Origin: Virgibacillus dokdonensis
GTDB lineage: Bacteria; Bacillota; Bacilli; Bacillales; Amphibacillaceae
NCBI RefSeq assembly: GCF_900166595.1
Contig: NZ_LT745763.1
Coordinates: forward strand, 3,533,333 to 3,597,332
DNA: 64,000 nucleotides
Direction: 5' to 3'
Shown here: piece after piece, positions 1-64,000 of the stretch
Layout of the letters: every line of letters begins with the position of its first letter
How positions within the stretch are numbered: the first letter of the stretch is position 1
Translations under genes and position numbers: made by a program
The notes under the pieces: generated by a model
Told to the model about the DNA's origin: nothing
What the model saw: the letters and a program-made list of their open reading frames with translations, nothing else
The model's database searches: none

Positions 1-473
1 CCTTCTGGTGTATTCATAAACGCATTGACGGTAGTAATAAAGAAGGCAGACATTCCCCCACCAATAACTATCGGTAATGATAACCACCAATGTGTCATCG
101 GCTTTTTAAAACGATCCCACGTATACATGTATATACCTAAGAAAATAGCTTCAAAGAAAAAAGCAAATACTTCCATAAATAACGGTAAAGCTATGACATT
201 CCCACCAACTTGCATAAACTCCGGCCAAAGCAAAGATAGTTGTAAACCAATAGCCGTACCTGTTACAACTCCAATCGCTACTGGGATAACAAATCCTCGG
301 GCCCATCGCCTTGCCAACATGGTATAATGCGGGTCTTTTTTCTTTATCCCGATAAATTCAGCAATGGAAATCATCAATGGGACCCCGACACCTAAGGTTG
401 CAAAAATAATATGAAAAACTAAAGTGATTGTCGTTAACAATCGACTCATTAACACCGGATCCAAATCCATCAT
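1..473 (-). CDS. cydA: Cytochrome bd ubiquinol oxidase subunit I, 5' part only
   Basis: N-terminal 157 residues of a membrane quinol oxidase subunit that reduces oxygen to water; the rest lies beyond position 1. The protein begins MMDLDPVLMSRLLTTITLVF, followed by HIIFATLGVGVPLM, whose His matches the heme b595 ligand near residue 19 of the family. A second helix, MEVFAFFFEAIFLGIYMY, carries the two conserved Glu of the b595/d heme region. The start is ATG 473 (or ATG 470 directly after), ten bases behind an AGGAGGG ribosome-binding site. The family is clear, but CydA and its YthA-type paralogue cannot be separated from this fragment. A promoter with a triple direct repeat lies upstream. Confidence 0.9.
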   Translation of the reverse strand, partial: MMDLDPVLMSRLLTTITLVFHIIFATLGVGVPLMISIAEFIGIKKKDPHYTMLARRWARGFVIPVAIGVVTGTAIGLQLSLLWPEFMQVGGNVIALPLFMEVFAFFFEAIFLGIYMYTWDRFKKPMTHWWLSLPIVIGGGMSAFFITTVNAFMNTPE

Positions 474-612
474 ATTCGGTAATCCCTCCTAATTTAACGG
501 CATGAACCGTCTTGTTCAGTAATGATCAATTAGTCATTTATTTCGTTGTCTTTTTAACTTTACATTCTTTTAATGAAAAGTTAATAATTAGTGATTTACT
601 CACATAATAATT

Positions 613-690
613 AGTATAAACTATTTTCGTATAAAAAAGAGAAAAAAGCTATGACAAAAGTATGACAAACTACAGACAAATATTTGTCTG
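613..690 (-). promoter_or_regulatory. cydA promoter with three 11-bp-spaced TTTGTC repeats
   Basis: On the minus strand TATACT (618-613) is a good -10 box with no convincing -35. Just upstream, TTTGTC occurs three times exactly 11 bp apart (plus-strand GACAAA at 653, 664 and 675). The outermost repeat is half of a perfect 18-bp palindrome, CAGACAAATATTTGTCTG (673-690). Direct repeats at one helical turn placed just upstream of the -35 position are typical of OmpR-family activator sites such as ResD or PhoP. The regulator's identity is inference. Confidence 0.5.
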
Positions 691-1087
691 TTTTGCTCTT
701 TAATTGTTTTCACCGAGTTTTATATAGTAGATGATTGTGATTGAATTTCACAGAGATCTATACAATGTTATCATTATTAGATTCCCTATTATTGATAATT
801 TACACGTAAAAATGAGAATTTTTTTAGCTTAATTCAATAGATTTCAGTTCATTTGTTCAATTATGAGCATAATATGAACCTTCCATGAGCGAGAAATTTG
901 TTTTACCCTTCACGCTTTACTTAATAGCCTAAGGATATGACTTAAAGGCATCTATTGGGTACTACTCTCCATCTCCACTTAGACAGCTTACATCTCCTGA
1001 TTTGAAATGAATTTTCACAACACCTTCTATACTCCCATTAAAAAACCACAGTGAAGAAGTCTGTGGCACCACTTATATATTGAATAG
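691..1087. other. Intergenic stretch, no gene seen
   Basis: AT-rich DNA between the cydA control region and the yteJ terminator. TGTGA and TCACA half-sites separated by 7 bases lie near 734-751 and resemble a Rex or Fnr box, but the spacing is one base off. A small CCACAG/CTGTGG hairpin lies near 1046-1066. No open frame with a ribosome-binding site was found. Confidence 0.4.
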
Positions 1088-1138
1088 AAAAACATACAGG
1101 CAGTAAACGTAACTTATTTTACTGCCTGTATGTTTTTT
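1088..1138 (-). terminator. Terminator of sppA-yteJ
   Basis: A long stem (AACATACAGGCAGTAAA paired with its complement, loop about 10 nt) is followed by T runs on both strands. It lies just past the yteJ stop and ends the minus-strand operon. Confidence 0.85.
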
Positions 1139-1143
1139 CTACA

Positions 1144-1611
1144 TCAGTCAACAAATACCACCCTCGTATTCCCTATCATATCATGAATACCTTGCTTTTC
1201 ATGCGAGAAAGCAACGACGATATACAAGAGCGCAAAAATTTGAAACACACGATAAAAAAATCGACCAATGACCTCGCGAAAGAATAAATCACTCCACCTT
1301 AAAGGTCCGCCATCTTGACGTACAACTTTAATACCTAAGATCATTTTTCCTATCGTTTGGCTGAACTTTTTTGTCATTAGCAGAAAATACACGTAAAAAA
1401 CAATAGCTGATAGAATCCCCGTTAATGTCCAATAACCGATATCAACGACTTCTCCATCATTGATAAATTTAAGCGGGGTTAAAAGAATGCCATTGATACT
1501 AAACAGAACAACTAAATCAATGAGATACGCCCAAAATCGCATCCAGAAGCCAGCATATCTCCTCGTTTCTGGTACGAATTCTGACGCTTCTGCAACAGTA
1601 AGATCACTCAT
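1144..1611 (-). CDS. yteJ: RDD family membrane protein, YteJ-like
   Basis: A 155-residue protein with an RDD domain: RYAGFWMRFWAYLIDLVVLF opens the first membrane helix, a second helix follows (YWTLTGILSAIVFYVYFLL), then the conserved TIGKMILGIKVV segment and a last hydrophobic stretch. It lies 12 bases downstream of sppA on the same strand, the arrangement of sppA-yteJ in Bacillus subtilis. Its biochemical role is not established; linkage to SppA points to membrane or cell-envelope quality control, such as lantibiotic or signal-peptide stress. The start ATG 1611 has a GGGGGG-type ribosome-binding site. The family is certain; the symbol rests on synteny. Confidence 0.85.
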   Translation of the reverse strand: MSDLTVAEASEFVPETRRYAGFWMRFWAYLIDLVVLFSINGILLTPLKFINDGEVVDIGYWTLTGILSAIVFYVYFLLMTKKFSQTIGKMILGIKVVRQDGGPLRWSDLFFREVIGRFFYRVFQIFALLYIVVAFSHEKQGIHDMIGNTRVVFVD

Positions 1612-1623
1612 TTTATCCCCCCT

Positions 1624-2616
1624 TTAATTAGTGTATAAGTACATAGCACGCGGTGCGTTCGATTGACGGATCATATCCATGATACCGAGGAATTCTGCTT
1701 CATCTGTAAACATCGATTGTACCGACATTCCCAGCCATTCATTAAAACCAGCAGCATGATTGTATTTTACAACCTGCACATCATTAAAATCATTGTCCTC
1801 TGCCATATAAGCAATCGTATCGTCTAACGAGCCTAGTTCATCTACTAGCCCATTTTCTTTCGCTTGGCTTCCAGTATATACGCGACCGTCTCCTAATTCT
1901 CTTACCTTGGATTCAGACATATCTCTTCCATCAACAATGACATTTACGAAATCTGCGTACATATCATCAACCATTGTCTGCAAAATCTCTCGTTCTTCAT
2001 CTGTCATTTCTCTTGAGAAAGACAAAATATCTTTATATTCGCCACTTTTAATCGTATTAAAATCAATTCCCCATTTTTCCGCTAAGCCTGAAAGGTCATA
2101 ACCTTCCATAATGACACCAATGGACCCTGTTACCGTTGCTGGGTGCGCAACTACTTTATTGGCTGGTGCGGAGATATAATACCCTCCAGAAGCGGCTGTA
2201 TTCCCCATCGAAACATAAATAGGCTTTTCATATTGCTCCTGAATTTCAATGATCTTGTCATGGATTTCCGCACTTTCCACAACACCACCGCCAGGAGTAT
2301 TCACGCGCAAGATAATACCATCGACGGTAGAATCTTCTCCCGCCTGCTCTAACATGTCCAAAAAGCGTTTATGGTTGTACGAAGTAGTATTCAACACTGG
2401 GCTTGGCGCTGTGTCTTGAATAATTCCATTAAGTTCAAGAACAGCTATTTTGTCTCCTACACCTTCTTCGATAATTTCTTCTTCAAATTGATTATCATCT
2501 AATTTAAACATGTCTTCAAAATTAGTAGTTGCTATGCTCCCCATAAATCGAAACCCCAGCGAAGCAAGCAATAAAACCGCAGCTATTAAAATAGCCCACC
2601 AACGTTTTGCATTCAC
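1624..2616 (-). CDS. sppA: Signal peptide peptidase SppA
   Basis: A membrane-anchored serine protease of the S49 family that degrades cleaved signal peptides. The protein has 330 residues, close to the 335 of B. subtilis SppA. One membrane helix (about residues 5-25) is followed by an extracytoplasmic domain. The catalytic Ser is S143 in TAASGGYYIS and the general-base Lys is K195 in KSGEYKD; the 52-residue spacing equals that of S147/K199 in the B. subtilis enzyme. The start is GTG 2616 behind GGAGGGG. It is the first gene of a two-gene operon with yteJ and shares that operon's terminator. Confidence 0.95.
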   Translation of the reverse strand: MNAKRWWAILIAAVLLLASLGFRFMGSIATTNFEDMFKLDDNQFEEEIIEEGVGDKIAVLELNGIIQDTAPSPVLNTTSYNHKRFLDMLEQAGEDSTVDGIILRVNTPGGGVVESAEIHDKIIEIQEQYEKPIYVSMGNTAASGGYYISAPANKVVAHPATVTGSIGVIMEGYDLSGLAEKWGIDFNTIKSGEYKDILSFSREMTDEEREILQTMVDDMYADFVNVIVDGRDMSESKVRELGDGRVYTGSQAKENGLVDELGSLDDTIAYMAEDNDFNDVQVVKYNHAAGFNEWLGMSVQSMFTDEAEFLGIMDMIRQSNAPRAMYLYTN

Positions 2617-3018
2617 ACAATCCCCTCCATATTATCCCAAATTTCTTGAGCAATTCCATCATACACTATAGTTTTCACATGAAGCAATAAAACGACAAAC
2701 GAATATGTATGAAGTTTCCCTCCACATAGTTATAGCCCCATATTTCCAGCACTTTTTTTATGTACATTGATACTGGTTTTTAAAGCGACTTTTGTTTCGT
2801 ACTATAGGAGAAACTATTCCTTTTAGTATAAGCAGTAAGAAAGCATCCTATGCGAATAATCCTTCAACAAGTTTTTATTAAGCAGTTTTTCTTGAACATG
2901 CGCTTCAAACATAATCAAATGAGTGGAGGCAATCCCATTAGTATCTATTACTTTCCATCTCCCAACTTCTGTTATATCCTATATAGATAGAAGAAAATAT
3001 CGAATAATTTACACGTTT
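2617..3018. other. Divergent intergenic region sppA/pdxK
   Basis: About 400 bases that must hold the promoters of sppA (minus) and pdxK (plus). No strong consensus promoter, hairpin or small gene was recognised. An open frame reaches upstream from pdxK to 2923, but it lacks a ribosome-binding site and family similarity there. Confidence 0.4.
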
Positions 3019-3030
3019 GGAGCGATAGCT

Positions 3031-3837
3031 ATGACGATGAAAAAAACTTTAACACTTGCAGGTTCTGATTCCAGCGGCGGGGCTGGCATTCAAGCTGATT
3101 TAAAAACATTCCAAGAACATGATGTGTATGGCATGACAGCCCTTACTTCCATCGTAACAATGGACCCAAACGGATGGAGCCATAACGTGTCCCCCATTGA
3201 TGTATCCATTGTGGAGAAACAATTAGATACCATTCTATCCGTTGGTGTCGATGCAATGAAAACCGGAATGTTAGGCTCCGTTGATATTATAGAATTAGGT
3301 GCGAAAAAAATTGCCGACTACGACATACCAAACTACGTCCTTGACCCTGTTATGGTTTGTAAAGGAGACGACGAAGTTTTGCAACCAGAAAACACGGATG
3401 CGATGCGTGAATGCTTACTTCCTCATGCTATCATAACAACACCTAACCTATTTGAAGCTGGTCAACTTGCTCAAACAGGTACTATTACAACGCTAAATGA
3501 TATGAAAGAAGCGGCTGTAAAAATTCATGAATTAGGTGCAAAAAATGTCGTTATTAAAGGTGGCAAAGCTTTTTATCACGAGAAGGCAATTGACCTTTTC
3601 TATGATGGGCATGAATTTACGGTATTAGAAGAAGATAAAATCAACACAAGCTACAACCACGGTGCTGGATGTACGTTTGCTGCTGCTATTACCGCTAACC
3701 TAGCACATGGACGTACTGTAAAAGATGCTGTAAAGGGAGCAAAAGATTTTGTAACAGCGGCGATTAAGCATGGCTGGAAACTCAATGAATATGTCGGTCC
3801 CGTAAGACATGGTGCTTATAATAAGTTTACGAGATAG
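3031..3837 (+). CDS. pdxK: Pyridoxine/pyridoxal/pyridoxamine kinase
   Basis: A ThiD-like ribokinase-fold enzyme that phosphorylates B6 vitamers with ATP in the salvage route to pyridoxal phosphate. It has 268 residues (271 in B. subtilis PdxK). The glycine-rich start TLAGSDSSGGAGIQADLKT is followed by DPVMVCKGDDEVL, characteristic of Gram-positive PdxK rather than ThiD, and by the catalytic loop NHGAGCTFAAAITANLA. The Cys in GAGCTF is the residue used by this subfamily. I chose ATG 3031 because GGAG lies 8 bases upstream and homology begins there; the longer frame to 2923 has no support. The gene is monocistronic and converges on ileS. Confidence 0.92.
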   Translation: MTMKKTLTLAGSDSSGGAGIQADLKTFQEHDVYGMTALTSIVTMDPNGWSHNVSPIDVSIVEKQLDTILSVGVDAMKTGMLGSVDIIELGAKKIADYDIPNYVLDPVMVCKGDDEVLQPENTDAMRECLLPHAIITTPNLFEAGQLAQTGTITTLNDMKEAAVKIHELGAKNVVIKGGKAFYHEKAIDLFYDGHEFTVLEEDKINTSYNHGAGCTFAAAITANLAHGRTVKDAVKGAKDFVTAAIKHGWKLNEYVGPVRHGAYNKFTR

Positions 3838-3865
3838 ATGAAAAAATTTTTTAACACTATGGCAC

Positions 3866-3900
3866 AAAAAATCCAGGGCAGATTTTCCCTGGATTTTTTG
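3866..3900. terminator. Bidirectional terminator between pdxK and ileS
   Basis: AAATCCAGGG pairs with CCCTGGATTT around an 8-nt loop, with an A run before and a T run after. It serves both convergent genes. Confidence 0.9.
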
Positions 3901-3906
3901 CCAAGA

Positions 3907-6900
3907 TTAATGTATTCCTATTCGAACGGTCTCATTCTCTAGTTGAACGCTTTTCATCTCAGCACGCTCTCCAAAATGAATGTCCTTTAGGAGCAGGTTC
4001 GTTTCTAACAAAGATTGAAACGATTTAATGACGGTTTTCATTTCTTCACTAGCAGCAAACGTAATATTTACCCGTTGGTCAACCGGTAAATTCAACTCTT
4101 TCCGATAGAGTTGCACTGCTCTTATAAGCTCGCGAGCTAAACCTTCCTGCTGTAATTGCTTCGTTAATTGCGTGTCTAAAAGAACGGTAAACGTTGGGTT
4201 TACAGCCATTTCCAGTCCTTTTTTTGTCACCTGCTTTACTAACAGATCTTCCTCCTCAAGTTGTAACGTCTCTCCAGACGGTAACGTTAATGTTCGATCT
4301 CCTTTTACTATCTGAGTGATTGCGTCTTCTGGTAATTGTTGCAATCTTTTCTGCACAATCCCTACCTGCTTTCCTAATTTCGGACCGGCGACAGGGAAAT
4401 TCAGTTTAACTTCATAACGCACGTTTTCACCCATTTCTGTTGCGACATCCACTCGCTTCACATTAATTTCTTCTTTAATAATTTCCGCATATTTATAGAC
4501 ATAGCTTGCGTGTGACGCATCGCTAACCACTGTTAAAGAGGCTAATGGTTGCTTTGTCTTTATTTTAGATACGTTACGAGCCTGCCGTGCAAGTTCTACA
4601 ACTTGGACCACGCCACTCATTTCCTCTTCTAATTGAACTTTAATCGCCGCATTGTCATCGTTAGGAAAATCAACGAGGTGCACACTCTCACCTGTTAACT
4701 TTACATGAATATCCTCGGTAACAAACGGAATAAACGGTGCAAGCAACTTACTCGTTGTTATCAATACTTCTCTTAACGTATGATAAGCAGCCAATTTTGT
4801 ACTCCCCATTCCCTCACCCCAAAAACGGTCACGAGAACGACGAATATACCAATTACTTACTTGATCTACAAATTCCGCTAAAACCTTCGCGGCAGATGTA
4901 AACTCATAGGCATCCAAATAGTAATTCACCTGATTAACAACTGTCTGCTGACGAGATAAAACCCATTTATCCAACAATGTTTGCTCCCCTTTATCATGCT
5001 GATGAGGATCAAATTGATCAATAGCCGTATACATTGCATAAAATGCGTACACATTTTGTAACGTATCGACCACTTTTGATTTGGCTTGAGCAACTAAATT
5101 TGCTGAAAAACGTTTATTGTTCCACGGTGCACTATCTGCTAATAAAGCCCACCGAAGCGCATCCGCCCCATACGTTTCCACCAGTTGCATCGGATCAATC
5201 ACATTGCCTTTACTTTTCGACATTTTTTTACCATCTTCATCTAAGATATGTCCTAAAGATAACACTCGTTTATAAGAAGGTTTGCCGACGAATAAGGAAG
5301 CAACCGTTAATAAGCTGTAAAACCACCCTCTAGTTTGATCCACACCTTCAGCAATTATATCTGCTGGGAATTGTTTTTCAAATAACTCTTTGTTTGCAAA
5401 TGGATAATGATATTGCGCAAACGGCATCGAGCCACTATCAAACCAGACATCAATTACTTCTTTTGTACGGTACATATCACTATGGCAGTGCGGGCAACAG
5501 AGCACGATCTTGTCTACGTATGGTTTATGCAACTCCAACGATTCAGGAATTGTATCTTTGGCATATGCTTTTAGCTCTTGGATACTATTCGGAACAACTT
5601 GATGCTCACAGTCTTGACATATCCACACATTTAATGGTGTTCCCCAGTAACGGTTTCTTCCTAAATTCCAATCCACCATATTTTCCAAAAAATTTCCAAA
5701 GCGACCGTGCTTCATATGCTCTGGATGCCATTCGATCTGTTCGTTATTTTGTAAAATCGTATCTTTTATAGCTGTCGTTCGGATAAACCAACCTTCCATA
5801 GCGTAATAAAGAAGCGGCGAATCACAACGCCAGCAGTGTGGGTAGCTATGCTCATATTTTTCCTTTGCAAACAACAAGTCTTTTTCCGCCAACATTTTAA
5901 TAATCGCTACATCGCTTTGCTTCGCTAATTGCCCTTTTAAAGGAAGCATATTTTCCTTATATCTACCTGTCTCATCAACGACATGAATAAAATCAAGATT
6001 ATTTTCTTCCACCGCATGATAGTCATCTTCTCCATACGCAGGAGCGATATGAACAATACCTGTACCGCTATCGTTTGTAACAAATTGAGCACCAATGACT
6101 TGGTACCCACGCTTTACTTTAGACATTGGAAAAGGAGGTTGATAGGAAAGTCCAACAAACTCTTTTCCTTTATGCCAGCTTAACACGTCAGCTTCTTTAC
6201 ATATTGCTTGTAAACGATCAGCTGCTACAATAAACACTTGCTGATTTTGCTGAACTTTAGCATAGTCCATGTCAGGGTGTACAGCAAGAGCAATATTTCC
6301 TGGCAACGTCCATGGTGTTGTCGTCCATCCTAAAAAGAATGTATTCGCTACATCTTTTAGTGGAAATTTCACTGTTACGGATAAATCTTTAACATTTTTA
6401 TATCCTTGTGCGACTTCATGAGAGCTTAGCGAGGTTTGACAGCTTGGGCAATAAGGCGTTACACGATGCCCTTTATCCAATAATCCTTTTTTATGAATGG
6501 TAGCTAAAATATACCAAACACTTTCAATATAATTATTTTCGAGTGTCACGTACGGTTCATCCATATCTACCCAATACCCAATTGCCTCTGTAAATTTCCG
6601 CCATTGTTTTTCATAATCAAAGACACTATCTTTACAGGCTTCAATAAATTCTTCTACACCATACGCTTCGATTTCTTGTTTACCGGAAATACCTAGTTTT
6701 TTCTCCACACCTAATTCAACGGGTAAGCCATGTGTGTCCCAACCCGCTTTTCTTAACACTTGAAAACCTTGCATTGTTTTATATCGCGCAACAAAATCTT
6801 TGATTACGCGACCAAGCACATGCCCAGCATGTGGTAAACCATTCGCTGTAGGTGGCCCCTCGTAAAATACAAACGTTTCTTTCCCTTCCCGTTGTGTGAT

Positions 6901-6987
6901 GGATTTTGCAAATATATCCTGCTGCTGCCACCACTTCTTAACCCGATTTTCCCTTTCAACTACCGTCTCTTCTACATGATGATCCAA
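3907..6987 (-). CDS. ileS: Isoleucyl-tRNA synthetase, IleRS2 (eukaryote-like) type
   Basis: Charges tRNA-Ile. With 1026 residues it is about 100 longer than the housekeeping IleRS1 of B. subtilis. WDTHGLPVE and the rest of the sequence fit the IleRS2 clade, known for low sensitivity to mupirocin. Visible in order: HAGH (residues 53-56, a normal HxGH signature rather than the altered motif of hyper-resistant forms), the editing-domain Thr-rich [11 protein letters not shown] (221-231), CWRC and CPHC zinc-type pairs, KMSKS (588-592) and a long anticodon-binding C-terminus. The start is TTG 6987, behind AGGAGTG. It is controlled by a T-box leader separated from the gene by a group II intron. A second, IleRS1-type gene elsewhere is likely but not visible. 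Confidence 0.95.
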
Positions 6988-7043
6988 CTCAATTCACTCC
7001 TAACTTTTTTATCACTTTTGATTTGTCAAATTAAGCGAGACAA

Positions 7044-8941
7044 ATCGAGTAGAGGGAAAAGTTAAGTAACTTTACGCCCCTCTCACACCACCGTACGTAC
7101 CGTTCGGTATACGGCGGTTCAATAGTTTGAGTGTACGAACTGGTATTGTAGAGCGATGTCTTTATATCCTCTCGATGCCAGTTCTTTATCTGTTAATGAA
7201 CGATGGAGTACATAACTACTGGATATAACCCAGTAGCCCTTTCTTGTATTCGACCATTCATAAGCTTTATGTTTATCGATACCTAAGCGAATTAGATTTT
7301 TCCTTTTTGTGCGTGGGTTTTTCCACTGCTTCCAGAGATATTGTCTAATTCTTCGCTTCAACCATCCATTGAGATTCTTTATAAATCCTTTCATTTCCCC
7401 TATGCCATAGTAGTTTATCCAACCTGTCATAAGTTGTTGGATTTCTTTAAGAATCACTTCGAGATGTCGTCCACGATTGCGTTTGGTGATCCGCTTGAGT
7501 TTCCTTTTTGACGGTCACTTTCGCTTTATTATGCGGACGAATTTTGACACCCTTCTTCGTAGCTAATAAGCAGAAGCCAAGAAACTTACGTTTCAAAGGA
7601 CTTCCAACCGCACTCTTTTCTCGGTTAACAGTTAAACTCAGATCCTTCTCAAGAAAGTTCGTTATATTATCCATTACCCGATATCCTGCTCTCCTGCTTT
7701 TCACATAGATATTACAGTCGTCCGCATAGCGGACGAATCTGTGACCACGCTTTTCTAATCGTTGGTCTAATTCATTCAGATAAATATTACTGAGTAACGG
7801 CGATAAGTTTCCACCTTGCGGCGTTCCTTCTTCCGATTTCTCAAAGATACCGTTTATCATAATTCCACTCAATAAATACTGTCTTACCAAGCGAAGCACG
7901 CGCTTATCATCTATCTGTTTTTCCACGAAATACATCAGTTTGTCATGATTTACCGTATCGAAGTAGGATTTCATATCCAAATCCACCACATATTTGTACC
8001 CTTGTTCGTAGTATGACTTTGCCCGTATGATGGCTTGATGTGCACTACGTTTTGGACGAAACCCAAAACTATTATCGGAGAACTTTGGTTCAAATATTGG
8101 TTGGAGCACTTGGTTAATCGCTTGTTGAAGCATCCGGTCGATGACTGTCGGAATCCCCAGTTTTCTCTTTCCACCGTCTGGTTTCGGGATTTCAACCCGC
8201 AGGACGGGTTGCGGTTTGTATTTTTCTTGATATAACTGGAGTAATAGTTCCTCTTTATGTTCCTTCAAGTATGGAAGTAGTTGGTCGCACGTCATACCGT
8301 CTACACCGGCTGCCCCCTTATTTCTGACGACTTGAAGGTAAGCTTGATTGAGATTGTTCCTTGACAGGATTCTTTCAAACAGATTGGATACACCATTTTG
8401 ATTGTTCTTTTCACCATGTAAGCCACTATGCGCTTCGACATACCCTTCATGTTCCACACTATCTCTCTGCCGATAGCCAGATTCTCCTGTTTTCTGCAGT
8501 TGTCGCACCTTACACACCTCCTAGAGCTTTCAAAACGACTATTGTTCGGTCCTTCATGTTTCGTCAAGTAACATTACTATGACCTCTGCTGACTTCTTGT
8601 GATTCACCAAGACGTCATCGTCTTGGTTGTGCTGGTTTGTTATCATTCAACTCCCACTGCACCCTCACAAGACCTCCCCCGGTAAGAGCGAAAACTTTCC
8701 TCCCATGTAACTGCTAGATTTACTGTATAGGTTTCGGGCAGTATTGGACTTCAGTTTGTTAGGCAACCTTATCCGACCTAATTCAGCCTTCTATCTAGTT
8801 TCTGTTCGTCAGTTCAGGAGTTTGCGTCCGACTTCCTTCAGCCACTACCTCGCGATAGCCACCTTGTCTTTCGCTAACAGTTCCTACTGCCATGCCTGTA
8901 GTGGACTTTCACCACCAAGTTTTCGCCCATGCAGGGCGCAC
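7044..8941 (-). mobile_element. Group II intron, bacterial class C-like, inserted in the ileS leader
   Basis: A retroelement of about 1.9 kb. The 5' end on the minus strand is GTGCGCCC (8941 downward), followed by the typical CTTGGTGGTGAAAGTCCACT segment of domain I. Near the 3' end, domain V spans 7120-7087 (AACCG...CGTACGG pairing) and domain VI follows, ending CTACTCGAT at 7044. A reverse transcriptase frame fills the middle. The 5' exon is the T run of the T-box terminator, matching the habit of class C introns to insert after terminator hairpins. Splicing would rejoin the terminator T run to TTGTCTCGC, 56 bases before ileS. Exact ends are read from motif consensus, so an error of a few bases is possible. 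Confidence 0.88.
7119..8508 (-). pseudogene. ltrA: Group II intron reverse transcriptase/maturase, frameshifted
   Basis: Intron-encoded protein that would assist splicing and copy the intron into DNA. The RT domain is intact: FGFRPKRSAHQAI, VVDLDMKSYFDTVNHDKLM, GTPQGGNLSPLLSNIYLNEL and the catalytic FVRYADD. Just after KAKVTVKK the frame breaks at AAAAAGGAAA (plus 7502-7508): removing one G restores KLKRITKRNRGRHLEVILKE, which runs into the maturase domain X (GWINYYGIGEMKGF) and on to the stop at 7119. As it stands the protein ends at 7447 and lacks domain X. The preferred start is GTG 8508, behind AGGAGGTG. A sequencing error in the A/G run is possible. Confidence 0.88.
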
Positions 8942-8942
8942 C

Positions 8943-9240
8943 AAAAAAGCCCGCCCCTAATTATCATTAGGGACGAGCTTAAACCCGCGTTACCACCCTG
9001 GTTCCAGAGTTATCGATGTAAACCATATTCTCCGGCACTCATCAACGTACATTTCATACGCGCCTCTATGATAACGGTGAGGATTCCGGAAAAGCTTACT
9101 TACAGCATCAGCTTTTCTTCTCGGAGAGGATCTTCAACATAAGTGGAACATTGGCTTACAGCAAGAATGCCAACTCTCTGGAGAACCATCATTACGCTTA
9201 CTCATTCTCGTCAATGAATGTAGTCGTTTGTTTCATCATT
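8943..9240 (-). promoter_or_regulatory. T-box riboswitch of ileS
   Basis: A leader RNA that binds uncharged tRNA-Ile and then reads through its terminator. The T-box core AGGGTGGTAACGCGGG is at 8999-8984. The terminator pairs GTCCCTAATG/ATTAGGGGC and ends in a T run (8978-8943). Stem I carries AGAGAG and GCTGTAAGCC elements and a GAAGATC segment in which ATC (9131-9129) fits an isoleucine specifier codon. The leader ends at the intron boundary, so the switch is now about 1.95 kb from its gene in unspliced RNA. Confidence 0.92.
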
Positions 9241-9246
9241 ACTATA

Positions 9247-9275
9247 AACCTATACGAAAGCCTCATTGCTGTCAA
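9247..9275 (-). promoter_or_regulatory. Likely ileS leader promoter
   Basis: TTGACA (9275-9270) followed after 17 bp by TAGGTT (9252-9247), a perfect -35 and a weak -10. It lies immediately upstream of T-box stem I. Confidence 0.6.
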
Positions 9276-9441
9276 GTTGGATAAAGAATTACAGTAAAAT
9301 TTCTATGCCTGAAGCGAGTTTTGCTTATATGGTATTCCCTATAAATTGTTGGAGGAAGTGAATTTATTTTTAAATTTTCAATTAAAATGGTTGATTTTCT
9401 CCAAGAAATATTATATGTTTCATATATGCAACTTTATTAGT

Positions 9442-9544
9442 TTTAGGTAAATTTTATTCCTTTGGTTATTTTTTTTACCTAAAGGAATAAAGATGGTAGT
9501 ACAGGTAATTCAACATGCTCTCCCGGGGTGGTAGCCGGGAGAGC
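9442..9544. other. Interleaved and nested hairpins before the 21-bp array
   Basis: Two perfect inverted pairs interlock: TTTAGGTAAA (9442-9451) with TTTACCTAAA (9474-9483), and TTTATTCCTTT (9453-9463) with AAAGGAATAAA (9481-9491). The order left1-left2-right1-right2 means that as RNA they are either alternatives or a pseudoknot. A separate GC-rich hairpin, GCTCTCCCGG/CCGGGAGAGC with an 8-nt loop, spans 9517-9544. No gene is seen here and the function is unknown. Confidence 0.5.
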
Positions 9545-9580
9545 GCCCCTTCTTAACGTACACTTTTTTATACTATAGAT

Positions 9581-10240
9581 GAGCGAATTTACGACGAACA
9601 TGAGCGGGTTCCGTGTGAGTAGGAGCGAGGTTACAACGAACGGGAGCGAGTTCTGCGCGGGGATGAGCGGATTTACGACAAACGGGAGCGATTTACAAGC
9701 GAGTAGGAGCGAGGTTACGACGAACATGAGCGATTTACACGCAAGCAAGAGCGAATTTACGACGAACATGAGCGATTTCTGCGCGGGGATGAGCGAATTT
9801 ACGACGAACGGGAGCGGATTTACACGCAAGCAGGAGCGAGGTTACGACGAACGGGAGCGATTTACACGCAAGTAGGAGCGAATTTACGACGAATGAGCGA
9901 TTTCTGCGCGGGGATGAGCGAGGTTACGACGAACATGAGCGAGTTCTGCGCGGGGATGAGCGAAGTTACGACGAACAGAGCGATTTCTGCGCGGGGATGA
10001 GCGAATTTACGACGAACATGAGCGAGTTCTGCGCGGGGATGAGCGAATTTACGACGAACGGGAGCGAGTTCTGCGCAGGATGAGCGAATTTACGACGAAC
10101 GGGAGCGAGTTCTGCGCAGGATGAGCGAGGTTACGACGAAAAGGAGCGATTTACACGCGAGCAGGAGCGAAGTTACGACAAACGGGAGCGATTTACACGC
10201 GAGCAGGAGCGAATTCACAACGAACAGGAGCGTTTTCCAG
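9581..10240. repeat. Tandem array of 31 units, 21-bp period, 42-bp higher-order period
   Basis: Every unit begins GAGCG and is almost always 21 bp (a few are 19, 20 or 22). Odd units are type A, ending in TTACGACGAAC plus two variable bases. Even units are type B in two versions, TTCTGCGCGGGGAT or TTTACACGCRAGYAG. A and B alternate strictly, giving a 42-bp repeat. Composition is far more GC-rich than the flanks. Because 21 is seven codons, several frames stay open on both strands (heptads like MSEFTTN), but none has a ribosome-binding site, so I treat the array as non-coding. It ends about 45 bp before the gene at 10286. Confidence 0.85.
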
Positions 10241-10285
10241 TAACTTATCTCTATACGATAAAACCTAGGAATGGAGGATAAGAAA

Positions 10286-10882
10286 TTGTTCAAACTCATG
10301 CGGAAATCCTTACAATGGAGCAGTAGAATTAGTTTATTAACATTTGGAATGGCTTTTGTGTTTGCATGTATATCTACATTATTTCAGGAAGGTGCGGGGT
10401 TACTTTTAAGTTTGTTTATTGTATTTGTCTTTATACTAATCGGTATTACCGGAGATACGGTTGGACTTGCTGCAGCTACGTCAAACGAGAAACACTTTCA
10501 TGCTATGGCAGCTAAGAAAATAACAGGGGCAAAAGAAGCAGCTTTCATCGCTAAAAAAGCACCATTATTTTCCAGTTTATTTAATGATGTAGTTGGGGAC
10601 ATCGCAGGTATTGTTAGTGGTGCAGCTTCTACAGCTGTTGTATTTCAACTCGCTAAATTGATCCGTACTTCAGAAGGATCCATCCCTTTCATACTGATTT
10701 CTGTTATTTTAACAAGTATCATTGCAGCCCTTACAGTCGGTGGAAAAGCAATTTGTAAAACGATTGCTATTTATCATTCAACAACTATTATTCTATTTAC
10801 CGGAAGAATGATCTACTACACGAAAGCTACCGTACATATTTTTTCGTTACATCGTCCATACAGATTAAAAGATAAACACTAG
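10286..10882 (+). CDS. DUF21/CNNM-like membrane protein
   Basis: A 198-residue integral membrane protein with four hydrophobic segments. The central part (GDTVGLAAATSNEKHFHAMA, then AKEAAFIAKKAPLFSSLFND) resembles the small-residue-rich, DUF21-type transmembrane domain of CorB/CNNM magnesium proteins, but no CBS domains follow. Some relatives are labelled CorB-like Mg/Co transporters; that function is not shown by the sequence. The TTG start at 10286 is preferred over ATG 10271 because GGAGG (10273-10277) lies 8 bases upstream of the TTG, while the ATG has no usable site. It stands alone between the repeat array and a terminator. Family assignment is moderate and function uncertain. Confidence 0.7.
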   Translation: MFKLMRKSLQWSSRISLLTFGMAFVFACISTLFQEGAGLLLSLFIVFVFILIGITGDTVGLAAATSNEKHFHAMAAKKITGAKEAAFIAKKAPLFSSLFNDVVGDIAGIVSGAASTAVVFQLAKLIRTSEGSIPFILISVILTSIIAALTVGGKAICKTIAIYHSTTIILFTGRMIYYTKATVHIFSLHRPYRLKDKH

Positions 10883-10905
10883 AAAACAGCAAATGAGTAA
10901 TAAAA

Positions 10906-10946
10906 AAACACTTGGCTGCTCAGCCATTGTACAAGCAGCCAAGTTT
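10906..10946. terminator. Bidirectional terminator between the DUF21-like gene and helD
   Basis: ACTTGGCTGCT pairs with AGCAGCCAAGT around a 17-nt loop, with an A run before and a short T run after. The two flanking genes are convergent. Confidence 0.85.
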
Positions 10947-10975
10947 CATTTAGATTCACGCACTCGGTTTTTATG

Positions 10976-13273
10976 TTATTCTTCCGTCTCATATGTGCTT
11001 ACAGGTGCTTTTTGGATAAACATATTTGGTTCCTTATTAACAATCATGACTAACTCATGCATTGCTCGCGTACAAGCCGTGTAAAACAAAGTTTGATCTG
11101 CCTTTGTATAGTTACTATTCGTTGCATCTGGAATAATAACGGCATCAAATTCAATCCCCTTTGCTAAATATACAGGGATGATCAAAACTCCTTTTGATAA
11201 TGTATACGTTTCTTCATCCAATAAGGTACATAGAACCTCCCCTGTTAACGCATCATAGATATGTTTACTCTCCTGTAAAGATTTCGTAACTAGAGCTATC
11301 GTTTCATAGCCTTCATTCATTAGATCCTTTATCTGATGCTTTAACACTTCTTTACGTTGCGTCTCTTCGTTTACATAGATAAGCTTAGGCTTGTTTCCTT
11401 CCCGTTCAAACGGTTCAATTTCATGTTCACCCGGGGCAAAATGCTTCGTGAATTGGACGAGTTGCTTTGTAGGGCGGTAGCTTTTTGTTAATGTAATGCG
11501 CTCTACCTCTTCTCCATCTTTTAGAAGCAACGGATTTTGTTTCGATATTGGGGCATAAATAGCTTGATTTATATCGCCTAATAATGTCATTCTCGTATGT
11601 GGAAATAATTCCGAGATATACGCGAATTGAAAAACTGAAAAATCTTGCGCTTCATCTATGACTAAATAACGTACGGATCGATCCTTCATATCTCCTAATA
11701 ACTGCCCTTTAAAATACACATATGGCGTTACATCTTCCCATTGCAGACGGCTAGCTTGAATATGTTTCACTGTTTGCGCAGCTATATCCTTCCATGACTT
11801 AGGGAGCTCAGCTTGCTCTGGATAATGTTTAAATAACTGTTCAAATGTTTTTGCGACATCTACAAACGCAAAGTCCTGCACTTCCGCTTTCATACTAGCA
11901 AACATTTGATGAACGACGGCCTTTCTTAAAATAGCCTCTTCATCTACCACACTGTCCGCACCTTGTTGTTGCGCTTTATAATACGCTTTAGCATAGGCTT
12001 CTTTATCCAACAGCTCTATCTTTTCTCCTACCCAATCCTTCGAAACCTCCTCCTGTTGAATGCTAATTAATTCCTTCAACAGCCAATCCACTACTAGCTC
12101 CATTCGGTTTGGTAAAGAAATGGATGATTCCATAGTATAAAAGTAATCAGCGATCGCCTCTTTAGAAATGAGGACTTCTCCGCGAAATAAAACAGGGCGA
12201 AAACAAATCCCCTTGTCATGTAAAGTTGCCAAATAGGCATCCACCATTTGTTTAAATGCTAAAGAAGATTTATATTCAATTCCCCGCATACGTATTTGAT
12301 CCGTCATTGTATGTTTATTTGTTAACATGTACTCCATTTGATCAAAAGGAGATTCAACAGAGAAATCATCTCCTACTTTTTTTTGCACAAAGTGATAAAA
12401 GGTAGTTTGTCTCACGTTCTCTTCCCCAAGCTCAGGTAATACATTATTAATATAACTTGTAAACAAAGGATTAGGGGAAAACAACATCACATTTTCTGGG
12501 TTTAACTGTTTACGGTAACGATACATCAAATAAGCTATTCGTTGTAATGCTGCGGAAGTTTTGCCACTACCAGCAACACCTTGCACCAACAATAATTTAC
12601 TCTTTTCATTACGAATAATCTTATTTTGCTCTTTTTGAATGGTGGCGACAATATTACGCATCGTTGTACTTGCATTATTACCTAACGCCTCTTGTAACAA
12701 TTGGTCGCCAATAGTAAGCCCCGTGTCAAACATCGCCTTCATCTTTCCTTGGCGAATAATAAATTGCCGCTTCAAAGAAATTTCTCCAGAGATTTCGCCC
12801 GCTAAGGTTTGATAACTTGCTTCACCTAATGCATAGTCGTAATAAAGGCTTGATATAGGCGCTCGCCAATCATAAATGAGGAAGTCCTCCTCTTCTTTAT
12901 TCATAAGAGAAGCAATGCCAATGTAAATTTTTTCTTTTTCTTCTCCATCTTCTTTAAAATCAATGCGTCCAAAATATGGATTATCTTTTAACTTATTTAA
13001 TGTTGTTAATTCTTTAGCCAAACTGCCATGAACGGTTTCTTTTTGTGCTAACAGTTCTGCTTGTTGTTTTATACTTGCCTCTGTTTCAATCACATCATCC
13101 GGCTCATCCAAATTGACAGTTACATCGTCCCAAAATGTCTTTCTTAACTCGATGACATTTTCTTTTAATTGTGCAGTTTTCTCCAATAATTTGTTTTCTT
13201 TCTGATTAATTTCTCCTCGAATACGATCTACACGTTGTTGTTCTTGGAGCAAATCTTTATGCATTTCTTCCAT
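10976..13273 (-). CDS. helD: RNA polymerase-recycling helicase-like ATPase HelD
   Basis: A UvrD/Rep-like SF1 ATPase that binds RNA polymerase and releases stalled complexes. About 765 residues (774 in B. subtilis HelD). An N-terminal coiled coil (LKENVIELRKTFWDDVTVNL region) inserts into the polymerase secondary channel in homologues. Walker A GVAGSGKT lies near residue 235, Walker B VIDEAQDFS and the motif III region TLLGDINQAIYAP further on, and the C-terminal motifs KGIEFDAVIIPDA and YTACTRAMHELVMI close the protein. ATG 13273 has AAGGGG 8 bases upstream. The longer ATG 13318 has no ribosome-binding site and lies against a TTATAT -10-like box, so I reject it. Monocistronic. Confidence 0.92.
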   Translation of the reverse strand: MEEMHKDLLQEQQRVDRIRGEINQKENKLLEKTAQLKENVIELRKTFWDDVTVNLDEPDDVIETEASIKQQAELLAQKETVHGSLAKELTTLNKLKDNPYFGRIDFKEDGEEKEKIYIGIASLMNKEEEDFLIYDWRAPISSLYYDYALGEASYQTLAGEISGEISLKRQFIIRQGKMKAMFDTGLTIGDQLLQEALGNNASTTMRNIVATIQKEQNKIIRNEKSKLLLVQGVAGSGKTSAALQRIAYLMYRYRKQLNPENVMLFSPNPLFTSYINNVLPELGEENVRQTTFYHFVQKKVGDDFSVESPFDQMEYMLTNKHTMTDQIRMRGIEYKSSLAFKQMVDAYLATLHDKGICFRPVLFRGEVLISKEAIADYFYTMESSISLPNRMELVVDWLLKELISIQQEEVSKDWVGEKIELLDKEAYAKAYYKAQQQGADSVVDEEAILRKAVVHQMFASMKAEVQDFAFVDVAKTFEQLFKHYPEQAELPKSWKDIAAQTVKHIQASRLQWEDVTPYVYFKGQLLGDMKDRSVRYLVIDEAQDFSVFQFAYISELFPHTRMTLLGDINQAIYAPISKQNPLLLKDGEEVERITLTKSYRPTKQLVQFTKHFAPGEHEIEPFEREGNKPKLIYVNEETQRKEVLKHQIKDLMNEGYETIALVTKSLQESKHIYDALTGEVLCTLLDEETYTLSKGVLIIPVYLAKGIEFDAVIIPDATNSNYTKADQTLFYTACTRAMHELVMIVNKEPNMFIQKAPVSTYETEE

Positions 13274-13591
13274 TTCCGCAACCCCTTCCCATTTTCCTTG
13301 ACCCTCTTTTTCAAACATGATATAATGTAAATTAGGATAAATGTATAAAAATCGAAATACAATACTTCAACCTATTTAGCATAGCATCTTTCTGTCTTTG
13401 CTTCAATAGGTTTATTTTAATAACTTCCATTATTTACCGCTAGACCTCCCCTTGGATTTTAAAACTATGTAATACGTTATATTTTGTAATCCCTACATTC
13501 AGTTATTTCCTGTTGCGCAGAAGTTTATTTATAATTTCTCATAAAATACATACACTAAACTAGAATACAACAGGAGGAGGTTTAAAAAACA

Positions 13592-14050
13592 ATGCATACA
13601 AATCATTCACAACACCCTATTAAACATGTTAAAAACGAATTAGATAATGTGTTTCAATCTTTTTTTAACGACACTTCGCTTCTCAATCATTCTCCATGGA
13701 ACAGATTTTTCAGCAGTCCGATTGCATGTAATATGAAGGAAAAGAAGCATGAATATGTCATAGAAGCACAAATTCCCGGAATGGATCCAGCTCATATTGA
13801 CATTGAGGTAGACCATAATACAGTAACCATTAAAGGCGAGAAAAAAGAAGAATTAAAGACAGAAGACGACAATGATACAAAAATGCACTTTATCGAACAT
13901 AGCTACGGAGCATTTCAACGTTCATTTTCTCTTCCAAACAATGTAGACAGTAATGCAATTCATGCCGACTATAAAAATGGAATTCTTTATATTCATGTAC
14001 CCAAAACTGAAGACGACAAGAAGCGGAGCATCAAAATAAATACACATTGA
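13592..14050 (+). CDS. Hsp20/alpha-crystallin small heat-shock protein
   Basis: An ATP-independent chaperone that holds unfolded proteins. 152 residues: a variable N-terminus (to about residue 45), then the alpha-crystallin domain with YVIEAQIPGMDPAHIDIEV, TVTIKGEKKEEL, FQRSFSLPNNVD and the closing YKNGILYIHVPK. The usual C-terminal I-x-I motif appears as SIKIN. The start ATG 13592 lies behind AGGAGGAGG. The gene is monocistronic and followed by a strong terminator. B. subtilis has several paralogues (CotP, YocM, YdfT), so no symbol is assigned. No CIRCE element was seen upstream. Confidence 0.9.
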   Translation: MHTNHSQHPIKHVKNELDNVFQSFFNDTSLLNHSPWNRFFSSPIACNMKEKKHEYVIEAQIPGMDPAHIDIEVDHNTVTIKGEKKEELKTEDDNDTKMHFIEHSYGAFQRSFSLPNNVDSNAIHADYKNGILYIHVPKTEDDKKRSIKINTH

Positions 14051-14089
14051 TTTTGCACAGTTTAATCTCATAACATGTATGCAGTAATT

Positions 14090-14139
14090 CTAAAAGCCGA
14101 TACTACCCACCTTACAGGGAGTAGGGTAGTTCGGCTTTT
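14090..14139. terminator. Bidirectional terminator between hsp20 and copB
   Basis: AAAAGCCGA plus ACTACCC pair with GGGTAGT plus TCGGCTTTTT. It lies between two convergent genes and can serve both. Confidence 0.85.
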
Positions 14140-14192
14140 TAACATGCTAAAAAAGTATAGATTTTTTGGTTTATCGTATATGACACATCCGT

Positions 14193-16289
14193 TTACGCTT
14201 TTAACAATTTCGCATTAATCGCAACAATGACCGTGCTTAAACTCATCAGTACAGCACCAACTGCCGGACTAAGTACAATACCTATTGGAGCAAGTACTCC
14301 TGCAGCTAAAGGAATGGCAAATATATTATATCCCGTTGCCCACCATAAGTTTTGCAGCATTTTGCGATATGTTTTTCTCGATAAATCCATTAGAGAAACA
14401 ACATCTTTTGGATTACTTTTCACTAGTACAACATCTGCCGTTTCCATGGCGACATCCGTACCTGCGCCAATCGCTATTCCTAAATCAGCAGTTGCTAATG
14501 CCGGTGCATCATTAACGCCATCTCCTGTCATAGCAACCTTCCATCCTTGCTGCTGAATTTCTTTTACTTGGCTCGCTTTATCATCAGGTAACACTTCAGC
14601 ATATACTTCATCTATACCAAGCTGATCTGCAACCCAATTCGCCACTTTTTTATTATCTCCTGTTAGCATAATGGAAAGAATGTCTTGCTCTTTGAGCGTA
14701 GATATTGCTTCTTTTGCTGTTTCACGCACCATATCAGCTAAAGCAATCATCCCAATTAATTGTTCATCTACAAGAACAAACACAACCGTCTTTCCTTGCT
14801 CCGACATCTCGTTAAATAGTTCTTTATCATATTCGAGCTGCTTATTATGAACATATTTCGGACTTACTACATGTACTATCTTTCCATTCACTTTCCCTTG
14901 AATCCCTTTACCAGTAATCGATTCGAAATCCGTTACTTTGTCCACACGTATTTCTTTCTCTTTCGCCGATTGAACGATACCTGTTGCAATAGGATGTTCA
15001 GAATTTTGTTCTACACTTGCGGCATATGCAAGTACATCTACTTCCCTTTGTCCCTCTACCGGCACAATATCCGTTACACCAAATTCACCTTTTGTTAACG
15101 TTCCTGTTTTATCAAAAACGATGGCATTTAAATTTCTCGCTCCTTCAAAATTAGCTCGGTTACGAATAAGCAAACCTTTTTTTGCTGAAATGGATGTCGA
15201 CACAGCAACGACTAATGGCGCCGCTAAGCCCAATGCATGCGGACAAGTAATCACCATAACCGTAACCATCCGTTCCATAGCCACATCAAATGAATACCCA
15301 AGTAATAACCAAATAATGAGTGTTACAAAACCAGAAAGTAAGGCAATATAAAACAACCATTTTGCCGCACGGTTCGTTAAATCTTGTGTTTTGGATTTCG
15401 ACTCTTGTGCCTCTTTTACCATCGTGACTACTTGCGACAAGAATGATTCTTCGCCGGTTTTTTCTACTTGAATGGTAAGAGAACCTTCCTTGTTCACTGA
15501 ACCACCGATTACTTCGTCGTCTGCCCCTTTTTCTACGGGGACAGATTCACCAGTTAATAACGATTCATCTACCGCAGATTTCCCATCCCTAATAATGCCA
15601 TCAACTGGAACTTTTTCTCCCGGTTTTACGAGCACATAATCTTTACTTTTTAACTCAGATAATGGTACATCTTGTACATTTCCTTGCTCATCTAATTTGT
15701 GCGCTTCATTCGGCATGAGTTTTACCAACTGCTCTAACGCATTAGATGCCCCCATTACCGAACGCATCTCTATCCAATGCCCAAGTAGCATAATATCAAT
15801 TAGTGTCGCTAGTTCCCAGAAGAAATCTTTTCCTTCCCAACCGAACACTGTAAGAGAACTATACCCATAAGCAACGAGAATTGCTAAACCAATTAAGGTC
15901 ATCATCCCAGGGTTTCTGTCATTTAATTCACGAATGGCTCCAGTAATAAACGGCCAGCCACCATAGAAAAAAACAAAGGTCGATAACGCAAATAAAATAT
16001 ATTGATCGAATGGAAATTGCCAATCAACGCCAATAAATTCTTGAATCATTGGGGACAAAGCTAAAATAGGTATCGTAAGGATAAGTGAAATAAAAAACCG
16101 TTTTTTAAAGTCATTTACCATATCTCCATGGTCATGACCGCCGTGATGCCCATGATGCTGATGCCCCTCCCCATGACCTTGGTGCGCAGTGTTATCATGA
16201 TGCGCATGAGTCTGGTGATCATGATGAGAGTGGTCGTTCTGATGATGATGACCGTAATGTTTGTGCTTATGATCCTCATTTTGTTTCAT
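14193..16289 (-). CDS. copB: Copper/silver-exporting P1B-type ATPase CopB
   Basis: A membrane ATPase that expels copper or silver ions. 698 residues. The N-terminus is a metal-binding tail with 22 His in the first 55 residues instead of a CxxC domain. The ion-path motif is CPH (residues 349-351), which marks the CopB (P1B-3) class rather than CopA (CPC). Other landmarks are TGES (246-249), the phosphorylated Asp in DKTGTLTKG (D393), the HP motif SEHPIATGI and TGDGVNDAPAL. The start ATG 16289 lies behind AGGAGGGG. A CsoR-like box overlaps its promoter, and a copper-storage gene and a YdhK-like gene lie beyond it in divergent orientation. Monocistronic. Confidence 0.94.
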   Translation of the reverse strand: MKQNEDHKHKHYGHHHQNDHSHHDHQTHAHHDNTAHQGHGEGHQHHGHHGGHDHGDMVNDFKKRFFISLILTIPILALSPMIQEFIGVDWQFPFDQYILFALSTFVFFYGGWPFITGAIRELNDRNPGMMTLIGLAILVAYGYSSLTVFGWEGKDFFWELATLIDIMLLGHWIEMRSVMGASNALEQLVKLMPNEAHKLDEQGNVQDVPLSELKSKDYVLVKPGEKVPVDGIIRDGKSAVDESLLTGESVPVEKGADDEVIGGSVNKEGSLTIQVEKTGEESFLSQVVTMVKEAQESKSKTQDLTNRAAKWLFYIALLSGFVTLIIWLLLGYSFDVAMERMVTVMVITCPHALGLAAPLVVAVSTSISAKKGLLIRNRANFEGARNLNAIVFDKTGTLTKGEFGVTDIVPVEGQREVDVLAYAASVEQNSEHPIATGIVQSAKEKEIRVDKVTDFESITGKGIQGKVNGKIVHVVSPKYVHNKQLEYDKELFNEMSEQGKTVVFVLVDEQLIGMIALADMVRETAKEAISTLKEQDILSIMLTGDNKKVANWVADQLGIDEVYAEVLPDDKASQVKEIQQQGWKVAMTGDGVNDAPALATADLGIAIGAGTDVAMETADVVLVKSNPKDVVSLMDLSRKTYRKMLQNLWWATGYNIFAIPLAAGVLAPIGIVLSPAVGAVLMSLSTVIVAINAKLLKA

Positions 16290-16352
16290 TATACCCCTCC
16301 TACTTCATTTTCTTTTTAATATAAGTTACAAACTAAATTTTCATACCACAAT

Positions 16353-16379
16353 ACTATACCCCCCTATGGTAACTGTCAA
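16353..16379 (-). promoter_or_regulatory. copB promoter with CsoR-like operator
   Basis: Minus strand: TTGACA (16379-16374), then TATAGT (16358-16353) at a short 15-bp spacing. Between them lies TACCATAGGGGGGTA (16371-16357), a G-tract flanked by TAC/GTA inverted ends, as in CsoR copper-repressor sites. Overlap of spacer and operator fits repression. No csoR gene is in the window. Confidence 0.55.
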
Positions 16380-16467
16380 ACAAAAATTTTTTAAAGTGAA
16401 GCTTCTTTCATTCCACTATTAGAGCATCCAAAGGGATAACGTAAAAAGTTCTTACGAAAAAAGGATT

Positions 16468-16543
16468 TAGGTGCCGTTATTTTCTACTTACACTTGCTCA
16501 AGCTCGTATCTTCAATTTACGAGTCTTACAGCACCTTATATTC
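16468..16543 (+). repeat. Dispersed repeat family C, copy 1
   Basis: Begins AGGTGCCGTTATTTTC and ends CTTACAGCACCTTATATTC, with inverted ends (AGGTGCYGT/ACAGCACCT). The interior contains GCTCGTA and TACGAG, which can pair. It lies upstream of the copper-storage gene. Other copies are at 25924, 39889 and 61725. Confidence 0.55.
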
Positions 16544-16648
16544 GGGATAAAACAATCCCCTTTTTAAGTCATTGACAAAACATTGCTATTAACATGTTTA
16601 AAAACGCATTGCATGGGAAACATACGAACTAAAAGGAGGAAGATAGAT

Positions 16649-16972
16649 ATGGCACACCAACAACACGAGGAATTAATTCAAGCTTTACATGAATGCATGG
16701 CTGCTTGCAATCATTGCTATGATGCTTGCTTACGAGAGGACAACTTAAACATGATGGCGAATTGCGTTCGTCTAGATCGTGAATGCGCAGATATTTGCAG
16801 CTATGTCGAACAAGCACTTACGAAAGGGACGCCATTCGTGTCTGAATTGACTGCTTTATGCGCAACTATTTGCGAAGCTTGCGGCGAAGAATGCAAAAAG
16901 CACGAACACGACCATTGTCAAAAATGTGCAGAAGCCTGTTTTAAATGTGCGGAAGTTTGCCGTGCAGCCTAA
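16649..16972 (+). CDS. Four-helix-bundle copper-storage protein, Csp3-like (YhjQ family)
   Basis: A cytosolic Cys-lined helical bundle that stores many Cu(I) ions in the Csp3 family. 107 residues with 16 Cys in repeating CxxxC/CxxC patterns (ECMAACNHCYDACL, CEACGEEC, CQKCAEACFKCAEVC) plus several His, and no signal peptide, matching the cytosolic rather than the exported Csp type. ATG 16649 is the start: AAAGGAGGA ends 8 bases upstream. The frame upstream to 16583 is rejected because it carries that ribosome-binding site inside it. A TTGACA at 16572-16577 may be its -35 but has a poor -10. It is divergent from copB, consistent with joint copper handling. Confidence 0.9.
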   Translation: MAHQQHEELIQALHECMAACNHCYDACLREDNLNMMANCVRLDRECADICSYVEQALTKGTPFVSELTALCATICEACGEECKKHEHDHCQKCAEACFKCAEVCRAA

Positions 16973-17290
16973 TATATGACTTCAATTTTAGCGGAAGGTT
17001 CTCCATCCACCGTTTGATAACCAAGCATTTTACTAAAGCCTTAAGAAAACGGAATGTAAGCGCTGGAATCTTCCATTTAAATTTGTTTAAACCACCCAAA
17101 TTTTGAAGTGGGGGTTCTTACAGTGGAAAGCCTAAAGAACGAGTTATAGGAAAAAAACAACAATTTTAAGCACAGATGATGTATATTCTTTTATAAGAAC
17201 AGGGATAATATTTCATAAATATACATTAACATTTAGCTATTAGTTAAAGTTTTTTCACTACTACGAAAGTATTTTTCTATATAGGAGGTT
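16973..17290. other. Intergenic stretch with a possible IS end
   Basis: About 320 bases without a gene. Near 17092-17130 the sequence ACCACCCAAATTTTGAAGTG followed by GGGGTTCTTACAG resembles the hairpin end of TnpB-type IS200/IS605 elements, and its TCTTACAG tail also occurs in repeat family C. No transposase is present. Confidence 0.35.
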
Positions 17291-17297
17291 ATAACAC

Positions 17298-17909
17298 ATG
17301 AACATGAAAAAATGGATGTTCAGTCTAATGGTAACTCTATTCGCAACTGTTTTCGCTGCTTGCGGAACGGATCAAGAAAACGAACAAGATAAAGAAAACA
17401 CAGATACCAATCAACAACAAGAGGAAAAAAATCAAGAAAACAACTCCAATGATGCAGAAGATAAGGATATGATGCATTCTAGCTCAGGGGAGGTTCCTGA
17501 CGGGTTAAAAGAAGCAGAAAACCCTAAATTCCCTGTTGATAGTAAAGCGATTATTGAAGCGAGTCATATGGAAGGAATGAAAGGTGCGGAGGCAACCATT
17601 AAAGGTGCATACGACACCACGGTATATTCCGTTACGTACACCCCGACAGACGGTGGTGAAAAAGTAAAAAACCACAAATGGGTGATTCATGAAGAATTAA
17701 AAGATGTGGGTAAAGAGCCTTTGAAGCCAGGGGATGAGGCAACAATTCAAGCCTCCCATATGAAAGGTATGGACGGCGCTACGGCTACGATTGATTCAGC
17801 AGAACAAACAACCGTTTATATGGTTGATTATACGTCAACAACAACCGATGAAGAGGTTACTAATCACAAATGGGTTACAGAAGATGAACTATCTTCTGTA
17901 GAACAGTAA
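17298..17909 (+). CDS. ydhK: YdhK-like lipoprotein with two DUF1541 repeats
   Basis: An exported lipoprotein of 203 residues (B. subtilis YdhK 205). The signal peptide MNMKKWMFSLMVTLFATVFA leads into the lipobox AAC-G, then a hydrophilic Glu/Asn/Asp linker. Two DUF1541 repeats follow, about residues 80-138 and 145-200, each with ASHM(E/K)GM(K/D)GA, a TTVY strand and (N)HKWV. The Met/His content suits metal binding, and homologues occur with copper resistance genes; here it follows the Csp3-like gene and copB. The molecular role is not established. The start ATG 17298 has AGGAGG about 10 bases upstream. Confidence 0.85.
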   Translation: MNMKKWMFSLMVTLFATVFAACGTDQENEQDKENTDTNQQQEEKNQENNSNDAEDKDMMHSSSGEVPDGLKEAENPKFPVDSKAIIEASHMEGMKGAEATIKGAYDTTVYSVTYTPTDGGEKVKNHKWVIHEELKDVGKEPLKPGDEATIQASHMKGMDGATATIDSAEQTTVYMVDYTSTTTDEEVTNHKWVTEDELSSVEQ

Positions 17910-17950
17910 GCAAATAGCTACTTTTAGAAAAGATTAGCTTCAAGGATTAT

Positions 17951-18199
17951 AGGAACAAAGGCTAGGGGCGCCCGTTCAGCAACGTAGCGAGTGGAGCGAA
18001 TCAATGAAAGTTTTAGGAATCATGCTCCTGCAACAGGAGTATGCCGGCGCCATCCGGCAAGCCCGTCTTTAGTCGGCCTTCCTATTTAGTACGAACCGAT
18101 GATGACTTAGCGCAGGGAGTGAAGTCGCCTAGTTGCTGGGCGCTTGCGCCGGACATGGTTAAACAACTTAGTAAGTTTATCCACATATGCTAAATTTTG
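17951..18199 (+). repeat. Dispersed repeat family A, copy 1 (full length)
   Basis: An intergenic element of about 250 bp that starts AGGAACAAAGGCTAGGGGCG. Its ends are imperfect inverted repeats (GGCTC..GGCGCCC..AGCAAC against GTTGCTGGGCGCT..GCC). The interior has hairpins CTCCTG/CAGGAG and GCCGG/CCGGC. It closely matches 32787-33040, while the copies at 20054 and 20501 are shortened. Confidence 0.8.
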
Positions 18200-18225
18200 A
18201 AATTTACTAGACCATTATAAAGCCT

Positions 18226-18268
18226 AAAAATAAGGATTCTGTGCGAATATGCAACGGAATCCTTTTGC
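18226..18268 (-). terminator. Terminator of the padR-DUF1700-DUF4097 operon
   Basis: Minus strand: AAGGATTCC and GAATCCTT pair around an 18-nt loop and are followed by TTATTTTT. It lies 60 bp past the last stop codon. Confidence 0.7.
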
Positions 18269-18329
18269 ATTCGTTTGTAAAACTTAAGAAATAAACCTTC
18301 GAAGTCAGATTAGTATTACGCACTAGATA

Positions 18330-19127
18330 TTATTTTGCTATGGTAATACTTCCATTAGCTGTCCTCGCTTTAATAACATGCTCTCCATCTCCAACAACAG
18401 CATTCCAATTATCCGTACCAAACACTTCGATACCACCATTACCCGTGCGCAAGTCATACGTCACATTCGTCGGTTCTTCCTCTACATTTATCTCAATACT
18501 TCCATTTTCGGTATTCATTTCCATCGATTGATCCAAGGTTTTAGCAGTCAAAGTAATTGATCCATTACTTGTTTCTCCATGCAGGCTTCCAGCTACATCA
18601 TTCAGTTCAATGCCGCCATTTTGCGTGGAAGCTTCTGTCGTGTCTGTTATGACTTTATCCAGCACAATTTCTCCATTTGCTCCTGAGGCTTGTAAGCTTT
18701 TTACAGTGAACTTTTTCCCGTGAATTGTTCCATTTTTCGTATCAGCTTGGATCGTTTCATACGCTTTTTGTGGTAAATGTACCGTAAGTGTCAGTGAATC
18801 ACCTTGGTTAAAAAAACGAAACTTGAATTTTTCCGACTTTTTACGTACTTTTAACGTATTTTCCTTTTTGTCAATGTCCAGAAATTTTTTATCTGGCTCG
18901 TTACTTTTCCCTTTCAGTTCTAAAACGATGTTTGAACCATCAGTAGGGATAATAGTTATTTCTTCATTAATCATATCAAGTTCCAAATTTGTTATTTCAT
19001 CAGCAGAAAATTCTTCCGTAATATCGACTTTTTCTCTAACTAATGATTTAAATGTAAACAAACATCCAACACCCCCTATAATAATGAATATAATAGCAAC
19101 TAAAATAAGTTTTTTCAATTTACTCAT
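18330..19127 (-). CDS. DUF4097 beta-helix membrane-anchored protein (YvlB-like)
   Basis: A 265-residue protein with one N-terminal membrane helix (LKKLILVAIIFIIIGGVGCL) and an outside domain of repeated short beta-strands: NGTIHGK, GANGEIVLD, QNGGIELND, TSNGSITLT, TENGSIEINV, TGNGGIEVFG and TANGSITI. This NG-I/S rhythm is the hallmark of DUF4097, a right-handed parallel beta structure. It overlaps the upstream gene by 8 bases, forming an operon with padR and DUF1700. In Bacillaceae such sets belong to envelope-stress responses; a direct function is not known. The start ATG 19127 is behind AAAGGTGG. Confidence 0.85.
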   Translation of the reverse strand: MSKLKKLILVAIIFIIIGGVGCLFTFKSLVREKVDITEEFSADEITNLELDMINEEITIIPTDGSNIVLELKGKSNEPDKKFLDIDKKENTLKVRKKSEKFKFRFFNQGDSLTLTVHLPQKAYETIQADTKNGTIHGKKFTVKSLQASGANGEIVLDKVITDTTEASTQNGGIELNDVAGSLHGETSNGSITLTAKTLDQSMEMNTENGSIEINVEEEPTNVTYDLRTGNGGIEVFGTDNWNAVVGDGEHVIKARTANGSITIAK

Positions 19128-19680
19128 TGTTCAGACCACCTTTGACCATTTTAACATTAAAGTGTAAATACTTCATAAAAGCCTTAAACATATAACGGGT
19201 AACATAGTACATGCCGATAATAATAAGAATGCCAATACCTGTTAAGGCAATAGAGACAAATACATCAAATAAAAGCAACGTCTCTGGGTATAAAACGACA
19301 TTTACTAAAACAGCTAACGGAGATAATATAAACGATCCGCCGATTACCCACCCAGAAGCAATCAATGAAACTAAAGCAATAAATGGCCCTAATACAATGA
19401 CTAAATTGAAGAAACCTAAACCAATAACAGCCCAAACCGCACGAAATACATCCCCCGCATTAGAACTATGATTTACTTTTTCCAAATGGTAGGTTGCTAC
19501 AAGCTCTTTAGCAACCTGATTCGGAGCCCCTAAAGCAGCGGCAACTTCCCCTTCTGTTTTACCTTCTGCCACACCAACGGAAAAATGCTCTGCAAAATCT
19601 TGAAGAATTTCCTTTTGCTCCTCTTTAGGAAGTTTTTTAATACCTGCAGCTAACTTTTTCATAAATACATCTTTATTCAT
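19120..19680 (-). CDS. DUF1700 (HAAS-type) membrane protein
   Basis: A 186-residue protein. The N-terminal cytoplasmic helical domain (FMKKLAAGIKKLPKEEQKEI, then EGKTEGEVAAALGAPNQVAKEL) is the HAAS/DUF1700 module, usually linked with PadR regulators. Four hydrophobic helices follow in the C-terminal two thirds. Proteins of this type are thought to couple a membrane module to the partner PadR repressor and DUF4097 protein; the mechanism here is inference. ATG 19680 is preferred over GTG 19689 because AGGAGAG lies about 10 bases upstream. Its 5' end overlaps padR by 8 bases and its 3' end overlaps the DUF4097 gene. Confidence 0.87.
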   Translation of the reverse strand: MNKDVFMKKLAAGIKKLPKEEQKEILQDFAEHFSVGVAEGKTEGEVAAALGAPNQVAKELVATYHLEKVNHSSNAGDVFRAVWAVIGLGFFNLVIVLGPFIALVSLIASGWVIGGSFILSPLAVLVNVVLYPETLLLFDVFVSIALTGIGILIIIGMYYVTRYMFKAFMKYLHFNVKMVKGGLNNE

Positions 19681-19996
19681 TATGATCACTCTCCTGCAAC
19701 AACTTATTTACGCCACTAGTAAACTGCACCCACTCATGAATCAATTGATGCAAATAGTCTCTTCCTTTATCCGTCAGACAATAATACTTCCGAGATGGCC
19801 CTTCCTTTGATTCTTGTAGATAGGTTGTAAAATATTCCTCTTTTGCAAGCCTTCTTAATAATGGATAAACAGACCCTTCCGAAATAGCGATTCTTTTCGA
19901 TATTTTATTTGCTAGCTCATAGCCGTAATGATCTTGCTTATCTAATAAAGCAAGCACACACAGTTCCAGAGCACCTTTTTTAAATTGAACATTCAT
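19673..19996 (-). CDS. PadR family transcriptional regulator
   Basis: A small dimeric winged-helix repressor, 107 residues. The PadR domain is complete: FKKGALELCVLALLDKQDHY, GYELANKISK, ISEGSVYPLLRRLAKEEYFT (recognition helix and wing) and RKYYCLTDKGRDYLHQLI. It is first in an operon with the DUF1700 and DUF4097 genes and likely controls that operon. ATG 19996 has GAGGTG 10 bases upstream; the frame to 20014 has no ribosome-binding site. Inducer unknown. Confidence 0.9.
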   Translation of the reverse strand: MNVQFKKGALELCVLALLDKQDHYGYELANKISKRIAISEGSVYPLLRRLAKEEYFTTYLQESKEGPSRKYYCLTDKGRDYLHQLIHEWVQFTSGVNKLLQESDHNE

Positions 19997-20053
19997 GTAG
20001 TTTAAGCACCTCATTTCTTATATTTAACTTTCTACCTTCTGCACTAAAACCAT

Positions 20054-20180
20054 GAACAAAGGCTCAGGGCGCTCGTTTAGCAACGTAGCGAGTGGTGCGA
20101 ATCAACAAAAGTTTAGGAATCATGCTCTTGCAACAGGAGTATGCCGATGCCCTACGGCAAATCCGTTTTTAGTCGGCTTA
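20054..20180 (+). repeat. Dispersed repeat family A, copy 2 (5' half)
   Basis: Matches the first half of family A from GAACAAAGGCTC to TTTTTAGTCGGCTT, with more substitutions than the full copies. The 3' half with the closing inverted repeat is missing. It lies just upstream of the padR operon. Confidence 0.7.
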
Positions 20181-20427
20181 AAACAATGTAACGAACTAAA
20201 TCTTTATTCATTAACTTGCACAGGTGTGACGAAGGTATATAATATTCGGCATAGTACACTTTATCACTCACTATTATACATTAAATAGTACCTATATATA
20301 TAATATACTTTAGTACTGAATATTGCAAGGTACTAAGATAAAGTTTATTGTTTTACCTATGTTAGAAACCACGCTTCCATAAGCAATGGCTTGAACTTTT
20401 TATTATAACCACGAAAAATGGAGACAA

Positions 20428-20500
20428 ACACTTGGCTTATCGTGAAATCTTTACTCTACGGTGAAAGCCGTCGTTTCACTTTTATTACACCTTCCCTATA
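20428..20500 (+). repeat. Dispersed repeat family B, copy 1
   Basis: Contains ACTTGGCTTATCGTGAAATC, then GCCGTCGTTTCACTTTTATTA and ends CCTTCCCTATA. It abuts family A copy 3 without a gap, so two repeat types sit back to back. Confidence 0.65.
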
Positions 20501-20655
20501 GGAACAAAGGCTCGGGGCGCCCGTTTAGCAACGTAGCGACTGGAACGAATCAACTGACATAAATGAACCACGGTAAGGCACGAACCGATGATAACTTATC
20601 GTAGAGCGATTTCGTGAAGTCGCCTAGTTGCTGGGTGCTAGAGCCGTACGTCGCT
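20501..20655 (+). repeat. Dispersed repeat family A, copy 3 (internal deletion)
   Basis: Begins GGAACAAAGGCTCGGGGCGC and keeps the 3' block CGAACCGATGATAAC..GTCGCCTAGTTGCTGGG, but lacks the middle hairpins between about element positions 70 and 150. Both inverted ends are retained. Confidence 0.7.
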
Positions 20656-20712
20656 ATTCCGCTAAATCGGCATCCAACAAAAGCAACCAATTTTATACTT
20701 CCTCATTCTTCG

Positions 20713-20738
20713 AAAAAGAGAGGATACTCCTCTCTTTA
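20713..20738 (-). terminator. Terminator of the ktr gene
   Basis: AAAGAGAGGA and TCCTCTCTTT around a 3-nt loop, followed by T's on the minus strand. It overlaps the stop codon. Confidence 0.85.
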
Positions 20739-22091
20739 ACCAGTAAACACATCTTCTTCTGGATACCGAATTGACGACTCCCTTTTTTTAGCAAACACAA
20801 ACGCCATGGTAAGTGGTCCTATTCGTCCAATAAACATCATAATCATAATGACCTCTTTCCCAAGAGTAGTAAGCTCGCCCGTCAGTCCCATGGATAGCCC
20901 TACAGTACCAAAAGCAGAAATCACTTCAAATGCAATCGTTAGAAATGGCGCATTTTCAGTGACTGTCAACATGAAAATAGCTATAAATATACAACTAATA
21001 CTAATCATCATGATCGAAAGGGCACGAACAATAACGTGAGATTTTATTGTTCGCTTAAACGCTGTTGTTTCATTTTTTCCACGTAAAAACGACATCGTTG
21101 CTAGCAACATAACAACAAATGTTGTCACTTTAATTCCGCTACCAGTAGACCCACTTCCTGCCCCAATGAACATCAGTAGCATCGTAACAAGTATAGAAGA
21201 TTCGTTCATTGCAGCAATATCCAAAGAATTAAAACCAGCCGTCCTTGGTGTTACCGCTTGAAAATACGACCCCCATAGTTTATCAACGAATGAAAAGTTA
21301 CCAATCGTTTCTGGGTTACTATATTCTAAAACAAATAATATGCATAGAGCAGTAACATTAATAACTAACGTACCAACGAGCATTAATTTAGAATGCAAAG
21401 ACAATCGATGAAATCCTTTTTTATCCCAAATATCTACCAAAACCGTAAATCCTAGACCACCTGTAATAAATAATCCTGTAATAACAATATTTACTAACGG
21501 ATCACCTACATATTGCGAGAGGCTGTCAGACCAAAGCGAAAACCCTGCATTATTAAAAGCAGATATGCTATGAAACAAACTATAATTTAACCCGTCAGCC
21601 CAACCGTACGTGGGCACCCATTTTACAGCAAGGAATATAAAAGCAATTGCTTCTATCGTAATCGAAAAAATAAATAATAATTTCACAAGACGAAGGAGTC
21701 CACCTAGCGAGGTTTGATTTAAATTTAAGGACTCCTGTGTTAACAACCTTTGTCGTAACCCAATCTTTTTACGCATCATCATTAAAATAAGTACAGAGAA
21801 AGTCATGAGACCTAGTCCGCCAATTTGCATTAAAAACATAATGACAATTTCTCCGAACAAGGTATAAGTTGAGCCAGTATCAACAACAACTAAACCTGTG
21901 ACAGTTATGGCAGAAGTAGCCGTAAACCAAGCATCTAACCAAGTTATAGACGTATACGTAGCTACAGGCATTTTTAGCAAGCATGCGCCTACGACAATAA
22001 AAAATAAAAACGTCAATGCTAAAATTTGTGGCGGATTACAATGAATAATAATTCCACGTATTGGATGTAATGAGATAATTTTTTTCATCAT
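20736..22091 (-). CDS. Ktr/Trk-type potassium transporter membrane subunit (KtrB/KtrD)
   Basis: The ion-conducting subunit for K+ uptake. About 451 residues (445-449 in B. subtilis KtrB/KtrD). Four P-loop repeats with the selectivity-filter Gly are visible: TSAITVTGLVV, SISAFNNAGFSL, VTPRTAGFNSLD and ISAFGTVGLSMG. The gating-loop region GSTGSGIKVTTF follows the third. No RCK subunit (KtrA/KtrC) adjoins it, as for ktrD in B. subtilis. ATG 22091 or 22088 is the likely start, behind AAGAGGTGG; GTG 22097 would lie inside that site. Expression should be lowered by c-di-AMP through the leader at 22274-22487. Confidence 0.92.
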   Translation of the reverse strand: MMKKIISLHPIRGIIIHCNPPQILALTFLFFIVVGACLLKMPVATYTSITWLDAWFTATSAITVTGLVVVDTGSTYTLFGEIVIMFLMQIGGLGLMTFSVLILMMMRKKIGLRQRLLTQESLNLNQTSLGGLLRLVKLLFIFSITIEAIAFIFLAVKWVPTYGWADGLNYSLFHSISAFNNAGFSLWSDSLSQYVGDPLVNIVITGLFITGGLGFTVLVDIWDKKGFHRLSLHSKLMLVGTLVINVTALCILFVLEYSNPETIGNFSFVDKLWGSYFQAVTPRTAGFNSLDIAAMNESSILVTMLLMFIGAGSGSTGSGIKVTTFVVMLLATMSFLRGKNETTAFKRTIKSHVIVRALSIMMISISCIFIAIFMLTVTENAPFLTIAFEVISAFGTVGLSMGLTGELTTLGKEVIMIMMFIGRIGPLTMAFVFAKKRESSIRYPEEDVFTG

Positions 22092-22273
22092 CCCCACCTC
22101 TTTCTATAAGTGAACAGATACCTACGCACATTGCTTAGAAAAACTTAGATCTCACCAAATGTTTATGGCAAAATCGCAATACACTCCTATAGTGTCCCCT
22201 AAGGCGCTGTTATTTTCCATGCATCCTGCAAAATCTTTGTTAAAGGGAGTGTTACAACACCGATTATTTGAAA

Positions 22274-22487
22274 TAAAAAAAGACCAGCAAAAACACATGG
22301 TCTCAAAGGTCGCGATTTCCCTAGGACCTCTCTCCTAATATTACATACGCTTACGAGGTTAGCTGTCGGGTTCGGGATGGAGAGCACCCCTTTCTCTATT
22401 ATGAGAATTCACCCCAAGGCCGCAATAAATCATTTCTACGACCAAATTCCTGTGGTTCCCCCGTTCAAAACAAGATTCAGCAAAGGT
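22274..22487 (-). promoter_or_regulatory. c-di-AMP riboswitch (ydaO/yuaA type) with terminator
   Basis: Minus-strand leader of the ktr gene. The conserved aptamer pieces are all present in order: GCTGAATC..GAACGGGGGAACC, TTGGGGTGAAT, then CCGAACCCGACAGCTAACCT, CGTAAGCG and GGAGAGAGG. An intrinsic terminator follows (AGACCA/TGGTCT with a T7 run, 22304-22274). Known members bind c-di-AMP and switch off potassium and osmolyte transporter genes, fitting the downstream gene. Confidence 0.95.
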
Positions 22488-22524
22488 TCATAGTTAATTA
22501 TGAGTAAATCTTTTAATAAGCTAT

Positions 22525-22553
22525 AATTTACTCCGATTGTATCGGATTGTCAA
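22525..22553 (-). promoter_or_regulatory. Promoter of the riboswitch-ktr transcript
   Basis: TTGACA (22553-22548), 17-bp spacer, TAAATT (22530-22525) on the minus strand. The spacer contains the inverted repeat CCGATACAATCGG. Confidence 0.6.
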
Positions 22554-22620
22554 TATTTAATTGTGAACTTCAGCAACTTTTTTACAAACGCAAGCGATTT
22601 CCTATCCATCTCATTAACAT

Positions 22621-22661
22621 AAAGCAACCATAAAGAGTTCAATCTCTTTATGGTTGCTTTT
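22621..22661 (-). terminator. Terminator of cadCA
   Basis: AAAGCAACCATAAAGAG pairs perfectly with CTCTTTATGGTTGCTTT around a 6-nt loop. The cadA stop codon lies in the stem. Confidence 0.85.
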
Positions 22662-24759
22662 TGGCACGCATTAAGCGCAAGGAATTGAATACAACTAATA
22701 ACGTAGCTCCCATGTCAGCGAGTATAGCTAGCCATAAGGTGAGCCATCCTGGAATAACTAATAAAAGGGCAATTACTTTTAAAAGTAGCGCAAAGCCTAT
22801 ATTTTGTTTGATGATCGTTAACGTTTGTTGACTTAGCTCCATTGTATATGGAACTTTGCTTAAATCATCAGCCATTAACGCAATATCAGCTGTTTCCATA
22901 GCGGTATCCGTACCAGCACCTCCCATAGCAACACCGACATCTGCTGCTGCTAAAGCGGGGGCATCATTGATCCCATCTCCAATCATCGCAACCTTGCCGT
23001 ATTGCTGCTTCAATTCTTTAATTGCTATTAATTTATCTTGCGGCATAAGCTCCGACTTTGTCTCCATTATGCCTACTTCGCGCCCAATCGCAGAGCCAGT
23101 TGCTTGGTTATCTCCTGTAAGCATCACCGTTCGTTTACCTAGTTGGTGCAGCTTTTCAATGATAGACAGACTTCCTTTACGAACTTGGTCGGCCACAGCA
23201 ATTAGGCCTTCGATACGATGATCGGTTCCAAATAGCATCACCGTTTTACCTTGCGTTTGTAATGTGCGAATTTGCATTTGCAATTCTTTAGGAAGATGTG
23301 CTTTCCCTTGAAATAAGGAAGGACTTCCAATTCTGTACATAGAGCCATTCACTGTTGCTTGGGCGCCCTTCCCCGTAAAAGACTGAAAATTTTCTGCATG
23401 TAAGTTATTTACATTATCTGCTTTAGCTTTTCGTAATATAGATGAAGCAAGTGGATGCTGTGAGTAAGTTTCAATCGCTGCTGCATGCGCTAACACGTCT
23501 GATTCTGACATATCTCCAAATGAAATAACTTCTGTAACAACAGGCTTTCCCTCGGTTATCGTGCCTGTTTTATCAAAAGCAACTACATCTATTTTTCCTG
23601 TTTCTTCTAAATGAATGCCACCTTTAATTAACACACCATGTCGAGCAGCATTGCCAATTGCTGTTACAATAGCTACAGGAGTAGAAATAACCAACGCACA
23701 CGGACATCCTACGACTAATACCGCTAGCCCGTTATAGATCCAATCAGACCACGTTGCACTAAACAACAATGGTGGAATCGTAGCCACCAACATAGCAATA
23801 ACGATAATGGCTGGAGTATAATATTTCGCAAAACGATCGACAAATTGTTGAGAAGGCGCTTTTTCCGCCTGTGCTTCCTCTACTAAATGAATAATTTTAG
23901 CAATTGTGGTATCTTGCGCATATTTGGTAACACGCACTTCCAAGGAACCCTCTTCATTCAAAGTACCAGCAAATACTTCATCACCAGCCTGTTTAAACAC
24001 AGGGATAGATTCACCAGTTATGGTTGCTTGATTAATAGACGATTCTCCTTTAAGAACTTCGCCATCCATGGCAATTTTCTCACCTGGTTTAATCACCATG
24101 ACATCATTCACTTGTACATCCTTGACATCCATTTCAATTAGCTCATCGCCCCTACGAATTGTTGCACGATTTGGGGCAATATTCATTAATAAACGAATGG
24201 ATTGCCGAGCCTTCTCCATGGAATATCCTTCTAGCGCTTCACTTACAGCAAATAGAAAGACAACGACAGCACCTTCTGCCCATTCTCCAATAATAGCAGC
24301 ACCTATAACTGCAATCGTCATTAACGTTTTCATGTCAAATTCAAATCTAGCTAAGTTTTTAAAGCCAGTACGAAATAGCTTCCAACCCCCGATTAGAATA
24401 GCAGCTGCAAATGTACTTACTGTTGCAAGATTACTTTCGCCCACTTGAAAGAAAAACACATATCCAAGTGCAGTGAATAAAAAGGAAAATAACGTCGTCA
24501 AATTACTTTTCTTTTTCCAAAACGATTGCTTATCTTCCGTTAATCGCTCTCTTTCTGGAAAGACTTTAATATCATCAAAAGCTCCAGCCGCTTCCAACTG
24601 TTGCACAGAAGCTTCGCCTTGCACTATAACTTTCGATGCACCAAAATTTAGTTGCACGTCGTCAACGGTTTCAATGGCACGAATATTTTTTTCAAACTTT
24701 GCTGCACAATTTGTGCATGATAACCCTTGCAGACGATAAACGTTTTTATTCTCTTCCAC
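22648..24759 (-). CDS. cadA: Cadmium/zinc-exporting P1B-type ATPase CadA
   Basis: A membrane ATPase for efflux of Cd2+, Zn2+ and similar ions. About 703 residues. An N-terminal HMA domain (RLQGLSCTNCAAKFEKNI) is followed by transmembrane helices, TGES, CPC at about residue 353 in VVGCPCALVISTP (P1B-2 class), DKTGTITEGKP and GDGINDAPALAAADVG. The start is probably GTG 24759, with AGAAGGTG 6 bases upstream; ATG 24780 has no ribosome-binding site and would lengthen the overlap with cadC from 14 to 35 bases. It forms an operon with its repressor gene cadC. Confidence 0.93.
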   Translation of the reverse strand: MEENKNVYRLQGLSCTNCAAKFEKNIRAIETVDDVQLNFGASKVIVQGEASVQQLEAAGAFDDIKVFPERERLTEDKQSFWKKKSNLTTLFSFLFTALGYVFFFQVGESNLATVSTFAAAILIGGWKLFRTGFKNLARFEFDMKTLMTIAVIGAAIIGEWAEGAVVVFLFAVSEALEGYSMEKARQSIRLLMNIAPNRATIRRGDELIEMDVKDVQVNDVMVIKPGEKIAMDGEVLKGESSINQATITGESIPVFKQAGDEVFAGTLNEEGSLEVRVTKYAQDTTIAKIIHLVEEAQAEKAPSQQFVDRFAKYYTPAIIVIAMLVATIPPLLFSATWSDWIYNGLAVLVVGCPCALVISTPVAIVTAIGNAARHGVLIKGGIHLEETGKIDVVAFDKTGTITEGKPVVTEVISFGDMSESDVLAHAAAIETYSQHPLASSILRKAKADNVNNLHAENFQSFTGKGAQATVNGSMYRIGSPSLFQGKAHLPKELQMQIRTLQTQGKTVMLFGTDHRIEGLIAVADQVRKGSLSIIEKLHQLGKRTVMLTGDNQATGSAIGREVGIMETKSELMPQDKLIAIKELKQQYGKVAMIGDGINDAPALAAADVGVAMGGAGTDTAMETADIALMADDLSKVPYTMELSQQTLTIIKQNIGFALLLKVIALLLVIPGWLTLWLAILADMGATLLVVFNSLRLMRAKKQP

Positions 24760-25129
24760 GATCGACACCTTCTTTTGCATGAACTGTAGCTATTGTTACG
24801 AGCTGATGCACATGCTCATCCTCTAAAGAATAAAAAACAAGTTTTCCTTCTTTTCGATGTTTCGCCAGCCCCATATTCTTTAACAAACGTAAATGATGCG
24901 ATGCAGTTGCCTTCGTTGCACCAATAATCGTAGCTATATCACATACACATAACTCTCTTTCTAGTGTAAGCGCATAAGCAATTTTTAATCTTGTCGCATC
25001 AGCCAACGCTTTAAATATTTGTTCAACCCCATCCATCTTATCTATTTTAGGACGAATTCGGCTTACCGTATCCTCGTCATAACAAAACGTCTCGCAAACG
25101 TCGATTGGTTTTTCTTTAGAAGCGCCCAT
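24746..25129 (-). CDS. cadC: ArsR/SmtB-family metal-sensing repressor CadC
   Basis: A winged-helix repressor, 127 residues, that leaves its operator on binding Cd2+, Pb2+ or Zn2+. The metal-site Cys are in place: N-terminal CETFC and ELCVCD in the alpha-3 helix. The recognition helix region is ATKATASHHLRLLKNMGLA, followed by the wing KEGKLVFYSL and a C-terminal helix with Asp/His that fits the structural zinc site. The start ATG 25129 is behind AGGGGG. It is the first gene of cadCA and its operator lies 20 bp upstream. Confidence 0.94.
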   Translation of the reverse strand: MGASKEKPIDVCETFCYDEDTVSRIRPKIDKMDGVEQIFKALADATRLKIAYALTLERELCVCDIATIIGATKATASHHLRLLKNMGLAKHRKEGKLVFYSLEDEHVHQLVTIATVHAKEGVDRGRE

Positions 25130-25147
25130 AATTTATCCCCCTAATAA

Positions 25148-25204
25148 TCAAATAGTTGTTTGACTGTTTGTTTATAGTGTATGAATGAGTCCTTTTATTG
25201 TCAA
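25148..25204 (-). promoter_or_regulatory. cadCA promoter and operator
   Basis: Minus strand: TTGACA (25204-25199), 17-bp spacer, TACACT (25181-25176). Just downstream is TCAAACAACTATTTGA (25163-25148), an inverted TCAAA-N6-TTTGA of the CadC operator type. Placement after the transcription start fits repression. Confidence 0.65.
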
Positions 25205-25351
25205 CTATATGTATCCCAAATTCAAATTTAAATTTGACAAATTCGTGAACATGATTGATAATAAAGAAAATACTTTAAATTTGGATATTGACTCGTAATC
25301 ATTGTTACATTTTAATACAGTCTAACTACGTTTTAAAAGGAGTTACGGTAC

Positions 25352-25570
25352 ATGAAAAACGAAAAGCTGTTAAAAGCAACAAAATATGTCGGAGCAAGTA
25401 TATTGTTGACCGGTATCGCCATTTTTCTTTATGGTTTCTTTGTAAGCGATTACAGTTACATTACTGGAATTGGTATTGGAACCGTTATGGGAGCTGTATT
25501 TATTTTTCTCATGGGGGTATTTTTAGTAGCCACAGAAGAAATGAATTCGAACAGAAAAACTTGGCGATAG
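25352..25570 (+). CDS. Small two-helix membrane protein, unknown
   Basis: A 72-residue protein with two hydrophobic helices (about residues 12-30 and 36-59: VGASILLTGIAIFLYGFF and ITGIGIGTVMGAVFIFLM) and a short charged tail ending EEMNSNRKTWR. I do not recognise a named family. AAAAGGAG ends 10 bases before ATG 25352 and favours real expression. It is divergent from cadC and about 220 bp from it, so a metal link is possible but unproven. The 3' end overlaps a degenerate family B repeat by a few bases. Confidence 0.65.
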   Translation: MKNEKLLKATKYVGASILLTGIAIFLYGFFVSDYSYITGIGIGTVMGAVFIFLMGVFLVATEEMNSNRKTWR

Positions 25571-25621
25571 CCGTAGTTTTGCTTATACTAGAATCCATAA
25601 AAATGTATTCTTTCCTATAGT
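25566..25621 (+). repeat. Dispersed repeat family B, copy 2 (3' part)
   Basis: GCCGTAGTTTTGCTTATACT, then AAAAATGTATTCTTTCCTATAGT: only the right half of the family B consensus is recognisable. Confidence 0.5.
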
Positions 25622-25670
25622 AGAAAAAAGACTTAACAAATCCGTATCTAAGATTTAATAATGCGCCCAT

Positions 25671-25711
25671 GAAACGAGCCGTTTGCTTATGCGAAGCAGA
25701 CGGCTCGTTTC
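25671..25711. terminator. Strong hairpin, probable terminator
   Basis: AAACGAGCCGT and ACGGCTCGTTT pair with further TGCTT/AAGCA pairing around a short loop. The T run is short (TTTC), so the hairpin could have another role. Confidence 0.55.
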
Positions 25712-25923
25712 ATCTATTGTGCAGCGCACCATAGCATTTCGCAGCTAGACTTACTAAAACATGTTTTTTCAATGGTTGTTACAAGCCGAGTTGCCTATAT
25801 CATTGATTATATATGGAAAATATTGTTTAATTGTATACATAAAATGAAACTTCAATTAGTGGGATTTTTATATCATACGGATTATTGATTGACGTAAAGG
25901 CTTTTAATTAAACTGAAGATTTA

Positions 25924-26010
25924 AATGCTGTTAAATCCCACTTTGACTTATTCAGCGCTCACAACGTCCCATTTTTAAAGTAAGAAAACGGACAGCACCT
26001 TATATCTGGG
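25924..26010 (+). repeat. Dispersed repeat family C, copy 2
   Basis: Starts ATGCTGTTAAATCC and ends GGACAGCACCTTATATCTGG, the same inverted ends and 3' tail as the other family C copies. It sits directly before the ribosome-binding site of the next gene. Confidence 0.5.
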
Positions 26011-26042
26011 ATCAAACTGTAACCGTAGAGGAGAGCTTGTAC

Positions 26043-27428
26043 ATGACCTTAAATCAACTATTCCAATCTTTGATATCGTATATTCCAGCGACAAACATGA
26101 ACATGAGAAAAGCATACCAACCTGATGAAATTATTTCAGGCGTGCAATATGATATTTTCTCAAACACTACGAACAAAAACGTAGCAGTATTCACCGTGGA
26201 TAATCAAGGAAAGCTGCTTTACTTTTCTGTAGAAGATGAAATTTTAAAACCATCAAATTACACATTAAAACGTGATGAATTAATCGAAAAAGCAAGTCAT
26301 TTTGTAAAAACATTTTACCCTGAGATGTATAAAAATTGCAAACTAGCTTCTTTTTTAAAATTAGGAAATGCATACACGGTTCACTTCGCCTATCAGGATG
26401 AACAATTGCATTTATTTCTCCCTGAAACAGGAGTTACATTATTTTTAACGAAAAGCGGTAAAATCAGTACGATTATTTCTTTTCATGATAAGAATACGAA
26501 CATACATTATCCTGATGTCATGATCTCTGCTGAAGCAGCAAAGAAACAATACTTGCACCATTTGGAACCAGAATTACTAATTGCTCCAATGGATACATAT
26601 TATATAAACAATAATGGCAAATTTCGACTCGTTTACAGCATAATTGAACGTGCATTCTACATACCAGCTGACGGGGGAGAAATCTATGTGCAAAAAGATG
26701 CTATAAAACAAATTCCTTTTCATAAACCAGAAAAAGTTAAAACGAATTTACACGATATCATTGGTTTAAAGGGTTATAAGCTAATGAAGAAAAAACAAGC
26801 AAAGAACAAACGAATAGAGGTTTGGTCTACCCTACCAAATGTCATTCAGAATAAAACAGATTTTGATATCGAGGAAATAGATTCTTGTCTTATGAAATTA
26901 TGCTTTGATAAGCAAGATCGATTGCTACAAATAACGAGTGAAGAACTGCCTCCAAAAGACATAAGTAAACCTATTGGCGTAGACCAAGCCGAAGAAATAG
27001 CGTATCAGTTATTATTCTACCTTTATCCTGAAGCGCACAAGCAATTGATTAGAATTGATGGTGAGGGGGAAATAGAGGATGTTTATTGCTTTGATTTCCG
27101 CTGGCAATATAACAGCATCCGTATTTTACACGATATCATTTCTATAGATGTTGGGAAATATTCAGGTCGGATTTGTAGCTTTGATCATCAACCGTTATGT
27201 AAACAACGATATGAGCATGTCCATACGACACCGACACTTTCTAAGCAAACGGTCAAACAAATATACGCCGACGATGTACAAATGGAGTTACGTTGGTTTC
27301 AAGATGGAGAAAGCGATTATAAATTAGTGTATGCACCCACTTTTCCAAAATTAGCTGGCGTTATCCGAATGATTGATGCGCATACAGCGCAAATATTTCA
27401 AACTGAAAAGACAGAACTATTTTGTTAG
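26043..27428 (+). CDS. YcdB/YcdC-type repeat protein (probable)
   Basis: A 461-residue protein without signal peptide or membrane helix. Repeated modules of the form residues-E-(K/A)A..YP (EKASHFVKTFYPEMYK, then ADQAEE-like VDQAEEIAYQLLFYLYPEA) followed by beta-strand-rich segments resemble the YcdB/YcdC (DUF4901) and PepSY-like folds of spore formers. Function is not known; relatives are linked with sporulation and germination surfaces. ATG 26043 is chosen because GAGGAG lies 9 bases upstream; TTG 26037 is in frame but too close to it. Monocistronic, with a hairpin after the stop. Family assignment is moderate. Confidence 0.65.
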   Translation: MTLNQLFQSLISYIPATNMNMRKAYQPDEIISGVQYDIFSNTTNKNVAVFTVDNQGKLLYFSVEDEILKPSNYTLKRDELIEKASHFVKTFYPEMYKNCKLASFLKLGNAYTVHFAYQDEQLHLFLPETGVTLFLTKSGKISTIISFHDKNTNIHYPDVMISAEAAKKQYLHHLEPELLIAPMDTYYINNNGKFRLVYSIIERAFYIPADGGEIYVQKDAIKQIPFHKPEKVKTNLHDIIGLKGYKLMKKKQAKNKRIEVWSTLPNVIQNKTDFDIEEIDSCLMKLCFDKQDRLLQITSEELPPKDISKPIGVDQAEEIAYQLLFYLYPEAHKQLIRIDGEGEIEDVYCFDFRWQYNSIRILHDIISIDVGKYSGRICSFDHQPLCKQRYEHVHTTPTLSKQTVKQIYADDVQMELRWFQDGESDYKLVYAPTFPKLAGVIRMIDAHTAQIFQTEKTELFC

Positions 27429-27455
27429 TGCATTGTTCTTAATTGAAAGTTAAAG

Positions 27456-27497
27456 GACACATACACCTAAAATTTTTAACTTCCTAGGTGTATGTGA
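27456..27497. terminator. Hairpin after the YcdB-like gene
   Basis: CACATACACCTA pairs perfectly with TAGGTGTATGTG around a 15-nt loop. There is no T run on the plus strand, so termination is probable rather than sure. Confidence 0.55.
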
Positions 27498-27623
27498 TCA
27501 TTCCGTGTTACAGTAATACTTCCAATATACAAGCGGTTTTTACGCTCTATCCATCCAGCAAAGCTACTAAAAATGCTCTCTTATGAAACTTGCTAAATTA
27601 TATCCACTATAAAGCAAAAACGT

Positions 27624-28955
27624 CTACTTTGTTCCAAATACAATTTCAAATTTAGCTCCACCTAACTCTGAACGGCCAACCGATATTTTTCCATTGGATT
27701 GTTCAATGATGGCTCTAGCAATAGCAAGTCCAAGCCCCGTTTCTCCACCTTTTCCTTTCACAAAACGGTGAAAAATATGAGGAATTAAATCTTCAGGCAC
27801 ACCTTCTCCGTCATCTTCTATACGAATAAGCACTTTTTTATTTTCCTTCTTCATCTCGATCTGAACTTGTTGATTGGCATGACGAATGGCATTGAATGTC
27901 AAATTCAACAATGCTCGTAACATTTTCTCCGCATCCGCTGTGATTTCTGGAGACCCTGTAACGGTATGCTTCAATTCAATACCTTGCTCATTAACGATTG
28001 GAAGTGCCCTATCAACCACTTGTTCCATTATTTGTTTTAACTGGAATCGTTCTGGAGTAAAAACGTCTGGTTCACTATCTAATTTAGCTAATAATATCAT
28101 CTCGTTTATAATTTTTTTTAGACGGTTAACTTCTGTTACCATCATCTCAAGACCTTTTTCTTCCTCTTCTGCATCAAAAATATGATCTCGAATTCCTTCC
28201 GCATACCCTTGAATTGTCATCAGAGGTGTTTTTAACTCATGACTCGCATTTTGAAAGAATGTTTGTTGTGAATTAATATATCTTTCCAGCTCTTGGGCCA
28301 TATCATAAACACTCTGTTCGACTTCTTTAATTTCGCCTGTTGCTTTAATTCGTTTAATGGAATGGAATTGCCGTTTTTCAATTTTTTTCAATTGCTTTTT
28401 TAATTGTGAAAGCGGCGTGACTAATTTGCGTGTGAAAAAATAGCTCAGAATAATTGCAATAGCACCGCCAATGAAAAACACAATGAGCAAACGAAAGAAA
28501 AAACTTTGTTGAACGAGTTCTAAATCACTTAAAGGAGTCAAAAGAATCAGTTCAACCCCTGTACTCTCAGGTCTAAAAATAATGCGCGACGTGACAAACT
28601 TAGAACCTTTATATTCCCATAATGCTTTATTAGTATCAGAAAAGTCGTTTTTCTTAAAAAAACCTGCAACTACACTATCAGGAAGCGAAGGAGAAACGGC
28701 CACATCTTGATTCCTATCATAAATAAACATTTGCAAACCTTGATCTTCCAACAAACTATTTAAGTTCTCTACACTCGTGCTATCGTATTGATCATTTAGC
28801 ACATCCACAATTAAGTCGCCTTTTTGCTTTAACTGCCGCTGCTCATCTTGAATGAGTAAATCTAAGAGTAAAGAATAGATCACATACCCCGTAATTGCCA
28901 TAATAACGAAAAGCAAAGTTGTAAAAGCTACATTTAATTGCGATTGCAACTTCAT
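27624..28955 (-). CDS. cssS: Sensor histidine kinase, CssS-like
   Basis: A membrane kinase of 443 residues: helix 1 near residues 10-30, an extracellular sensor of about 120 residues, helix 2 (FFFRLLIVFFIGGAIAIILS), a HAMP linker, HisKA with the phospho-His in NASHELKTPLMTIQGYAEGI, and an HATPase domain with N (LTFNAIRHAN), G1 (DDGEGVPEDL) and G2 (KGGETGLGLAIA) boxes. It overlaps the response regulator by ATGA. In B. subtilis CssS senses misfolded secreted protein and drives htrA; the divergent htrA here supports this. Kinases of this type are similar, so the symbol rests partly on context. Confidence 0.85.
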   Translation of the reverse strand: MKLQSQLNVAFTTLLFVIMAITGYVIYSLLLDLLIQDEQRQLKQKGDLIVDVLNDQYDSTSVENLNSLLEDQGLQMFIYDRNQDVAVSPSLPDSVVAGFFKKNDFSDTNKALWEYKGSKFVTSRIIFRPESTGVELILLTPLSDLELVQQSFFFRLLIVFFIGGAIAIILSYFFTRKLVTPLSQLKKQLKKIEKRQFHSIKRIKATGEIKEVEQSVYDMAQELERYINSQQTFFQNASHELKTPLMTIQGYAEGIRDHIFDAEEEEKGLEMMVTEVNRLKKIINEMILLAKLDSEPDVFTPERFQLKQIMEQVVDRALPIVNEQGIELKHTVTGSPEITADAEKMLRALLNLTFNAIRHANQQVQIEMKKENKKVLIRIEDDGEGVPEDLIPHIFHRFVKGKGGETGLGLAIARAIIEQSNGKISVGRSELGGAKFEIVFGTK

Positions 28956-29644
28956 GAAGTTTCTCCTTCATCTCTTAAACGATATCCATAGCCCCATACC
29001 GTTTCTAACGGTAAATCAGGAAGCTTTTTCCGAATACGTTTTACAAGGTCATCTACGGCACGATCACTTCCAAAGTAATTATCGCCCCAAATCTTGATTA
29101 ACAGCTCTTCTCTCGAAAAAGCTCGGTTCACATTCTCTACTAAAATAAGTAGCATATCAAATTCCTTTGTGGTTACCTCGTATTCTTCATCCCGAAAGAA
29201 AATACGCCGTTCTTCTTTATCTATGGTTAATTCGTCAACTGTGACTCTTGCATCGTTTTCTTCTGTATGAGCCAATCTAATATTCGACCGTTTAAATAAT
29301 CGTTTCACTCTAGCGACCAGTTCCCTTGGGCTAAAAGGTTTTGTTAAATAATCATCCCCTCCAAGTTCCAAACCAAGGATTTTATCAATTTCTTCGTCCT
29401 TCGCGGAAATAATAATGATGGGAACTTCACTTTCCATGCGAATTTTTTTACAAAACTCATAGCCGTCCATTCCTGGAAGCATAATGTCTAATATCCACAT
29501 ACCCGGAGGCTCTGTTTTCCAAAGCTCCCAGGCAGCTTCAGCTGATTCCAACAATGTAACTGTAAAACCTTCTTTTTTTAAATAGGCCGCAACAATATTA
29601 CGTATATTAGGATCATCTTCAACAATTCCGATATGATGATTCAT
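28952..29644 (-). CDS. cssR: OmpR-family response regulator, CssR-like
   Basis: A DNA-binding regulator of 230 residues. The receiver has the acidic pair EDD, the phosphorylated Asp in MWILDIMLPGMDGYEF and Lys in YLTKPFSPREL; the C-terminal winged helix contains EVTTKEFDMLLILVEN and GSDRAVDDLVKRIRKKLP. Stretches such as LWILDIMLP-like, GLELGG-DDY and YFG-DR-VDDLV are close to B. subtilis CssR. The start ATG 29644 is behind AAAGGTG. It is translationally coupled to the kinase and divergent from htrA, its expected target. Confidence 0.87.
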   Translation of the reverse strand: MNHHIGIVEDDPNIRNIVAAYLKKEGFTVTLLESAEAAWELWKTEPPGMWILDIMLPGMDGYEFCKKIRMESEVPIIIISAKDEEIDKILGLELGGDDYLTKPFSPRELVARVKRLFKRSNIRLAHTEENDARVTVDELTIDKEERRIFFRDEEYEVTTKEFDMLLILVENVNRAFSREELLIKIWGDNYFGSDRAVDDLVKRIRKKLPDLPLETVWGYGYRLRDEGETS

Positions 29645-30133
29645 TTTTTTTCACCTTTCTCTTCATTCTTTGTCTCTATTTTCACATAACGAAAAGAAAA
29701 CTTCATTAAAAATGGGTTTTCCTTGCAGAATTTCTAATACGTCTGTGGCAAATCGAAACATCTCTTATGGAAAAGGACATTTAAGTTTACGGTTATCTTT
29801 CCATTAGGCTTGTCCAGCAGGAAGTCCAAATGACCACTCCGCTTAAATTTCTATTCTTTAGTTATTGTACCATTAATGAAGTAACTTCATGAACAAGAAC
29901 AAATGAAAGACAGTAGATTGAAATCATTCTTCTGTCATCCATACCCTCAAACTGATCTTCAGCAATAGAAACTACTCATACCAAGTTAAATTAACTTACA
30001 AGAACGATTAATAAATTATTTTTAGGGGTATACCAATAACAAGCGGAATAGCAGCGATTTATATGTGATCATTCCACCTAAACTTTACACAATTATTCCA
30101 CAGTTATACCAAATGATTCCCCAAGGAAACGGG
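29645..30133. other. Divergent control region cssR/htrA
   Basis: About 490 bases without a gene. Sequences like GTATACCAA (near 30029) and TTATACCAA (near 30105) recur upstream of the htrA -10 box and could be regulator sites, but no clear consensus emerges. Confidence 0.4.
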
Positions 30134-30256
30134 TATACTAAAAGTATCAATCGGAACTTCACTCTTTGTGAAGGAACCGTTCACCATACAAGGCGAAAAA
30201 CAGACATCTTTTGAGCGTCCCCCCCTACTCCCCTCGATGCCTTTTGATGTCTGTTT
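30134..30256 (+). promoter_or_regulatory. htrA -10 box and 5' leader hairpin
   Basis: TATACT (30134-30139) is a good -10 without a matching -35, as expected of an activated promoter. The leader then holds AAACAGACATC (30198-30208) and its exact complement GATGTCTGTTT (30246-30256) around a C-rich loop, 40 bases before the start codon. This may be an mRNA-stabilising or attenuating stem. Confidence 0.5.
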
Positions 30257-30295
30257 CTTGCCTGACATTATAATCTGTCTGAAAGGGTGATGAAA

Positions 30296-31651
30296 ATGGA
30301 TGATAGAAACAATGAACAAACGAATCAACATAACGGATTTACCGATAACGAAAACCTTCCATCTCAACAATTAAACCAGAATCAAAATTCTCACCAACTA
30401 ACGGATGAACAGTCTAATACGCAACAAAATACGAGCTATGATAGCACCACAGGAAATAAAAAAACAGCGAATAAGTCCTTGTTACATTTTATTTTAGGTG
30501 GTATTTCTGGTGGTGTTGTATCTGTTATTATCATAGCAGTGTTAATGTTTACAAATATTATTCCAATGACACAAGACAACGGAAATGGATCCGCTTCAAC
30601 AGACGGAAATAACAAAGCTCAAGAAGTCGTCAAAACGCTCGCCTCTGAGGATTCAGAAGTGTCCACAAATATCGAAGAAACCTCTAAAGCAGTTGTTGGA
30701 GTTATTAATAAGCAACAGCAAGATATTTGGACAGAAAGCCAAGAAGCAGGTACAGGTTCAGGAATCATTTATAAAAAAGAAAACGGCAAAGCGTATGTAA
30801 TTACAAATCAACATGTTGTAGCAGGAGCAGAAGAAGTAGAAGTCGCTTTAAATTATTCTGAAGAACGCTTAAATGCTAACGTGTTAGGTACAGACGAGTT
30901 AACAGATTTAGCCGTGTTAGAAATTGATGGTGATCCTATCACTACCGTTGCAAACATGGGATCTTCTAAAGATTTAAAAATAGGGGAAAATGTTTTAGCC
31001 ATTGGAAATCCATTAGGTATGGAATTCGCTAACACCGTAACGAAAGGTGTGATAAGTGGACTTGATCGTTCTGTACCCATCGATACAAACGGAGACAGTC
31101 GAGCAGATTGGATTACCGAGGTTATCCAAACAGATGCTGCCATCAATCCAGGCAATAGTGGTGGTGCCCTCGTCAATGAAAAAGGTGCCGTCGTTGGAAT
31201 TAACTCAATGAAAATTGCCAGACAGGAAGTGGAAGGCATTGGTTTTGCTATTCCTGTAGACGCAGCACTTCCAATTGTGGAACAGTTAGAAAAGAAAGGT
31301 CAAATTGAACGTCCACTAATCGGCATTAGTACGGCAGCCATTGAACAAGTACCACCTCAATATAGAACAGACATCCAATTACCTGAAGATGTAAAAGGTG
31401 GGATGGTTATTGCAAACGTGGAAAACGGATCTCCTGCTGACAAAGCTGGGCTACAACAATTTGATGTGATCACTAAAATTAATGGAAATGACGTGACATC
31501 CATCTTAGAATTACGGAAATTTTTATATTCTGATGCTTCTGTTGGTGAGAAAATAGATGTTGAATATTACCGAGATGGGCAAAAAGAAACAACCAAGCTA
31601 ACTCTGGAAGCAAAACAGACAAAAAGTGAAAACACAACAGAAGAAGGATAG
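30296..31651 (+). CDS. htrA: HtrA-type serine protease/chaperone (membrane-anchored, PDZ)
   Basis: A cell-surface quality-control protease (S1C, DegP-like), 451 residues (449 in B. subtilis HtrA). A Gln/Asn-rich cytoplasmic tail (1-60) precedes one membrane helix (about 64-89), a linker, the protease domain with triad H173 (VITNQHVVAG), D204 (ELTDLAVLE) and S288 (NPGNSGGAL), then a PDZ domain (GGMVIANVENGSPADKAGL..). ATG 30296 is chosen because GAAAGG ends 9 bases upstream; GTG 30287 and ATG 30290 lie too close to it. Likely induced by CssRS on secretion stress. HtrA and HtrB paralogues cannot be told apart with certainty. Confidence 0.93.
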   Translation: MDDRNNEQTNQHNGFTDNENLPSQQLNQNQNSHQLTDEQSNTQQNTSYDSTTGNKKTANKSLLHFILGGISGGVVSVIIIAVLMFTNIIPMTQDNGNGSASTDGNNKAQEVVKTLASEDSEVSTNIEETSKAVVGVINKQQQDIWTESQEAGTGSGIIYKKENGKAYVITNQHVVAGAEEVEVALNYSEERLNANVLGTDELTDLAVLEIDGDPITTVANMGSSKDLKIGENVLAIGNPLGMEFANTVTKGVISGLDRSVPIDTNGDSRADWITEVIQTDAAINPGNSGGALVNEKGAVVGINSMKIARQEVEGIGFAIPVDAALPIVEQLEKKGQIERPLIGISTAAIEQVPPQYRTDIQLPEDVKGGMVIANVENGSPADKAGLQQFDVITKINGNDVTSILELRKFLYSDASVGEKIDVEYYRDGQKETTKLTLEAKQTKSENTTEEG

Positions 31652-31655
31652 AATA

Positions 31656-31695
31656 AAGCAGGTTACGGTCCAATTGGATCATAACCTGCTTTTTA
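31656..31695 (+). terminator. Terminator of htrA
   Basis: AGCAGGTTA pairs with TAACCTGCT, an inner TCCAATTGGA also pairs, and TTTTT follows. Confidence 0.9.
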
Positions 31696-31906
31696 AGGCA
31701 ATCCATTTTCTCTTAATTTTAGCTATGCCGAATTCATTCCTTTTGTCTTAAGAGCAGGGGTTTTCCAAGAATATGTCGAAATGAGATACTTAAGAGGCGA
31801 AATGCAGATAAGGTAAATGAATAACATGAAATGTTTATTTTACCAAATTTACCTAATGCTGTTATAATAGAGGCCTATCTCTCATTACAATTAAAGGAGG
31901 AAGGGT

Positions 31907-32677
31907 ATGATCTGTCCGAATTGTGAGCACGAAACAAAAGAAGGAAAGTTTTGTACGAATTGTGGTGTACATCTTAATCTTGAAGAAGCAGCAGTAGCTG
32001 AAGAAGGGGAAAGTCAATCTGATACCACACTAAACAATAGGGATTTTTCTTCAACTGTAAGTACAGTAGGAAAACATTTTGCAAGTTTTTTCATGCACTA
32101 CTTAAAATCTCCACATAAGGCGCGCTTTGCCACACAGCAAGATATCATTCCTGCCATCATAAGCATCGTTTTATTCGCACTTGCAGTAACCATAAGCTTC
32201 TATGTGGTAGTAACGAGTCAAGTAGGTAGTTATTTTTTGGATATTGGCTTTTTAGATGGATTTATCATCCCATTTATACAATATCTTCTACTATTTGCTT
32301 TTATAATTATATTAACTTTCATTTCTACAAAATTAACAGCACAACATATGACTTTGCAAGAAACAGTAACAAAAGTTGGAATTTATACAATCCCTTTTCT
32401 TCTTATTTTTTTAGCTGGAATTTTACTTACTTGGATTAGAATCCCTTTTTTCAGTGTGCTTATTCCGATTAGTTTACTTGGCCCAGTTATATTCATACCA
32501 TCGTTTATTTTACTTGAGTCAAAAGAAAAAGAACACGGTTACGATAGAGTTTATGTTTTAATCGCCTTTTATTTCATTTCTTTTGTAGTCATGTCTTTCC
32601 TTTTACAAGATATGATAGGAAGATTACTCGGGGGGTTATTTGGAGGATTAATGGGCGATTTTTTCCAAGGTTATTAA
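31907..32677 (+). CDS. Zinc-ribbon multi-pass membrane protein, unknown
   Basis: A 256-residue protein. The N-terminus is a zinc ribbon (CPNCEHETKEGKFCTNCG, two CxxC pairs), then an acidic linker and five to six membrane helices (about 80-235), ending in a Gly-rich stretch (GRLLGGLFGGLMGDFFQGY). Zinc-ribbon membrane proteins of this layout are common in Bacilli and of unknown function. AAAGGAGGAAGGG lies before ATG 31907, and a TATAAT at 31863-31868 suggests its own promoter. Monocistronic with a terminator after it. Confidence 0.75.
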   Translation: MICPNCEHETKEGKFCTNCGVHLNLEEAAVAEEGESQSDTTLNNRDFSSTVSTVGKHFASFFMHYLKSPHKARFATQQDIIPAIISIVLFALAVTISFYVVVTSQVGSYFLDIGFLDGFIIPFIQYLLLFAFIIILTFISTKLTAQHMTLQETVTKVGIYTIPFLLIFLAGILLTWIRIPFFSVLIPISLLGPVIFIPSFILLESKEKEHGYDRVYVLIAFYFISFVVMSFLLQDMIGRLLGGLFGGLMGDFFQGY

Positions 32678-32681
32678 TAAG

Positions 32682-32715
32682 AAAAACAAAGGCTGTCGGA
32701 CAGTCTTTGTTTTTC
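32682..32715 (+). terminator. Terminator of the zinc-ribbon membrane gene
   Basis: AAAAACAAAG and CTTTGTTTTT pair, with an inner ACTGTCC-type GTC/GAC pairing and a T run after. Confidence 0.85.
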
Positions 32716-32786
32716 TTTTTTTCGTATAACGATGATGACTTATTTTAGAGCAACTGGACAATGGAACAGTTGGCAGTATTAAACAA

Positions 32787-33040
32787 GGAACAAAGGCTCG
32801 GGGCGCCCGTTTTGCAACGTAGCGACTGGAACGAATCAACGAAAGTTTTAGGAATCATGTTCCTGCAACAGGAGTATGCCGGCGCCCTCCGGCAAGCCCG
32901 CCTTTAGTCGGACTTCCTATTTAGGGCGAACCGATGATGACTTAGCTTAGGGCAATGGAGTGAAGTCGCCTAGTTGCTGGGCGCTGGAGCCGGACGTGAC
33001 TAAATAACTTAGTAAGTTTATCCATATATTCTAAATTTTG
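32787..33040 (+). repeat. Dispersed repeat family A, copy 4 (full length)
   Basis: GGAACAAAGGCTCGGGGCGC through to CTAAATTTTG. Nearly the same as copy 1 over about 250 bp, including the two internal hairpins and the 3' tail TTAGTAAGTTTATCC. Confidence 0.8.
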
Positions 33041-33051
33041 TAATGATAGCG

Positions 33052-33083
33052 AAAAAGTGCCTGTTATTGAGAACGGGCACTTT
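33052..33083 (-). terminator. Terminator of the small zinc-ribbon gene
   Basis: Minus strand AAAGTGCCCGTT and AACAGGCACTTT pair and are followed by TTC after a T run. Confidence 0.75.
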
Positions 33084-33088
33084 GATCT

Positions 33089-33292
33089 TCACCCAAAAAA
33101 CAAATCAAAAATATTGCTTCCTTTAGAACTTTTCTTGTTATAGAATTCCGAATAGCCACATTCTTTACAATAAACGACTAAAAATTGATTGTTTTGTACG
33201 TCGAACACCTTTGACAAGCCGGTTCCCGTCATAGCCACTTCCTTTTGATCAGCGTTTGTACTTCCGCATTTTAAACAACCTTTTTGCTGCAA
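33089..33292 (-). CDS. Small zinc-ribbon protein
   Basis: A 67-residue protein with two CxxC pairs (GCLKCGS and YCKECGY) separated by about 27 residues with an MTGTGLSKVFD strand, the pattern of a predicted nucleic-acid-binding zinc-ribbon family found across Firmicutes. Function unknown. TTG 33292 is preferred as start, with AGAGGTG about 7 bases upstream; GTG 33301 lies inside that site. Monocistronic between a terminator and a gene-free gap. Confidence 0.75.
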   Translation of the reverse strand: MQQKGCLKCGSTNADQKEVAMTGTGLSKVFDVQNNQFLVVYCKECGYSEFYNKKSSKGSNIFDLFFG

Positions 33293-33301
33293 TCTAATCA
33301 C

Positions 33302-33673
33302 CTCTCAATTAGAAAAACTTGTCTTGCCTTAGTTTGTCTTATACTTTTATTAAAAATAATTTTACTCCCCTATAGTATAAAAATACGTTTCTCATAGAAG
33401 TTTGGTTTCAAGAAATGAAGATTTACTTTTAGAAAACTCAGCGCTTACTAATTTTAAATTTATTTCCTTTTTTATCTATCGCGCAAAAGAAAATGAGCCT
33501 TTCTTACATCCATCTTATTTATGACTATTTTTAAAACTTCATTTTATATTTATCTCAAATACAAAGCATTGTAGAGCCAGCTTTAAGCGTTAAAAATGCC
33601 GGTTGTAGAAGTTAAAAAGAGACAACCGCACCTAAAAAATTTTTTCGTTAAAAGATAAAGATTTGCTTATTCT
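33302..33673. other. Intergenic stretch, nothing recognised
   Basis: About 370 AT-rich bases between two minus-strand genes. No open frame with a ribosome-binding site, hairpin with T run or known repeat was found. Confidence 0.4.
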
Positions 33674-34339
33674 TTATCGTTCATGCTCATCATCTGTTTG
33701 GTCCATAACAGGTTCCGTATATTTCCCATCAGAAGATGCACCTAAATATCCTTCCACATCTTCTACATAGCCGACTTGTTCGTCACTATTCGGATACATT
33801 TTATTATAACTAGCCTTATCACCGTAAAAATCAGAAGGTGTTTCCGATGTACCATAACGGCTAACTTCCTGCCAAGCATCCTCAGCGTCATAGCCAACTT
33901 GTGTCTCATCACTTATTTTATCAGGATTTATATTTGGGCTATACACTTCCTCTTCCATGGTGCGCGTTTGGTTAAATGAATCTTGTACGGTATGCTCCAT
34001 ACATCGGTCTGCAGTTGGGAGAGCTTCAAGCCGTTCATAAGGGATATCATTGCCACATTCTTTGCAAATTCCATAAGTACCTTCTGCAATTGCATGTAAA
34101 GCTTTATTAATATCTTCTAATTCCTTTTCAGCATGCTCATTAAGCGCGACATCCTTTCCTCTTTCAAATAATTCGGATGCTGTATCTGCAGGATGATTAT
34201 CATAATTGGACAATTCACCACTTGATTGTTGCACGGATTCTAAAGTTAAATCCATATGCTTTTGAACATGGGAAATAAGTTCGGATTGGCGATTTTGTAA
34301 AGCTTGTTTACAATGTGCTAATTGCTGTTCATTAATCAT
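33674..34339 (-). CDS. yteA: YteA-family DksA/TraR-type zinc-finger protein
   Basis: A 221-residue protein of the sporulation-associated YteA family (B. subtilis YteA 239). The N-terminal helical part (CKQALQNRQSELISHVQKHM, DNHPADTASELFERGKDVAL) is DksA-like, followed by the finger YGICKECGNDIPYERLEALP..DRCMEH, in which the last ligand is His rather than Cys, as in other YteA proteins. The C-terminus is a poorly conserved acidic tail. It may bind RNA polymerase, by analogy with DksA. The start ATG 34339 is behind GAGGGTG. Monocistronic. Confidence 0.88.
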   Translation of the reverse strand: MINEQQLAHCKQALQNRQSELISHVQKHMDLTLESVQQSSGELSNYDNHPADTASELFERGKDVALNEHAEKELEDINKALHAIAEGTYGICKECGNDIPYERLEALPTADRCMEHTVQDSFNQTRTMEEEVYSPNINPDKISDETQVGYDAEDAWQEVSRYGTSETPSDFYGDKASYNKMYPNSDEQVGYVEDVEGYLGASSDGKYTEPVMDQTDDEHER

Positions 34340-34404
34340 CTTTTCACCCTCTTTTATATCCTGTTTATTTTAATACTATGCGCAAAAAAAGAGAGTGACA
34401 TGCT

Positions 34405-34846
34405 TTATTTCTGTTCCCAAATCATGTCAATATGCCAAATCCCATCATCTAAGTACGCAGTGGATACCTGTTTAAAACCAAATGCTTGATAAAACGCCTT
34501 TAAATGCTGTTGGGCTTGAATCTTAATATTGTTTTTAAAATGATTCACTGTATATTTCATCGCTTCCTCCATTTATTCTTTTCCATATACCCTATCCCAG
34601 TAAGCTTTTGTCACAAGGACTCTACCTATAGAAGCTTCTACATATTTACTACCAGCAGGAAGTATTCTTGCATATGACTAAACTTTGGTTATCTTGAAGC
34701 TGCACATGTGTTGCTTTTAAATCATATGCGTCTATTTCTTGATATGCGCATTGCTGTTCGACTACAAATACATTCACTCGAGACTTTAATTAAGTATATA
34801 GTTCCAGTTGGTCAAGTTCTTGAAAAGATTTTTTTCTCCACCTCAT
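34405..34846 (-). pseudogene. elaA: Broken ElaA-type GNAT acetyltransferase
   Basis: Reading the minus strand with corrections gives a full ElaA-like protein: MRWRKKSFQELDQLELYT, stop, RVNVFVVEQQCAYQEIDAYD, frameshift, YARILPAGSKYVEASIGRV, stop, MEEAMKYTVNHF and QAQQHLKAFYQAFGF, ending HIDMIWEQK. At least three lesions are seen: an in-frame TAA after LYT, a frameshift near 34672, and a TAA in GKE-stop-MEEAM where TTA (Leu) is expected. No single frame is long, so the gene is easily missed. Three independent lesions make sequencing error unlikely. The family's substrate is unknown. Confidence 0.85.
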
Positions 34847-34947
34847 ATCATGTCCTCTCCTTCATTATTTCTAGATAGAATAACAGGATTTTCCCATTTT
34901 TTGTCGAATGAATGTAATATATAGTGCCAATGGAAAGGAGAATGATT

Positions 34948-35826
34948 TTGCTTACATATGAGGATCGAATTGGTTTTATAGGTACTGGCGTCATGGGGGC
35001 GAGCATGGCAAAGCGAATTATGAACGCAGGATACCACGTTTCCATCTATACACGCACAAAGCAAAAAGCTACGAGCTTAATTAACGCTGGCGCGGATTGG
35101 GAAGATTCCATTGCCAATTTAACAAAGAACTGCAAGGTCATTATTACGATGGTAGGCTATCCAAGTGATGTGGAAGAAGTTTATTTTAGCGACCAAGGTA
35201 TTTTAAAAAATGTAGCTCAAGGTACTTACTTAGTGGATATGACAACTTCTAAACCTAAACTAGCAGAACAAATTGAAAGCGAAGCAGAAGAAAAAGGGTG
35301 CTATGCATTAGACGCGCCTGTATCTGGTGGTGATATCGGTGCCAAAAATGGCAAACTAACCATTATGGTCGGTGGAAAAGAAAAAGCATACAAAGATATA
35401 CTCCCATTATTGCAAACAATGGGCGAAAACATCATTTTGCAAGGAGAAGCTGGAGCTGGACAACATACCAAATTAGCGAATCAAATAACGATTGCTTCTA
35501 ATATGGTTGGCGTATGCGAAGCCATTGCTTATGCAAAAAAATCAGGACTTAACCCTGAGTTAGTGCTTGATAGTATAACAGCTGGCGCGGCTGGAAGCTG
35601 GTCACTTTCTAATCTTGCACCACGCATGATCAAAGAAGATGATGCACCAGGATTTTATGTAAAGCACTTTATTAAAGATATGAAAATCGCACTAGAATCA
35701 GCAGAAGAGCTAGGACTGTCTACACCTGGATTAGCTCTATCGTTAAAGCTTTACGAGGAGCTTGAAGCAAAAGGAGAAGCAGATAGCGGCACACAAGCCT
35801 TAATCAAATTATTTTCCTCACCGTAA
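34948..35826 (+). CDS. ykwC: NAD(P)-dependent beta-hydroxyacid dehydrogenase, YkwC-like
   Basis: A 3-hydroxyisobutyrate dehydrogenase-family enzyme, 292 residues (B. subtilis YkwC 288). Rossmann motif GFIGTGVMGASMAKR at the N-terminus, substrate motif DAPVSGGDIGAKNG, and the catalytic-Lys region GQHTKLANQ, then GAAGSWSLSNLAPRM. Similarity to YkwC is high throughout. Substrate unknown. TTG 34948 is the likely start: AAAGGAG ends 7 bases upstream and the family begins here, while ATG 34942 is only 1 base from it. Monocistronic with its own terminator. Confidence 0.9.
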   Translation: MLTYEDRIGFIGTGVMGASMAKRIMNAGYHVSIYTRTKQKATSLINAGADWEDSIANLTKNCKVIITMVGYPSDVEEVYFSDQGILKNVAQGTYLVDMTTSKPKLAEQIESEAEEKGCYALDAPVSGGDIGAKNGKLTIMVGGKEKAYKDILPLLQTMGENIILQGEAGAGQHTKLANQITIASNMVGVCEAIAYAKKSGLNPELVLDSITAGAAGSWSLSNLAPRMIKEDDAPGFYVKHFIKDMKIALESAEELGLSTPGLALSLKLYEELEAKGEADSGTQALIKLFSSP

Positions 35827-35838
35827 TAATTTTTCATA

Positions 35839-35880
35839 CAGAAGGATAACGCATAAACCTTACGCTATCCTTCTGTTTTT
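35839..35880 (+). terminator. Terminator of the YkwC-like gene
   Basis: CAGAAGGATA..CG pairs with CG.TATCCTTCTG, followed by TTTTT. Confidence 0.88.
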
Positions 35881-36034
35881 ATTTTTGTCACGTTTGCAAG
35901 TAATAGGAAGCATTTTTGAGTGAAAAGTTATAGCTTTATCCCTATTAAATTTTTTAAAAATTTAGTTGTTTTACATTTTAAAGCAAATTATACTTGTATT
36001 GTACAAACAATGGAAAGGAAGGGAGAAAGGTATA

Positions 36035-36487
36035 ATGGAATCCAAAATAGAAATTATTCCAAAACAACGAATTGCTTTTATGCGACGAACCGGCCCCTAT
36101 GGTCGCGAAAATAGGCAAGTAATGGAGCGTTTAAAAAAATGGGCTACGGAAAAGAGTCTCCTTCCATCTGCAACTATTTTTGCTATACCTCAGGATAACC
36201 CGAAAAAAACATCACCTAAAAATTGCCGATTTGATGTGGGTATCACCCTCTCTGAGGAATACCTTTTACAAGAGGATAGAGCCATTCGCGAAGGTTGGAT
36301 TTCTGGAGGAAAATACGTTGTTTATAACATCAATCACACAGCTAAAGATATTGCCAAAGCGTACAAAGCTATTTTCCCAGACCTCAACAAACACGGTTAT
36401 CAAATAACGAACAAACCTATAATGGAAAGATATACTGGCGATATGTATAACCATCCTTATTGTGACATTTGTGTGCCTGTAAAGTAA
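36035..36487 (+). CDS. GyrI-like small-molecule-binding domain protein
   Basis: A 150-residue protein made only of the GyrI/AraC effector-binding (SOUL-like) fold, beginning KIEIIPKQRIAFMRRTGPYG. Conserved landmarks are PKNCRFDVGITLSEE, GKYVVYNINHTAKDIAKAYK and a C-terminal (E)RYTGDMYNHPYCDICVPV. There is no DNA-binding domain. Stand-alone members (SbmC-like) bind hydrophobic or planar drugs, or hydrolyse small electrophiles; which applies is unknown. ATG 36035 is preceded by an AGAAAGG site; longer frames upstream have no similarity. Monocistronic. Confidence 0.85.
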   Translation: MESKIEIIPKQRIAFMRRTGPYGRENRQVMERLKKWATEKSLLPSATIFAIPQDNPKKTSPKNCRFDVGITLSEEYLLQEDRAIREGWISGGKYVVYNINHTAKDIAKAYKAIFPDLNKHGYQITNKPIMERYTGDMYNHPYCDICVPVK

Positions 36488-36501
36488 AATTTTGGCATAC
36501 T

Positions 36502-36539
36502 AAAAGAAGTTATCCGTTTGATAACTTCTTCTTTTTTTC
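36502..36539 (+). terminator. Terminator of the GyrI-like gene
   Basis: AAGAAGTTATC pairs with GATAACTTCTT around a short loop, followed by C and seven T's. Confidence 0.9.
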
Positions 36540-36644
36540 ATGGATGAAATCACCATTGATCGCATGGAAAAAGCCATTATACGACTTGTAGGTTCGCTAT
36601 TCACACAGAAGGTTTTAACTATAAAAGTATCGAAGTTTATTGGT

Positions 36645-36738
36645 AACACTTGGCTTACGACCATATTTTTTTTGGGATATAGCATCATCGTTTTCCGTAT
36701 AAGACAACCTTAAAGCTAAACATTAGATACTTTCCTAT
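36645..36738 (+). repeat. Dispersed repeat family B, copy 3 (degenerate)
   Basis: AACACTTGGCTTACGACC, ATCATCGTTTTCCGTATAAG, CCTTAAAG and ACTTTCCTAT occur in the family B order. The remainder of the gap 36541-36880 shows nothing recognisable. Confidence 0.5.
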
Positions 36739-36880
36739 CTACTTACTTTTAAACAAAAGCTAATAATATAGCATAGAGGTTGCTTAAAGTTGATCATTTC
36801 CCAATATTTTCATCGTTTGCACGCATGTAAAAATGTATATGGCACACTTGCGACAAGACAGTAATAACCGTTCCAACAGA

Positions 36881-37186
36881 TCATTTTCCTTTATTCATGT
36901 TTTGGTTATCTACTTCTTGCTGAACGGCAAAAGCTAAATCATCATTTCCAAATAACTGAAGCGCTTGAAGTACCGTTTCTGTTGCGATGAAATCAGCTTC
37001 TTCTTTGGGCACTGTCTCCTCCATCATTTCTTCCAACACTTTATTAGCTTGTTGATGAGGATACGCCTTTTTATACACTTCTAAAGCATCTACATCATAA
37101 TTGACACACCACTGCGCAAAAACTAAAATCATCATTCTTTCATTTTGCTCATAGTTTGCAATGACCGTTTTTTCTGTTTCGTTCAT
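36881..37186 (-). CDS. Conserved hypothetical protein, alpha-helical
   Basis: A 101-residue soluble protein I do not recognise. It is predicted helical and acidic, with MNETEKTVIANYEQNERMMI, VFAQWCVNYDVDALEVYKKA and FIATETVLQALQLFGNDDLA. A single Cys; no catalytic motif. ATG 37186 is preferred over ATG 37201 because GGTGGG lies 7 bases upstream. Its start sits 5 bases below the stop of the methyltransferase gene, so the two are translationally coupled and may work together. Confidence 0.7.
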   Translation of the reverse strand: MNETEKTVIANYEQNERMMILVFAQWCVNYDVDALEVYKKAYPHQQANKVLEEMMEETVPKEEADFIATETVLQALQLFGNDDLAFAVQQEVDNQNMNKGK

Positions 37187-37190
37187 ACGC

Positions 37191-37868
37191 TTACCCACCA
37201 TTTCTTAACATAAATATCCAAGAAAATGATAACGACTGTTGTAAATCAAGCGGCAAATGGTTATACATCTCCTTGCTAACACCTTGCTTTGGTACACCAT
37301 ATCCATCTACATATTCCAAATCTATATCCGTACAAAGCTGTTGAAATTCCCAAGGCATCATTGTATTACAAATGACTGTTTCCCCATGCAAGCGCGGATA
37401 ACTGTTCGCACGCGGTCCTGCAGTCGGTCCTAATATTCCTACACAGATATGTCCACCCTCTTTTACTACACGCTTTAACTCTTGCAACGCTTGCTTTGGA
37501 TTTTCCGTCCACTCCAAAACATTCATTGCCATAATGGCATCGAATGTATTTGTGGAAAAAGGAATCTTTTGTACATCTCCTTCCAATACATGGATGCTAT
37601 TTGGAAGTTTGTTCTTCGCATATTGTACCATCACCGAAGAAATGTCAATTGCAGCTACTTGATAACCTTGCTCATATAACTTATACGCACCATACCCATC
37701 ACCACAACCTATATCTAATACATGCTGATTAGTGCTCAGAAAACGACGCAAAAATGGGATAACAGCCTGCCTGCTTCCGGTTTCCCACATGTTTTTACTA
37801 CGTTCATTCCAAGTAACGGCACGCTCATCCCATTGCTTTGCAACCTCTCCATTCCAATTAAACCCCAT
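37191..37868 (-). CDS. Class I SAM-dependent methyltransferase
   Basis: A 225-residue soluble enzyme. SAM-binding motif I is VLDIGCGDGYGAYKLYEQG, motif II AAIDIS, then LEGDVQKIPFSTNTFDAIMA (post I) and LKRVVKEGGHICVGILGP. These are the UbiE/Methyltransf_11 landmarks. The C-terminal third, with HGETVICNTMMPWEFQQLC, should hold substrate specificity; the substrate is unknown. The start ATG 37868 lies behind GAGGGGG. It is the first of two coupled genes, with the helical protein at 36881. Confidence 0.87.
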   Translation of the reverse strand: MGFNWNGEVAKQWDERAVTWNERSKNMWETGSRQAVIPFLRRFLSTNQHVLDIGCGDGYGAYKLYEQGYQVAAIDISSVMVQYAKNKLPNSIHVLEGDVQKIPFSTNTFDAIMAMNVLEWTENPKQALQELKRVVKEGGHICVGILGPTAGPRANSYPRLHGETVICNTMMPWEFQQLCTDIDLEYVDGYGVPKQGVSKEMYNHLPLDLQQSLSFSWIFMLRNGG

Positions 37869-38213
37869 ATTACATCCCCCTCATTCCCCTTATCCTTGTT
37901 TCCATTATGCCTTTTATCCAGCTTTTTTTACAGTAAGATCTTAGATAAAATAATTTTTCAGAAAATTACGCTTACCGTTTTACAGAAACGCTTTCTTATA
38001 AATAGTGTAATAAAAAACATGCTAAGACCACAGAATGATATAATTGGGATTGAAGTTGACAGTAACTTTTACGAATGAAATAATTGTTTACGTTTGAGTG
38101 AAGCTTAAAATTGTTCTATGTCACCACAATGGACGGATTTTATCATTTACATAAAATGAAGTTGACATATCTACATGTGTGAGAAAAAATAAAACCGCAT
38201 CATTGTAGATTGT
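37869..38213. other. Divergent intergenic region
   Basis: About 345 bases between the methyltransferase (minus) and the AEC transporter (plus). AT-rich; no hairpin with T run, small gene or known repeat was recognised. Confidence 0.4.
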
Positions 38214-38228
38214 GAAAGGAGAAATAAT

Positions 38229-39152
38229 TTGGAAGCATTTTTAATAATAGTAAAGGATATTATTTTACCAGTTTTTATTATAATGGGATTAGGTTTTTTC
38301 TTACAAAAGAAATTTGACCTTGATTTACAGACGCTGGCAAAATTAAATATTTACTTTCTTGTTCCTGGGTTTATTTTTGTAAAACTATACGATACAACAT
38401 TTTCAGGGCAGCTCTTACTACAAATAGTCGTCTTTTTTATATTATTAATTTCCGTACTCTATATCGTAGCAACAATTACCGCGCGCCTTATAGGGTTTGA
38501 TAAATCAAAATCCACTACATTTTCTAATAGTATTCTTTTCTTTAATTCTGGTAATTATGGAGTTCCTGTCAACGATTTGGTGTTTAAAAGTGATCCTGTA
38601 GCGATGTCCATTCAAGTCATTATCTTAACCTTACAAAATATTCTACTATTTTCTTATGGCATTTTTTCCTTACAATCTATCCATATTGGTAAACTACGAG
38701 CACTATTCAGTTATTTTAAAATGCCCGTATTATACGCCATGCTAGCAGGAATTTTATTAAATATCGCAAATGTTTCCATTCCTTCTTTCGTTTGGGTTCC
38801 AGCTAATTATATAGCTGATGCAATGGTAGCTATGGCCCTACTTACTTTAGGTGCTCAAGTAGCTCAGCTTCGTTTAAGCTCCAGTTTGCCAACAGTTTAT
38901 ATCAGCTTAACTATTCGCCTCCTTCTCGGTCCAATCATTGCTCTTGGTATTATACGTATCTTACAACTAGATGGCATTATCGCTCAAGCTCTGTTCATTG
39001 CCTCAGCAATGCCCACAGCTGTGAACAGTTCGGTTATCGCTCAAGAATATAACAATCATCCAAATTTCGCCGCACAAATCGTTCTATTTTCCACCATTTT
39101 CAGTACGATTACGGTAACAGCGGTCATTTATTTATCAAGACATTTATTTTAA
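38229..39152 (+). CDS. AEC-family transporter
   Basis: An inner-membrane carrier of the auxin efflux carrier superfamily, 307 residues with about ten helices in two inverted five-helix repeats. Typical elements are KLNIYFLVPGFIFVKLY near the start, FFNSGNYGVPVNDLVF in repeat one, and MALLTLGAQVAQLRL and ASAMPTAVNSSVIAQEY in repeat two. Bacterial members export or import organic acids such as malate or malonate; the substrate here is unknown. The start is TTG 38229, with AAAGGAG 7 bases upstream. It converges on a small membrane gene. Confidence 0.88.
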   Translation: MEAFLIIVKDIILPVFIIMGLGFFLQKKFDLDLQTLAKLNIYFLVPGFIFVKLYDTTFSGQLLLQIVVFFILLISVLYIVATITARLIGFDKSKSTTFSNSILFFNSGNYGVPVNDLVFKSDPVAMSIQVIILTLQNILLFSYGIFSLQSIHIGKLRALFSYFKMPVLYAMLAGILLNIANVSIPSFVWVPANYIADAMVAMALLTLGAQVAQLRLSSSLPTVYISLTIRLLLGPIIALGIIRILQLDGIIAQALFIASAMPTAVNSSVIAQEYNNHPNFAAQIVLFSTIFSTITVTAVIYLSRHLF

Positions 39153-39156
39153 AAGA

Positions 39157-39414
39157 TCAGTTCGCAGGTATCTTCAAATATTTAGTAAAATATGCACCTA
39201 AAATAAACAAAGCAACAGTGATCCCAAAACTCACCAAACCGAGAAATTCAAAGAAGTAGGCAATGATATTTACAATTGATATGCAGAAAAAACAAATCGG
39301 TGTCAGCGCGCTTTTGATGCCTTTCACCCCTGCTCGTTTTCTTTTTTGTATCGTTACATATATTGCAATGATAAGTATCATTGCTAAACTTCCCCACATT
39401 ATGTCTGAAAACAA
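39157..39414 (-). CDS. Small three-helix membrane protein, unknown
   Basis: An 85-residue protein with three hydrophobic helices (IMWGSLAMILIIAIYVTI, LTPICFFCISIVNIIAYFF, LGLVSFGITVALFILGAYF) and a basic loop KRKRAGVKGIKS after the first. I do not recognise a named family. TTG 39414 is chosen because AGGAGG lies 9 bases upstream; the ATG at 39438 would put that site inside the coding region. Its stop is only 5 bases from the stop of the convergent AEC transporter gene. Confidence 0.65.
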   Translation of the reverse strand: MFSDIMWGSLAMILIIAIYVTIQKRKRAGVKGIKSALTPICFFCISIVNIIAYFFEFLGLVSFGITVALFILGAYFTKYLKIPAN

Positions 39415-39588
39415 TGCTATAAGCCTCCTGTGTTTCAAGATGTTACTTTCCTATATCATATCAAATTTCCCCTGTTAGAAAAACATACCATATCGCAAAT
39501 CTTAAAAAGTCACCATAACCCACTAATTGGTTTATAAAAACTGCTTTGGCTTCTTTATTTAAAATGGTTTCACTTCTCCTTTCTCTCC

Positions 39589-39648
39589 TCCTTATTATAA
39601 CTATGTAACAATAGTACTTGAACTATTGTTACATAGTTATAATAAGGA
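39589..39648. repeat. Perfect 27-bp inverted repeat (long hairpin)
   Basis: The left arm starts TCCTTATTATAACTATG (39589), the right arm ends at 39648 as its exact reverse complement, and the loop is ACTTGA (39616-39621). No mismatch in 27 bp. No T run directly follows, so it is not a plain terminator. It lies in a 600-bp gap. Confidence 0.9.
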
Positions 39649-39888
39649 ATTTTTCAATTGGTTTTATTTGAATAGAAAGGAAAGGAGTGTATTTCAACCA
39701 AGCAACCAAAAAAGGTTCGATAATGCAAGTATTTTCATTTCCCTGTTAAATTTAGTTAATTTACCTTTTTACGTACAAATCATCGTGTTATAATGGGGAC
39801 TGTTAAAGAGGTTGGGTCATACATTCGTATAAAGAGAGCCTTCCATCAGCGGGTATTTCTTTTATTTCCACTGATTATTAGGCGGATT

Positions 39889-39955
39889 GAGGTGCTGTTA
39901 TCTCCCTCATAGACTCGTTCCAGCTCGACAGTCTTACAGCAACTTATATCTGGTA
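39889..39955 (+). repeat. Dispersed repeat family C, copy 3
   Basis: Starts AGGTGCTGTTATCTCC and ends CTTACAGCAACTTATATCTGG minus its last base at the boundary. It shares inverted ends and the TCTTACAGC tail with the other copies, and lies in the leader of the BCCT gene behind a TATAAT box (39789-39794). Confidence 0.55.
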
Positions 39956-40028
39956 TAAAAGGTTAGCTTATTTTTAATGCTATTGGATTTGAACCTCTAT
40001 TCTAGAAGAGATGAGGGTGTGATATTTT

Positions 40029-41513
40029 TTGTGGAAACGTAATATTGTTTTATGGATTTCGTTAGCGTTAAGTAGTTTATTTGTAGTTGTAGGTGTTGTA
40101 TTTAATCAATGGTTAGGAGAAAAAGCGGCAATCTTCTTAGACTTTGCAGTCACTTATTTCAATTGGTTTTATTTGCTTGTTGGATCTCTGTTTGTTTTCA
40201 TATGCGTTTTTTTAATTTTTTCAAAATACGGAAATATCAGACTTGGAAAAGATACAGATAAACCAGATTTTAGTACTACCGCTTGGATTTCGATGCTTTT
40301 TAGTGCGGGAATGGGGGTAGGTCTAGTATTTTGGGGGGTAGCAGAACCAGTAAAACATTATTTATTCCCACCATACGGGGAAGGTGGAACGATAGAATCT
40401 GCAAATAATGCAATGACATATACATTCTTTCATTGGGGATTGCACCCTTGGGCCCTCTTTGGAATCGTAGCATTAAGCTTAGCTTATTTCCATTTTCGAA
40501 AAGGTTTACCTTCAGCGATCAGCTCTATTTTCTATCCTATTATAGGTGACAAAATTCATACGAACATAGGCAAAACAATCGACGTACTGTCGGTTTTTAT
40601 TACGGCAGTAGGCATTTCTAGTACGTTTGGTTTAAGTACATTACAAATAGCTAGTGGCATGGAAGCACGATGGGGCATTGAAAATACATTTAGTACGCAG
40701 CTGATGATTATTAGTTTTGCAACAATCATTTTTTTAATATCTTCATCGACTGGCGTTAATCGCGGCATCAGATATATTTCTAGCTTAAATGTAATTCTAT
40801 TATTTACTTTAATGCTTTCTGTTTTTCTCATCGGTCCAACAAAACAAATTTTAGAAATTTTTATTAGCTCTACAGGAAGTTATCTTGGTAACATCGTTCC
40901 AATGGGGTTGAAAATGGAACCATTTGATCAAAAAGCAAACAATTGGATCGGCTCATGGACGGTATTTTATTGGGCATGGTGGACAACATGGGCACCGTTT
41001 GTTGGTTCATTTATTGCTAGAATTTCTAAAGGGAGAACGATTAAAGAGTTCGTCATTGGTGTGTTAGTCGTTCCGTCTTTAATTTCTTTCGTCTGGTTCT
41101 CGATACTCGGTGGAAGTGCCATCCACTTCATTCATGAGTTTCAAAATACTGGCTTAGCAGATAGTATTAATGCTGATGTAAATGCGGCTCTGTTTGCTTT
41201 TTTTAACGAAATACCTTTAGGACCTATTTTAAGCGTATTAGCAATTATACTTATCTTTTCATTTTTTATTACTTCTGCTGACTCTGCAACTTTTGTACTT
41301 GGCATGCTAAGTGATAAAGGAAATTTAAATCCATCTAATCGAATTAAAATGACATGGGGAATTATTTCTTCTGGATCTGCTATTGTATTTTTATTAGCTG
41401 GTGGATTAGATGCCGTAAAAACGATCTCCATTGTAGTAGCTTCACCTTTTACCATTATGATGTTGTTTATTTGTTACAGCCTTATAAAATCATTAAAACG
41501 TGAATTTAAATAA
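40029..41513 (+). CDS. BCCT-family osmolyte transporter (betaine/choline/carnitine)
   Basis: A sodium-coupled symporter for quaternary ammonium osmoprotectants, 494 residues with 12 helices (OpuD of B. subtilis 512). Family signatures are AGMGVGLVFWGVAEPVKHY, FHWGLHPWA in helices 3-4 and the Trp-rich WAWWTTWAPFVGSFIARISK in helices 8-9, then GRTIKEF. The Trp residues form the cation-pi box for trimethylammonium groups. A tail of fewer than 10 residues suggests no large osmosensing domain. The start is TTG 40029, behind a GAGGGTG site about 10 bases away. OpuD-like glycine betaine uptake is most likely, but BetT-like choline transport is possible. Confidence 0.9.
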   Translation: MWKRNIVLWISLALSSLFVVVGVVFNQWLGEKAAIFLDFAVTYFNWFYLLVGSLFVFICVFLIFSKYGNIRLGKDTDKPDFSTTAWISMLFSAGMGVGLVFWGVAEPVKHYLFPPYGEGGTIESANNAMTYTFFHWGLHPWALFGIVALSLAYFHFRKGLPSAISSIFYPIIGDKIHTNIGKTIDVLSVFITAVGISSTFGLSTLQIASGMEARWGIENTFSTQLMIISFATIIFLISSSTGVNRGIRYISSLNVILLFTLMLSVFLIGPTKQILEIFISSTGSYLGNIVPMGLKMEPFDQKANNWIGSWTVFYWAWWTTWAPFVGSFIARISKGRTIKEFVIGVLVVPSLISFVWFSILGGSAIHFIHEFQNTGLADSINADVNAALFAFFNEIPLGPILSVLAIILIFSFFITSADSATFVLGMLSDKGNLNPSNRIKMTWGIISSGSAIVFLLAGGLDAVKTISIVVASPFTIMMLFICYSLIKSLKREFK

Positions 41514-41522
41514 AATAGCTAA

Positions 41523-41614
41523 TTAGAAAAACTTGGCTTGTCGTCACGTCTTTATGACGATAGACATCGTTTTTATTATACTATAAACCTTAAATTTTAT
41601 GCTTTCCTATAGTG
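41523..41614 (+). repeat. Dispersed repeat family B, copy 4
   Basis: TTAGAAAAACTTGGCTTGTC, TTTATGACGA, CATCGTTTTT, ACTATAAACCTTAAATTTTA, GCTTTCCTATAG: a nearly complete consensus. It begins 10 bases after the BCCT stop codon. Confidence 0.75.
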
Positions 41615-41620
41615 GAACAA

Positions 41621-41705
41621 ATATACAGGTTGTTACCTCCCGCTCAGAATCGCACTTTATATTTTATCAACTTATGAAGCGGGAGTTGGCACAACCTGAT
41701 ATGCA
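41621..41705 (-). terminator. Long stem-loop at the end of the GalNAc cluster
   Basis: ACAGGTTGT and ACCTCCCGCT pair with AGCGGGAGTTGG and ACAACCTGAT across about 40 bases. It ends the minus-strand cluster, but a T run is lacking. Confidence 0.5.
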
Positions 41706-41714
41706 GCATTGCAT

Positions 41715-42647
41715 TTAAACCCATTCCTCTACTTTCATCTGCTCTGTGCACCAAGCAACTTTCGTTATATCAACATATCCTGTCTGCTCTTCCATTGCGT
41801 TTAATACACCCATAGCTAAACCGAATCTGATCAGTTTTTCACCTGAAAGTTGTCTAGCTAATCCGGTGGCAAAGCCGGCAATGACAGAATCACCGGAACC
41901 AACTGGATTAGCAGCATTAATTTTCGGAGAATGTACGCGATATACCTTATCTTTATGTTTTACAACCGCTCCTTGTTCTCCCATCGTAATAACAACCCAG
42001 TCAACTCCATCAAATAATGCTGACTGAACAGCTACTTTCACATCTTCTATATCTAGCTTTCCTTCTCCAAGCAGGTCAGCTAGCTCATCTTGGTTTGGCT
42101 TAATCAAATAAGGGACTGTATCCCCTTGCAACGAACGTGCTAATAAATCACCTTTGGTATCCAATAACACCGGAATGCCAACTTCATTTGCGATAGCCAA
42201 CATTTGCTCATAGTAATTTTCCTGTAACCCTTTTGGTAGACTACCAGAAATGGTTATCCAATTTGCTTGTTTCGCTTGCTCACGAAATTGACGTAAAAAT
42301 TGACTAGCTTCTTCTTGCTGAATAACTGGGCCATCCTCTAATATTTCCGTTTGTTTTCCATTATGAATCATTGCAATACAGTTTCTCGTATCTCCAACAA
42401 CTGGCATAAAGCCATTTTCAATATTTAATCGTTTTAATTCGCTGTTAATAAAATCTCCTAAACTACCACCAAGAAAACCTGTAGCACTAACCTTCTCATC
42501 AAGCTGACGAATAACCCTTGCTACATTGAGTCCTTTTCCACCAGCTGTTTTTCTAACATCCGTAACGCGATTTACTGTATCTATGTTAAATTCTGATAAG
42601 CGATATTGAATATCTACGGACGGATTTAAGGTAATCGTCAAAATCAA
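41715..42647 (-). CDS. PfkB-family sugar-phosphate kinase, probable tagatose-6-phosphate kinase
   Basis: Phosphorylates a ketohexose phosphate to the 1,6-bisphosphate. 310 residues, the usual size of LacC/FruK. N-terminal TITLNPSVDIQYRLSEF and KTAGGKGLNVARVIRQL, and C-terminal NPVGSGDSVIAGFATGLA (catalytic Asp, anion hole) are the PfkB signatures. 1-phosphofructokinase and tagatose-6-phosphate kinase are alike in sequence; the neighbouring GalNAc genes favour the latter. The start is TTG 42647 behind AGGAGGA. It is last in the cluster, separated from the aldolase gene by a family B repeat. Confidence 0.88.
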   Translation of the reverse strand: MILTITLNPSVDIQYRLSEFNIDTVNRVTDVRKTAGGKGLNVARVIRQLDEKVSATGFLGGSLGDFINSELKRLNIENGFMPVVGDTRNCIAMIHNGKQTEILEDGPVIQQEEASQFLRQFREQAKQANWITISGSLPKGLQENYYEQMLAIANEVGIPVLLDTKGDLLARSLQGDTVPYLIKPNQDELADLLGEGKLDIEDVKVAVQSALFDGVDWVVITMGEQGAVVKHKDKVYRVHSPKINAANPVGSGDSVIAGFATGLARQLSGEKLIRFGLAMGVLNAMEEQTGYVDITKVAWCTEQMKVEEWV

Positions 42648-42735
42648 ATTTATTCCTCCTCATTGGGATCTTTTCCAATGCATATCTTTAAAACTTAGCC
42701 TAACTCTATTCAGTATGGCAAAATCTTTGTTTTTT

Positions 42736-42823
42736 TATAGAGAAACGACCTGATCCCTTATAGCGAAATACGCCATCGTTTTTCTTATACAATAAGCCTA
42801 AAATATTATACTTTTATACCGTA
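42736..42823 (+). repeat. Dispersed repeat family B, copy 5 (diverged)
   Basis: TAGAGAAACGACCTG.. at the left, then the conserved ACGCCATCGTTTTTCTTATA, AATAAGCCTAAAATATTATA and TTTTATACCGTA. It lies between the aldolase and kinase genes. Confidence 0.65.
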
Positions 42824-42957
42824 TGAAAAAATGCTGCAAAATCTGTCCTTCGTTTAAGATTTATTTTTACGATCATCGTTTCCATAGTAGACCCAGCCAG
42901 TCCATCTGCATAATTAGAGGCAAGAGCATAGATTTTCTTACCTCTATTGCTTCCCTT

Positions 42958-43815
42958 TTATGCTTTACCTGCACTCATACAAATTTCAATTTTACCTTTT
43001 ACTGCAGCTTTCATTTTTTCTTTAGCAGGCGTCATATACTTCCTTGGATCTGTTTCATTTGAGTGCTCGATTAAATGCTCACGAAGCCCTTCTGAAAACG
43101 GAATCTTAAGTTCTGTAGAAATATTGACCTTCGCACATCCTAAAGCAATACACTTTTGTACATCTGCTTTTGATATTCCAGAGGCCCCGTGGAGAACGAT
43201 TGGTACTGTCGCTACATCGTTAATTTTTTCAAGCCGTTTAAAATCAAGTTGAGGTTCGGTTTCATACAAGCCATGGCCTGTACCAATTGCTACTGCTAAA
43301 GAATCGACACCGGTTCTTTCGATAAATTCCACTACGGTATCTGGGTCCGTATATGCCGCATCTTTCGCTTCAACTACTAGATCATCTTCCTGACCTACTA
43401 ATTTACCTAATTCTCCTTCTACTGTTGCTCCATAAGCATGTGCTTTTTCGACTACTTTTTTTGTAATAGCAATATTTTCTTCAAATGTATGATGCGAACC
43501 ATCAATCATCACCGATTTGGTTCCTAATTCAAGAGATTCAACAATAGATTCATATGTTTCATGATGATCAAGGTGTAAGGCAATTGGAATATCATGGAGC
43601 TTGGCTGCTACTTCTGCAATAGCTTGTACATATGCTCTACCAGCGTACTTCATCGTTCCAGGTGTCTCTGCCAAAATAACAGGGGACTTCATTTCTGCTG
43701 CTGTTTCTACAACTGTTTGGATTGTTTCTAAATTATGAATATTAAAGGCTGGAACGGCATATCCTTCGTTTCTAGCTTTGATAAGCATTTCTTTTGTGTT
43801 TTGGACATATCCCAT
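42958..43815 (-). CDS. kbaY: Class II aldolase, tagatose-1,6-bisphosphate type
   Basis: Zn-dependent cleavage of tagatose 1,6-bisphosphate to dihydroxyacetone phosphate and glyceraldehyde 3-phosphate. 285 residues. Zn-binding His in IALHLDHHETYE, the EGELG loop, AIGTGHGLYETEPQLDF, and VLHGASGISKADVQKCI and KVNISTELKIPF for substrate binding. This shape fits GatY/KbaY/AgaY; fructose-bisphosphate aldolase is an alternative on sequence alone, and cluster context supports tagatose. ATG 43815 has GAGGAG 8 bases upstream, better than GTG 43830, which overlaps that site. It starts 11 bases after the nagA stop. Confidence 0.9.
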   Translation of the reverse strand: MGYVQNTKEMLIKARNEGYAVPAFNIHNLETIQTVVETAAEMKSPVILAETPGTMKYAGRAYVQAIAEVAAKLHDIPIALHLDHHETYESIVESLELGTKSVMIDGSHHTFEENIAITKKVVEKAHAYGATVEGELGKLVGQEDDLVVEAKDAAYTDPDTVVEFIERTGVDSLAVAIGTGHGLYETEPQLDFKRLEKINDVATVPIVLHGASGISKADVQKCIALGCAKVNISTELKIPFSEGLREHLIEHSNETDPRKYMTPAKEKMKAAVKGKIEICMSAGKA

Positions 43816-43826
43816 CGTAAAACTCC

Positions 43827-44984
43827 TCACTTCTCGTTGTTTTTTTGATATTTAATTTCGCCACTAATGACAGTAGCTTGAATATGGTACTGCTCATCTA
43901 TGACGACATAATCGGCATATTTTCCTGGACGTATGCTTCCTAGTTCCTGTTCACGACCTAAGCTATGAGCGGGACTTAGACTAGCTAAATGCCAAGCTTC
44001 ACCCCATGTGCGATCAGACCATTGACTCAAGTTTTTAATCGCATCCTTTAGAATTAACGTACTTCCAGCTAAAGAACCGGTTTCTGTCCGCGCAATCCCA
44101 TTTCGCATTACAACAGGGAATTCGCCTAACTGATAACTTCCATCTGGCATAAGCCCTGCACGCATGCAGTCCGTAATTAGAACAGTACGATCGCCTTTCA
44201 CTCGCCAAGTAAAAGCTGCGACATCAGGATGTACATGATGCCCATCACAAATTAATTCAACAAACGCTTGTTTAGCCATTAAGGCTGATCCAGCTACTCC
44301 CGGATTCCGGTGATGAAAACCAGCCATCCCGTTAAATAAATGAACAAATGTATTTGCTCCTGCTCCAATAGCAGCTTTACAGCAATCATAATCTGCATTG
44401 CTGTGACCAAGGCTTACTTTTACATTTGCTTCCGTTAATGCAGTAATAAATTCTTTAGATCCTTTCCGTTCTGGTGCTAGCGCAATTTTCACGATAGAAC
44501 CACCCGCAAGCTTTTGCCATTTTGTAAACATTTCTAAGTCAGGATCACGAAAATAAATAGGGTTTTGAGCCCCTTTATGCTTTTCTGTAAAAAAAGGTCC
44601 TTCTAAATAAATCCCCTCTGACTGCGCTCCAGACAGCCCTTCCTCCGTCGCCTCCACAATCGCTGCTATAGATTGTTCCAAGTTTTCGGAAGAGGACGTT
44701 AATGTCGTTGGTAGAAACCGCGTTACCCCAAGCGGCAACAAAGCTTCTGAAATTTGCTGCACAGCTTCTTTTGTCCCATCCATAATGTCATAGCCATTGA
44801 CACCATGAATATGTGTATCAAATAACCCAGGAGCGATGGTATAACCGCTCCAATCCACGATATTAGCTTGTGTAGTAAGGCTTTTCTTCCATTCGCCAAA
44901 ACGTCCATGATCAATGGAAAGATAACCTGGACCTTCCAACCTATCTTCTAATAAAAATTGATCTGCCTTTATATAATATTGCAT
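43827..44984 (-). CDS. nagA: N-acetylhexosamine-6-phosphate deacetylase (NagA/AgaA)
   Basis: Removes acetate from GalNAc-6-P or GlcNAc-6-P. 385 residues, an amidohydrolase. Metal and substrate residues: GLFDTHIHGVNGYDIMDGT (HxH), LEGPFF (catalytic-site Glu), SLGHSNAD, FVHLFNGMAGFHHR, CDGHHVHPD and the catalytic Asp in LITDCMRAG. In this cluster the natural substrate is most likely GalNAc-6-P (AgaA role); dual use is common. The start ATG 44984 has an AAAGGAAG site 9 bases upstream. Part of the minus-strand GalNAc cluster, after the PTS genes. Confidence 0.92.
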   Translation of the reverse strand: MQYYIKADQFLLEDRLEGPGYLSIDHGRFGEWKKSLTTQANIVDWSGYTIAPGLFDTHIHGVNGYDIMDGTKEAVQQISEALLPLGVTRFLPTTLTSSSENLEQSIAAIVEATEEGLSGAQSEGIYLEGPFFTEKHKGAQNPIYFRDPDLEMFTKWQKLAGGSIVKIALAPERKGSKEFITALTEANVKVSLGHSNADYDCCKAAIGAGANTFVHLFNGMAGFHHRNPGVAGSALMAKQAFVELICDGHHVHPDVAAFTWRVKGDRTVLITDCMRAGLMPDGSYQLGEFPVVMRNGIARTETGSLAGSTLILKDAIKNLSQWSDRTWGEAWHLASLSPAHSLGREQELGSIRPGKYADYVVIDEQYHIQATVISGEIKYQKNNEK

Positions 44985-45028
44985 TCCTTACACTTCCTTT
45001 AAATTGGGTACGAATGAATAGGTTATTT

Positions 45029-45117
45029 TAGAAAAATTTGGCTTATTGATATAGCTTTGTGCGAAAAACGTTGTTGTTTTACTTATGCAATAAACCGTAT
45101 CGTGTAAAAGCTTTATA
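45029..45117 (+). repeat. Dispersed repeat family B, copy 6
   Basis: TTTAGAAAAATTTGGCTTATTG, AAAAACGTTGTTGTTTTACT, ATGCAATAAACC..: family B, reaching into the last codons of the EIIA gene on the opposite strand. Confidence 0.65.
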
Positions 45118-45529
45118 TGCCGTCCAAATCCTCTTCTTTTTTCTTTTTCGCGATTTCAAACGATTTAATGTTTGTTTGTCCTTCATATAAAGCATGTTGT
45201 ACAAAATCATCTAGGTTTTGTTCCCTTTGGAATAAACTGCTTAATAGCATTGGTGAATTGGTTCCGCCAATTACCCTTACATTACCCTTTGATGCAGCAA
45301 TTTTAGAACTTATGTTAAAGGGTGTGCCTCCTGCTAAATCCGCAAAACAAACAACACCACTTCCATATTCAACCTCAGCCATTGCTACTATTAAATCATG
45401 CTCCAATTGTTCTTGATTTTCATGAAAAGGAACTATTTTTAACCCTTCTACATCTCCTGCTATCAAACGAATAGATTCATACATCCCCTCAGGATAAGAA
45501 CCATGTCCAGTTATTATAATGCCAATCAT
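45113..45529 (-). CDS. agaF: PTS mannose-family EIIA component (AgaF-like)
   Basis: Cytoplasmic phosphocarrier of the GalNAc phosphotransferase system. 138 residues. The phosphorylated His is H9 in MIGIIITGHGSYPEGM; VVCFADLAGGTPFN and VIGGTNSPMLLSSLF complete the EIIA-Man fold. ATG 45529 is chosen because AAAGGGTG lies 6 bases upstream; TTG 45547 has no site. It follows the EIID gene by about 43 bases and is the last PTS gene. Confidence 0.9.
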   Translation of the reverse strand: MIGIIITGHGSYPEGMYESIRLIAGDVEGLKIVPFHENQEQLEHDLIVAMAEVEYGSGVVCFADLAGGTPFNISSKIAASKGNVRVIGGTNSPMLLSSLFQREQNLDDFVQHALYEGQTNIKSFEIAKKKKEEDLDGI

Positions 45530-45572
45530 TGTGTGCACCCTTTCCAATTTTAAATTCCATTACTCTCTACAC

Positions 45573-46394
45573 CTACATAACTCCAAAATAAGATCCTATA
45601 AGCCCTACAACGACTGTTAATCCAATTAAAGTAAGCGGTGAACGACCTTTTTTAAGCAGCCAATAAACGAGTAGTGTATAGGCTAAAGGTAAAAGAGCAG
45701 GCATGATTTGATCTAATATATCTGTTTGAACATTTAATTCAGATTCACCTTGTGTCCACGTATAGTCAATTTTAAATGAAACGTACGTAGCTATTAATCC
45801 TCCAACAACGGTTAATCCGACAATAGAGGCCGCACGTGAAACATGCTGTGTTCCTTCTTTCAATTTTGCAATTGCTTTTACTCCTGTTTTGTAGCCATAG
45901 TTCATTAAACCGAATCTAACTCCAAAATGGATGATATTGAACATGATTAGAAACACAAATGGGCCAAAAATATTACCATTTACCGCCAGAGAAGCACCGA
46001 TACTCGCTGTAATAGGTAATAATGTAAGATAGAATAACGCATCCCCTATACCACCTAAAGGTCCCATCGTTGCCACTTTAATTCCACGAATAGCTTCTCT
46101 ATCTTCCTTCTTTTGCTCCATTGCTAAAATAATACCCATAATAAAAGTGACAAGAAATGGATGCGTATTAAAGAATTCCATATGGTCTTTCATCGATTTA
46201 CTTAAATCTTTTTTGTTTTTATGAATTGATTTTAAGCCTGGTAATATAGAGTAAAGCCAACCTGCTGCTTGCATACGCTCATAGTTAAATGAAGCTTGTA
46301 ATAATAAAGATCTCCATGCTAATTTTCTAAGTTCCTTCGGTTGTAAATCCGGAGCAGAAGTTGTATCTTCATAATGATAACTATTAGATGCCAT
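45573..46394 (-). CDS. agaE: PTS mannose-family EIID component
   Basis: Membrane subunit that with EIIC forms the sugar channel. 273 residues. Begins with LRKLAWRSLLLQASFNYERM and QAAGWLYSILPGL, and contains ATMGPLGGIGDALFYLTLLP, the mark of EIID-Man, with a few hydrophobic helices at the C-terminus. The start ATG 46394 lies behind GGAGGAG and overlaps the EIIC gene by 11 bases, so the two are coupled. The reading frame extends upstream to 46454 inside the EIIC gene without similarity. E. coli naming (AgaE/AgaD) is used by analogy. Confidence 0.91.
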   Translation of the reverse strand: MASNSYHYEDTTSAPDLQPKELRKLAWRSLLLQASFNYERMQAAGWLYSILPGLKSIHKNKKDLSKSMKDHMEFFNTHPFLVTFIMGIILAMEQKKEDREAIRGIKVATMGPLGGIGDALFYLTLLPITASIGASLAVNGNIFGPFVFLIMFNIIHFGVRFGLMNYGYKTGVKAIAKLKEGTQHVSRAASIVGLTVVGGLIATYVSFKIDYTWTQGESELNVQTDILDQIMPALLPLAYTLLVYWLLKKGRSPLTLIGLTVVVGLIGSYFGVM

Positions 46395-47151
46395 CCGTAA
46401 TCTCCTCCTCTTTAGGCGCAGGACCTTGTTTATTTTTATTTTGATAAAAATCATATAGCGCTATCGCTAAACCAATTAAAGCGATTGCTAATATTGGTAA
46501 TTCTAAATATGCCGCAAGAATAAATCCTACGATAAAGAACATAATATACTCTACTTTCATCATAATTCTCAGTAGCATTGCAAAACCAATAGCTGGCATA
46601 ATTCCTCCTGCAATGGATAATCCATCAATAATCCATTGGGGGACGGTTTCAACAAAGGCAGCAGCTTGTTCTGCTCCGAAATAAATTGGTAAAAATGCGA
46701 TAAGTGCATTAAAAGAAAATAGAATGGCAATACCTAAATAATTTATCTTTTCTATTCCTTTTGTATTTGCGTCTAAAGCAAATTGATCTGCTTTATGCAT
46801 GACAGGGGCAAATAATGTGAAAAATAATGTAATTAATCCTTGTACCGCCACAGCAAATGGTATTGCTACCCCCACGGCTACTTGTGGATCCTGACCTGCT
46901 ATAACGCCAAAGGCTGTACCAATAACTCCTCCTATAACTACATTTGGAGGTTGGGCTCCTGCGAGCGGAACCATTCCCATCCAAATTAATTCCAATGTAC
47001 CCCCGACAATTAAACCAGTAGTTACATCACCTAAAATTAAACCGACAACTAGACCGGTAACAACAGGGCGGTGCATATGGGTTAAACCTACATATAAATC
47101 AATTCCAATAATACCTGCCCAAATAGCAATTAAAATCGCTTCCATTAACAT
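46384..47151 (-). CDS. agaW: PTS mannose-family EIIC component
   Basis: Membrane transport subunit, 255 residues, with eight or so helices. Characteristic segments are GGTLELIWMGMVPLAGAQPP (substrate region), VIGTAFGVIAGQDPQVAVGV and MPAIGFAMLLRIMMK. The start ATG 47151 is behind AAGGAGGA, 26 bases after the EIIB gene. It overlaps EIID by 11 bases. Confidence 0.92.
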   Translation of the reverse strand: MLMEAILIAIWAGIIGIDLYVGLTHMHRPVVTGLVVGLILGDVTTGLIVGGTLELIWMGMVPLAGAQPPNVVIGGVIGTAFGVIAGQDPQVAVGVAIPFAVAVQGLITLFFTLFAPVMHKADQFALDANTKGIEKINYLGIAILFSFNALIAFLPIYFGAEQAAAFVETVPQWIIDGLSIAGGIMPAIGFAMLLRIMMKVEYIMFFIVGFILAAYLELPILAIALIGLAIALYDFYQNKNKQGPAPKEEEITDGI

Positions 47152-47176
47152 GTTTGATTCCTCCTTTAAGCGTAAT

Positions 47177-47662
47177 TTATTTAAGAAGATCCATAATGTC
47201 TTGCCCTTTTTCGTTTGGAACTCCTCTTAAATCAAGAGTTACACCCATATCATGCAGCTTGTTAAATGCTTCAATATCTTTTTCATCAACAGAGACAGTA
47301 GAAGAGATTTGCTTTTTCCCTTCTGCATAATGCATATTACCTATATTAATATGATCTATTGGTACACCACCTTCTTTTAAAGCTAGTGCATCATGAACAT
47401 CTTTAACGACGAGAAATATCTTTTGCCTTGGTGAAGCCTTATGGATAACATCAATGGTTTTTTGAATAGAAAAGTACCTTGCCTGAATAACATCTGGCAA
47501 CACCATATCCATCAAACTCTGTTGCACTTCGTCTTGTGAAACTTTATCATTGGCAACTACGACTAGATTTGCTCCTAAATGGTTAACCCAAGTAACTCCG
47601 ACCTGGCCATGTATTAAACGATTGTCAATTCTTGTTAACAAAATATTTGGTTTTGTAGTCAT
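47177..47662 (-). CDS. agaV: PTS mannose-family EIIB component
   Basis: Cytoplasmic EIIB that passes phosphate to the entering sugar. 161 residues. Phosphorylated His is H18 in LLTRIDNRLIHGQVGVTW; ANLVVVANDKVSQDEVQQSL and DHINIGNMHYAEGKKQIS follow as usual for EIIB-Man. ATG 47662 has AAAGG 7 bases upstream; ATG 47671 would be too close to it. It is the first of the four PTS genes and lies 235 bases after agaS, so it may have a separate promoter, though none was clear. Confidence 0.92.
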   Translation of the reverse strand: MTTKPNILLTRIDNRLIHGQVGVTWVNHLGANLVVVANDKVSQDEVQQSLMDMVLPDVIQARYFSIQKTIDVIHKASPRQKIFLVVKDVHDALALKEGGVPIDHINIGNMHYAEGKKQISSTVSVDEKDIEAFNKLHDMGVTLDLRGVPNEKGQDIMDLLK

Positions 47663-47897
47663 TTTTTTCATCCTTTCGATTTGTTTAAATAAAGGTTGAG
47701 AAATAAGATTTTTCTTTCAATTGCTGTAGAAATCCACTGCTATATCGATTTAATTGCTTTTAGGATGCAGTAATACATTTTGAAAACACGTACTTTCACC
47801 TATGTCCCAACCTCATTTCTTACCATAAAGTAAAATCCTGCAAAAATAGGCATCTATTGCTGTAGCCCATATTTATTTACACGTAACCAGCCTTTCA

Positions 47898-49076
47898 CTA
47901 TGCGAATGTCATAGGATAAATCGTTACGCCTTGCACTACGCGATTGACGGATCCGTCTGGGCTTGGGTTATCTGGCGTAATTCCTAATTGAATCGATTTT
48001 TTCAGTGCTAAAACTTGTGCAAATACGACGTATAGTAAAGATAGGTAGAAATCATTTTCTAGTGACTGCTTGCTATTATTAACAGACACTGTCCAGTTTG
48101 CATATTGACTTACTTCCTCATTATCCATTTCAGTAAGCGCAACCGTTTTAATCTCCTTTGGTTCTCCGGATAACTCTTTTAATATATCCAAATCATATTT
48201 TCGTGTATAAGCATCTTGAGACGTAAACAGTACGACGATGGATTTGTCATTCAAAATAGATTTCGGTCCGTGACGGAATCCTAACGAAGACTCGTGAACA
48301 GCTACCACTTTACCTGCTGACAGCTCAAGCATTTTTAAAGCTGCTTCATGAGCAAATTGCCCAAGCGAACCAGAGCCTAAATAAACAATCCTGTCCATAC
48401 CATGCTCTAACACCGCATCTACTGTATTCACAACGCTTTCAATAAATTTCTCCCCATTAGTAATAACCGTCTGTATCTTCTCACCTGCATTAGTATCTTT
48501 AGAAAAAGCCAAATAACAAATGACCATCATACTAGTAAAGCTGCTTGTCATAGCAAATCCTTGATCATGCGCTTCTTCCGGTGTAAGAATCGTTAAGCTG
48601 TTCTTATCATCCTTTGTATTTACTGCTAGCTTCCCTTCTGGATTACATGTAATATTTACTTGATAAAAATGATCGATCCTATCTGTTGCCAACTTAACCG
48701 CAGCCAAACTCTCCGGACTATTCCCTGATCTTGCGAACGATACCAAAATGGTTGGTACTTCCTTGAAGAGATAGTTAGTCGGATTAGAAACGAGATCTGT
48801 TGTTGCAATTGCTTCAAATTGCACCTTTCCCTGATCTTGTTTTTGTAATTCAGAAACTAATATGTCACCAGCAAACGCTGACGTTCCAGCACCAGTTAAA
48901 ATTACTCGCACTTTCTCATGCTTACTATATATAGCATGTAAAAAGTTGTGAATTTCCTCCTTTCTCTCTGCAAATATGTGTAATGCTTTATTCCAAACTT
49001 CAGGCTGCTGATAAATTTCTTGAGCCGTATGACCTGCCTTGCCTTTTTCTAATTCTTTCTGAGTTAAACCAAACAT
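47898..49076 (-). CDS. agaS: AgaS-type SIS-domain deaminase/isomerase
   Basis: Converts galactosamine-6-phosphate to tagatose-6-phosphate and ammonia. 392 residues with two SIS domains: VRVILTGAGTSAFAGDILVS then FARSGNSPESLAAVKLA in the first, and IVYLGSGSLGQFAHEAALKM with ESSLGFRHGPKS in the second. The C-terminus ends GITPDNPSPDGSVNRVVQGV, typical of AgaS. The start ATG 49076 lies behind AAGGAGGAG. A perfect inverted repeat 21 bp upstream is a likely repressor site. It is the first enzyme gene of the cluster, after the regulator. Confidence 0.93.
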   Translation of the reverse strand: MFGLTQKELEKGKAGHTAQEIYQQPEVWNKALHIFAERKEEIHNFLHAIYSKHEKVRVILTGAGTSAFAGDILVSELQKQDQGKVQFEAIATTDLVSNPTNYLFKEVPTILVSFARSGNSPESLAAVKLATDRIDHFYQVNITCNPEGKLAVNTKDDKNSLTILTPEEAHDQGFAMTSSFTSMMVICYLAFSKDTNAGEKIQTVITNGEKFIESVVNTVDAVLEHGMDRIVYLGSGSLGQFAHEAALKMLELSAGKVVAVHESSLGFRHGPKSILNDKSIVVLFTSQDAYTRKYDLDILKELSGEPKEIKTVALTEMDNEEVSQYANWTVSVNNSKQSLENDFYLSLLYVVFAQVLALKKSIQLGITPDNPSPDGSVNRVVQGVTIYPMTFA

Positions 49077-49096
49077 GTTGCTCCTCCTTCATTCAT

Positions 49097-49118
49097 CTGG
49101 TTATGTTGTCATAACCAG
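49097..49118 (-). promoter_or_regulatory. Probable GntR operator before agaS
   Basis: CTGGTTATG-TTGT-CATAACCAG: perfect 9-bp arms with a 4-bp centre. A second overlapping pair, CATAAC-N7-GTTATG, follows at 49110-49128. It shares CTGGTTAT/ATAACCAG with the site upstream of the regulator gene. Confidence 0.7.
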
Positions 49119-49170
49119 TTGTGTTATGAAATAGCTCTATTAAGTATAATATGAACTCAATAGAGGTTTT

Positions 49171-49887
49171 TTACGTTAGTTCTACTGTATAATCAAATTT
49201 ATCTCCTCGTGCTACGCTAATGGTATACTCAATTAGTTGCTCGTGGTGATAGGCAAATCGTTTAATTAACATGGCTGGTTGCTGGGTTGGAGCATTTAAA
49301 TAACCAGCTTCTGTTTCCCGTATTTGGGTTGCTGAAAAACGTTCAATTGCTCTCGTAACATGGACCTGATAATCATGTGAAAAAATATCATACATGGGCT
49401 TTTCCATCAATTTTGCTTTTGTTAAATGTGGAAACAGTTTCTTTGGTAAATAGGAAATTTCATACATAAGTGGTTGTTCATCTGCAAGTCGTAAACGTAT
49501 TACCTCGAATACTTCATCCAACGGTTCTAACCCCATTTTATTTGCAATTCTAGTATCAATCGCTATCTCTTTAAAGGATAAAACCTTGGTCATCGGCGTC
49601 TTTCCCACTTTTTTCATTTCTTCTGTAAAGCTGTACAGTTTGACTAAATTTTGTTCAATGGAGCTAGCCGATACAAATGTTCCTTTTCCATGTAACTTAT
49701 AAATATAACCTTCTCTTTCTAACTCTTGCAGCGCCTGTCTAACCGTAATCCTGCTTAATTTATACATATCACACAGTTCGCGCTCAGAAGGTAATTTATC
49801 ATGTTCTTCATATGTTTCTTGTTCGATTTTCTGAATGATTTCGTCCATAAGTTGTAAATATAAAGGTACCTTACTACTTTTTTCCAA
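49171..49887 (-). CDS. GntR/HutC-family regulator of GalNAc genes
   Basis: A repressor of about 238 residues. The N-terminal winged helix (KVPLYLQLMDEIIQKIEQ, KLPSERELCDMYKLSRITVR, QALQELEREGYIYKLHGKGT) and C-terminal UTRA ligand domain (LYSFTEEMKKVGKTPMTKVL, GLEPLDEVFEVIRLRLADEQ, YEISYLPKKLFP) mark the HutC/NagR(YvoA)/DasR group, which senses amino sugar phosphates. Start: TTG 49887 fits the family N-terminus and lies after AGGAGGG (12 bases, long); ATG 49911 is alternative but falls in the operator region without a ribosome-binding site. It lies 94 bases upstream of agaS in the same direction and likely represses itself and the cluster. Confidence 0.88.
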   Translation of the reverse strand: MEKSSKVPLYLQLMDEIIQKIEQETYEEHDKLPSERELCDMYKLSRITVRQALQELEREGYIYKLHGKGTFVSASSIEQNLVKLYSFTEEMKKVGKTPMTKVLSFKEIAIDTRIANKMGLEPLDEVFEVIRLRLADEQPLMYEISYLPKKLFPHLTKAKLMEKPMYDIFSHDYQVHVTRAIERFSATQIRETEAGYLNAPTQQPAMLIKRFAYHHEQLIEYTISVARGDKFDYTVELT

Positions 49888-49912
49888 TACTTTAAATGCC
49901 CTCCTCCCCATG

Positions 49913-49965
49913 TGGTTATAACCAGTTGTTAATTTTAGTATAAAATAAACTTTAAATAATGTAAA
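49913..49965 (-). promoter_or_regulatory. Promoter and operator of the GalNAc regulator gene
   Basis: Minus strand: TTTACA (49965-49960), 17-bp spacer, TATACT (49942-49937). Just past the expected start is TGGTTATAACCA (49924-49913), a perfect 12-bp palindrome close in form to the TGGTCTAGACCA-type sites of NagR/DasR proteins. Confidence 0.75.
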
Positions 49966-50021
49966 GGCTTTTATACGAATGAAATGTACATAGTTGCCGC
50001 TAGTATAATACAGATACAAAT

Positions 50022-50368
50022 CTATTTTTTTACATAATGCGTTGCATATAGCCTTTCCGCATACGGATTTCCTGACTTTGAAAATCGTAAATGCTTTTTT
50101 GGTCCCAAGATTTATATATAGTTTCAGAAGGCTTTATTTCCTGTTCTCGAGCAACTTTTTAACGTTTACAAGATAAATTGCAGTTTGGATAGGCTACCAA
50201 GTATCATTCGCTCTAGGTAGGAAACCCTGCTTCGCTTCCAATCTTCCACTTGCTTCGGAGTAATTCTTTCCATTTTTATTAATAAATCTAACGGACTAAT
50301 GTATCCTTTTTCATGCACGAATTGTGCCACATAATAGCGAACGCTTTTTCAATTTTTTGTTTACTCAT
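50022..50368 (-). pseudogene. Frameshifted remnant of a conserved Bacillaceae gene, unknown function
   Basis: The minus strand starts MSKQKIEKA behind a GAGGG site, then shifts frame (one base missing in AAAGCGTTCGC) to VRYYVAQFVHEKGYISPLDL, LIKMERITPKQVEDWK and SYLERMILGSLSKLQFIL before a stop. In another frame EQEIKPSETIYKSWDQK follows and, after a further shift, LRFSKSGNPYAERLYATHYV to the stop at 50022. Together they make a protein of about 115 residues of a type I recall as conserved but unnamed in Bacillus. At least two frameshifts and a stop show decay. Confidence 0.7.
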
Positions 50369-50659
50369 TTTATCCCTCAGTTTAAAATGTGCATACTTGG
50401 TATTATGTCTTCCCCAATTCCTCATAGTTTCTTCACACTTTCTTCACCTATAAAGGGTAACCTAAGATACAATGAAAGGCATTATGTTACACCTTGCAAT
50501 GACTGATGGAGATATCCAAGATTTAGCATTAGCTTATAACTTTCTATACTATTACCTGTAAGGCAAAAGCTTTATAATTTCATCTACTATTCTAAATAAG
50601 CCTGCAAGTTTCATCTGTTCCTAAAACAAGTTACAATGAAGGAAAGGAGTGCTCTGCAC

Positions 50660-51276
50660 ATGAATGATAACCAGACGAATACGATTAGAAAAAGATATAA
50701 TCGTATAGCGGGTGTCTTTGATATCATGGATAATATGATTCAAGAAACATGGCGAAAGGATGTTACTCAACAAGCTGAGGGAAAAGTACTTGAATCGGCA
50801 TCGGAACTGGTAAAAACTTAGAATACTATCCATCTCACGTTGAAGTAACAGGAATTGATTTCAGTCCTGGCATGTTAAAACGTGCCAAAGAAAAAGCAAA
50901 TCAACTTGGTCGGACCTTTGAACTACTGGAAATGGACGCGCAAAATTTAGCTTTCCCTGATAACACATTTGATACCGTTATTACCACTTGTGTATTTTGT
51001 TCCGTACCTGATCCAATTAAAGGTTTGAAAGAAATGAAAAGAGTCACAAAGCCGACTGGTAAAATATTGATGCTTGAACATATGCGAAGTGAACATAAAT
51101 TGATTGGTAAGTTGATGGATATTTTAAACCCAATTGGACTTCATATTGTAGGAGCTAATATTAATCGTAAAACACTCGAAAACATCCAGCATGTTGGTTT
51201 AAAAATAGCCAAAGAAGATTTACTCATGTATGACATATTTAAAACACTGGTTGTATCACCAAATAAAAATCATTGA
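50660..51276 (+). pseudogene. UbiE-like SAM methyltransferase with a single frameshift
   Basis: MNDNQTNTIRKRYNRIAGVF, DIMDNMIQETWRKDV and GKVLE are in one frame. After CTTGAATCGGC (50788-50800) the frame must drop one base: inserting a G gives LEVGIGTGKNLEYYPSHVEV, the SAM motif I, then GIDFSPGMLKRAKEKANQLG, DTVITTCVFCSVPDPIKGLK and KPTGKILMLEHMRSEHKLIG to the stop at 51276. All other motifs are intact, so either decay is recent or the base is a sequencing error. The first frame ends at 50821. The intact protein would be about 205 residues. Confidence 0.85.
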
Positions 51277-51412
51277 TAAAGTTTTGTTACCTAGTGATTT
51301 TTTTGAGATCCTTTGTGAATAAGAACTAACGAATAATTCGCTTGTTTTATTCTATAACTTTCTCACAATATGATATAATCGTGTTATATTTTAGAGAGGA
51401 GGGACTACATAC

Positions 51413-51949
51413 ATGCAAATGGAAGAAAAGATCATTACGATGCTGGAACAAATATCTACAAGCGTACAAGAACAAGGGGAACGAATTGGTTCTCTAGAAT
51501 CACGTTTTGATTCATTAGAGCAAAGATTTGATAATCTGGAATCGCGCTTCGATAACCTCGAGCAACGTTTCGTTAATCTGGAATCACGCTTCGATAACCT
51601 CGAGCAACGTTTCGTTAATCTAGAATCACGATTTAGTCAGCAAGAACAAAGACTTGATGAGCAAGGGCAGAGAATCGCAACTATTGAGCAAAAACTGGAT
51701 GAACAAGGGCAAAGAATTACAACTATTGAACAGATACTTGATGAACATAAAGATATCTTAACTGCACTTCTCTCTGGGCAAGAATATTTAAAAGCAGAAA
51801 TAGACGGAATGCGTGTAGAAAATGCAAAAGAATTTGGTTATGTGAAGAAAGAGATCAGTAACATGCATGTAAACTTTGCTGTATTGCGAGAAGATGTATG
51901 GACGAATAAAAAAGACATCTATCAGCTAAAACAAGCAAGCTCGACTTAA
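51413..51949 (+). CDS. Coiled-coil protein with 14-residue repeats
   Basis: A 178-residue protein, almost all predicted parallel coiled coil. Units of 14 residues (two heptads) follow one another: ESRFDSLEQRFDNL, ESRFDNLEQRFVNL twice, ESRFSQQEQRL, DEQGQRIATIEQKL, DEQGQRITTIEQIL. A non-repeat C-terminal third (LTALLSGQEYLKAEIDGMRV, FAVLREDVWTNKKDIYQLK) is also helical. No membrane segment or signal. Function unknown; similar proteins are common in Bacilli and sometimes compared with phage or SMC-like stalks. The start ATG 51413 has GAGGAGGG 9 bases upstream. Confidence 0.8.
   Translation: MQMEEKIITMLEQISTSVQEQGERIGSLESRFDSLEQRFDNLESRFDNLEQRFVNLESRFDNLEQRFVNLESRFSQQEQRLDEQGQRIATIEQKLDEQGQRITTIEQILDEHKDILTALLSGQEYLKAEIDGMRVENAKEFGYVKKEISNMHVNFAVLREDVWTNKKDIYQLKQASST
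51545..51628 (+). repeat. Two 42-bp tandem repeats inside the coiled-coil gene
   Basis: 51545-51586 and 51587-51628 differ by a single base (CTGGAATCA versus CTAGAATCA). Each encodes RFDNLEQRFVNLES. Neighbouring units are more diverged, so this pair is a recent duplication. Confidence 0.9.
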
Positions 51950-51976
51950 CTACCATAGACTTGCTTTATTTTTTAT
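51933..51976 (+). terminator. Terminator of the coiled-coil gene
   Basis: AAGCAAG pairs with CTTGCTT around a 20-nt loop, followed by TATTTTTTATTTTT. The stem begins before the stop codon. Confidence 0.6.
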
Positions 51977-52097
51977 TTTTCAAAAAATATCCTCTGTTTT
52001 TCTCTTCAACAAAGTCCCCAAGACTAATTATCCTATTATTACATGACATCCCCTTTTCAATTGTAAAAGGGGATGTACATATCTATTAGGGATTATT

Positions 52098-52191
52098 TAA
52101 AAAAACTTAGCTTATCATCAAGTATCATGGTGAAAAACGCCGTCAATTTACTTATACTATAGACTTAAAAATATATGCCTTCTTTCGTGTA
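52098..52191 (+). repeat. Dispersed repeat family B, copy 7
   Basis: AAAAAAACTTAGCTTATCATC, GTGAAAAACGCCGTCAATTT, ACTTATACTATAGACTTAAA and TGCCTTCTTTCGTG follow the family consensus. Confidence 0.7.
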
Positions 52192-52326
52192 AAAAATACG
52201 CAGCCCTCGCGCAGTTAAACCTGTCTATTATTAGCAATCTTCAACATATACATCATACAAGCATGAGTAAATATGGCGCAACACGATGAAAAAAGTTGCT
52301 TTCTTCATACAAGCCATGTCGTTTTC

Positions 52327-53511
52327 CTATCCTAAAACAGAATCAAATATTTCCACCAAAAGCAACGCTACAGCACCCAACACAGTAGCATCTTTCCCAA
52401 GTTTCGTTACCTTCACTTCTGTATTTTTTGCACCTTCTGTCAATGCATTGTTATTGACTGTCTTTTTAATAATAGGTAAAAGGAATTCCTCACTTTTCAT
52501 AACCCCTCCACCTAACACAATTTTTCCTGGATTGACAATATGTATTACATTGGTTAAGCCAACACCTATAGCAAAGCCTGTTTCTTCTAATACATCTAGG
52601 TACAGTGCATTTCCAGATTTTGCAAGTTCGAATACACTCTCTGCAGTGAGTTTAAAAGAATGCACTTCTCCTCGTTCAGCTAATTTTCGCTCTGCACGCA
52701 TAGCAATTGCAGAACCCGTAGCAAAAGTTTGCAAGCAACCGCGATTTCCACACTCGCAAATTTCCCCGTCAATGTCGATCGTCATATGACCTATTTCTCC
52801 AGCAATATCTTTTGCACCATGAAATAATTTTCCATCTGTTACAATCCCAGCGCCCACGCCTCGCCCTAAATTAACAGTCACCATACTACCTAAGTCACCA
52901 TGACCACCAAACCATGCTTCACCTAGAGCCATTGCACGCGCATCGTTTTCCACTTTTACCGTCACACGAAACTCTTGTTCTAAAGCTTCTTTTATCGGAA
53001 TATCCGTTAATTGTAAATTAGGAGCATATAAAGCCCTGCCTGTTGCGATCTCGACAACACCATGCATCGCCACACCTATACCCATAACCTCTTCCATCTT
53101 CACATTCGCATGACGTACAACCTCGTTAATACTCTGTTTCATAACATCTAGAAAGGAGGCCTCTGTAATCGGAGTGTTTAACACATATGATATACGTCCT
53201 AAAATTCTACCACCCAAATCAGCAACAATTGCCTTTATCTTCTCCGGACCAGCATCCACTCCTACCAAATAGTAGGCTGTTTTATTAATATAAAGCATCG
53301 TAGGTCTTCTCCCACCCATTGAGGTGGCCTTTTTCTGTTCATAAACCATACCTTGCTCTAGTAATTCTTTAACAATACTACTTACTGTAGGGGGAGTCAG
53401 CTCTGTTTCCTTAGCTATTTGTGCCCTAGAAATCGGCTCGCACGTCCTAATTTTATTTAAAATAATTGATTTATTTACTGATTTCATTAACTGAAATGTT
53501 CCTCGTTGCAT
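52327..53511 (-). CDS. ROK-family sugar-responsive regulator (XylR/NagC type)
   Basis: 394 residues. An N-terminal winged helix (RGTFQLMKSVNKSIILNKI, PISRAQIAKETELTPPTVSS) precedes a ROK sugar-kinase-like domain with VGVDAGPEKIKAIVADLGG (ATP-like loop), NLGRGVGAGIV and the zinc motif GHMTIDIDGEICECGNRGCL (CxCGxxGCL). Members repress sugar genes in response to a sugar. Nearby galactose genes are candidate targets, but it is separated from them by a DMT transporter gene. ATG 53511 is behind GGAGG (5 bases). It could be XylR-, NagC- or GlcNAc-type; the effector is unknown. Confidence 0.88.
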   Translation of the reverse strand: MQRGTFQLMKSVNKSIILNKIRTCEPISRAQIAKETELTPPTVSSIVKELLEQGMVYEQKKATSMGGRRPTMLYINKTAYYLVGVDAGPEKIKAIVADLGGRILGRISYVLNTPITEASFLDVMKQSINEVVRHANVKMEEVMGIGVAMHGVVEIATGRALYAPNLQLTDIPIKEALEQEFRVTVKVENDARAMALGEAWFGGHGDLGSMVTVNLGRGVGAGIVTDGKLFHGAKDIAGEIGHMTIDIDGEICECGNRGCLQTFATGSAIAMRAERKLAERGEVHSFKLTAESVFELAKSGNALYLDVLEETGFAIGVGLTNVIHIVNPGKIVLGGGVMKSEEFLLPIIKKTVNNNALTEGAKNTEVKVTKLGKDATVLGAVALLLVEIFDSVLG

Positions 53512-53557
53512 AGCAACCTCCAAAATGATAGCAAAATATTTGTGTGCAACTTATCTC

Positions 53558-53822
53558 TTTAGAAAAACGTCGTCGTTTTATTTTAATAGAGCAAAAAAAT
53601 ATCAGACTTTTTGAATCTACTGTGAATTATTATACCATTCCCATTGTTAGATGAAAAAGGCTTGGCTTATTGGAAAATATTTCTGATGTTTTCCTAGCAG
53701 CGTATGGAACACCGCATTTGGGCTCTGTACCTATATTTCATAATAGATGGTAGTTCTCCTAATGCGAGACGAGGCGGTTTCTTATACGATAGCCCTTATA
53801 AAATTATATTTTCCTATACTGT
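53558..53822 (+). repeat. Two broken family B copies in the gap 53524-54003
   Basis: 53558-53600 holds TTTAGAAAAACGTCGTCGTTT (joined left and centre with a deletion). 53651-53822 starts GATGAAAAAGGCTTGGCTTA and ends GATAGCCCTTATAAAATTAT..TTTTCCTATACT, with about 80 unrelated bases between, as if an element were interrupted. Confidence 0.5.
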
Positions 53823-53913
53823 TAGAAAAATTTGGCTTAACGCCAAATCTTTCTAGCGGAAACTGTGGTTTTTCTTATTACTATAAGCCTTAAAACTTTA
53901 TACCTTCCTATAA
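53821..53913 (+). repeat. Dispersed repeat family B, copy 10
   Basis: GTTAGAAAAATTTGGCTTAA, CTGTGGTTTTTCTTATTACT, ATAAGCCTTAAAACTTTATA, CCTTCCTATAAG: one of the best matches, directly following the previous copy. Confidence 0.75.
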
Positions 53914-54003
53914 GAGACTTGGCAAACCACCAAGCCAGACGGATATGTTAACAACCTATACACGCTTTGCAAAGGTAAAGTCTACCCCTACTTCAATTGC
54001 CTA

Positions 54004-54945
54004 TCATTTGGATAACCTTTGTTTAGCACTACTTTTCCCTTTATAATTGACAGCAATAATTCCTATTGCCACTAACCCTAAAGCTCCAATAATATATACA
54101 TCTAATGTCTCCGCTGGAATAAAGATAGCTGATAAAATGGCTCCAGATACAGGAGTAATAAATTTAAACATGCTTATTTCGCCAGCTTTATTATACTTTA
54201 AGATCGAGTACCACAAAGCAAAGGCAGCCGCAGACAATACAGCAGAATATACGAACAACCAAAACCCTAAAGGCGTGAAAGTCATCGCTTCACTTTCTAA
54301 CTGTGGTACTCCAAAGATCAACATCAGACTAGCACCAATTGACAATTGCCATCCTGTTATAGCAAACGGATGAATACCAACGGCTAACTCTTTTGCCATT
54401 ATTGTACCAATGGCACCTGTTAATGCCGCTAAAATCATATAGCCCTCCCCTGTAAATTGGAAGCTAAGCTGGAACTCCTGCCCCCAATTAGCAACAATAA
54501 TTCCGGCAAAACCAGCCGCTAAGCCAATACCTTTTTTCCAATTCATCCGATCATTGCTATAGAAAAAGTGAGCTAATATAACGGTAAAAAATGTACCGCT
54601 TGAGACTAAGATCGCCCCTTGCATTCCAGAAACTTTCGCTAACCCGTTATAAAAAAAGAAGTATTGCAATCCTGTTTGGATAATACCAAATATCGTCAAA
54701 AACAGCATTTGCCTTTTCGTTACCATTAATCGCTTTCGATCTACAAGGAAGAGACCAATTAATATGATTAAACCTGCTAGTAAAAAGCGCATTCCTGCAA
54801 ACACAATTTTAGCAATTGTATCATCTGCTGCCATTTGTAACTCATCATAACTTACTTTCAAAACAGGAAAAGCACTGCCCCATAAGATGGAACAAAAAAT
54901 AGCAATGCCCACCACAATCCATTTTTTCTCAAAAACACGATTCAC
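54004..54945 (-). CDS. EamA/DMT-superfamily transporter
   Basis: A ten-helix inner-membrane protein of 313 residues made of two EamA repeats. Helix 1 is WIVVGIAIFCSILWGSAFPV, followed by FAGMRFLLAGLIILIG; repeat two begins around GEGYMILAALTGAIGTIMAK. Basic C-terminus KGKSSAKQRLSK. Substrates of this family are metabolites or amino acids and cannot be predicted. The start is GTG 54945 behind AGGAGATG. It is divergent from galK, but no functional link is evident. Confidence 0.87.
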   Translation of the reverse strand: MNRVFEKKWIVVGIAIFCSILWGSAFPVLKVSYDELQMAADDTIAKIVFAGMRFLLAGLIILIGLFLVDRKRLMVTKRQMLFLTIFGIIQTGLQYFFFYNGLAKVSGMQGAILVSSGTFFTVILAHFFYSNDRMNWKKGIGLAAGFAGIIVANWGQEFQLSFQFTGEGYMILAALTGAIGTIMAKELAVGIHPFAITGWQLSIGASLMLIFGVPQLESEAMTFTPLGFWLFVYSAVLSAAAFALWYSILKYNKAGEISMFKFITPVSGAILSAIFIPAETLDVYIIGALGLVAIGIIAVNYKGKSSAKQRLSK

Positions 54946-55077
54946 TTTATGCCATCTCCTCTATATTCCATTTTCTATTATTCTTTATGAAAACGCATTT
55001 CATCATCTGCATTCCCCGAAAATATTGAATTTAAAATGTGAAGGTACAATACTCTATTATTTAAACATACAGACCTA

Positions 55078-55137
55078 TTGTCAAACATATCGTTTTGTTG
55101 TACATTTATATTAGTTAGTTAATTAATTTAATTAACT
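55078..55137 (+). promoter_or_regulatory. galKTM promoter and palindromic operator
   Basis: TTGTCA (55078-55083), 17-bp spacer, TACATT (55101-55106). Just downstream is AGTTAATTA-ATT-TAATTAACT (55117-55137), perfect 9-bp arms, within further TTAATT repeats. Position after the start suggests repression; the ROK protein at 52327 is a candidate regulator. Confidence 0.55.
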
Positions 55138-55193
55138 TAATTAAATTATATAAATAAACTATATCACCAAAATTCAACAGGAGGCCTATAAAA

Positions 55194-56372
55194 ATGAACG
55201 ATTTACGTACGACATTTAAAAATACGTTTAACAATGTAGCAGAATCTTCCATCTGTTTTGCACCTGGAAGAATTAATTTAATTGGCGAGCACACGGATTA
55301 CAATGGCGGGTATGTATTACCTGCAGCTATTTCCTATGGTACCTATGCGCTTGGTGTTAAAAGAACCGATCAAAAGTTTCGCTTTTTCTCTGAGAACTTC
55401 CCTGAATCAGGCATTATAGCATGTGATTTAAAAGACCTTTCCTTTCAACAAGCAGACCAGTGGGCAAACTATCCAAAAGGTATGATTCAAGCGTTAAAAA
55501 ATAGCAACTACCCCATTCATACCGGAGCTGACATTATGTTTTATGGGAATATCCCTAACCAAGCAGGTCTTTCTTCCTCTGCATCCATTGAATTAGTAAC
55601 CGGGATTTTATTACAACAACTGTTTCACTTCGAAGCCGATAAGCTTACCTTCATTCAATTGGGGCAACAAGTTGAAAATGCGTATATGGGAGTAAATAGT
55701 GGTATCATGGACCAATTTGCAATTGGGCTAGGTAAACAAGATCACGCTATTCTATTAAACTGTAAAACGAATGATTTTAAATATGTCCCCCTTCACTTGC
55801 AAGAATATGAGATCGTTATCATCCATTCCAATAAGCAACGTACATTAGCAGACTCCAAATATAATGAACGATTTAATGAATGTCAAGAAGCGCTAACCGC
55901 ATTACAAACTGTATTGCCTATTCAACATTTAAGTGACGTTTCCTTGCAACAATTTCACGCCTATAAGCATGTCATTACATCCCCTACGATTCAAAAACGA
56001 GCGAAACATGTTATATCGGAAAATGCTCGTACGTTACAAGCCAGTACAGAACTAAAAAATGGCAACTTATCCGCATTCGGAGAGCTTATGAATTTGTCTC
56101 ATCAATCATTGCAAGAAGATTATGAAGTCACGGGAAAAGAACTGGATACGATAGTCCACACTGCATGGAAGCAGGATGGTGTGCTAGGTGCTCGCATGAC
56201 TGGAGCTGGATTTGGCGGCTGTGCTATAGCTATCGTTGCTCAAGAAAAAATAGACGCATTTAAAGCGAATGTAAATAACACGTATCGACAAACCATCGGT
56301 TACGACGCTTCTTTCTATACAGCATCTATCGTTAATGGTGCCAATTCATTGGAAATCGCACCAAACAAATAG
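55194..56372 (+). CDS. galK: Galactokinase
   Basis: Phosphorylates galactose to galactose-1-phosphate in the Leloir pathway. 392 residues, a GHMP kinase. The galactokinase signature is APGRINLIGEHTDYNGGYVL, the ATP loop is NQAGLSSSASIELVTG and the C-terminal motif GARMTGAGFGGCAIAIV. The catalytic Asp lies in VNSGIMDQFAIGLGK. The start ATG 55194 is behind AGGAGG. It is the first gene of galKTM, with a palindromic site upstream. Confidence 0.96.
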   Translation: MNDLRTTFKNTFNNVAESSICFAPGRINLIGEHTDYNGGYVLPAAISYGTYALGVKRTDQKFRFFSENFPESGIIACDLKDLSFQQADQWANYPKGMIQALKNSNYPIHTGADIMFYGNIPNQAGLSSSASIELVTGILLQQLFHFEADKLTFIQLGQQVENAYMGVNSGIMDQFAIGLGKQDHAILLNCKTNDFKYVPLHLQEYEIVIIHSNKQRTLADSKYNERFNECQEALTALQTVLPIQHLSDVSLQQFHAYKHVITSPTIQKRAKHVISENARTLQASTELKNGNLSAFGELMNLSHQSLQEDYEVTGKELDTIVHTAWKQDGVLGARMTGAGFGGCAIAIVAQEKIDAFKANVNNTYRQTIGYDASFYTASIVNGANSLEIAPNK

Positions 56373-56413
56373 CAGCTTCATGCATATTTTACGCTTTGGA
56401 AAGGAAGGTTGAC

Positions 56414-57922
56414 ATGGGATACATTGATACACTAATAAACAAACTTATCCAACAGGCTGTTCAAAAAAATTTAATCGAACAGCTAGACACCGTTTATGCA
56501 AGAAATCAAATAATGGCGCTATTAAAGCTCGAATCCTACCACATTCCATGTAATCAGGATGAACAGCTTACGGTAAATGAAACGATTCCTGATTTATTAG
56601 AGCAATTGATAGCGTGGGCTGTCGAAGCGCAGATAATTGAAAACGTTTTTGATGACAAAGAAATTTTAACAGCGAACATAATGAATTGTTTTCTAGATAA
56701 GCCTTCAACGATTCACGATACATTTTATAAGAAATATGCAGAATCGCCACAAGCGGCCACCGACTATTTTTATCAATTAAGCAAGCATAGTAATTATATT
56801 CAAGTTAAACGAACACAAAAGAATGTCCATTTTACCACGCAGTCAACGTACGGAGAAATAGAAATAACAATTAATTTGTCCAAACCTGAAAAAGATCCTG
56901 AACAAATTAAACGAGAACGTGAATGGAAACATACAACCAGCTATCCCAAATGTGTTCTATGCAGAGAGAATGAAGGTTATGTCGGGCGGACAGGTTATCC
57001 AGCAAGAGCGAACCACCGCGTCATTCCTATTCCTTTATTAGACGAAGTTTGGTATTTACAGTACTCCCCATACGTTTATTACAATGAGCATAGTATACTG
57101 TTGTCTGAAGAACACCATGAGATGAAAATTGACCAACATACATTTGCTAGGTTGCTCGCATTTGTGGAGAGATTCCCGCATTATTTTATAGGTTCTAACG
57201 CAGATCTTCCCATTGTAGGTGGCTCTATTTTAAGTCACGATCATTATCAAGCTGGCCGACATACATTTCCCATGAGTCATACCCAGTCGATATGTTCATT
57301 TTCGATAAAAGGTTTTTCACAAGTTGAAGCAGCTATTTTAAAATGGCCGTTATCTGTCATCCGTTTACAAAGCAGGCAAAAAAACGAACTGATCTCCTGT
57401 GCAGCGTATGTGTTAGACGTGTGGAAAAGCTATACTGACGAAGCTGCAGAAATCATTTCTGTTACAAATGACATTCCCCATAACACGATAACGCCAATAG
57501 CAAGATGGCGAGGGAATGTGTATGAATTGGATCTCGTTTTAAGAAATAATCGTACAATAGAAGAACATCCAACTGGGATTTCCCACCCTCACAAAGATGT
57601 GCAACATATAAAAAAGGAAAATATTGGTTTAATTGAAGTGATGGGCCTTGCCGTCTTGCCAGCGAGATTGGAAACCGAGTTAGGTGAATTAAAGCGCTTT
57701 TTATATAATCAACCAAATAAATTAGCCGGCTATCACAGCGATTGGGCTCATGAAATAAAACGCGCTTATAGCAACGCTGAATTAGAGCTTCATGCAGAGA
57801 CAATTATACAAGCTGAAGTGGGGAAAAAGTTTATTCGCGCACTAGAAGATGCTGGCGTTTTCAAACAAACAGAAACTGGCATACAAGCTTTCAAGCGATT
57901 TATAAACGAGCTGAATCAATAA
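56414..57922 (+). CDS. galT: UDP-glucose-hexose-1-phosphate uridylyltransferase, type 2
   Basis: Exchanges UMP between UDP-glucose and galactose-1-phosphate. 502 residues (B. subtilis GalT 513), the Firmicutes type 2 form, much longer than E. coli GalT. CVLCRENEGYVGRTGYPARA is a CxxC-containing conserved block, and the active-site His are in GGSILSHDHYQAGRH; EVMGLAVLPARLETEL follows towards the C-terminus. ATG 56414 is chosen, with AGGAAGG 5 bases upstream; TTG 56396 has no site. It is 41 bases after galK and 15 before galM. Confidence 0.94.
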   Translation: MGYIDTLINKLIQQAVQKNLIEQLDTVYARNQIMALLKLESYHIPCNQDEQLTVNETIPDLLEQLIAWAVEAQIIENVFDDKEILTANIMNCFLDKPSTIHDTFYKKYAESPQAATDYFYQLSKHSNYIQVKRTQKNVHFTTQSTYGEIEITINLSKPEKDPEQIKREREWKHTTSYPKCVLCRENEGYVGRTGYPARANHRVIPIPLLDEVWYLQYSPYVYYNEHSILLSEEHHEMKIDQHTFARLLAFVERFPHYFIGSNADLPIVGGSILSHDHYQAGRHTFPMSHTQSICSFSIKGFSQVEAAILKWPLSVIRLQSRQKNELISCAAYVLDVWKSYTDEAAEIISVTNDIPHNTITPIARWRGNVYELDLVLRNNRTIEEHPTGISHPHKDVQHIKKENIGLIEVMGLAVLPARLETELGELKRFLYNQPNKLAGYHSDWAHEIKRAYSNAELELHAETIIQAEVGKKFIRALEDAGVFKQTETGIQAFKRFINELNQ

Positions 57923-57937
57923 TGGAGTGAATAGCAA

Positions 57938-58972
57938 ATGGAGATAAAAGAAAAAACGGTTCATACGAATTGGAAGCTACGAACATTGATAAACGATAAT
58001 CATATGCAAATAAGCTTTCTCGATTATGGCGGTGCCATCACCGAAATTGTCGTACCTGATAAACAAGGACAATTGGATAATGTCGTATTGCACTACAATC
58101 ATTATCAAGATTATGAAGCCAACCCATTTTATTTAGGAGCTTTAATCGGAAGAGTTGCTGGCAGAATAGCAAATGCCTCCTTTTTAGTGAAAGGAAAAAG
58201 GCACTTTGTTACTAAAAATGAGGGGCATCATCATTTACACGGTGGTATAAACGGCTTTAGTCATGTGCTCTGGCATGTTACTACAGAGCAAACAGAAAAG
58301 GATGTTCGTGCTATTTTGACACACCATAGTCCTGATGGAGATAATGGTTATCCTGGCAATGTGAAAGTGACGATCAGCTATATTTTGACAAATGAAAATA
58401 CGTTTACGATAGATTATAAAGCGACAACGGATCAAGCTACTCCTATCGCCTTAACGAATCATAGCTACTTCAACTTGCGAGGAAGTAAAGGCGAAACAGT
58501 GAAGCAGCATTATGCTAAAATGAAGAGCGATATTTGCTTGGAATTAAACAAAGACCTCATTCCAACAGGGCGCTTTATTACAAACGCACATGCTTTTAAT
58601 TTTCAATCTTACCAGCAATTATGTACAGGCATGAATGCCAACCATGAACAAAACAGCATCGCCGGTAATGGGTATGACCATTATTTTTGTTTCGCGAAAG
58701 AAAAAGATAAGCAAGCATGCTTACTCGATAAAAAAACAGGCAGAACACTTCACGTTACAACCAATCAACCTGGCATGATTTTATACACTGGTAACTATTT
58801 ACATGAATCACATAAACAAATACAAACAACATTTTCTCGTTACCAAGGAGTGTGTTTGGAAACACAGGGTTCTCCAGTTGCACTTATCTACAAACACTTA
58901 CCAAGTATTATGTTAGAGCCGAATGAAATCTATCATCAAACAACTGCTTTTTCCTTTGGAATAAAGGGTTAA
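57938..58972 (+). CDS. galM: Aldose 1-epimerase (mutarotase)
   Basis: Interconverts alpha- and beta-galactose, feeding galK. 344 residues. YLGALIGRVAGRIANASF, HHLHGGINGFSHVLW (His), ALTNHSYFNLRG (catalytic His) and the catalytic-Glu region YQGVCLETQG are all present. The start ATG 57938 has GGAGTG about 9 bases upstream. It ends the operon; a UDP-galactose 4-epimerase gene (galE) does not follow. Confidence 0.94.
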   Translation: MEIKEKTVHTNWKLRTLINDNHMQISFLDYGGAITEIVVPDKQGQLDNVVLHYNHYQDYEANPFYLGALIGRVAGRIANASFLVKGKRHFVTKNEGHHHLHGGINGFSHVLWHVTTEQTEKDVRAILTHHSPDGDNGYPGNVKVTISYILTNENTFTIDYKATTDQATPIALTNHSYFNLRGSKGETVKQHYAKMKSDICLELNKDLIPTGRFITNAHAFNFQSYQQLCTGMNANHEQNSIAGNGYDHYFCFAKEKDKQACLLDKKTGRTLHVTTNQPGMILYTGNYLHESHKQIQTTFSRYQGVCLETQGSPVALIYKHLPSIMLEPNEIYHQTTAFSFGIKG

Positions 58973-58978
58973 AAGGCT

Positions 58979-59045
58979 ACTTTTAGAAAAACTTGGCTAT
59001 GTCGATTGAACACCGTCGTTTAACCCATAAAATTTTATATACCAA
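58979..59045 (+). repeat. Dispersed repeat family B, copy 11 (shortened)
   Basis: TTTTAGAAAAACTTGGCTAT, ACACCGTCGTTTAACC, ATAAAATTTTATATACC. It begins 6 bases after the galM stop. Confidence 0.65.
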
Positions 59046-59073
59046 TGATGCCTAGGTTTCAAGCATCATTGGT
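59041..59073 (+). terminator. Hairpin after galM
   Basis: ACCAATGATGC pairs with GCATCATTGGT around an 11-nt loop. Its T content is low, so termination is probable only. Confidence 0.6.
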
Positions 59074-59193
59074 TGTCTTCATGAAGATTGATATTAAAAT
59101 GATAAAACCAGAACATAAATAATGACCTACTATAAATCTTTTATGGACTTTCATTTTCGGGGTAATCTTACTAGATAATTTTATCTACAATAC

Positions 59194-59664
59194 TTATTTA
59201 TCTTCATATTTTATTTCATGCCTATGACAAAAATCAATCGCGATTTCCTTTAAACGGTTATGATGATAGTCATACCAATCGTCTTCTAGGTCTAATGCGA
59301 TTATTTTATCTTTAAACCTACGAAAAGCGCCCTTCCCTCGTATCGCCGTTAACAATTGCTGTTGATGTCGCTCATTTTTTACTGCTAGACAAAAATCTTC
59401 CATAATGTCGTATTCATTCATATCATATTTACTCGGAATGGTTTGATATTTCTCAAAAGAAAAAACAATATCTTCTGCCAATTTCAACTGTTTTTGTTCC
59501 CACGATGGTAAATGATCACCCTTTTCGCCATCTTCTGCCATACTTAAAAACTCTCTCATGATGTATACGATTTCCCCTGTTTTCTTATTCACAAATCCAT
59601 TTGAATCATCAGATTGCATATCCATCTCGTCGATTAAATCGGATAGTTTTAGAGCTTGGCTCAT
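59194..59664 (-). CDS. UPF0158 family protein
   Basis: A 156-residue acidic soluble protein. The pattern LIDEMDMQSDDSNGFVNKKT followed by GEIVYI at the N-terminus, a central PSKYDMNEYDIMEDFC and the C-terminal GKGAFRRFKDKI, WYDYHHNRLKEIAIDFC match UPF0158 (PF03682). No function is established for the family. The start ATG 59664 is behind AGAGGG. Monocistronic, with no terminator obvious. Confidence 0.88.
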   Translation of the reverse strand: MSQALKLSDLIDEMDMQSDDSNGFVNKKTGEIVYIMREFLSMAEDGEKGDHLPSWEQKQLKLAEDIVFSFEKYQTIPSKYDMNEYDIMEDFCLAVKNERHQQQLLTAIRGKGAFRRFKDKIIALDLEDDWYDYHHNRLKEIAIDFCHRHEIKYEDK

Positions 59665-59733
59665 CCTTATTCCCTCTATTCTATAAAATAATTTTTCCCT
59701 CTTGTGGGTTCTTCACCCGTTACAGCCTCATGT

Positions 59734-59816
59734 GTCTTATCGTCAAATTTTTATGACGAAAAACGCCATCGTTTTACTTCTACTATAAATGCTTGAAATT
59801 TACACATTTCTCCATC
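59734..59816 (+). repeat. Dispersed repeat family B, copy 12
   Basis: TGTCTTATCGTCAAATTTTT, ATGACGAAAAACGCCATCGT, TTTACTTCTACTATAAATGC: the centre is the best match to consensus. The first 12 bases are lost. Confidence 0.7.
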
Positions 59817-59892
59817 CTAGAAAGTTAAAAATAAATTTCTTTCGTCAATGAAGGATCTCACGCAAATCGAAGCAACGCGTTATATTTAAGAG

Positions 59893-60516
59893 CTATGTTT
59901 CATCTTGTAATAATGCTACAAAATGAGCAATAATTTTTGCGGTTAAACCCCAAATCACTCTATCCTCGTAATAGTAAAATAATTCCTCCATTTTCGGTGT
60001 GCTCCAATTGTAATCTCTTCCCCCCTGAATATCATGATAAGGAAAATTCTCTTCCGGTATCACTTTAAAACTCACTTGATAAGCTTTTGGTTTCGTATCA
60101 AGGAAAAAACGTAAAGGTACCGAAAATACTTCTGCCACCTCTGCAGAGTTAGGATTAATGGTTTCTATATTCTCGACAGTCCCAGTAAAAGGAAATACAA
60201 TCCTTCCAAAATCAGATACAATATAGTCTAAAGGAATTACATTACGAATTTGCGTTTGCTCTATCCCCAATTCTTCCGATGTTTCCCGTAAGGCACAATG
60301 CAACTCATCTTTGTCACTTTGTTCCACCCGCCCACCTGGAAAGCAAACATCTCCTGGTTGACTCCGCATATGCTTCGAACGAACTTCAAAAAGCAGATGG
60401 GTTTCATTATTTACTGCAATCAATGGGATAAGAACTGCAAATTCACGAAAATGCTCCCTCCCTAGGATGGTCGGTTTTCGATGTTGCAATCGTTCAATAA
60501 CTTCTGCTGTATTCAT
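59893..60516 (-). CDS. Nudix hydrolase, CoA pyrophosphatase type
   Basis: Cleaves coenzyme A or acyl-CoA to 3',5'-ADP and phosphopantetheine derivatives, by family. 207 residues. The CoA-specific motif (LLFEVRSKHMRSQPGDVCFP) runs into the Nudix box GGRVEQSDKDELHCALRETS, then EELGI, with all metal-binding Glu in place. Related to B. subtilis YeaB. The start ATG 60516 is behind GGGGTG. Monocistronic. Confidence 0.9.
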   Translation of the reverse strand: MNTAEVIERLQHRKPTILGREHFREFAVLIPLIAVNNETHLLFEVRSKHMRSQPGDVCFPGGRVEQSDKDELHCALRETSEELGIEQTQIRNVIPLDYIVSDFGRIVFPFTGTVENIETINPNSAEVAEVFSVPLRFFLDTKPKAYQVSFKVIPEENFPYHDIQGGRDYNWSTPKMEELFYYYEDRVIWGLTAKIIAHFVALLQDET

Positions 60517-60666
60517 TATGTCACCCCTAACCAGCTACCTATACATATTATATAACACTTGTAGTTAAGTTGAAATCAAACCAAAACGATTAGGTAGAAT
60601 GACCCAGAAGTCTTCCCTTATTATTAATAGAGCGAAAGATCCTCTAAAAGAACCACTCTAAAGCGT

Positions 60667-60737
60667 TTAGCAAAACTTGCTTATTGTCAATTATTGATGT
60701 CGAAAATTATACGATGAACTTCCACATTTTACTATAC
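60667..60737 (+). repeat. Family B copy 13 (diverged) within a gene-free gap
   Basis: TTTAGCAAAACTTGCTTATTG, TGTCGAAAATTATACGAT, ACTATACC. It lies in the gap 60517-61254, which otherwise shows no gene; TTTCCCGGGAAA (near 61068) is a lone palindrome. Confidence 0.45.
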
Positions 60738-61254
60738 CTTTATGTATTGTGCATGACTCATATTGGTTAACCATAAATCCCTTCGTTCAAACAATGATTC
60801 ATAGAATAAAAAAAACACTTCTTCTAGCTAAATGATGATCGTATATGGACACACGATCCAGCACTGAATATAATCTTTTTGTTTTCCAATAATGCTATTC
60901 ACTATATCGTCACAAACTTTGCGAAAACTACATGGACCATTTATGAGGAAGCGCTTATAACAAGAATCCTATAACATAACACGCTTCACTTTTTTAAAAA
61001 TTTAATCCTTTTTCTTCCATTTATAAATAGTTGTTTATAACAGGTATTGTAAATATGTCGATATTTCCCGGGAAATGGGAAAGAAATACGGCTTAAAAAA
61101 GACAAATAGTTATGAACGAAACGTGGAATCAAATGATGTAGGAGAGCTTCGATATGAGGCAATGCCTTAGTAGGAAAGGACTTTTACTGGTGCGATTAAC
61201 CATCTGTAATTACGAAGTCAACTTGTTGACCCCCCTTTGTTTGTTGCATGCATG

Positions 61255-61345
61255 GTAGAAAAACTTGGCTTATCGCCAATTATTTAAGTCGAAAGTGTTC
61301 ATGTTGATACGATAAGCCTTAAACTCTTTTGCTTTTCTATCGTGC
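61255..61345 (+). repeat. Dispersed repeat family B, copy 14
   Basis: GGTAGAAAAACTTGGCTTAT, CGCCAATTATTTAAGTCGAA, ACGATAAGCCTTAAACTC, GCTTTTCTATCGTG. It ends 9 bases before the yvrJ stop. Confidence 0.75.
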
Positions 61346-61353
61346 AAGCAGTA

Positions 61354-61491
61354 CTATTGGCTCATTTTTTTAGGCAATTCGTAAATGGAGGCAATTAAAA
61401 TATTCAACTTGCCTTCTATACGATGAAGCAGATAAAAGGTCACTGCCATCGGAAATCCAACTTCGGTTATAAATGCTATCCACATATCCAT
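61354..61491 (-). CDS. yvrJ: YvrJ family small membrane protein
   Basis: A 45-residue protein below most size cut-offs: MDMWIAFITEVGFPMAVTFY, then LLHRIEGKLNILIASIYELP. One membrane helix with the conserved GFP and LLHRIE(G/S)KL turns identifies the YvrJ family. AAAGGAGG ends 8 bases before ATG 61491. It follows DUF2922 and DUF1659 genes on the same strand, a common trio in Bacillaceae, although 417 bases separate it from them. Function unknown. Confidence 0.85.
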   Translation of the reverse strand: MDMWIAFITEVGFPMAVTFYLLHRIEGKLNILIASIYELPKKMSQ

Positions 61492-61724
61492 ATGCCATGC
61501 CTCCTTTCTCCTAAAATCTGTCTACTTTAAATAAATATTCGTTAATATACATACCCTGTTATTAACAGCACACGTTTTCATACTGGAAAACCACTACTAA
61601 AAATTGATAGCTGTGTAGTTTATACATTTTTTTCACAACACTCGCCTGAATTAAATTTAAATTTCACTTACTAGCAAGTTTCTCTTATCCCACTGATTGT
61701 TACGTAAATTCATCGGCGATTTAC

Positions 61725-61803
61725 ATGATGTTATTTGCCACTGAGACTTGTCAAGCACTTGCACTTCCAACTCTTAAAGTGAGATTCTTATACCATCTTA
61801 TAT
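61725..61803 (+). repeat. Dispersed repeat family C, copy 4 (diverged)
   Basis: ATGATGTTATTTGCC on the left, CTTATACCATCTTATATCC on the right; weaker inverted ends than the other copies. It lies in the gap between DUF2922 and yvrJ. Confidence 0.45.
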
Positions 61804-61907
61804 CCAGACCCCGCCTTAGAATAAAACAATAGTTTATTTCATGTAAATTTGAAATGTAAAGCAAACGACCAGCAGATGACTACTGGTCGCATACGTTTAC
61901 CTAATTG

Positions 61908-62123
61908 TTATTGCATATCTACTTCTTCAACAATTCTCTCCACGATTCTTGCGCTTTTTTTAGCAACTAAATCTCCTCCACTAGAAGTGAAAGCATTTTG
62001 TTGCAAGATTTCATCCATAGCTGCGTTAACAGCTGCAGTATCAACTGGCTCCACTGGCTGATCAATGGAATAATTGACTGTTTTACCATCTTGGTTCGTA
62101 AATTTTAATTCGAGCTTCTTCAT
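61908..62123 (-). CDS. DUF2922 family protein
   Basis: A 71-residue protein: MKKLELKFTNQDGKTVNYSI, DQPVEPVDTAAVNAAMDEIL, ARIVERIVEEVD. These match DUF2922, a short beta-alpha family found beside DUF1659. AGGGAGGG ends 6 bases before ATG 62123; the frame further upstream to 62156 carries that site. It follows DUF1659 by 33 bases. Function unknown. Confidence 0.87.
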   Translation of the reverse strand: MKKLELKFTNQDGKTVNYSIDQPVEPVDTAAVNAAMDEILQQNAFTSSGGDLVAKKSARIVERIVEEVDMQ

Positions 62124-62156
62124 CTTTTTCCCTCCCTTCCTTTTCGTTTTATTCAT

Positions 62157-62381
62157 TTACTCCTCGACAATGTTTGAGCTATCCTTACGCTCAATCGATA
62201 GCAATGACAGCTTTTGTAAACCAACAATTGCTTGGGCAACTGTATACAGTTGCTCAGGCGTAGCAGTCGTTTTCACATTATTGAAGCTTTTAGCCTTTGT
62301 GAGTTGCTTCCCGCTATTTCCATCGATACCATTGTCAAATTCCAATCTAAGAGACGAATCCGTCAAAGTTGCAATAGCCAT
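62157..62381 (-). CDS. DUF1659 family protein
   Basis: A 74-residue protein: MAIATLTDSSLRLEFDNGID, NGKQL-like SGKQLTKAKSFNNVKT and LYTVAQAIVGLQKLSLLSIE. These are the DUF1659 landmarks. AAGGAGGTG lies 7 bases before ATG 62381, stronger than any site for 62399. First of the DUF1659-DUF2922-(YvrJ) set. Function unknown. Confidence 0.87.
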   Translation of the reverse strand: MAIATLTDSSLRLEFDNGIDGNSGKQLTKAKSFNNVKTTATPEQLYTVAQAIVGLQKLSLLSIERKDSSNIVEE

Positions 62382-62702
62382 GTTTATCACCTCCTTCACA
62401 CCTATAATCGATAGAAGTCGTTTGGAGGTAGTGAAATGAATTTTGTAGTTTTTTGTTCGATGAAATTAGCTAGCAATTGTATGTAAGGAAGTATTTAATT
62501 TATCGTTTCATTATGAAATAAAACCATATTTTGTACTAAAAAATTTGGCAGTTTATGTCTTTACATTTAGGGTACACTATTCATTAAGCCACTCCTCTTG
62601 TATCAAAAGTGACCTACCTTTCAATATTGTAATGTAAATGTAATTTACGCCAAGTACATATAGTAGTAAAATGAAAGATAGTATGTTTAATGAGGTGTAA
62701 AT

Positions 62703-63707
62703 ATGTCGAAAAATAGTGAAAATATATCTCGAGTAAAAAATAAAAAACCGAAAAGCCGCAAAAAAATCTTCTTCTTTATCATCATTCCCCTAAGTATATT
62801 GCTAATAACAACCGTTTCCTACGGTGCTCATGTCTATAATACAGCACAAGAAGCAGCCGACGACTCATTTGAAAAAATTGGTAGGGACGGAGAAAAATCC
62901 GCTTTAAGAGATGAAACTGTTACTCCAGTAGAAGACAACGTCTCTGTACTTATTATTGGGGTGGATGATAGCGAAACTCGTAAAGAAAACAATAGCAGAT
63001 CCGATACACTGATGCTTGCAACCTTTAATAAAGAAGAAAAAGATGTAAACATAGTAAGCATTCCAAGAGATTCTTATGTAAATGTCCCTGGATATGGATA
63101 TACAAAAATTAATCACGCCCATGCATATGGAGGACATAGGAAATCCATTGAAACGGTAGAGAATTTTTTAAATGTACCTGTTGATTATTTTGTCAAACTA
63201 AATTTCGAAGCTTTTATTGAAATGGTTGATACCATCGGTGGGATTGAATTTGATGTACCGTTTGAAATGAGTGAGCTTGATTCTGACGATAATCAAGACG
63301 CTATACATTTAATGCCAGGTTATCAAAAATTAAATGGTGAAGAAGCTTTAGCATTAGCGCGAACAAGAAAATATGATAGTGATTTTGAAAGAGGAAAACG
63401 GCAGCAGGAAATTATCCAAACAATTATGAAGGAAACTGCATCGGCTTCTTCCGTACTAAAGCTTGATGACCTTATTACTTCAGTAGGCGATAATATGAAT
63501 ACAAACCTAACTTTCAATGAGATGAAAAGTTTTCTTAGCTATGGTTTAAACACAAATTTAACGATAAACTCAATAACAATGGACGGTGAAGGCGGTAAAA
63601 TGGACGACGGCCTTTGGTATTATCAAGTAGATGAACAAAGTAGAAGTGAGGTTGAGAACGAGTTGCGTGAGCATTTAGACCTACCTGTATCTACTGTTCA
63701 AAAATGA
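62703..63707 (+). CDS. LCP (LytR-CpsA-Psr) cell-wall glycopolymer ligase
   Basis: Transfers lipid-linked glycopolymers such as teichoic acid to peptidoglycan. 334 residues. A basic cytoplasmic tail (KNKKPKSRKK) precedes one membrane helix (about residues 22-45). The LCP domain then shows VSVLIIGVDDSETRKENNSR, SDTLMLATFN (metal Asp), IVSIPRDSYVNVPGYGYTKI (Arg/Asp), NHAHAYGG, FVKLNFEAFIEMVDTIGG and ALALARTRKYDSDFERGKRQ (two Arg). B. subtilis has three paralogues (TagT, TagU, TagV), so no symbol is assigned. The start ATG 62703 is behind GAGGTG. Monocistronic, divergent from DUF1659. Confidence 0.92.
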   Translation: MSKNSENISRVKNKKPKSRKKIFFFIIIPLSILLITTVSYGAHVYNTAQEAADDSFEKIGRDGEKSALRDETVTPVEDNVSVLIIGVDDSETRKENNSRSDTLMLATFNKEEKDVNIVSIPRDSYVNVPGYGYTKINHAHAYGGHRKSIETVENFLNVPVDYFVKLNFEAFIEMVDTIGGIEFDVPFEMSELDSDDNQDAIHLMPGYQKLNGEEALALARTRKYDSDFERGKRQQEIIQTIMKETASASSVLKLDDLITSVGDNMNTNLTFNEMKSFLSYGLNTNLTINSITMDGEGGKMDDGLWYYQVDEQSRSEVENELREHLDLPVSTVQK

Positions 63708-64000
63708 TGTGATTTGCAATAAGATTACCAAACTTGTACTTTTTAAAGAAATATCAAATTTTTATTCTTGTAAAACAAAAATTTGATTTAAACGACTTGA
63801 CCTTTTTATTTTTTCCGCACCTTGACGAAAACACACCTCAAATCTTATACACCTAAGAATTAAAGGGAATACTTTTTCTCAACATGCATTTTAGGAAAAC
63901 GTAATGATTTTTTCACTTTTTACTATCTTCCAGTTTAAATTACTCAAAAATAAGATTGGGCAAAAGTTATTCTCTTTTTTATTATGAATCACGTACAGCA
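63708..64000. other. End of window, no gene seen
   Basis: About 290 AT-rich bases after the LCP gene. No terminator-quality hairpin, repeat copy or open frame with a ribosome-binding site was found. Confidence 0.4.

Follow-up and report, generated by a model that had tools for sequence, protein, structure and literature searches.

A class C group II intron between a T-box terminator and a second isoleucyl-tRNA synthetase gene in Virgibacillus dokdonensis

B.h.I1 and Ta.it.I1 are class C (IIC) group II introns located after intrinsic terminators, and O.i.I1 is another class C intron inserted at such a site. The locus described here resembles these introns in its RNA domains, in an intron protein type that lacks an endonuclease domain, in its landing behind a hairpin and T run, and in its multi-copy burst. 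Insertion after intrinsic terminators has been described for the class (PMC4424553; PMC8919778), a DNA hairpin, for instance that of a terminator, being named as a key determinant (PMC3898094), and introns placed in this way have been inferred to be rarely transcribed (PMC8919778). Most terminators that carry class C introns are a final stop, whereas the one described here stops transcription only conditionally, and expression of the next gene requires read-through; rare transcription need not apply at a terminator of this kind.

Sensor RNAs have been described upstream of introns before. In one reported case a IIC intron lies behind a SAM-I aptamer, and the pair was set aside as a likely false positive (PMC9481103). 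That case shares with ours the order of riboswitch, intact terminator and IIC intron, but the sensor here is a tRNA-binding T-box and 14 T-box cases were found; where the SAM-I case is dismissed, the terminator is not weighed as the exon-recognition hairpin of the intron (PMC9481103). The c-di-GMP-II riboswitch and group I intron of Clostridioides difficile are presented as a true allosteric group I ribozyme, and this group I intron is the only natural allosteric self-splicing system described there as known (PMC9481103). Its sensor RNA likewise lies directly upstream of a self-splicing intron; our intron, unlike the C. difficile ribozyme, is a mobile group II intron and a recent copy, for which gating is put forward as a hypothesis. 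Among the matches listed in a literature search, which was based on listings and abstract openings, we found no paper on a T-box combined with a group II intron.

Anatomy of the ileS2 leader

The window, that is the whole stretch of 64,000 nucleotides that was analysed and to which the coordinates below refer, holds on its minus strand a T-box leader, its terminator, a class C group II intron, the remainder of the leader and ileS2, in that order:

9249..9275, minus strand: candidate leader promoter, found by eye (TTGACA 9275-9270 and TATAGG 9254-9249, 15 nt spacing)
8966..9223, minus strand: T-box leader (Rfam RF00230, 123.3 bits against a cut-off of 93, full model; antiterminator strand AGGGTGGTAACGCGGG)
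8943..8980, minus strand: T-box terminator (15-pair stem 8980-8947 and T run 8948-8943)
7044..8941, minus strand: class C group II intron, 1898 nt, 5' end GTGCGCCC and 3' end CTACTCGAT (from Rfam, the 11 full-length copies and the empty site)
7450..8517, minus strand: broken intron protein, piece 1, reverse transcriptase domain (Pfam RVT_1 143 bits; TIGR04416 370 bits)
7122..7457, minus strand: broken intron protein, piece 2 in another frame, maturase (X) domain (Pfam GIIM 48 bits)
6988..7043, minus strand: 3' exon and rest of the leader, 56 bases, with an AGGAG ribosome site at 7001-6997; identical in the sister genome G001
3907..6987, minus strand: ileS2, type 2 isoleucyl-tRNA synthetase, 1026 aa, TTG start, HAGH motif by eye

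The T-box has a Stem I, a specifier loop and an antiterminator/terminator pair, as seen from the RF00230 match and the overlapping folds of the two structures. Its specifier codon, read by eye in the T-box alignment, is AUC (Ile) and is kept both in G001 and in G004, which belongs to a less closely related species of the genus; the leader is thus predicted to sense uncharged tRNA-Ile. The sequence GCUCGUCCCU is common to terminator and antiterminator, and folded in isolation the two structures reach -23.9 and -8.7 kcal/mol. Both hexamers of the candidate promoter are kept in G001 and G004, although we regard this promoter as weak because a promoter scan did not report the pair. Directly upstream of the T-box leader lies a tandem array with a 42-bp unit in about 15.8 copies (9578-10237), and in G001 a stretch of N lies close to the corresponding place. 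The minus strand of the window also carries a c-di-AMP riboswitch at 22333-22492 (93.4 bits).

The boundaries of the intron are given by G001, a sister genome in which the first 200 aa of ileS2 are 98% identical and in which the matching leader, T-box and ileS start are found without the intron. At this natural empty site ...GGGCTTTTTTG runs directly into TTGTCTCGC..., and therefore the intron spans 8941-7044 and the exons meet at 8942^7043. This confirms to the base the junction that had been proposed by an earlier sequence-only reading, as well as the 56 bases between the 3' end of the intron and the start of ileS (7043 to 6988). The single base G8942 separates the run of six T from the intron start, and the last T of the block common to the intron copies is a base of the 3' exon. 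The same reading had suggested a comparison with sister strains that lack the intron; besides the empty site in G001, G004 has a T-box at ileS2 and an intronless leader, and since the intron is absent from the ileS2 leader in both genomes, the insertion is young.

Within the intron, RF02001 matches at 8859-8687 (144.9 bits) and RF01998 at 8629-8549 (71.5 bits), by which domains D1-D4 of the catalytic RNA of bacterial group II introns are present in the window copy. The domain 5/6 model, RF00029, is not listed at its cut-off for the window copy, L001, L004-L007 and L009; it reaches about 43 bits (cut-off 40) in the siblings L002, L003, L008, L010 and L011, and the window copy has zero substitutions relative to the consensus. 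The arrangement is placed beyond chance by the identity of the copies, by the natural empty site and by matches to three curated RNA models. The claim that a T-box terminator is followed, on the strand of ileS, by an intron thus holds (RF00230, the 15-pair stem and T run, RF02001 and RF01998), and so does its description as a class C intron in sense orientation between terminator and ileS. It had also been claimed that every ileS message must carry the intron. We agree with this claim for messages driven from the T-box; the promoter scan gave no promoter-like site in the 3' exon, and within 6950-9700 the T-box terminator was the only terminator-like site that the terminator scan gave on the sense strand.

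The downstream gene itself differs from what had been assumed. The ileS2 protein scores 1352 bits with the NCBIfam model for MupA and 1312 bits with that for MupB, compared with 947 bits for the general ileS model, and is accordingly a MupA-like IleRS2. MupA proper was considered and rejected, since 1352 bits is below the curated NF000257 cut-off of 1900; the protein is instead a relative of MupA. When residues 1-200 of the window protein were searched against 31 genomes, close matches (74-100% identity) were found only in its own genome, G001, G004, G024, G009 and G011, and the best match in the remaining 25 was about 30-36% identical. A second ileS at C15:2.34 Mb is of type 1 (general ileS 1045 bits, against 378 for MupA and 342 for MupB) and has a T-box of its own (138 bits). 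This rules out ileS2 as the sole essential ileS of the genome, and the description of the landing site as that of an essential gene cannot be upheld at this locus. IleRS2 is described as encoded by a sole or a second IleRS gene and as conferring mupirocin resistance (PMC10485003). A type 1 and a type 2 gene also share one genome in Priestia megaterium (PMC10485003), but unlike in that pair the ileS2 leader is here split by an intron. A tandem pair of T-boxes (136 and 121 bits) was seen at G000:C15:3372298-3372887.

The intron family and T-box/intron junctions in other bacteria

The genome contains 20 matches to the intron, of which 11 are full-length and two (L012 and L014) are truncated with an intact 5' end, the remainder being weaker, diverged pieces. 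The full copies align across 1898-1899 bases with 0-8 substitutions each and end together. Relative to the consensus seven are identical, one has 1 substitution and two have 8 each, while the ileS2 copy has 0 substitutions and one length change; from this near-identity we conclude that the burst was recent. G001 holds only fragments of the intron. In plasmid records the nearest relatives are those of Enterococcus faecium, where records H1-H5 carry full-length introns of about 77% identity annotated as ltrA; of 434 records with a match, 6 span 80% or more of the query. In L014 (1501-1667) the intron copy ends after 167 nt, and the next open frame, on the opposite strand, looks transposase-like by eye.

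The intron-encoded frame is open over 466 codons in the 10 sibling copies and, in the assembly used, is broken in the ileS2 copy, where a one-base length change splits it between the reverse transcriptase and maturase domains and leaves the two in different frames. An intact sibling (L094) has RVT_1 and GIIM as its only matches at E <= 0.001 and scores 426 bits with TIGR04416, which identifies the protein as a reverse transcriptase and maturase without endonuclease domain. Misassembly of the near-identical repeats could account for the broken frame. If it is real, the ten intact copies could provide maturase in trans.

Nine of the 13 copies with an intact 5' end follow a hairpin and T run as computed by our script, the exceptions being L005, L008, L010 and L011, and three of the 13 adjoin a riboregulator (two T-boxes and one FMN riboswitch). 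Sibling L004 lies behind a second T-box (118.5 bits) and ahead of cysE-cysS. As cysS is single-copy (1 of 9 matches above the cut-off), the operon controlled at this site is very probably essential, and this sibling rescues the spirit of the essential-gene claim. At the cysE site G001 has a T-box without an intron, but its sequence differs beyond the terminator. Sibling L007 lies behind an FMN riboswitch (117 bits) and a terminator, and ahead of ribE; the terminator, whose distance from the aptamer varies, probably belongs to the riboswitch. By eye this terminator is kept in six relatives, in five of which the start of ribE is visible after it, and G001 has the matching empty site. No intron was present at the ileS2, cysE or ribE site in the relatives examined. 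A dispersed repeat of about 70 nt was also noted at L007:1233-1300, with many copies in G000, G002, G004 and G006 among the matches listed.

A DNA pattern made up of the T-box motif, a T run and the intron 5' end was searched in 84,980 species genomes and gave 13 matches, with a T-box present at 11. Seven of these T-boxes score over the Rfam cut-off and four score under it (60.2, 63.5, 89.9 and 28.3 bits, the last being cut by the locus end); the Mesorhizobium (L023) and Robertmurraya (L033) loci gave no T-box at E <= 0.5 and were both dropped. A group II model matches 9 of the 13 loci, and L026 and L028, which hold less than 120 nt of intron, were judged by the 5' end. The downstream gene can be read at three of the 11 T-box loci, the other eight ending inside the intron: thrS in Clostridium manihotivorum (L031), valS in Alloiococcus otitis (L027) and cysE-cysS in Syntrophomonas sp. 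UBA4807 (L022, minus strand, 5514 down to 2960). In the last case the T-box is followed by what remains of a IIC intron, no more than about 316 nt and lacking a reverse transcriptase frame, apparently an independent landing on the operon that is also targeted in the window genome.

G004 holds a further case, a full intron copy of 91% identity behind another T-box (99 bits; L072, 1245-3397), in which domain 5 is altered by eye and no obvious regulated gene follows immediately; it is the one of three full intron copies in G004 that lies behind a riboregulator. Together with the window, L004 and the 11 loci from the DNA pattern this makes 14 T-box cases. The landing site had been called unusual, which is right in that such sites are rare but does not stand in so far as they recur. 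The ileS2 insertion is a further case of the known insertion of class C introns after terminators. We point out that a selfish intron repeatedly settles in the control regions of aminoacyl-tRNA synthetase operons, including that of the single-copy cysS, and persists there.

Possible effects of the insertion on ileS2 expression

We consider it likely that a proliferating class C intron recently inserted just past the T-box terminator, that ileS2 is still controlled by the T-box, and that the insertion is tolerated. From the standpoint of the intron the T-box terminator would be an ordinary terminator target, and uncharged tRNA-Ile, acting through the T-box, would still set whether transcription passes it. 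Messages that read through would now have a 1.9-kb intron in their leader. In ribozyme reactions almost all IIC introns splice by hydrolysis, and branching requires their own protein (PMC7161350). As the ileS2 copy has no complete maturase of its own, efficient branched splicing would depend on protein from the ten near-identical copies; without it the intron RNA may splice weakly by hydrolysis or remain unspliced. The sequence-only reading had expected the ileS message to be spliced, but splicing is unneeded for the protein because the intron lies in the 5' leader and the AGGAG ribosome site, 9 nt ahead of the TTG start, lies 3' of it. Being translatable from its own ribosome-binding site whether spliced or not, ileS2 would continue to be expressed and the insertion would be tolerated as nearly neutral, helped by the second ileS. 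The intron could possibly act as a second control layer on ileS2, as had been suggested; nothing seen shows selection for this, because the insertion is young.

Alternatively, the intron may act as a damper on ileS2 output, either by spliced particles from the eleven copies re-binding and reopening the joined exons, or by instability of the unspliced leader. This is possible, though we think it rather doubtful. Reopening of joined exons with lower host mRNA is shown mainly for Ll.LtrB, which reopens its own ligated exons, and mRNA also fell with the IIC intron BhI1 (PMC6003770). The copies are nearly identical, so that their exon-binding sequences would be common to them. On the other hand, the 5' exon at ileS2 ends in TTTG whereas the most frequent ending is TTAG (7 of 13 sites), by which the putative EBS1 pairing is probably weaker, and a break would fall ahead of the coding region, within the 5' leader.

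A different possibility is that the T-box gates splicing. IIC introns decode the 5' splice site with a stem-loop (PMC7161350), and on this reading the terminator hairpin would double as this element. A leader with bound tRNA should then fail to present it: as long as the antiterminator is held by uncharged tRNA, there would be no hairpin and the intron could not recognise its 5' exon; once the tRNA departs the hairpin would form and splicing begin. The leader would then amount to a tRNA-controlled group II ribozyme, with intron RNA freed only from messages that had lost their tRNA. The segment shared by terminator and antiterminator at ileS2 recurs as the same overlap in the cysE leader, and in isolated folds the terminator is the more stable structure by about 15 kcal/mol (ileS2) and 13 kcal/mol (cysE), for which reason refolding after tRNA release is expected, although such folds leave out tRNA and protein. 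In the window copy a T-box strand is predicted to pair with the 5' end of the intron; as a general feature this pairing was ruled out, as it has P > 0.5 at only 3 of 14 junctions (L001, L072 and L029). By eye, all 14 junctions have the terminator hairpin in their minimum-energy fold.

We nevertheless find it unlikely that splicing is gated in this way. The relevance of gating depends on the lifetime of the antiterminator relative to the transcription of 1.9 kb, and the antiterminator may vanish before the intron is completed, leaving nothing to gate. The insertion, young and missing from G001 and G004, bears no sign of selection, and the overlap follows of necessity from where the intron landed and requires no evolved function. 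If gating were nonetheless true, splicing in pairs of riboswitches and IIC introns would be coupled to ligand state simply by the way they are built, with no need for the coupling to have evolved. With one hairpin claimed by terminator, antiterminator and, putatively, splice-site recognition, these loci make gating of group II splicing by tRNA or metabolites testable.

It is quite improbable that a promoter within the intron or beyond it drives ileS2 without involvement of the T-box: there are sense-strand promoter-like matches at 8567-8538 and 7885-7856, but the two strands of the region together gave 3 matches where shuffled sequence gave 5.8 on average, and the promoter scan found none in the 3' exon.

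T-boxes among the terminators followed by class C introns

We also considered that class C introns might favour attenuators, or that the intron might have been retained for added control. Three of 13 copies in the window genome and one of three full copies in G004 lie behind riboregulators, and this high share within the genus counts against a blind choice of terminators. The order T-box, intron and aminoacyl-tRNA synthetase gene recurs, moreover, in unrelated genera. Across 397 genomes of the order we found four T-box junctions in three genomes, two of them in the window genome; the other two genomes, G254 and G112, are identical over the compared stretch to the pattern-search records of Lederbergia galactosidilytica and Sporolactobacillus spathodeae. 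All four junctions are on the minus strand; a class C 5' end after TTTT occurs there at 125 sites in 54 genomes. Plus-strand counts were left out because overlapping T-run starts inflate them; if plus-strand sites were equally many, there would be four T-box junctions in about 250 sites.

For the base rate, the terminator script was applied to a 400-kb sample of the window genome and found 129 sites at -12 kcal/mol and 303 at -9 kcal/mol (about 1486 and 3490 per genome). The genome has 21 T-boxes, 14 of them above the Rfam cut-off, and the script found motif and terminator for 13 of the 21. T-boxes thus make up 0.4-1.4% of terminators, a range that runs from 13/3490 to 21/1486. With the window genome included, 4 of 125 minus-strand sites are at T-boxes (P 0.001-0.10), which is above expectation at the low base rates, but this count includes the genome from which the window was picked. 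Outside it, 2 of 119 countable minus-strand sites are at T-boxes where 0.4-1.7 are expected (P 0.07-0.50), with no significant excess at any base rate tried, and a general enrichment at T-boxes is therefore unsupported outside the window genome. Within the window genome the chance of at least two T-box landings among 13 copies is 0.001-0.014, the window having been picked for one of the two, and that of at least one among the other 12 copies is 0.04-0.16. As the relatives examined lack the intron at ileS2, cysE and ribE, and as the Syntrophomonas copy is a decayed remnant, preference or adaptive capture is in our view very improbable.

A sample of 30 sites, one per genome, contains an attenuator ahead of two, a lysine riboswitch (L145) and a T-box (L166); the count of attenuators leaves out a 6S RNA site (L162) and a distant L20 leader (L174). 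At L145 (G123, 1256-1508) the class C intron lies directly behind the lysine riboswitch and a terminator, and at L162 (G119, 1276-1510) a class C intron lies shortly behind the 6S RNA gene.
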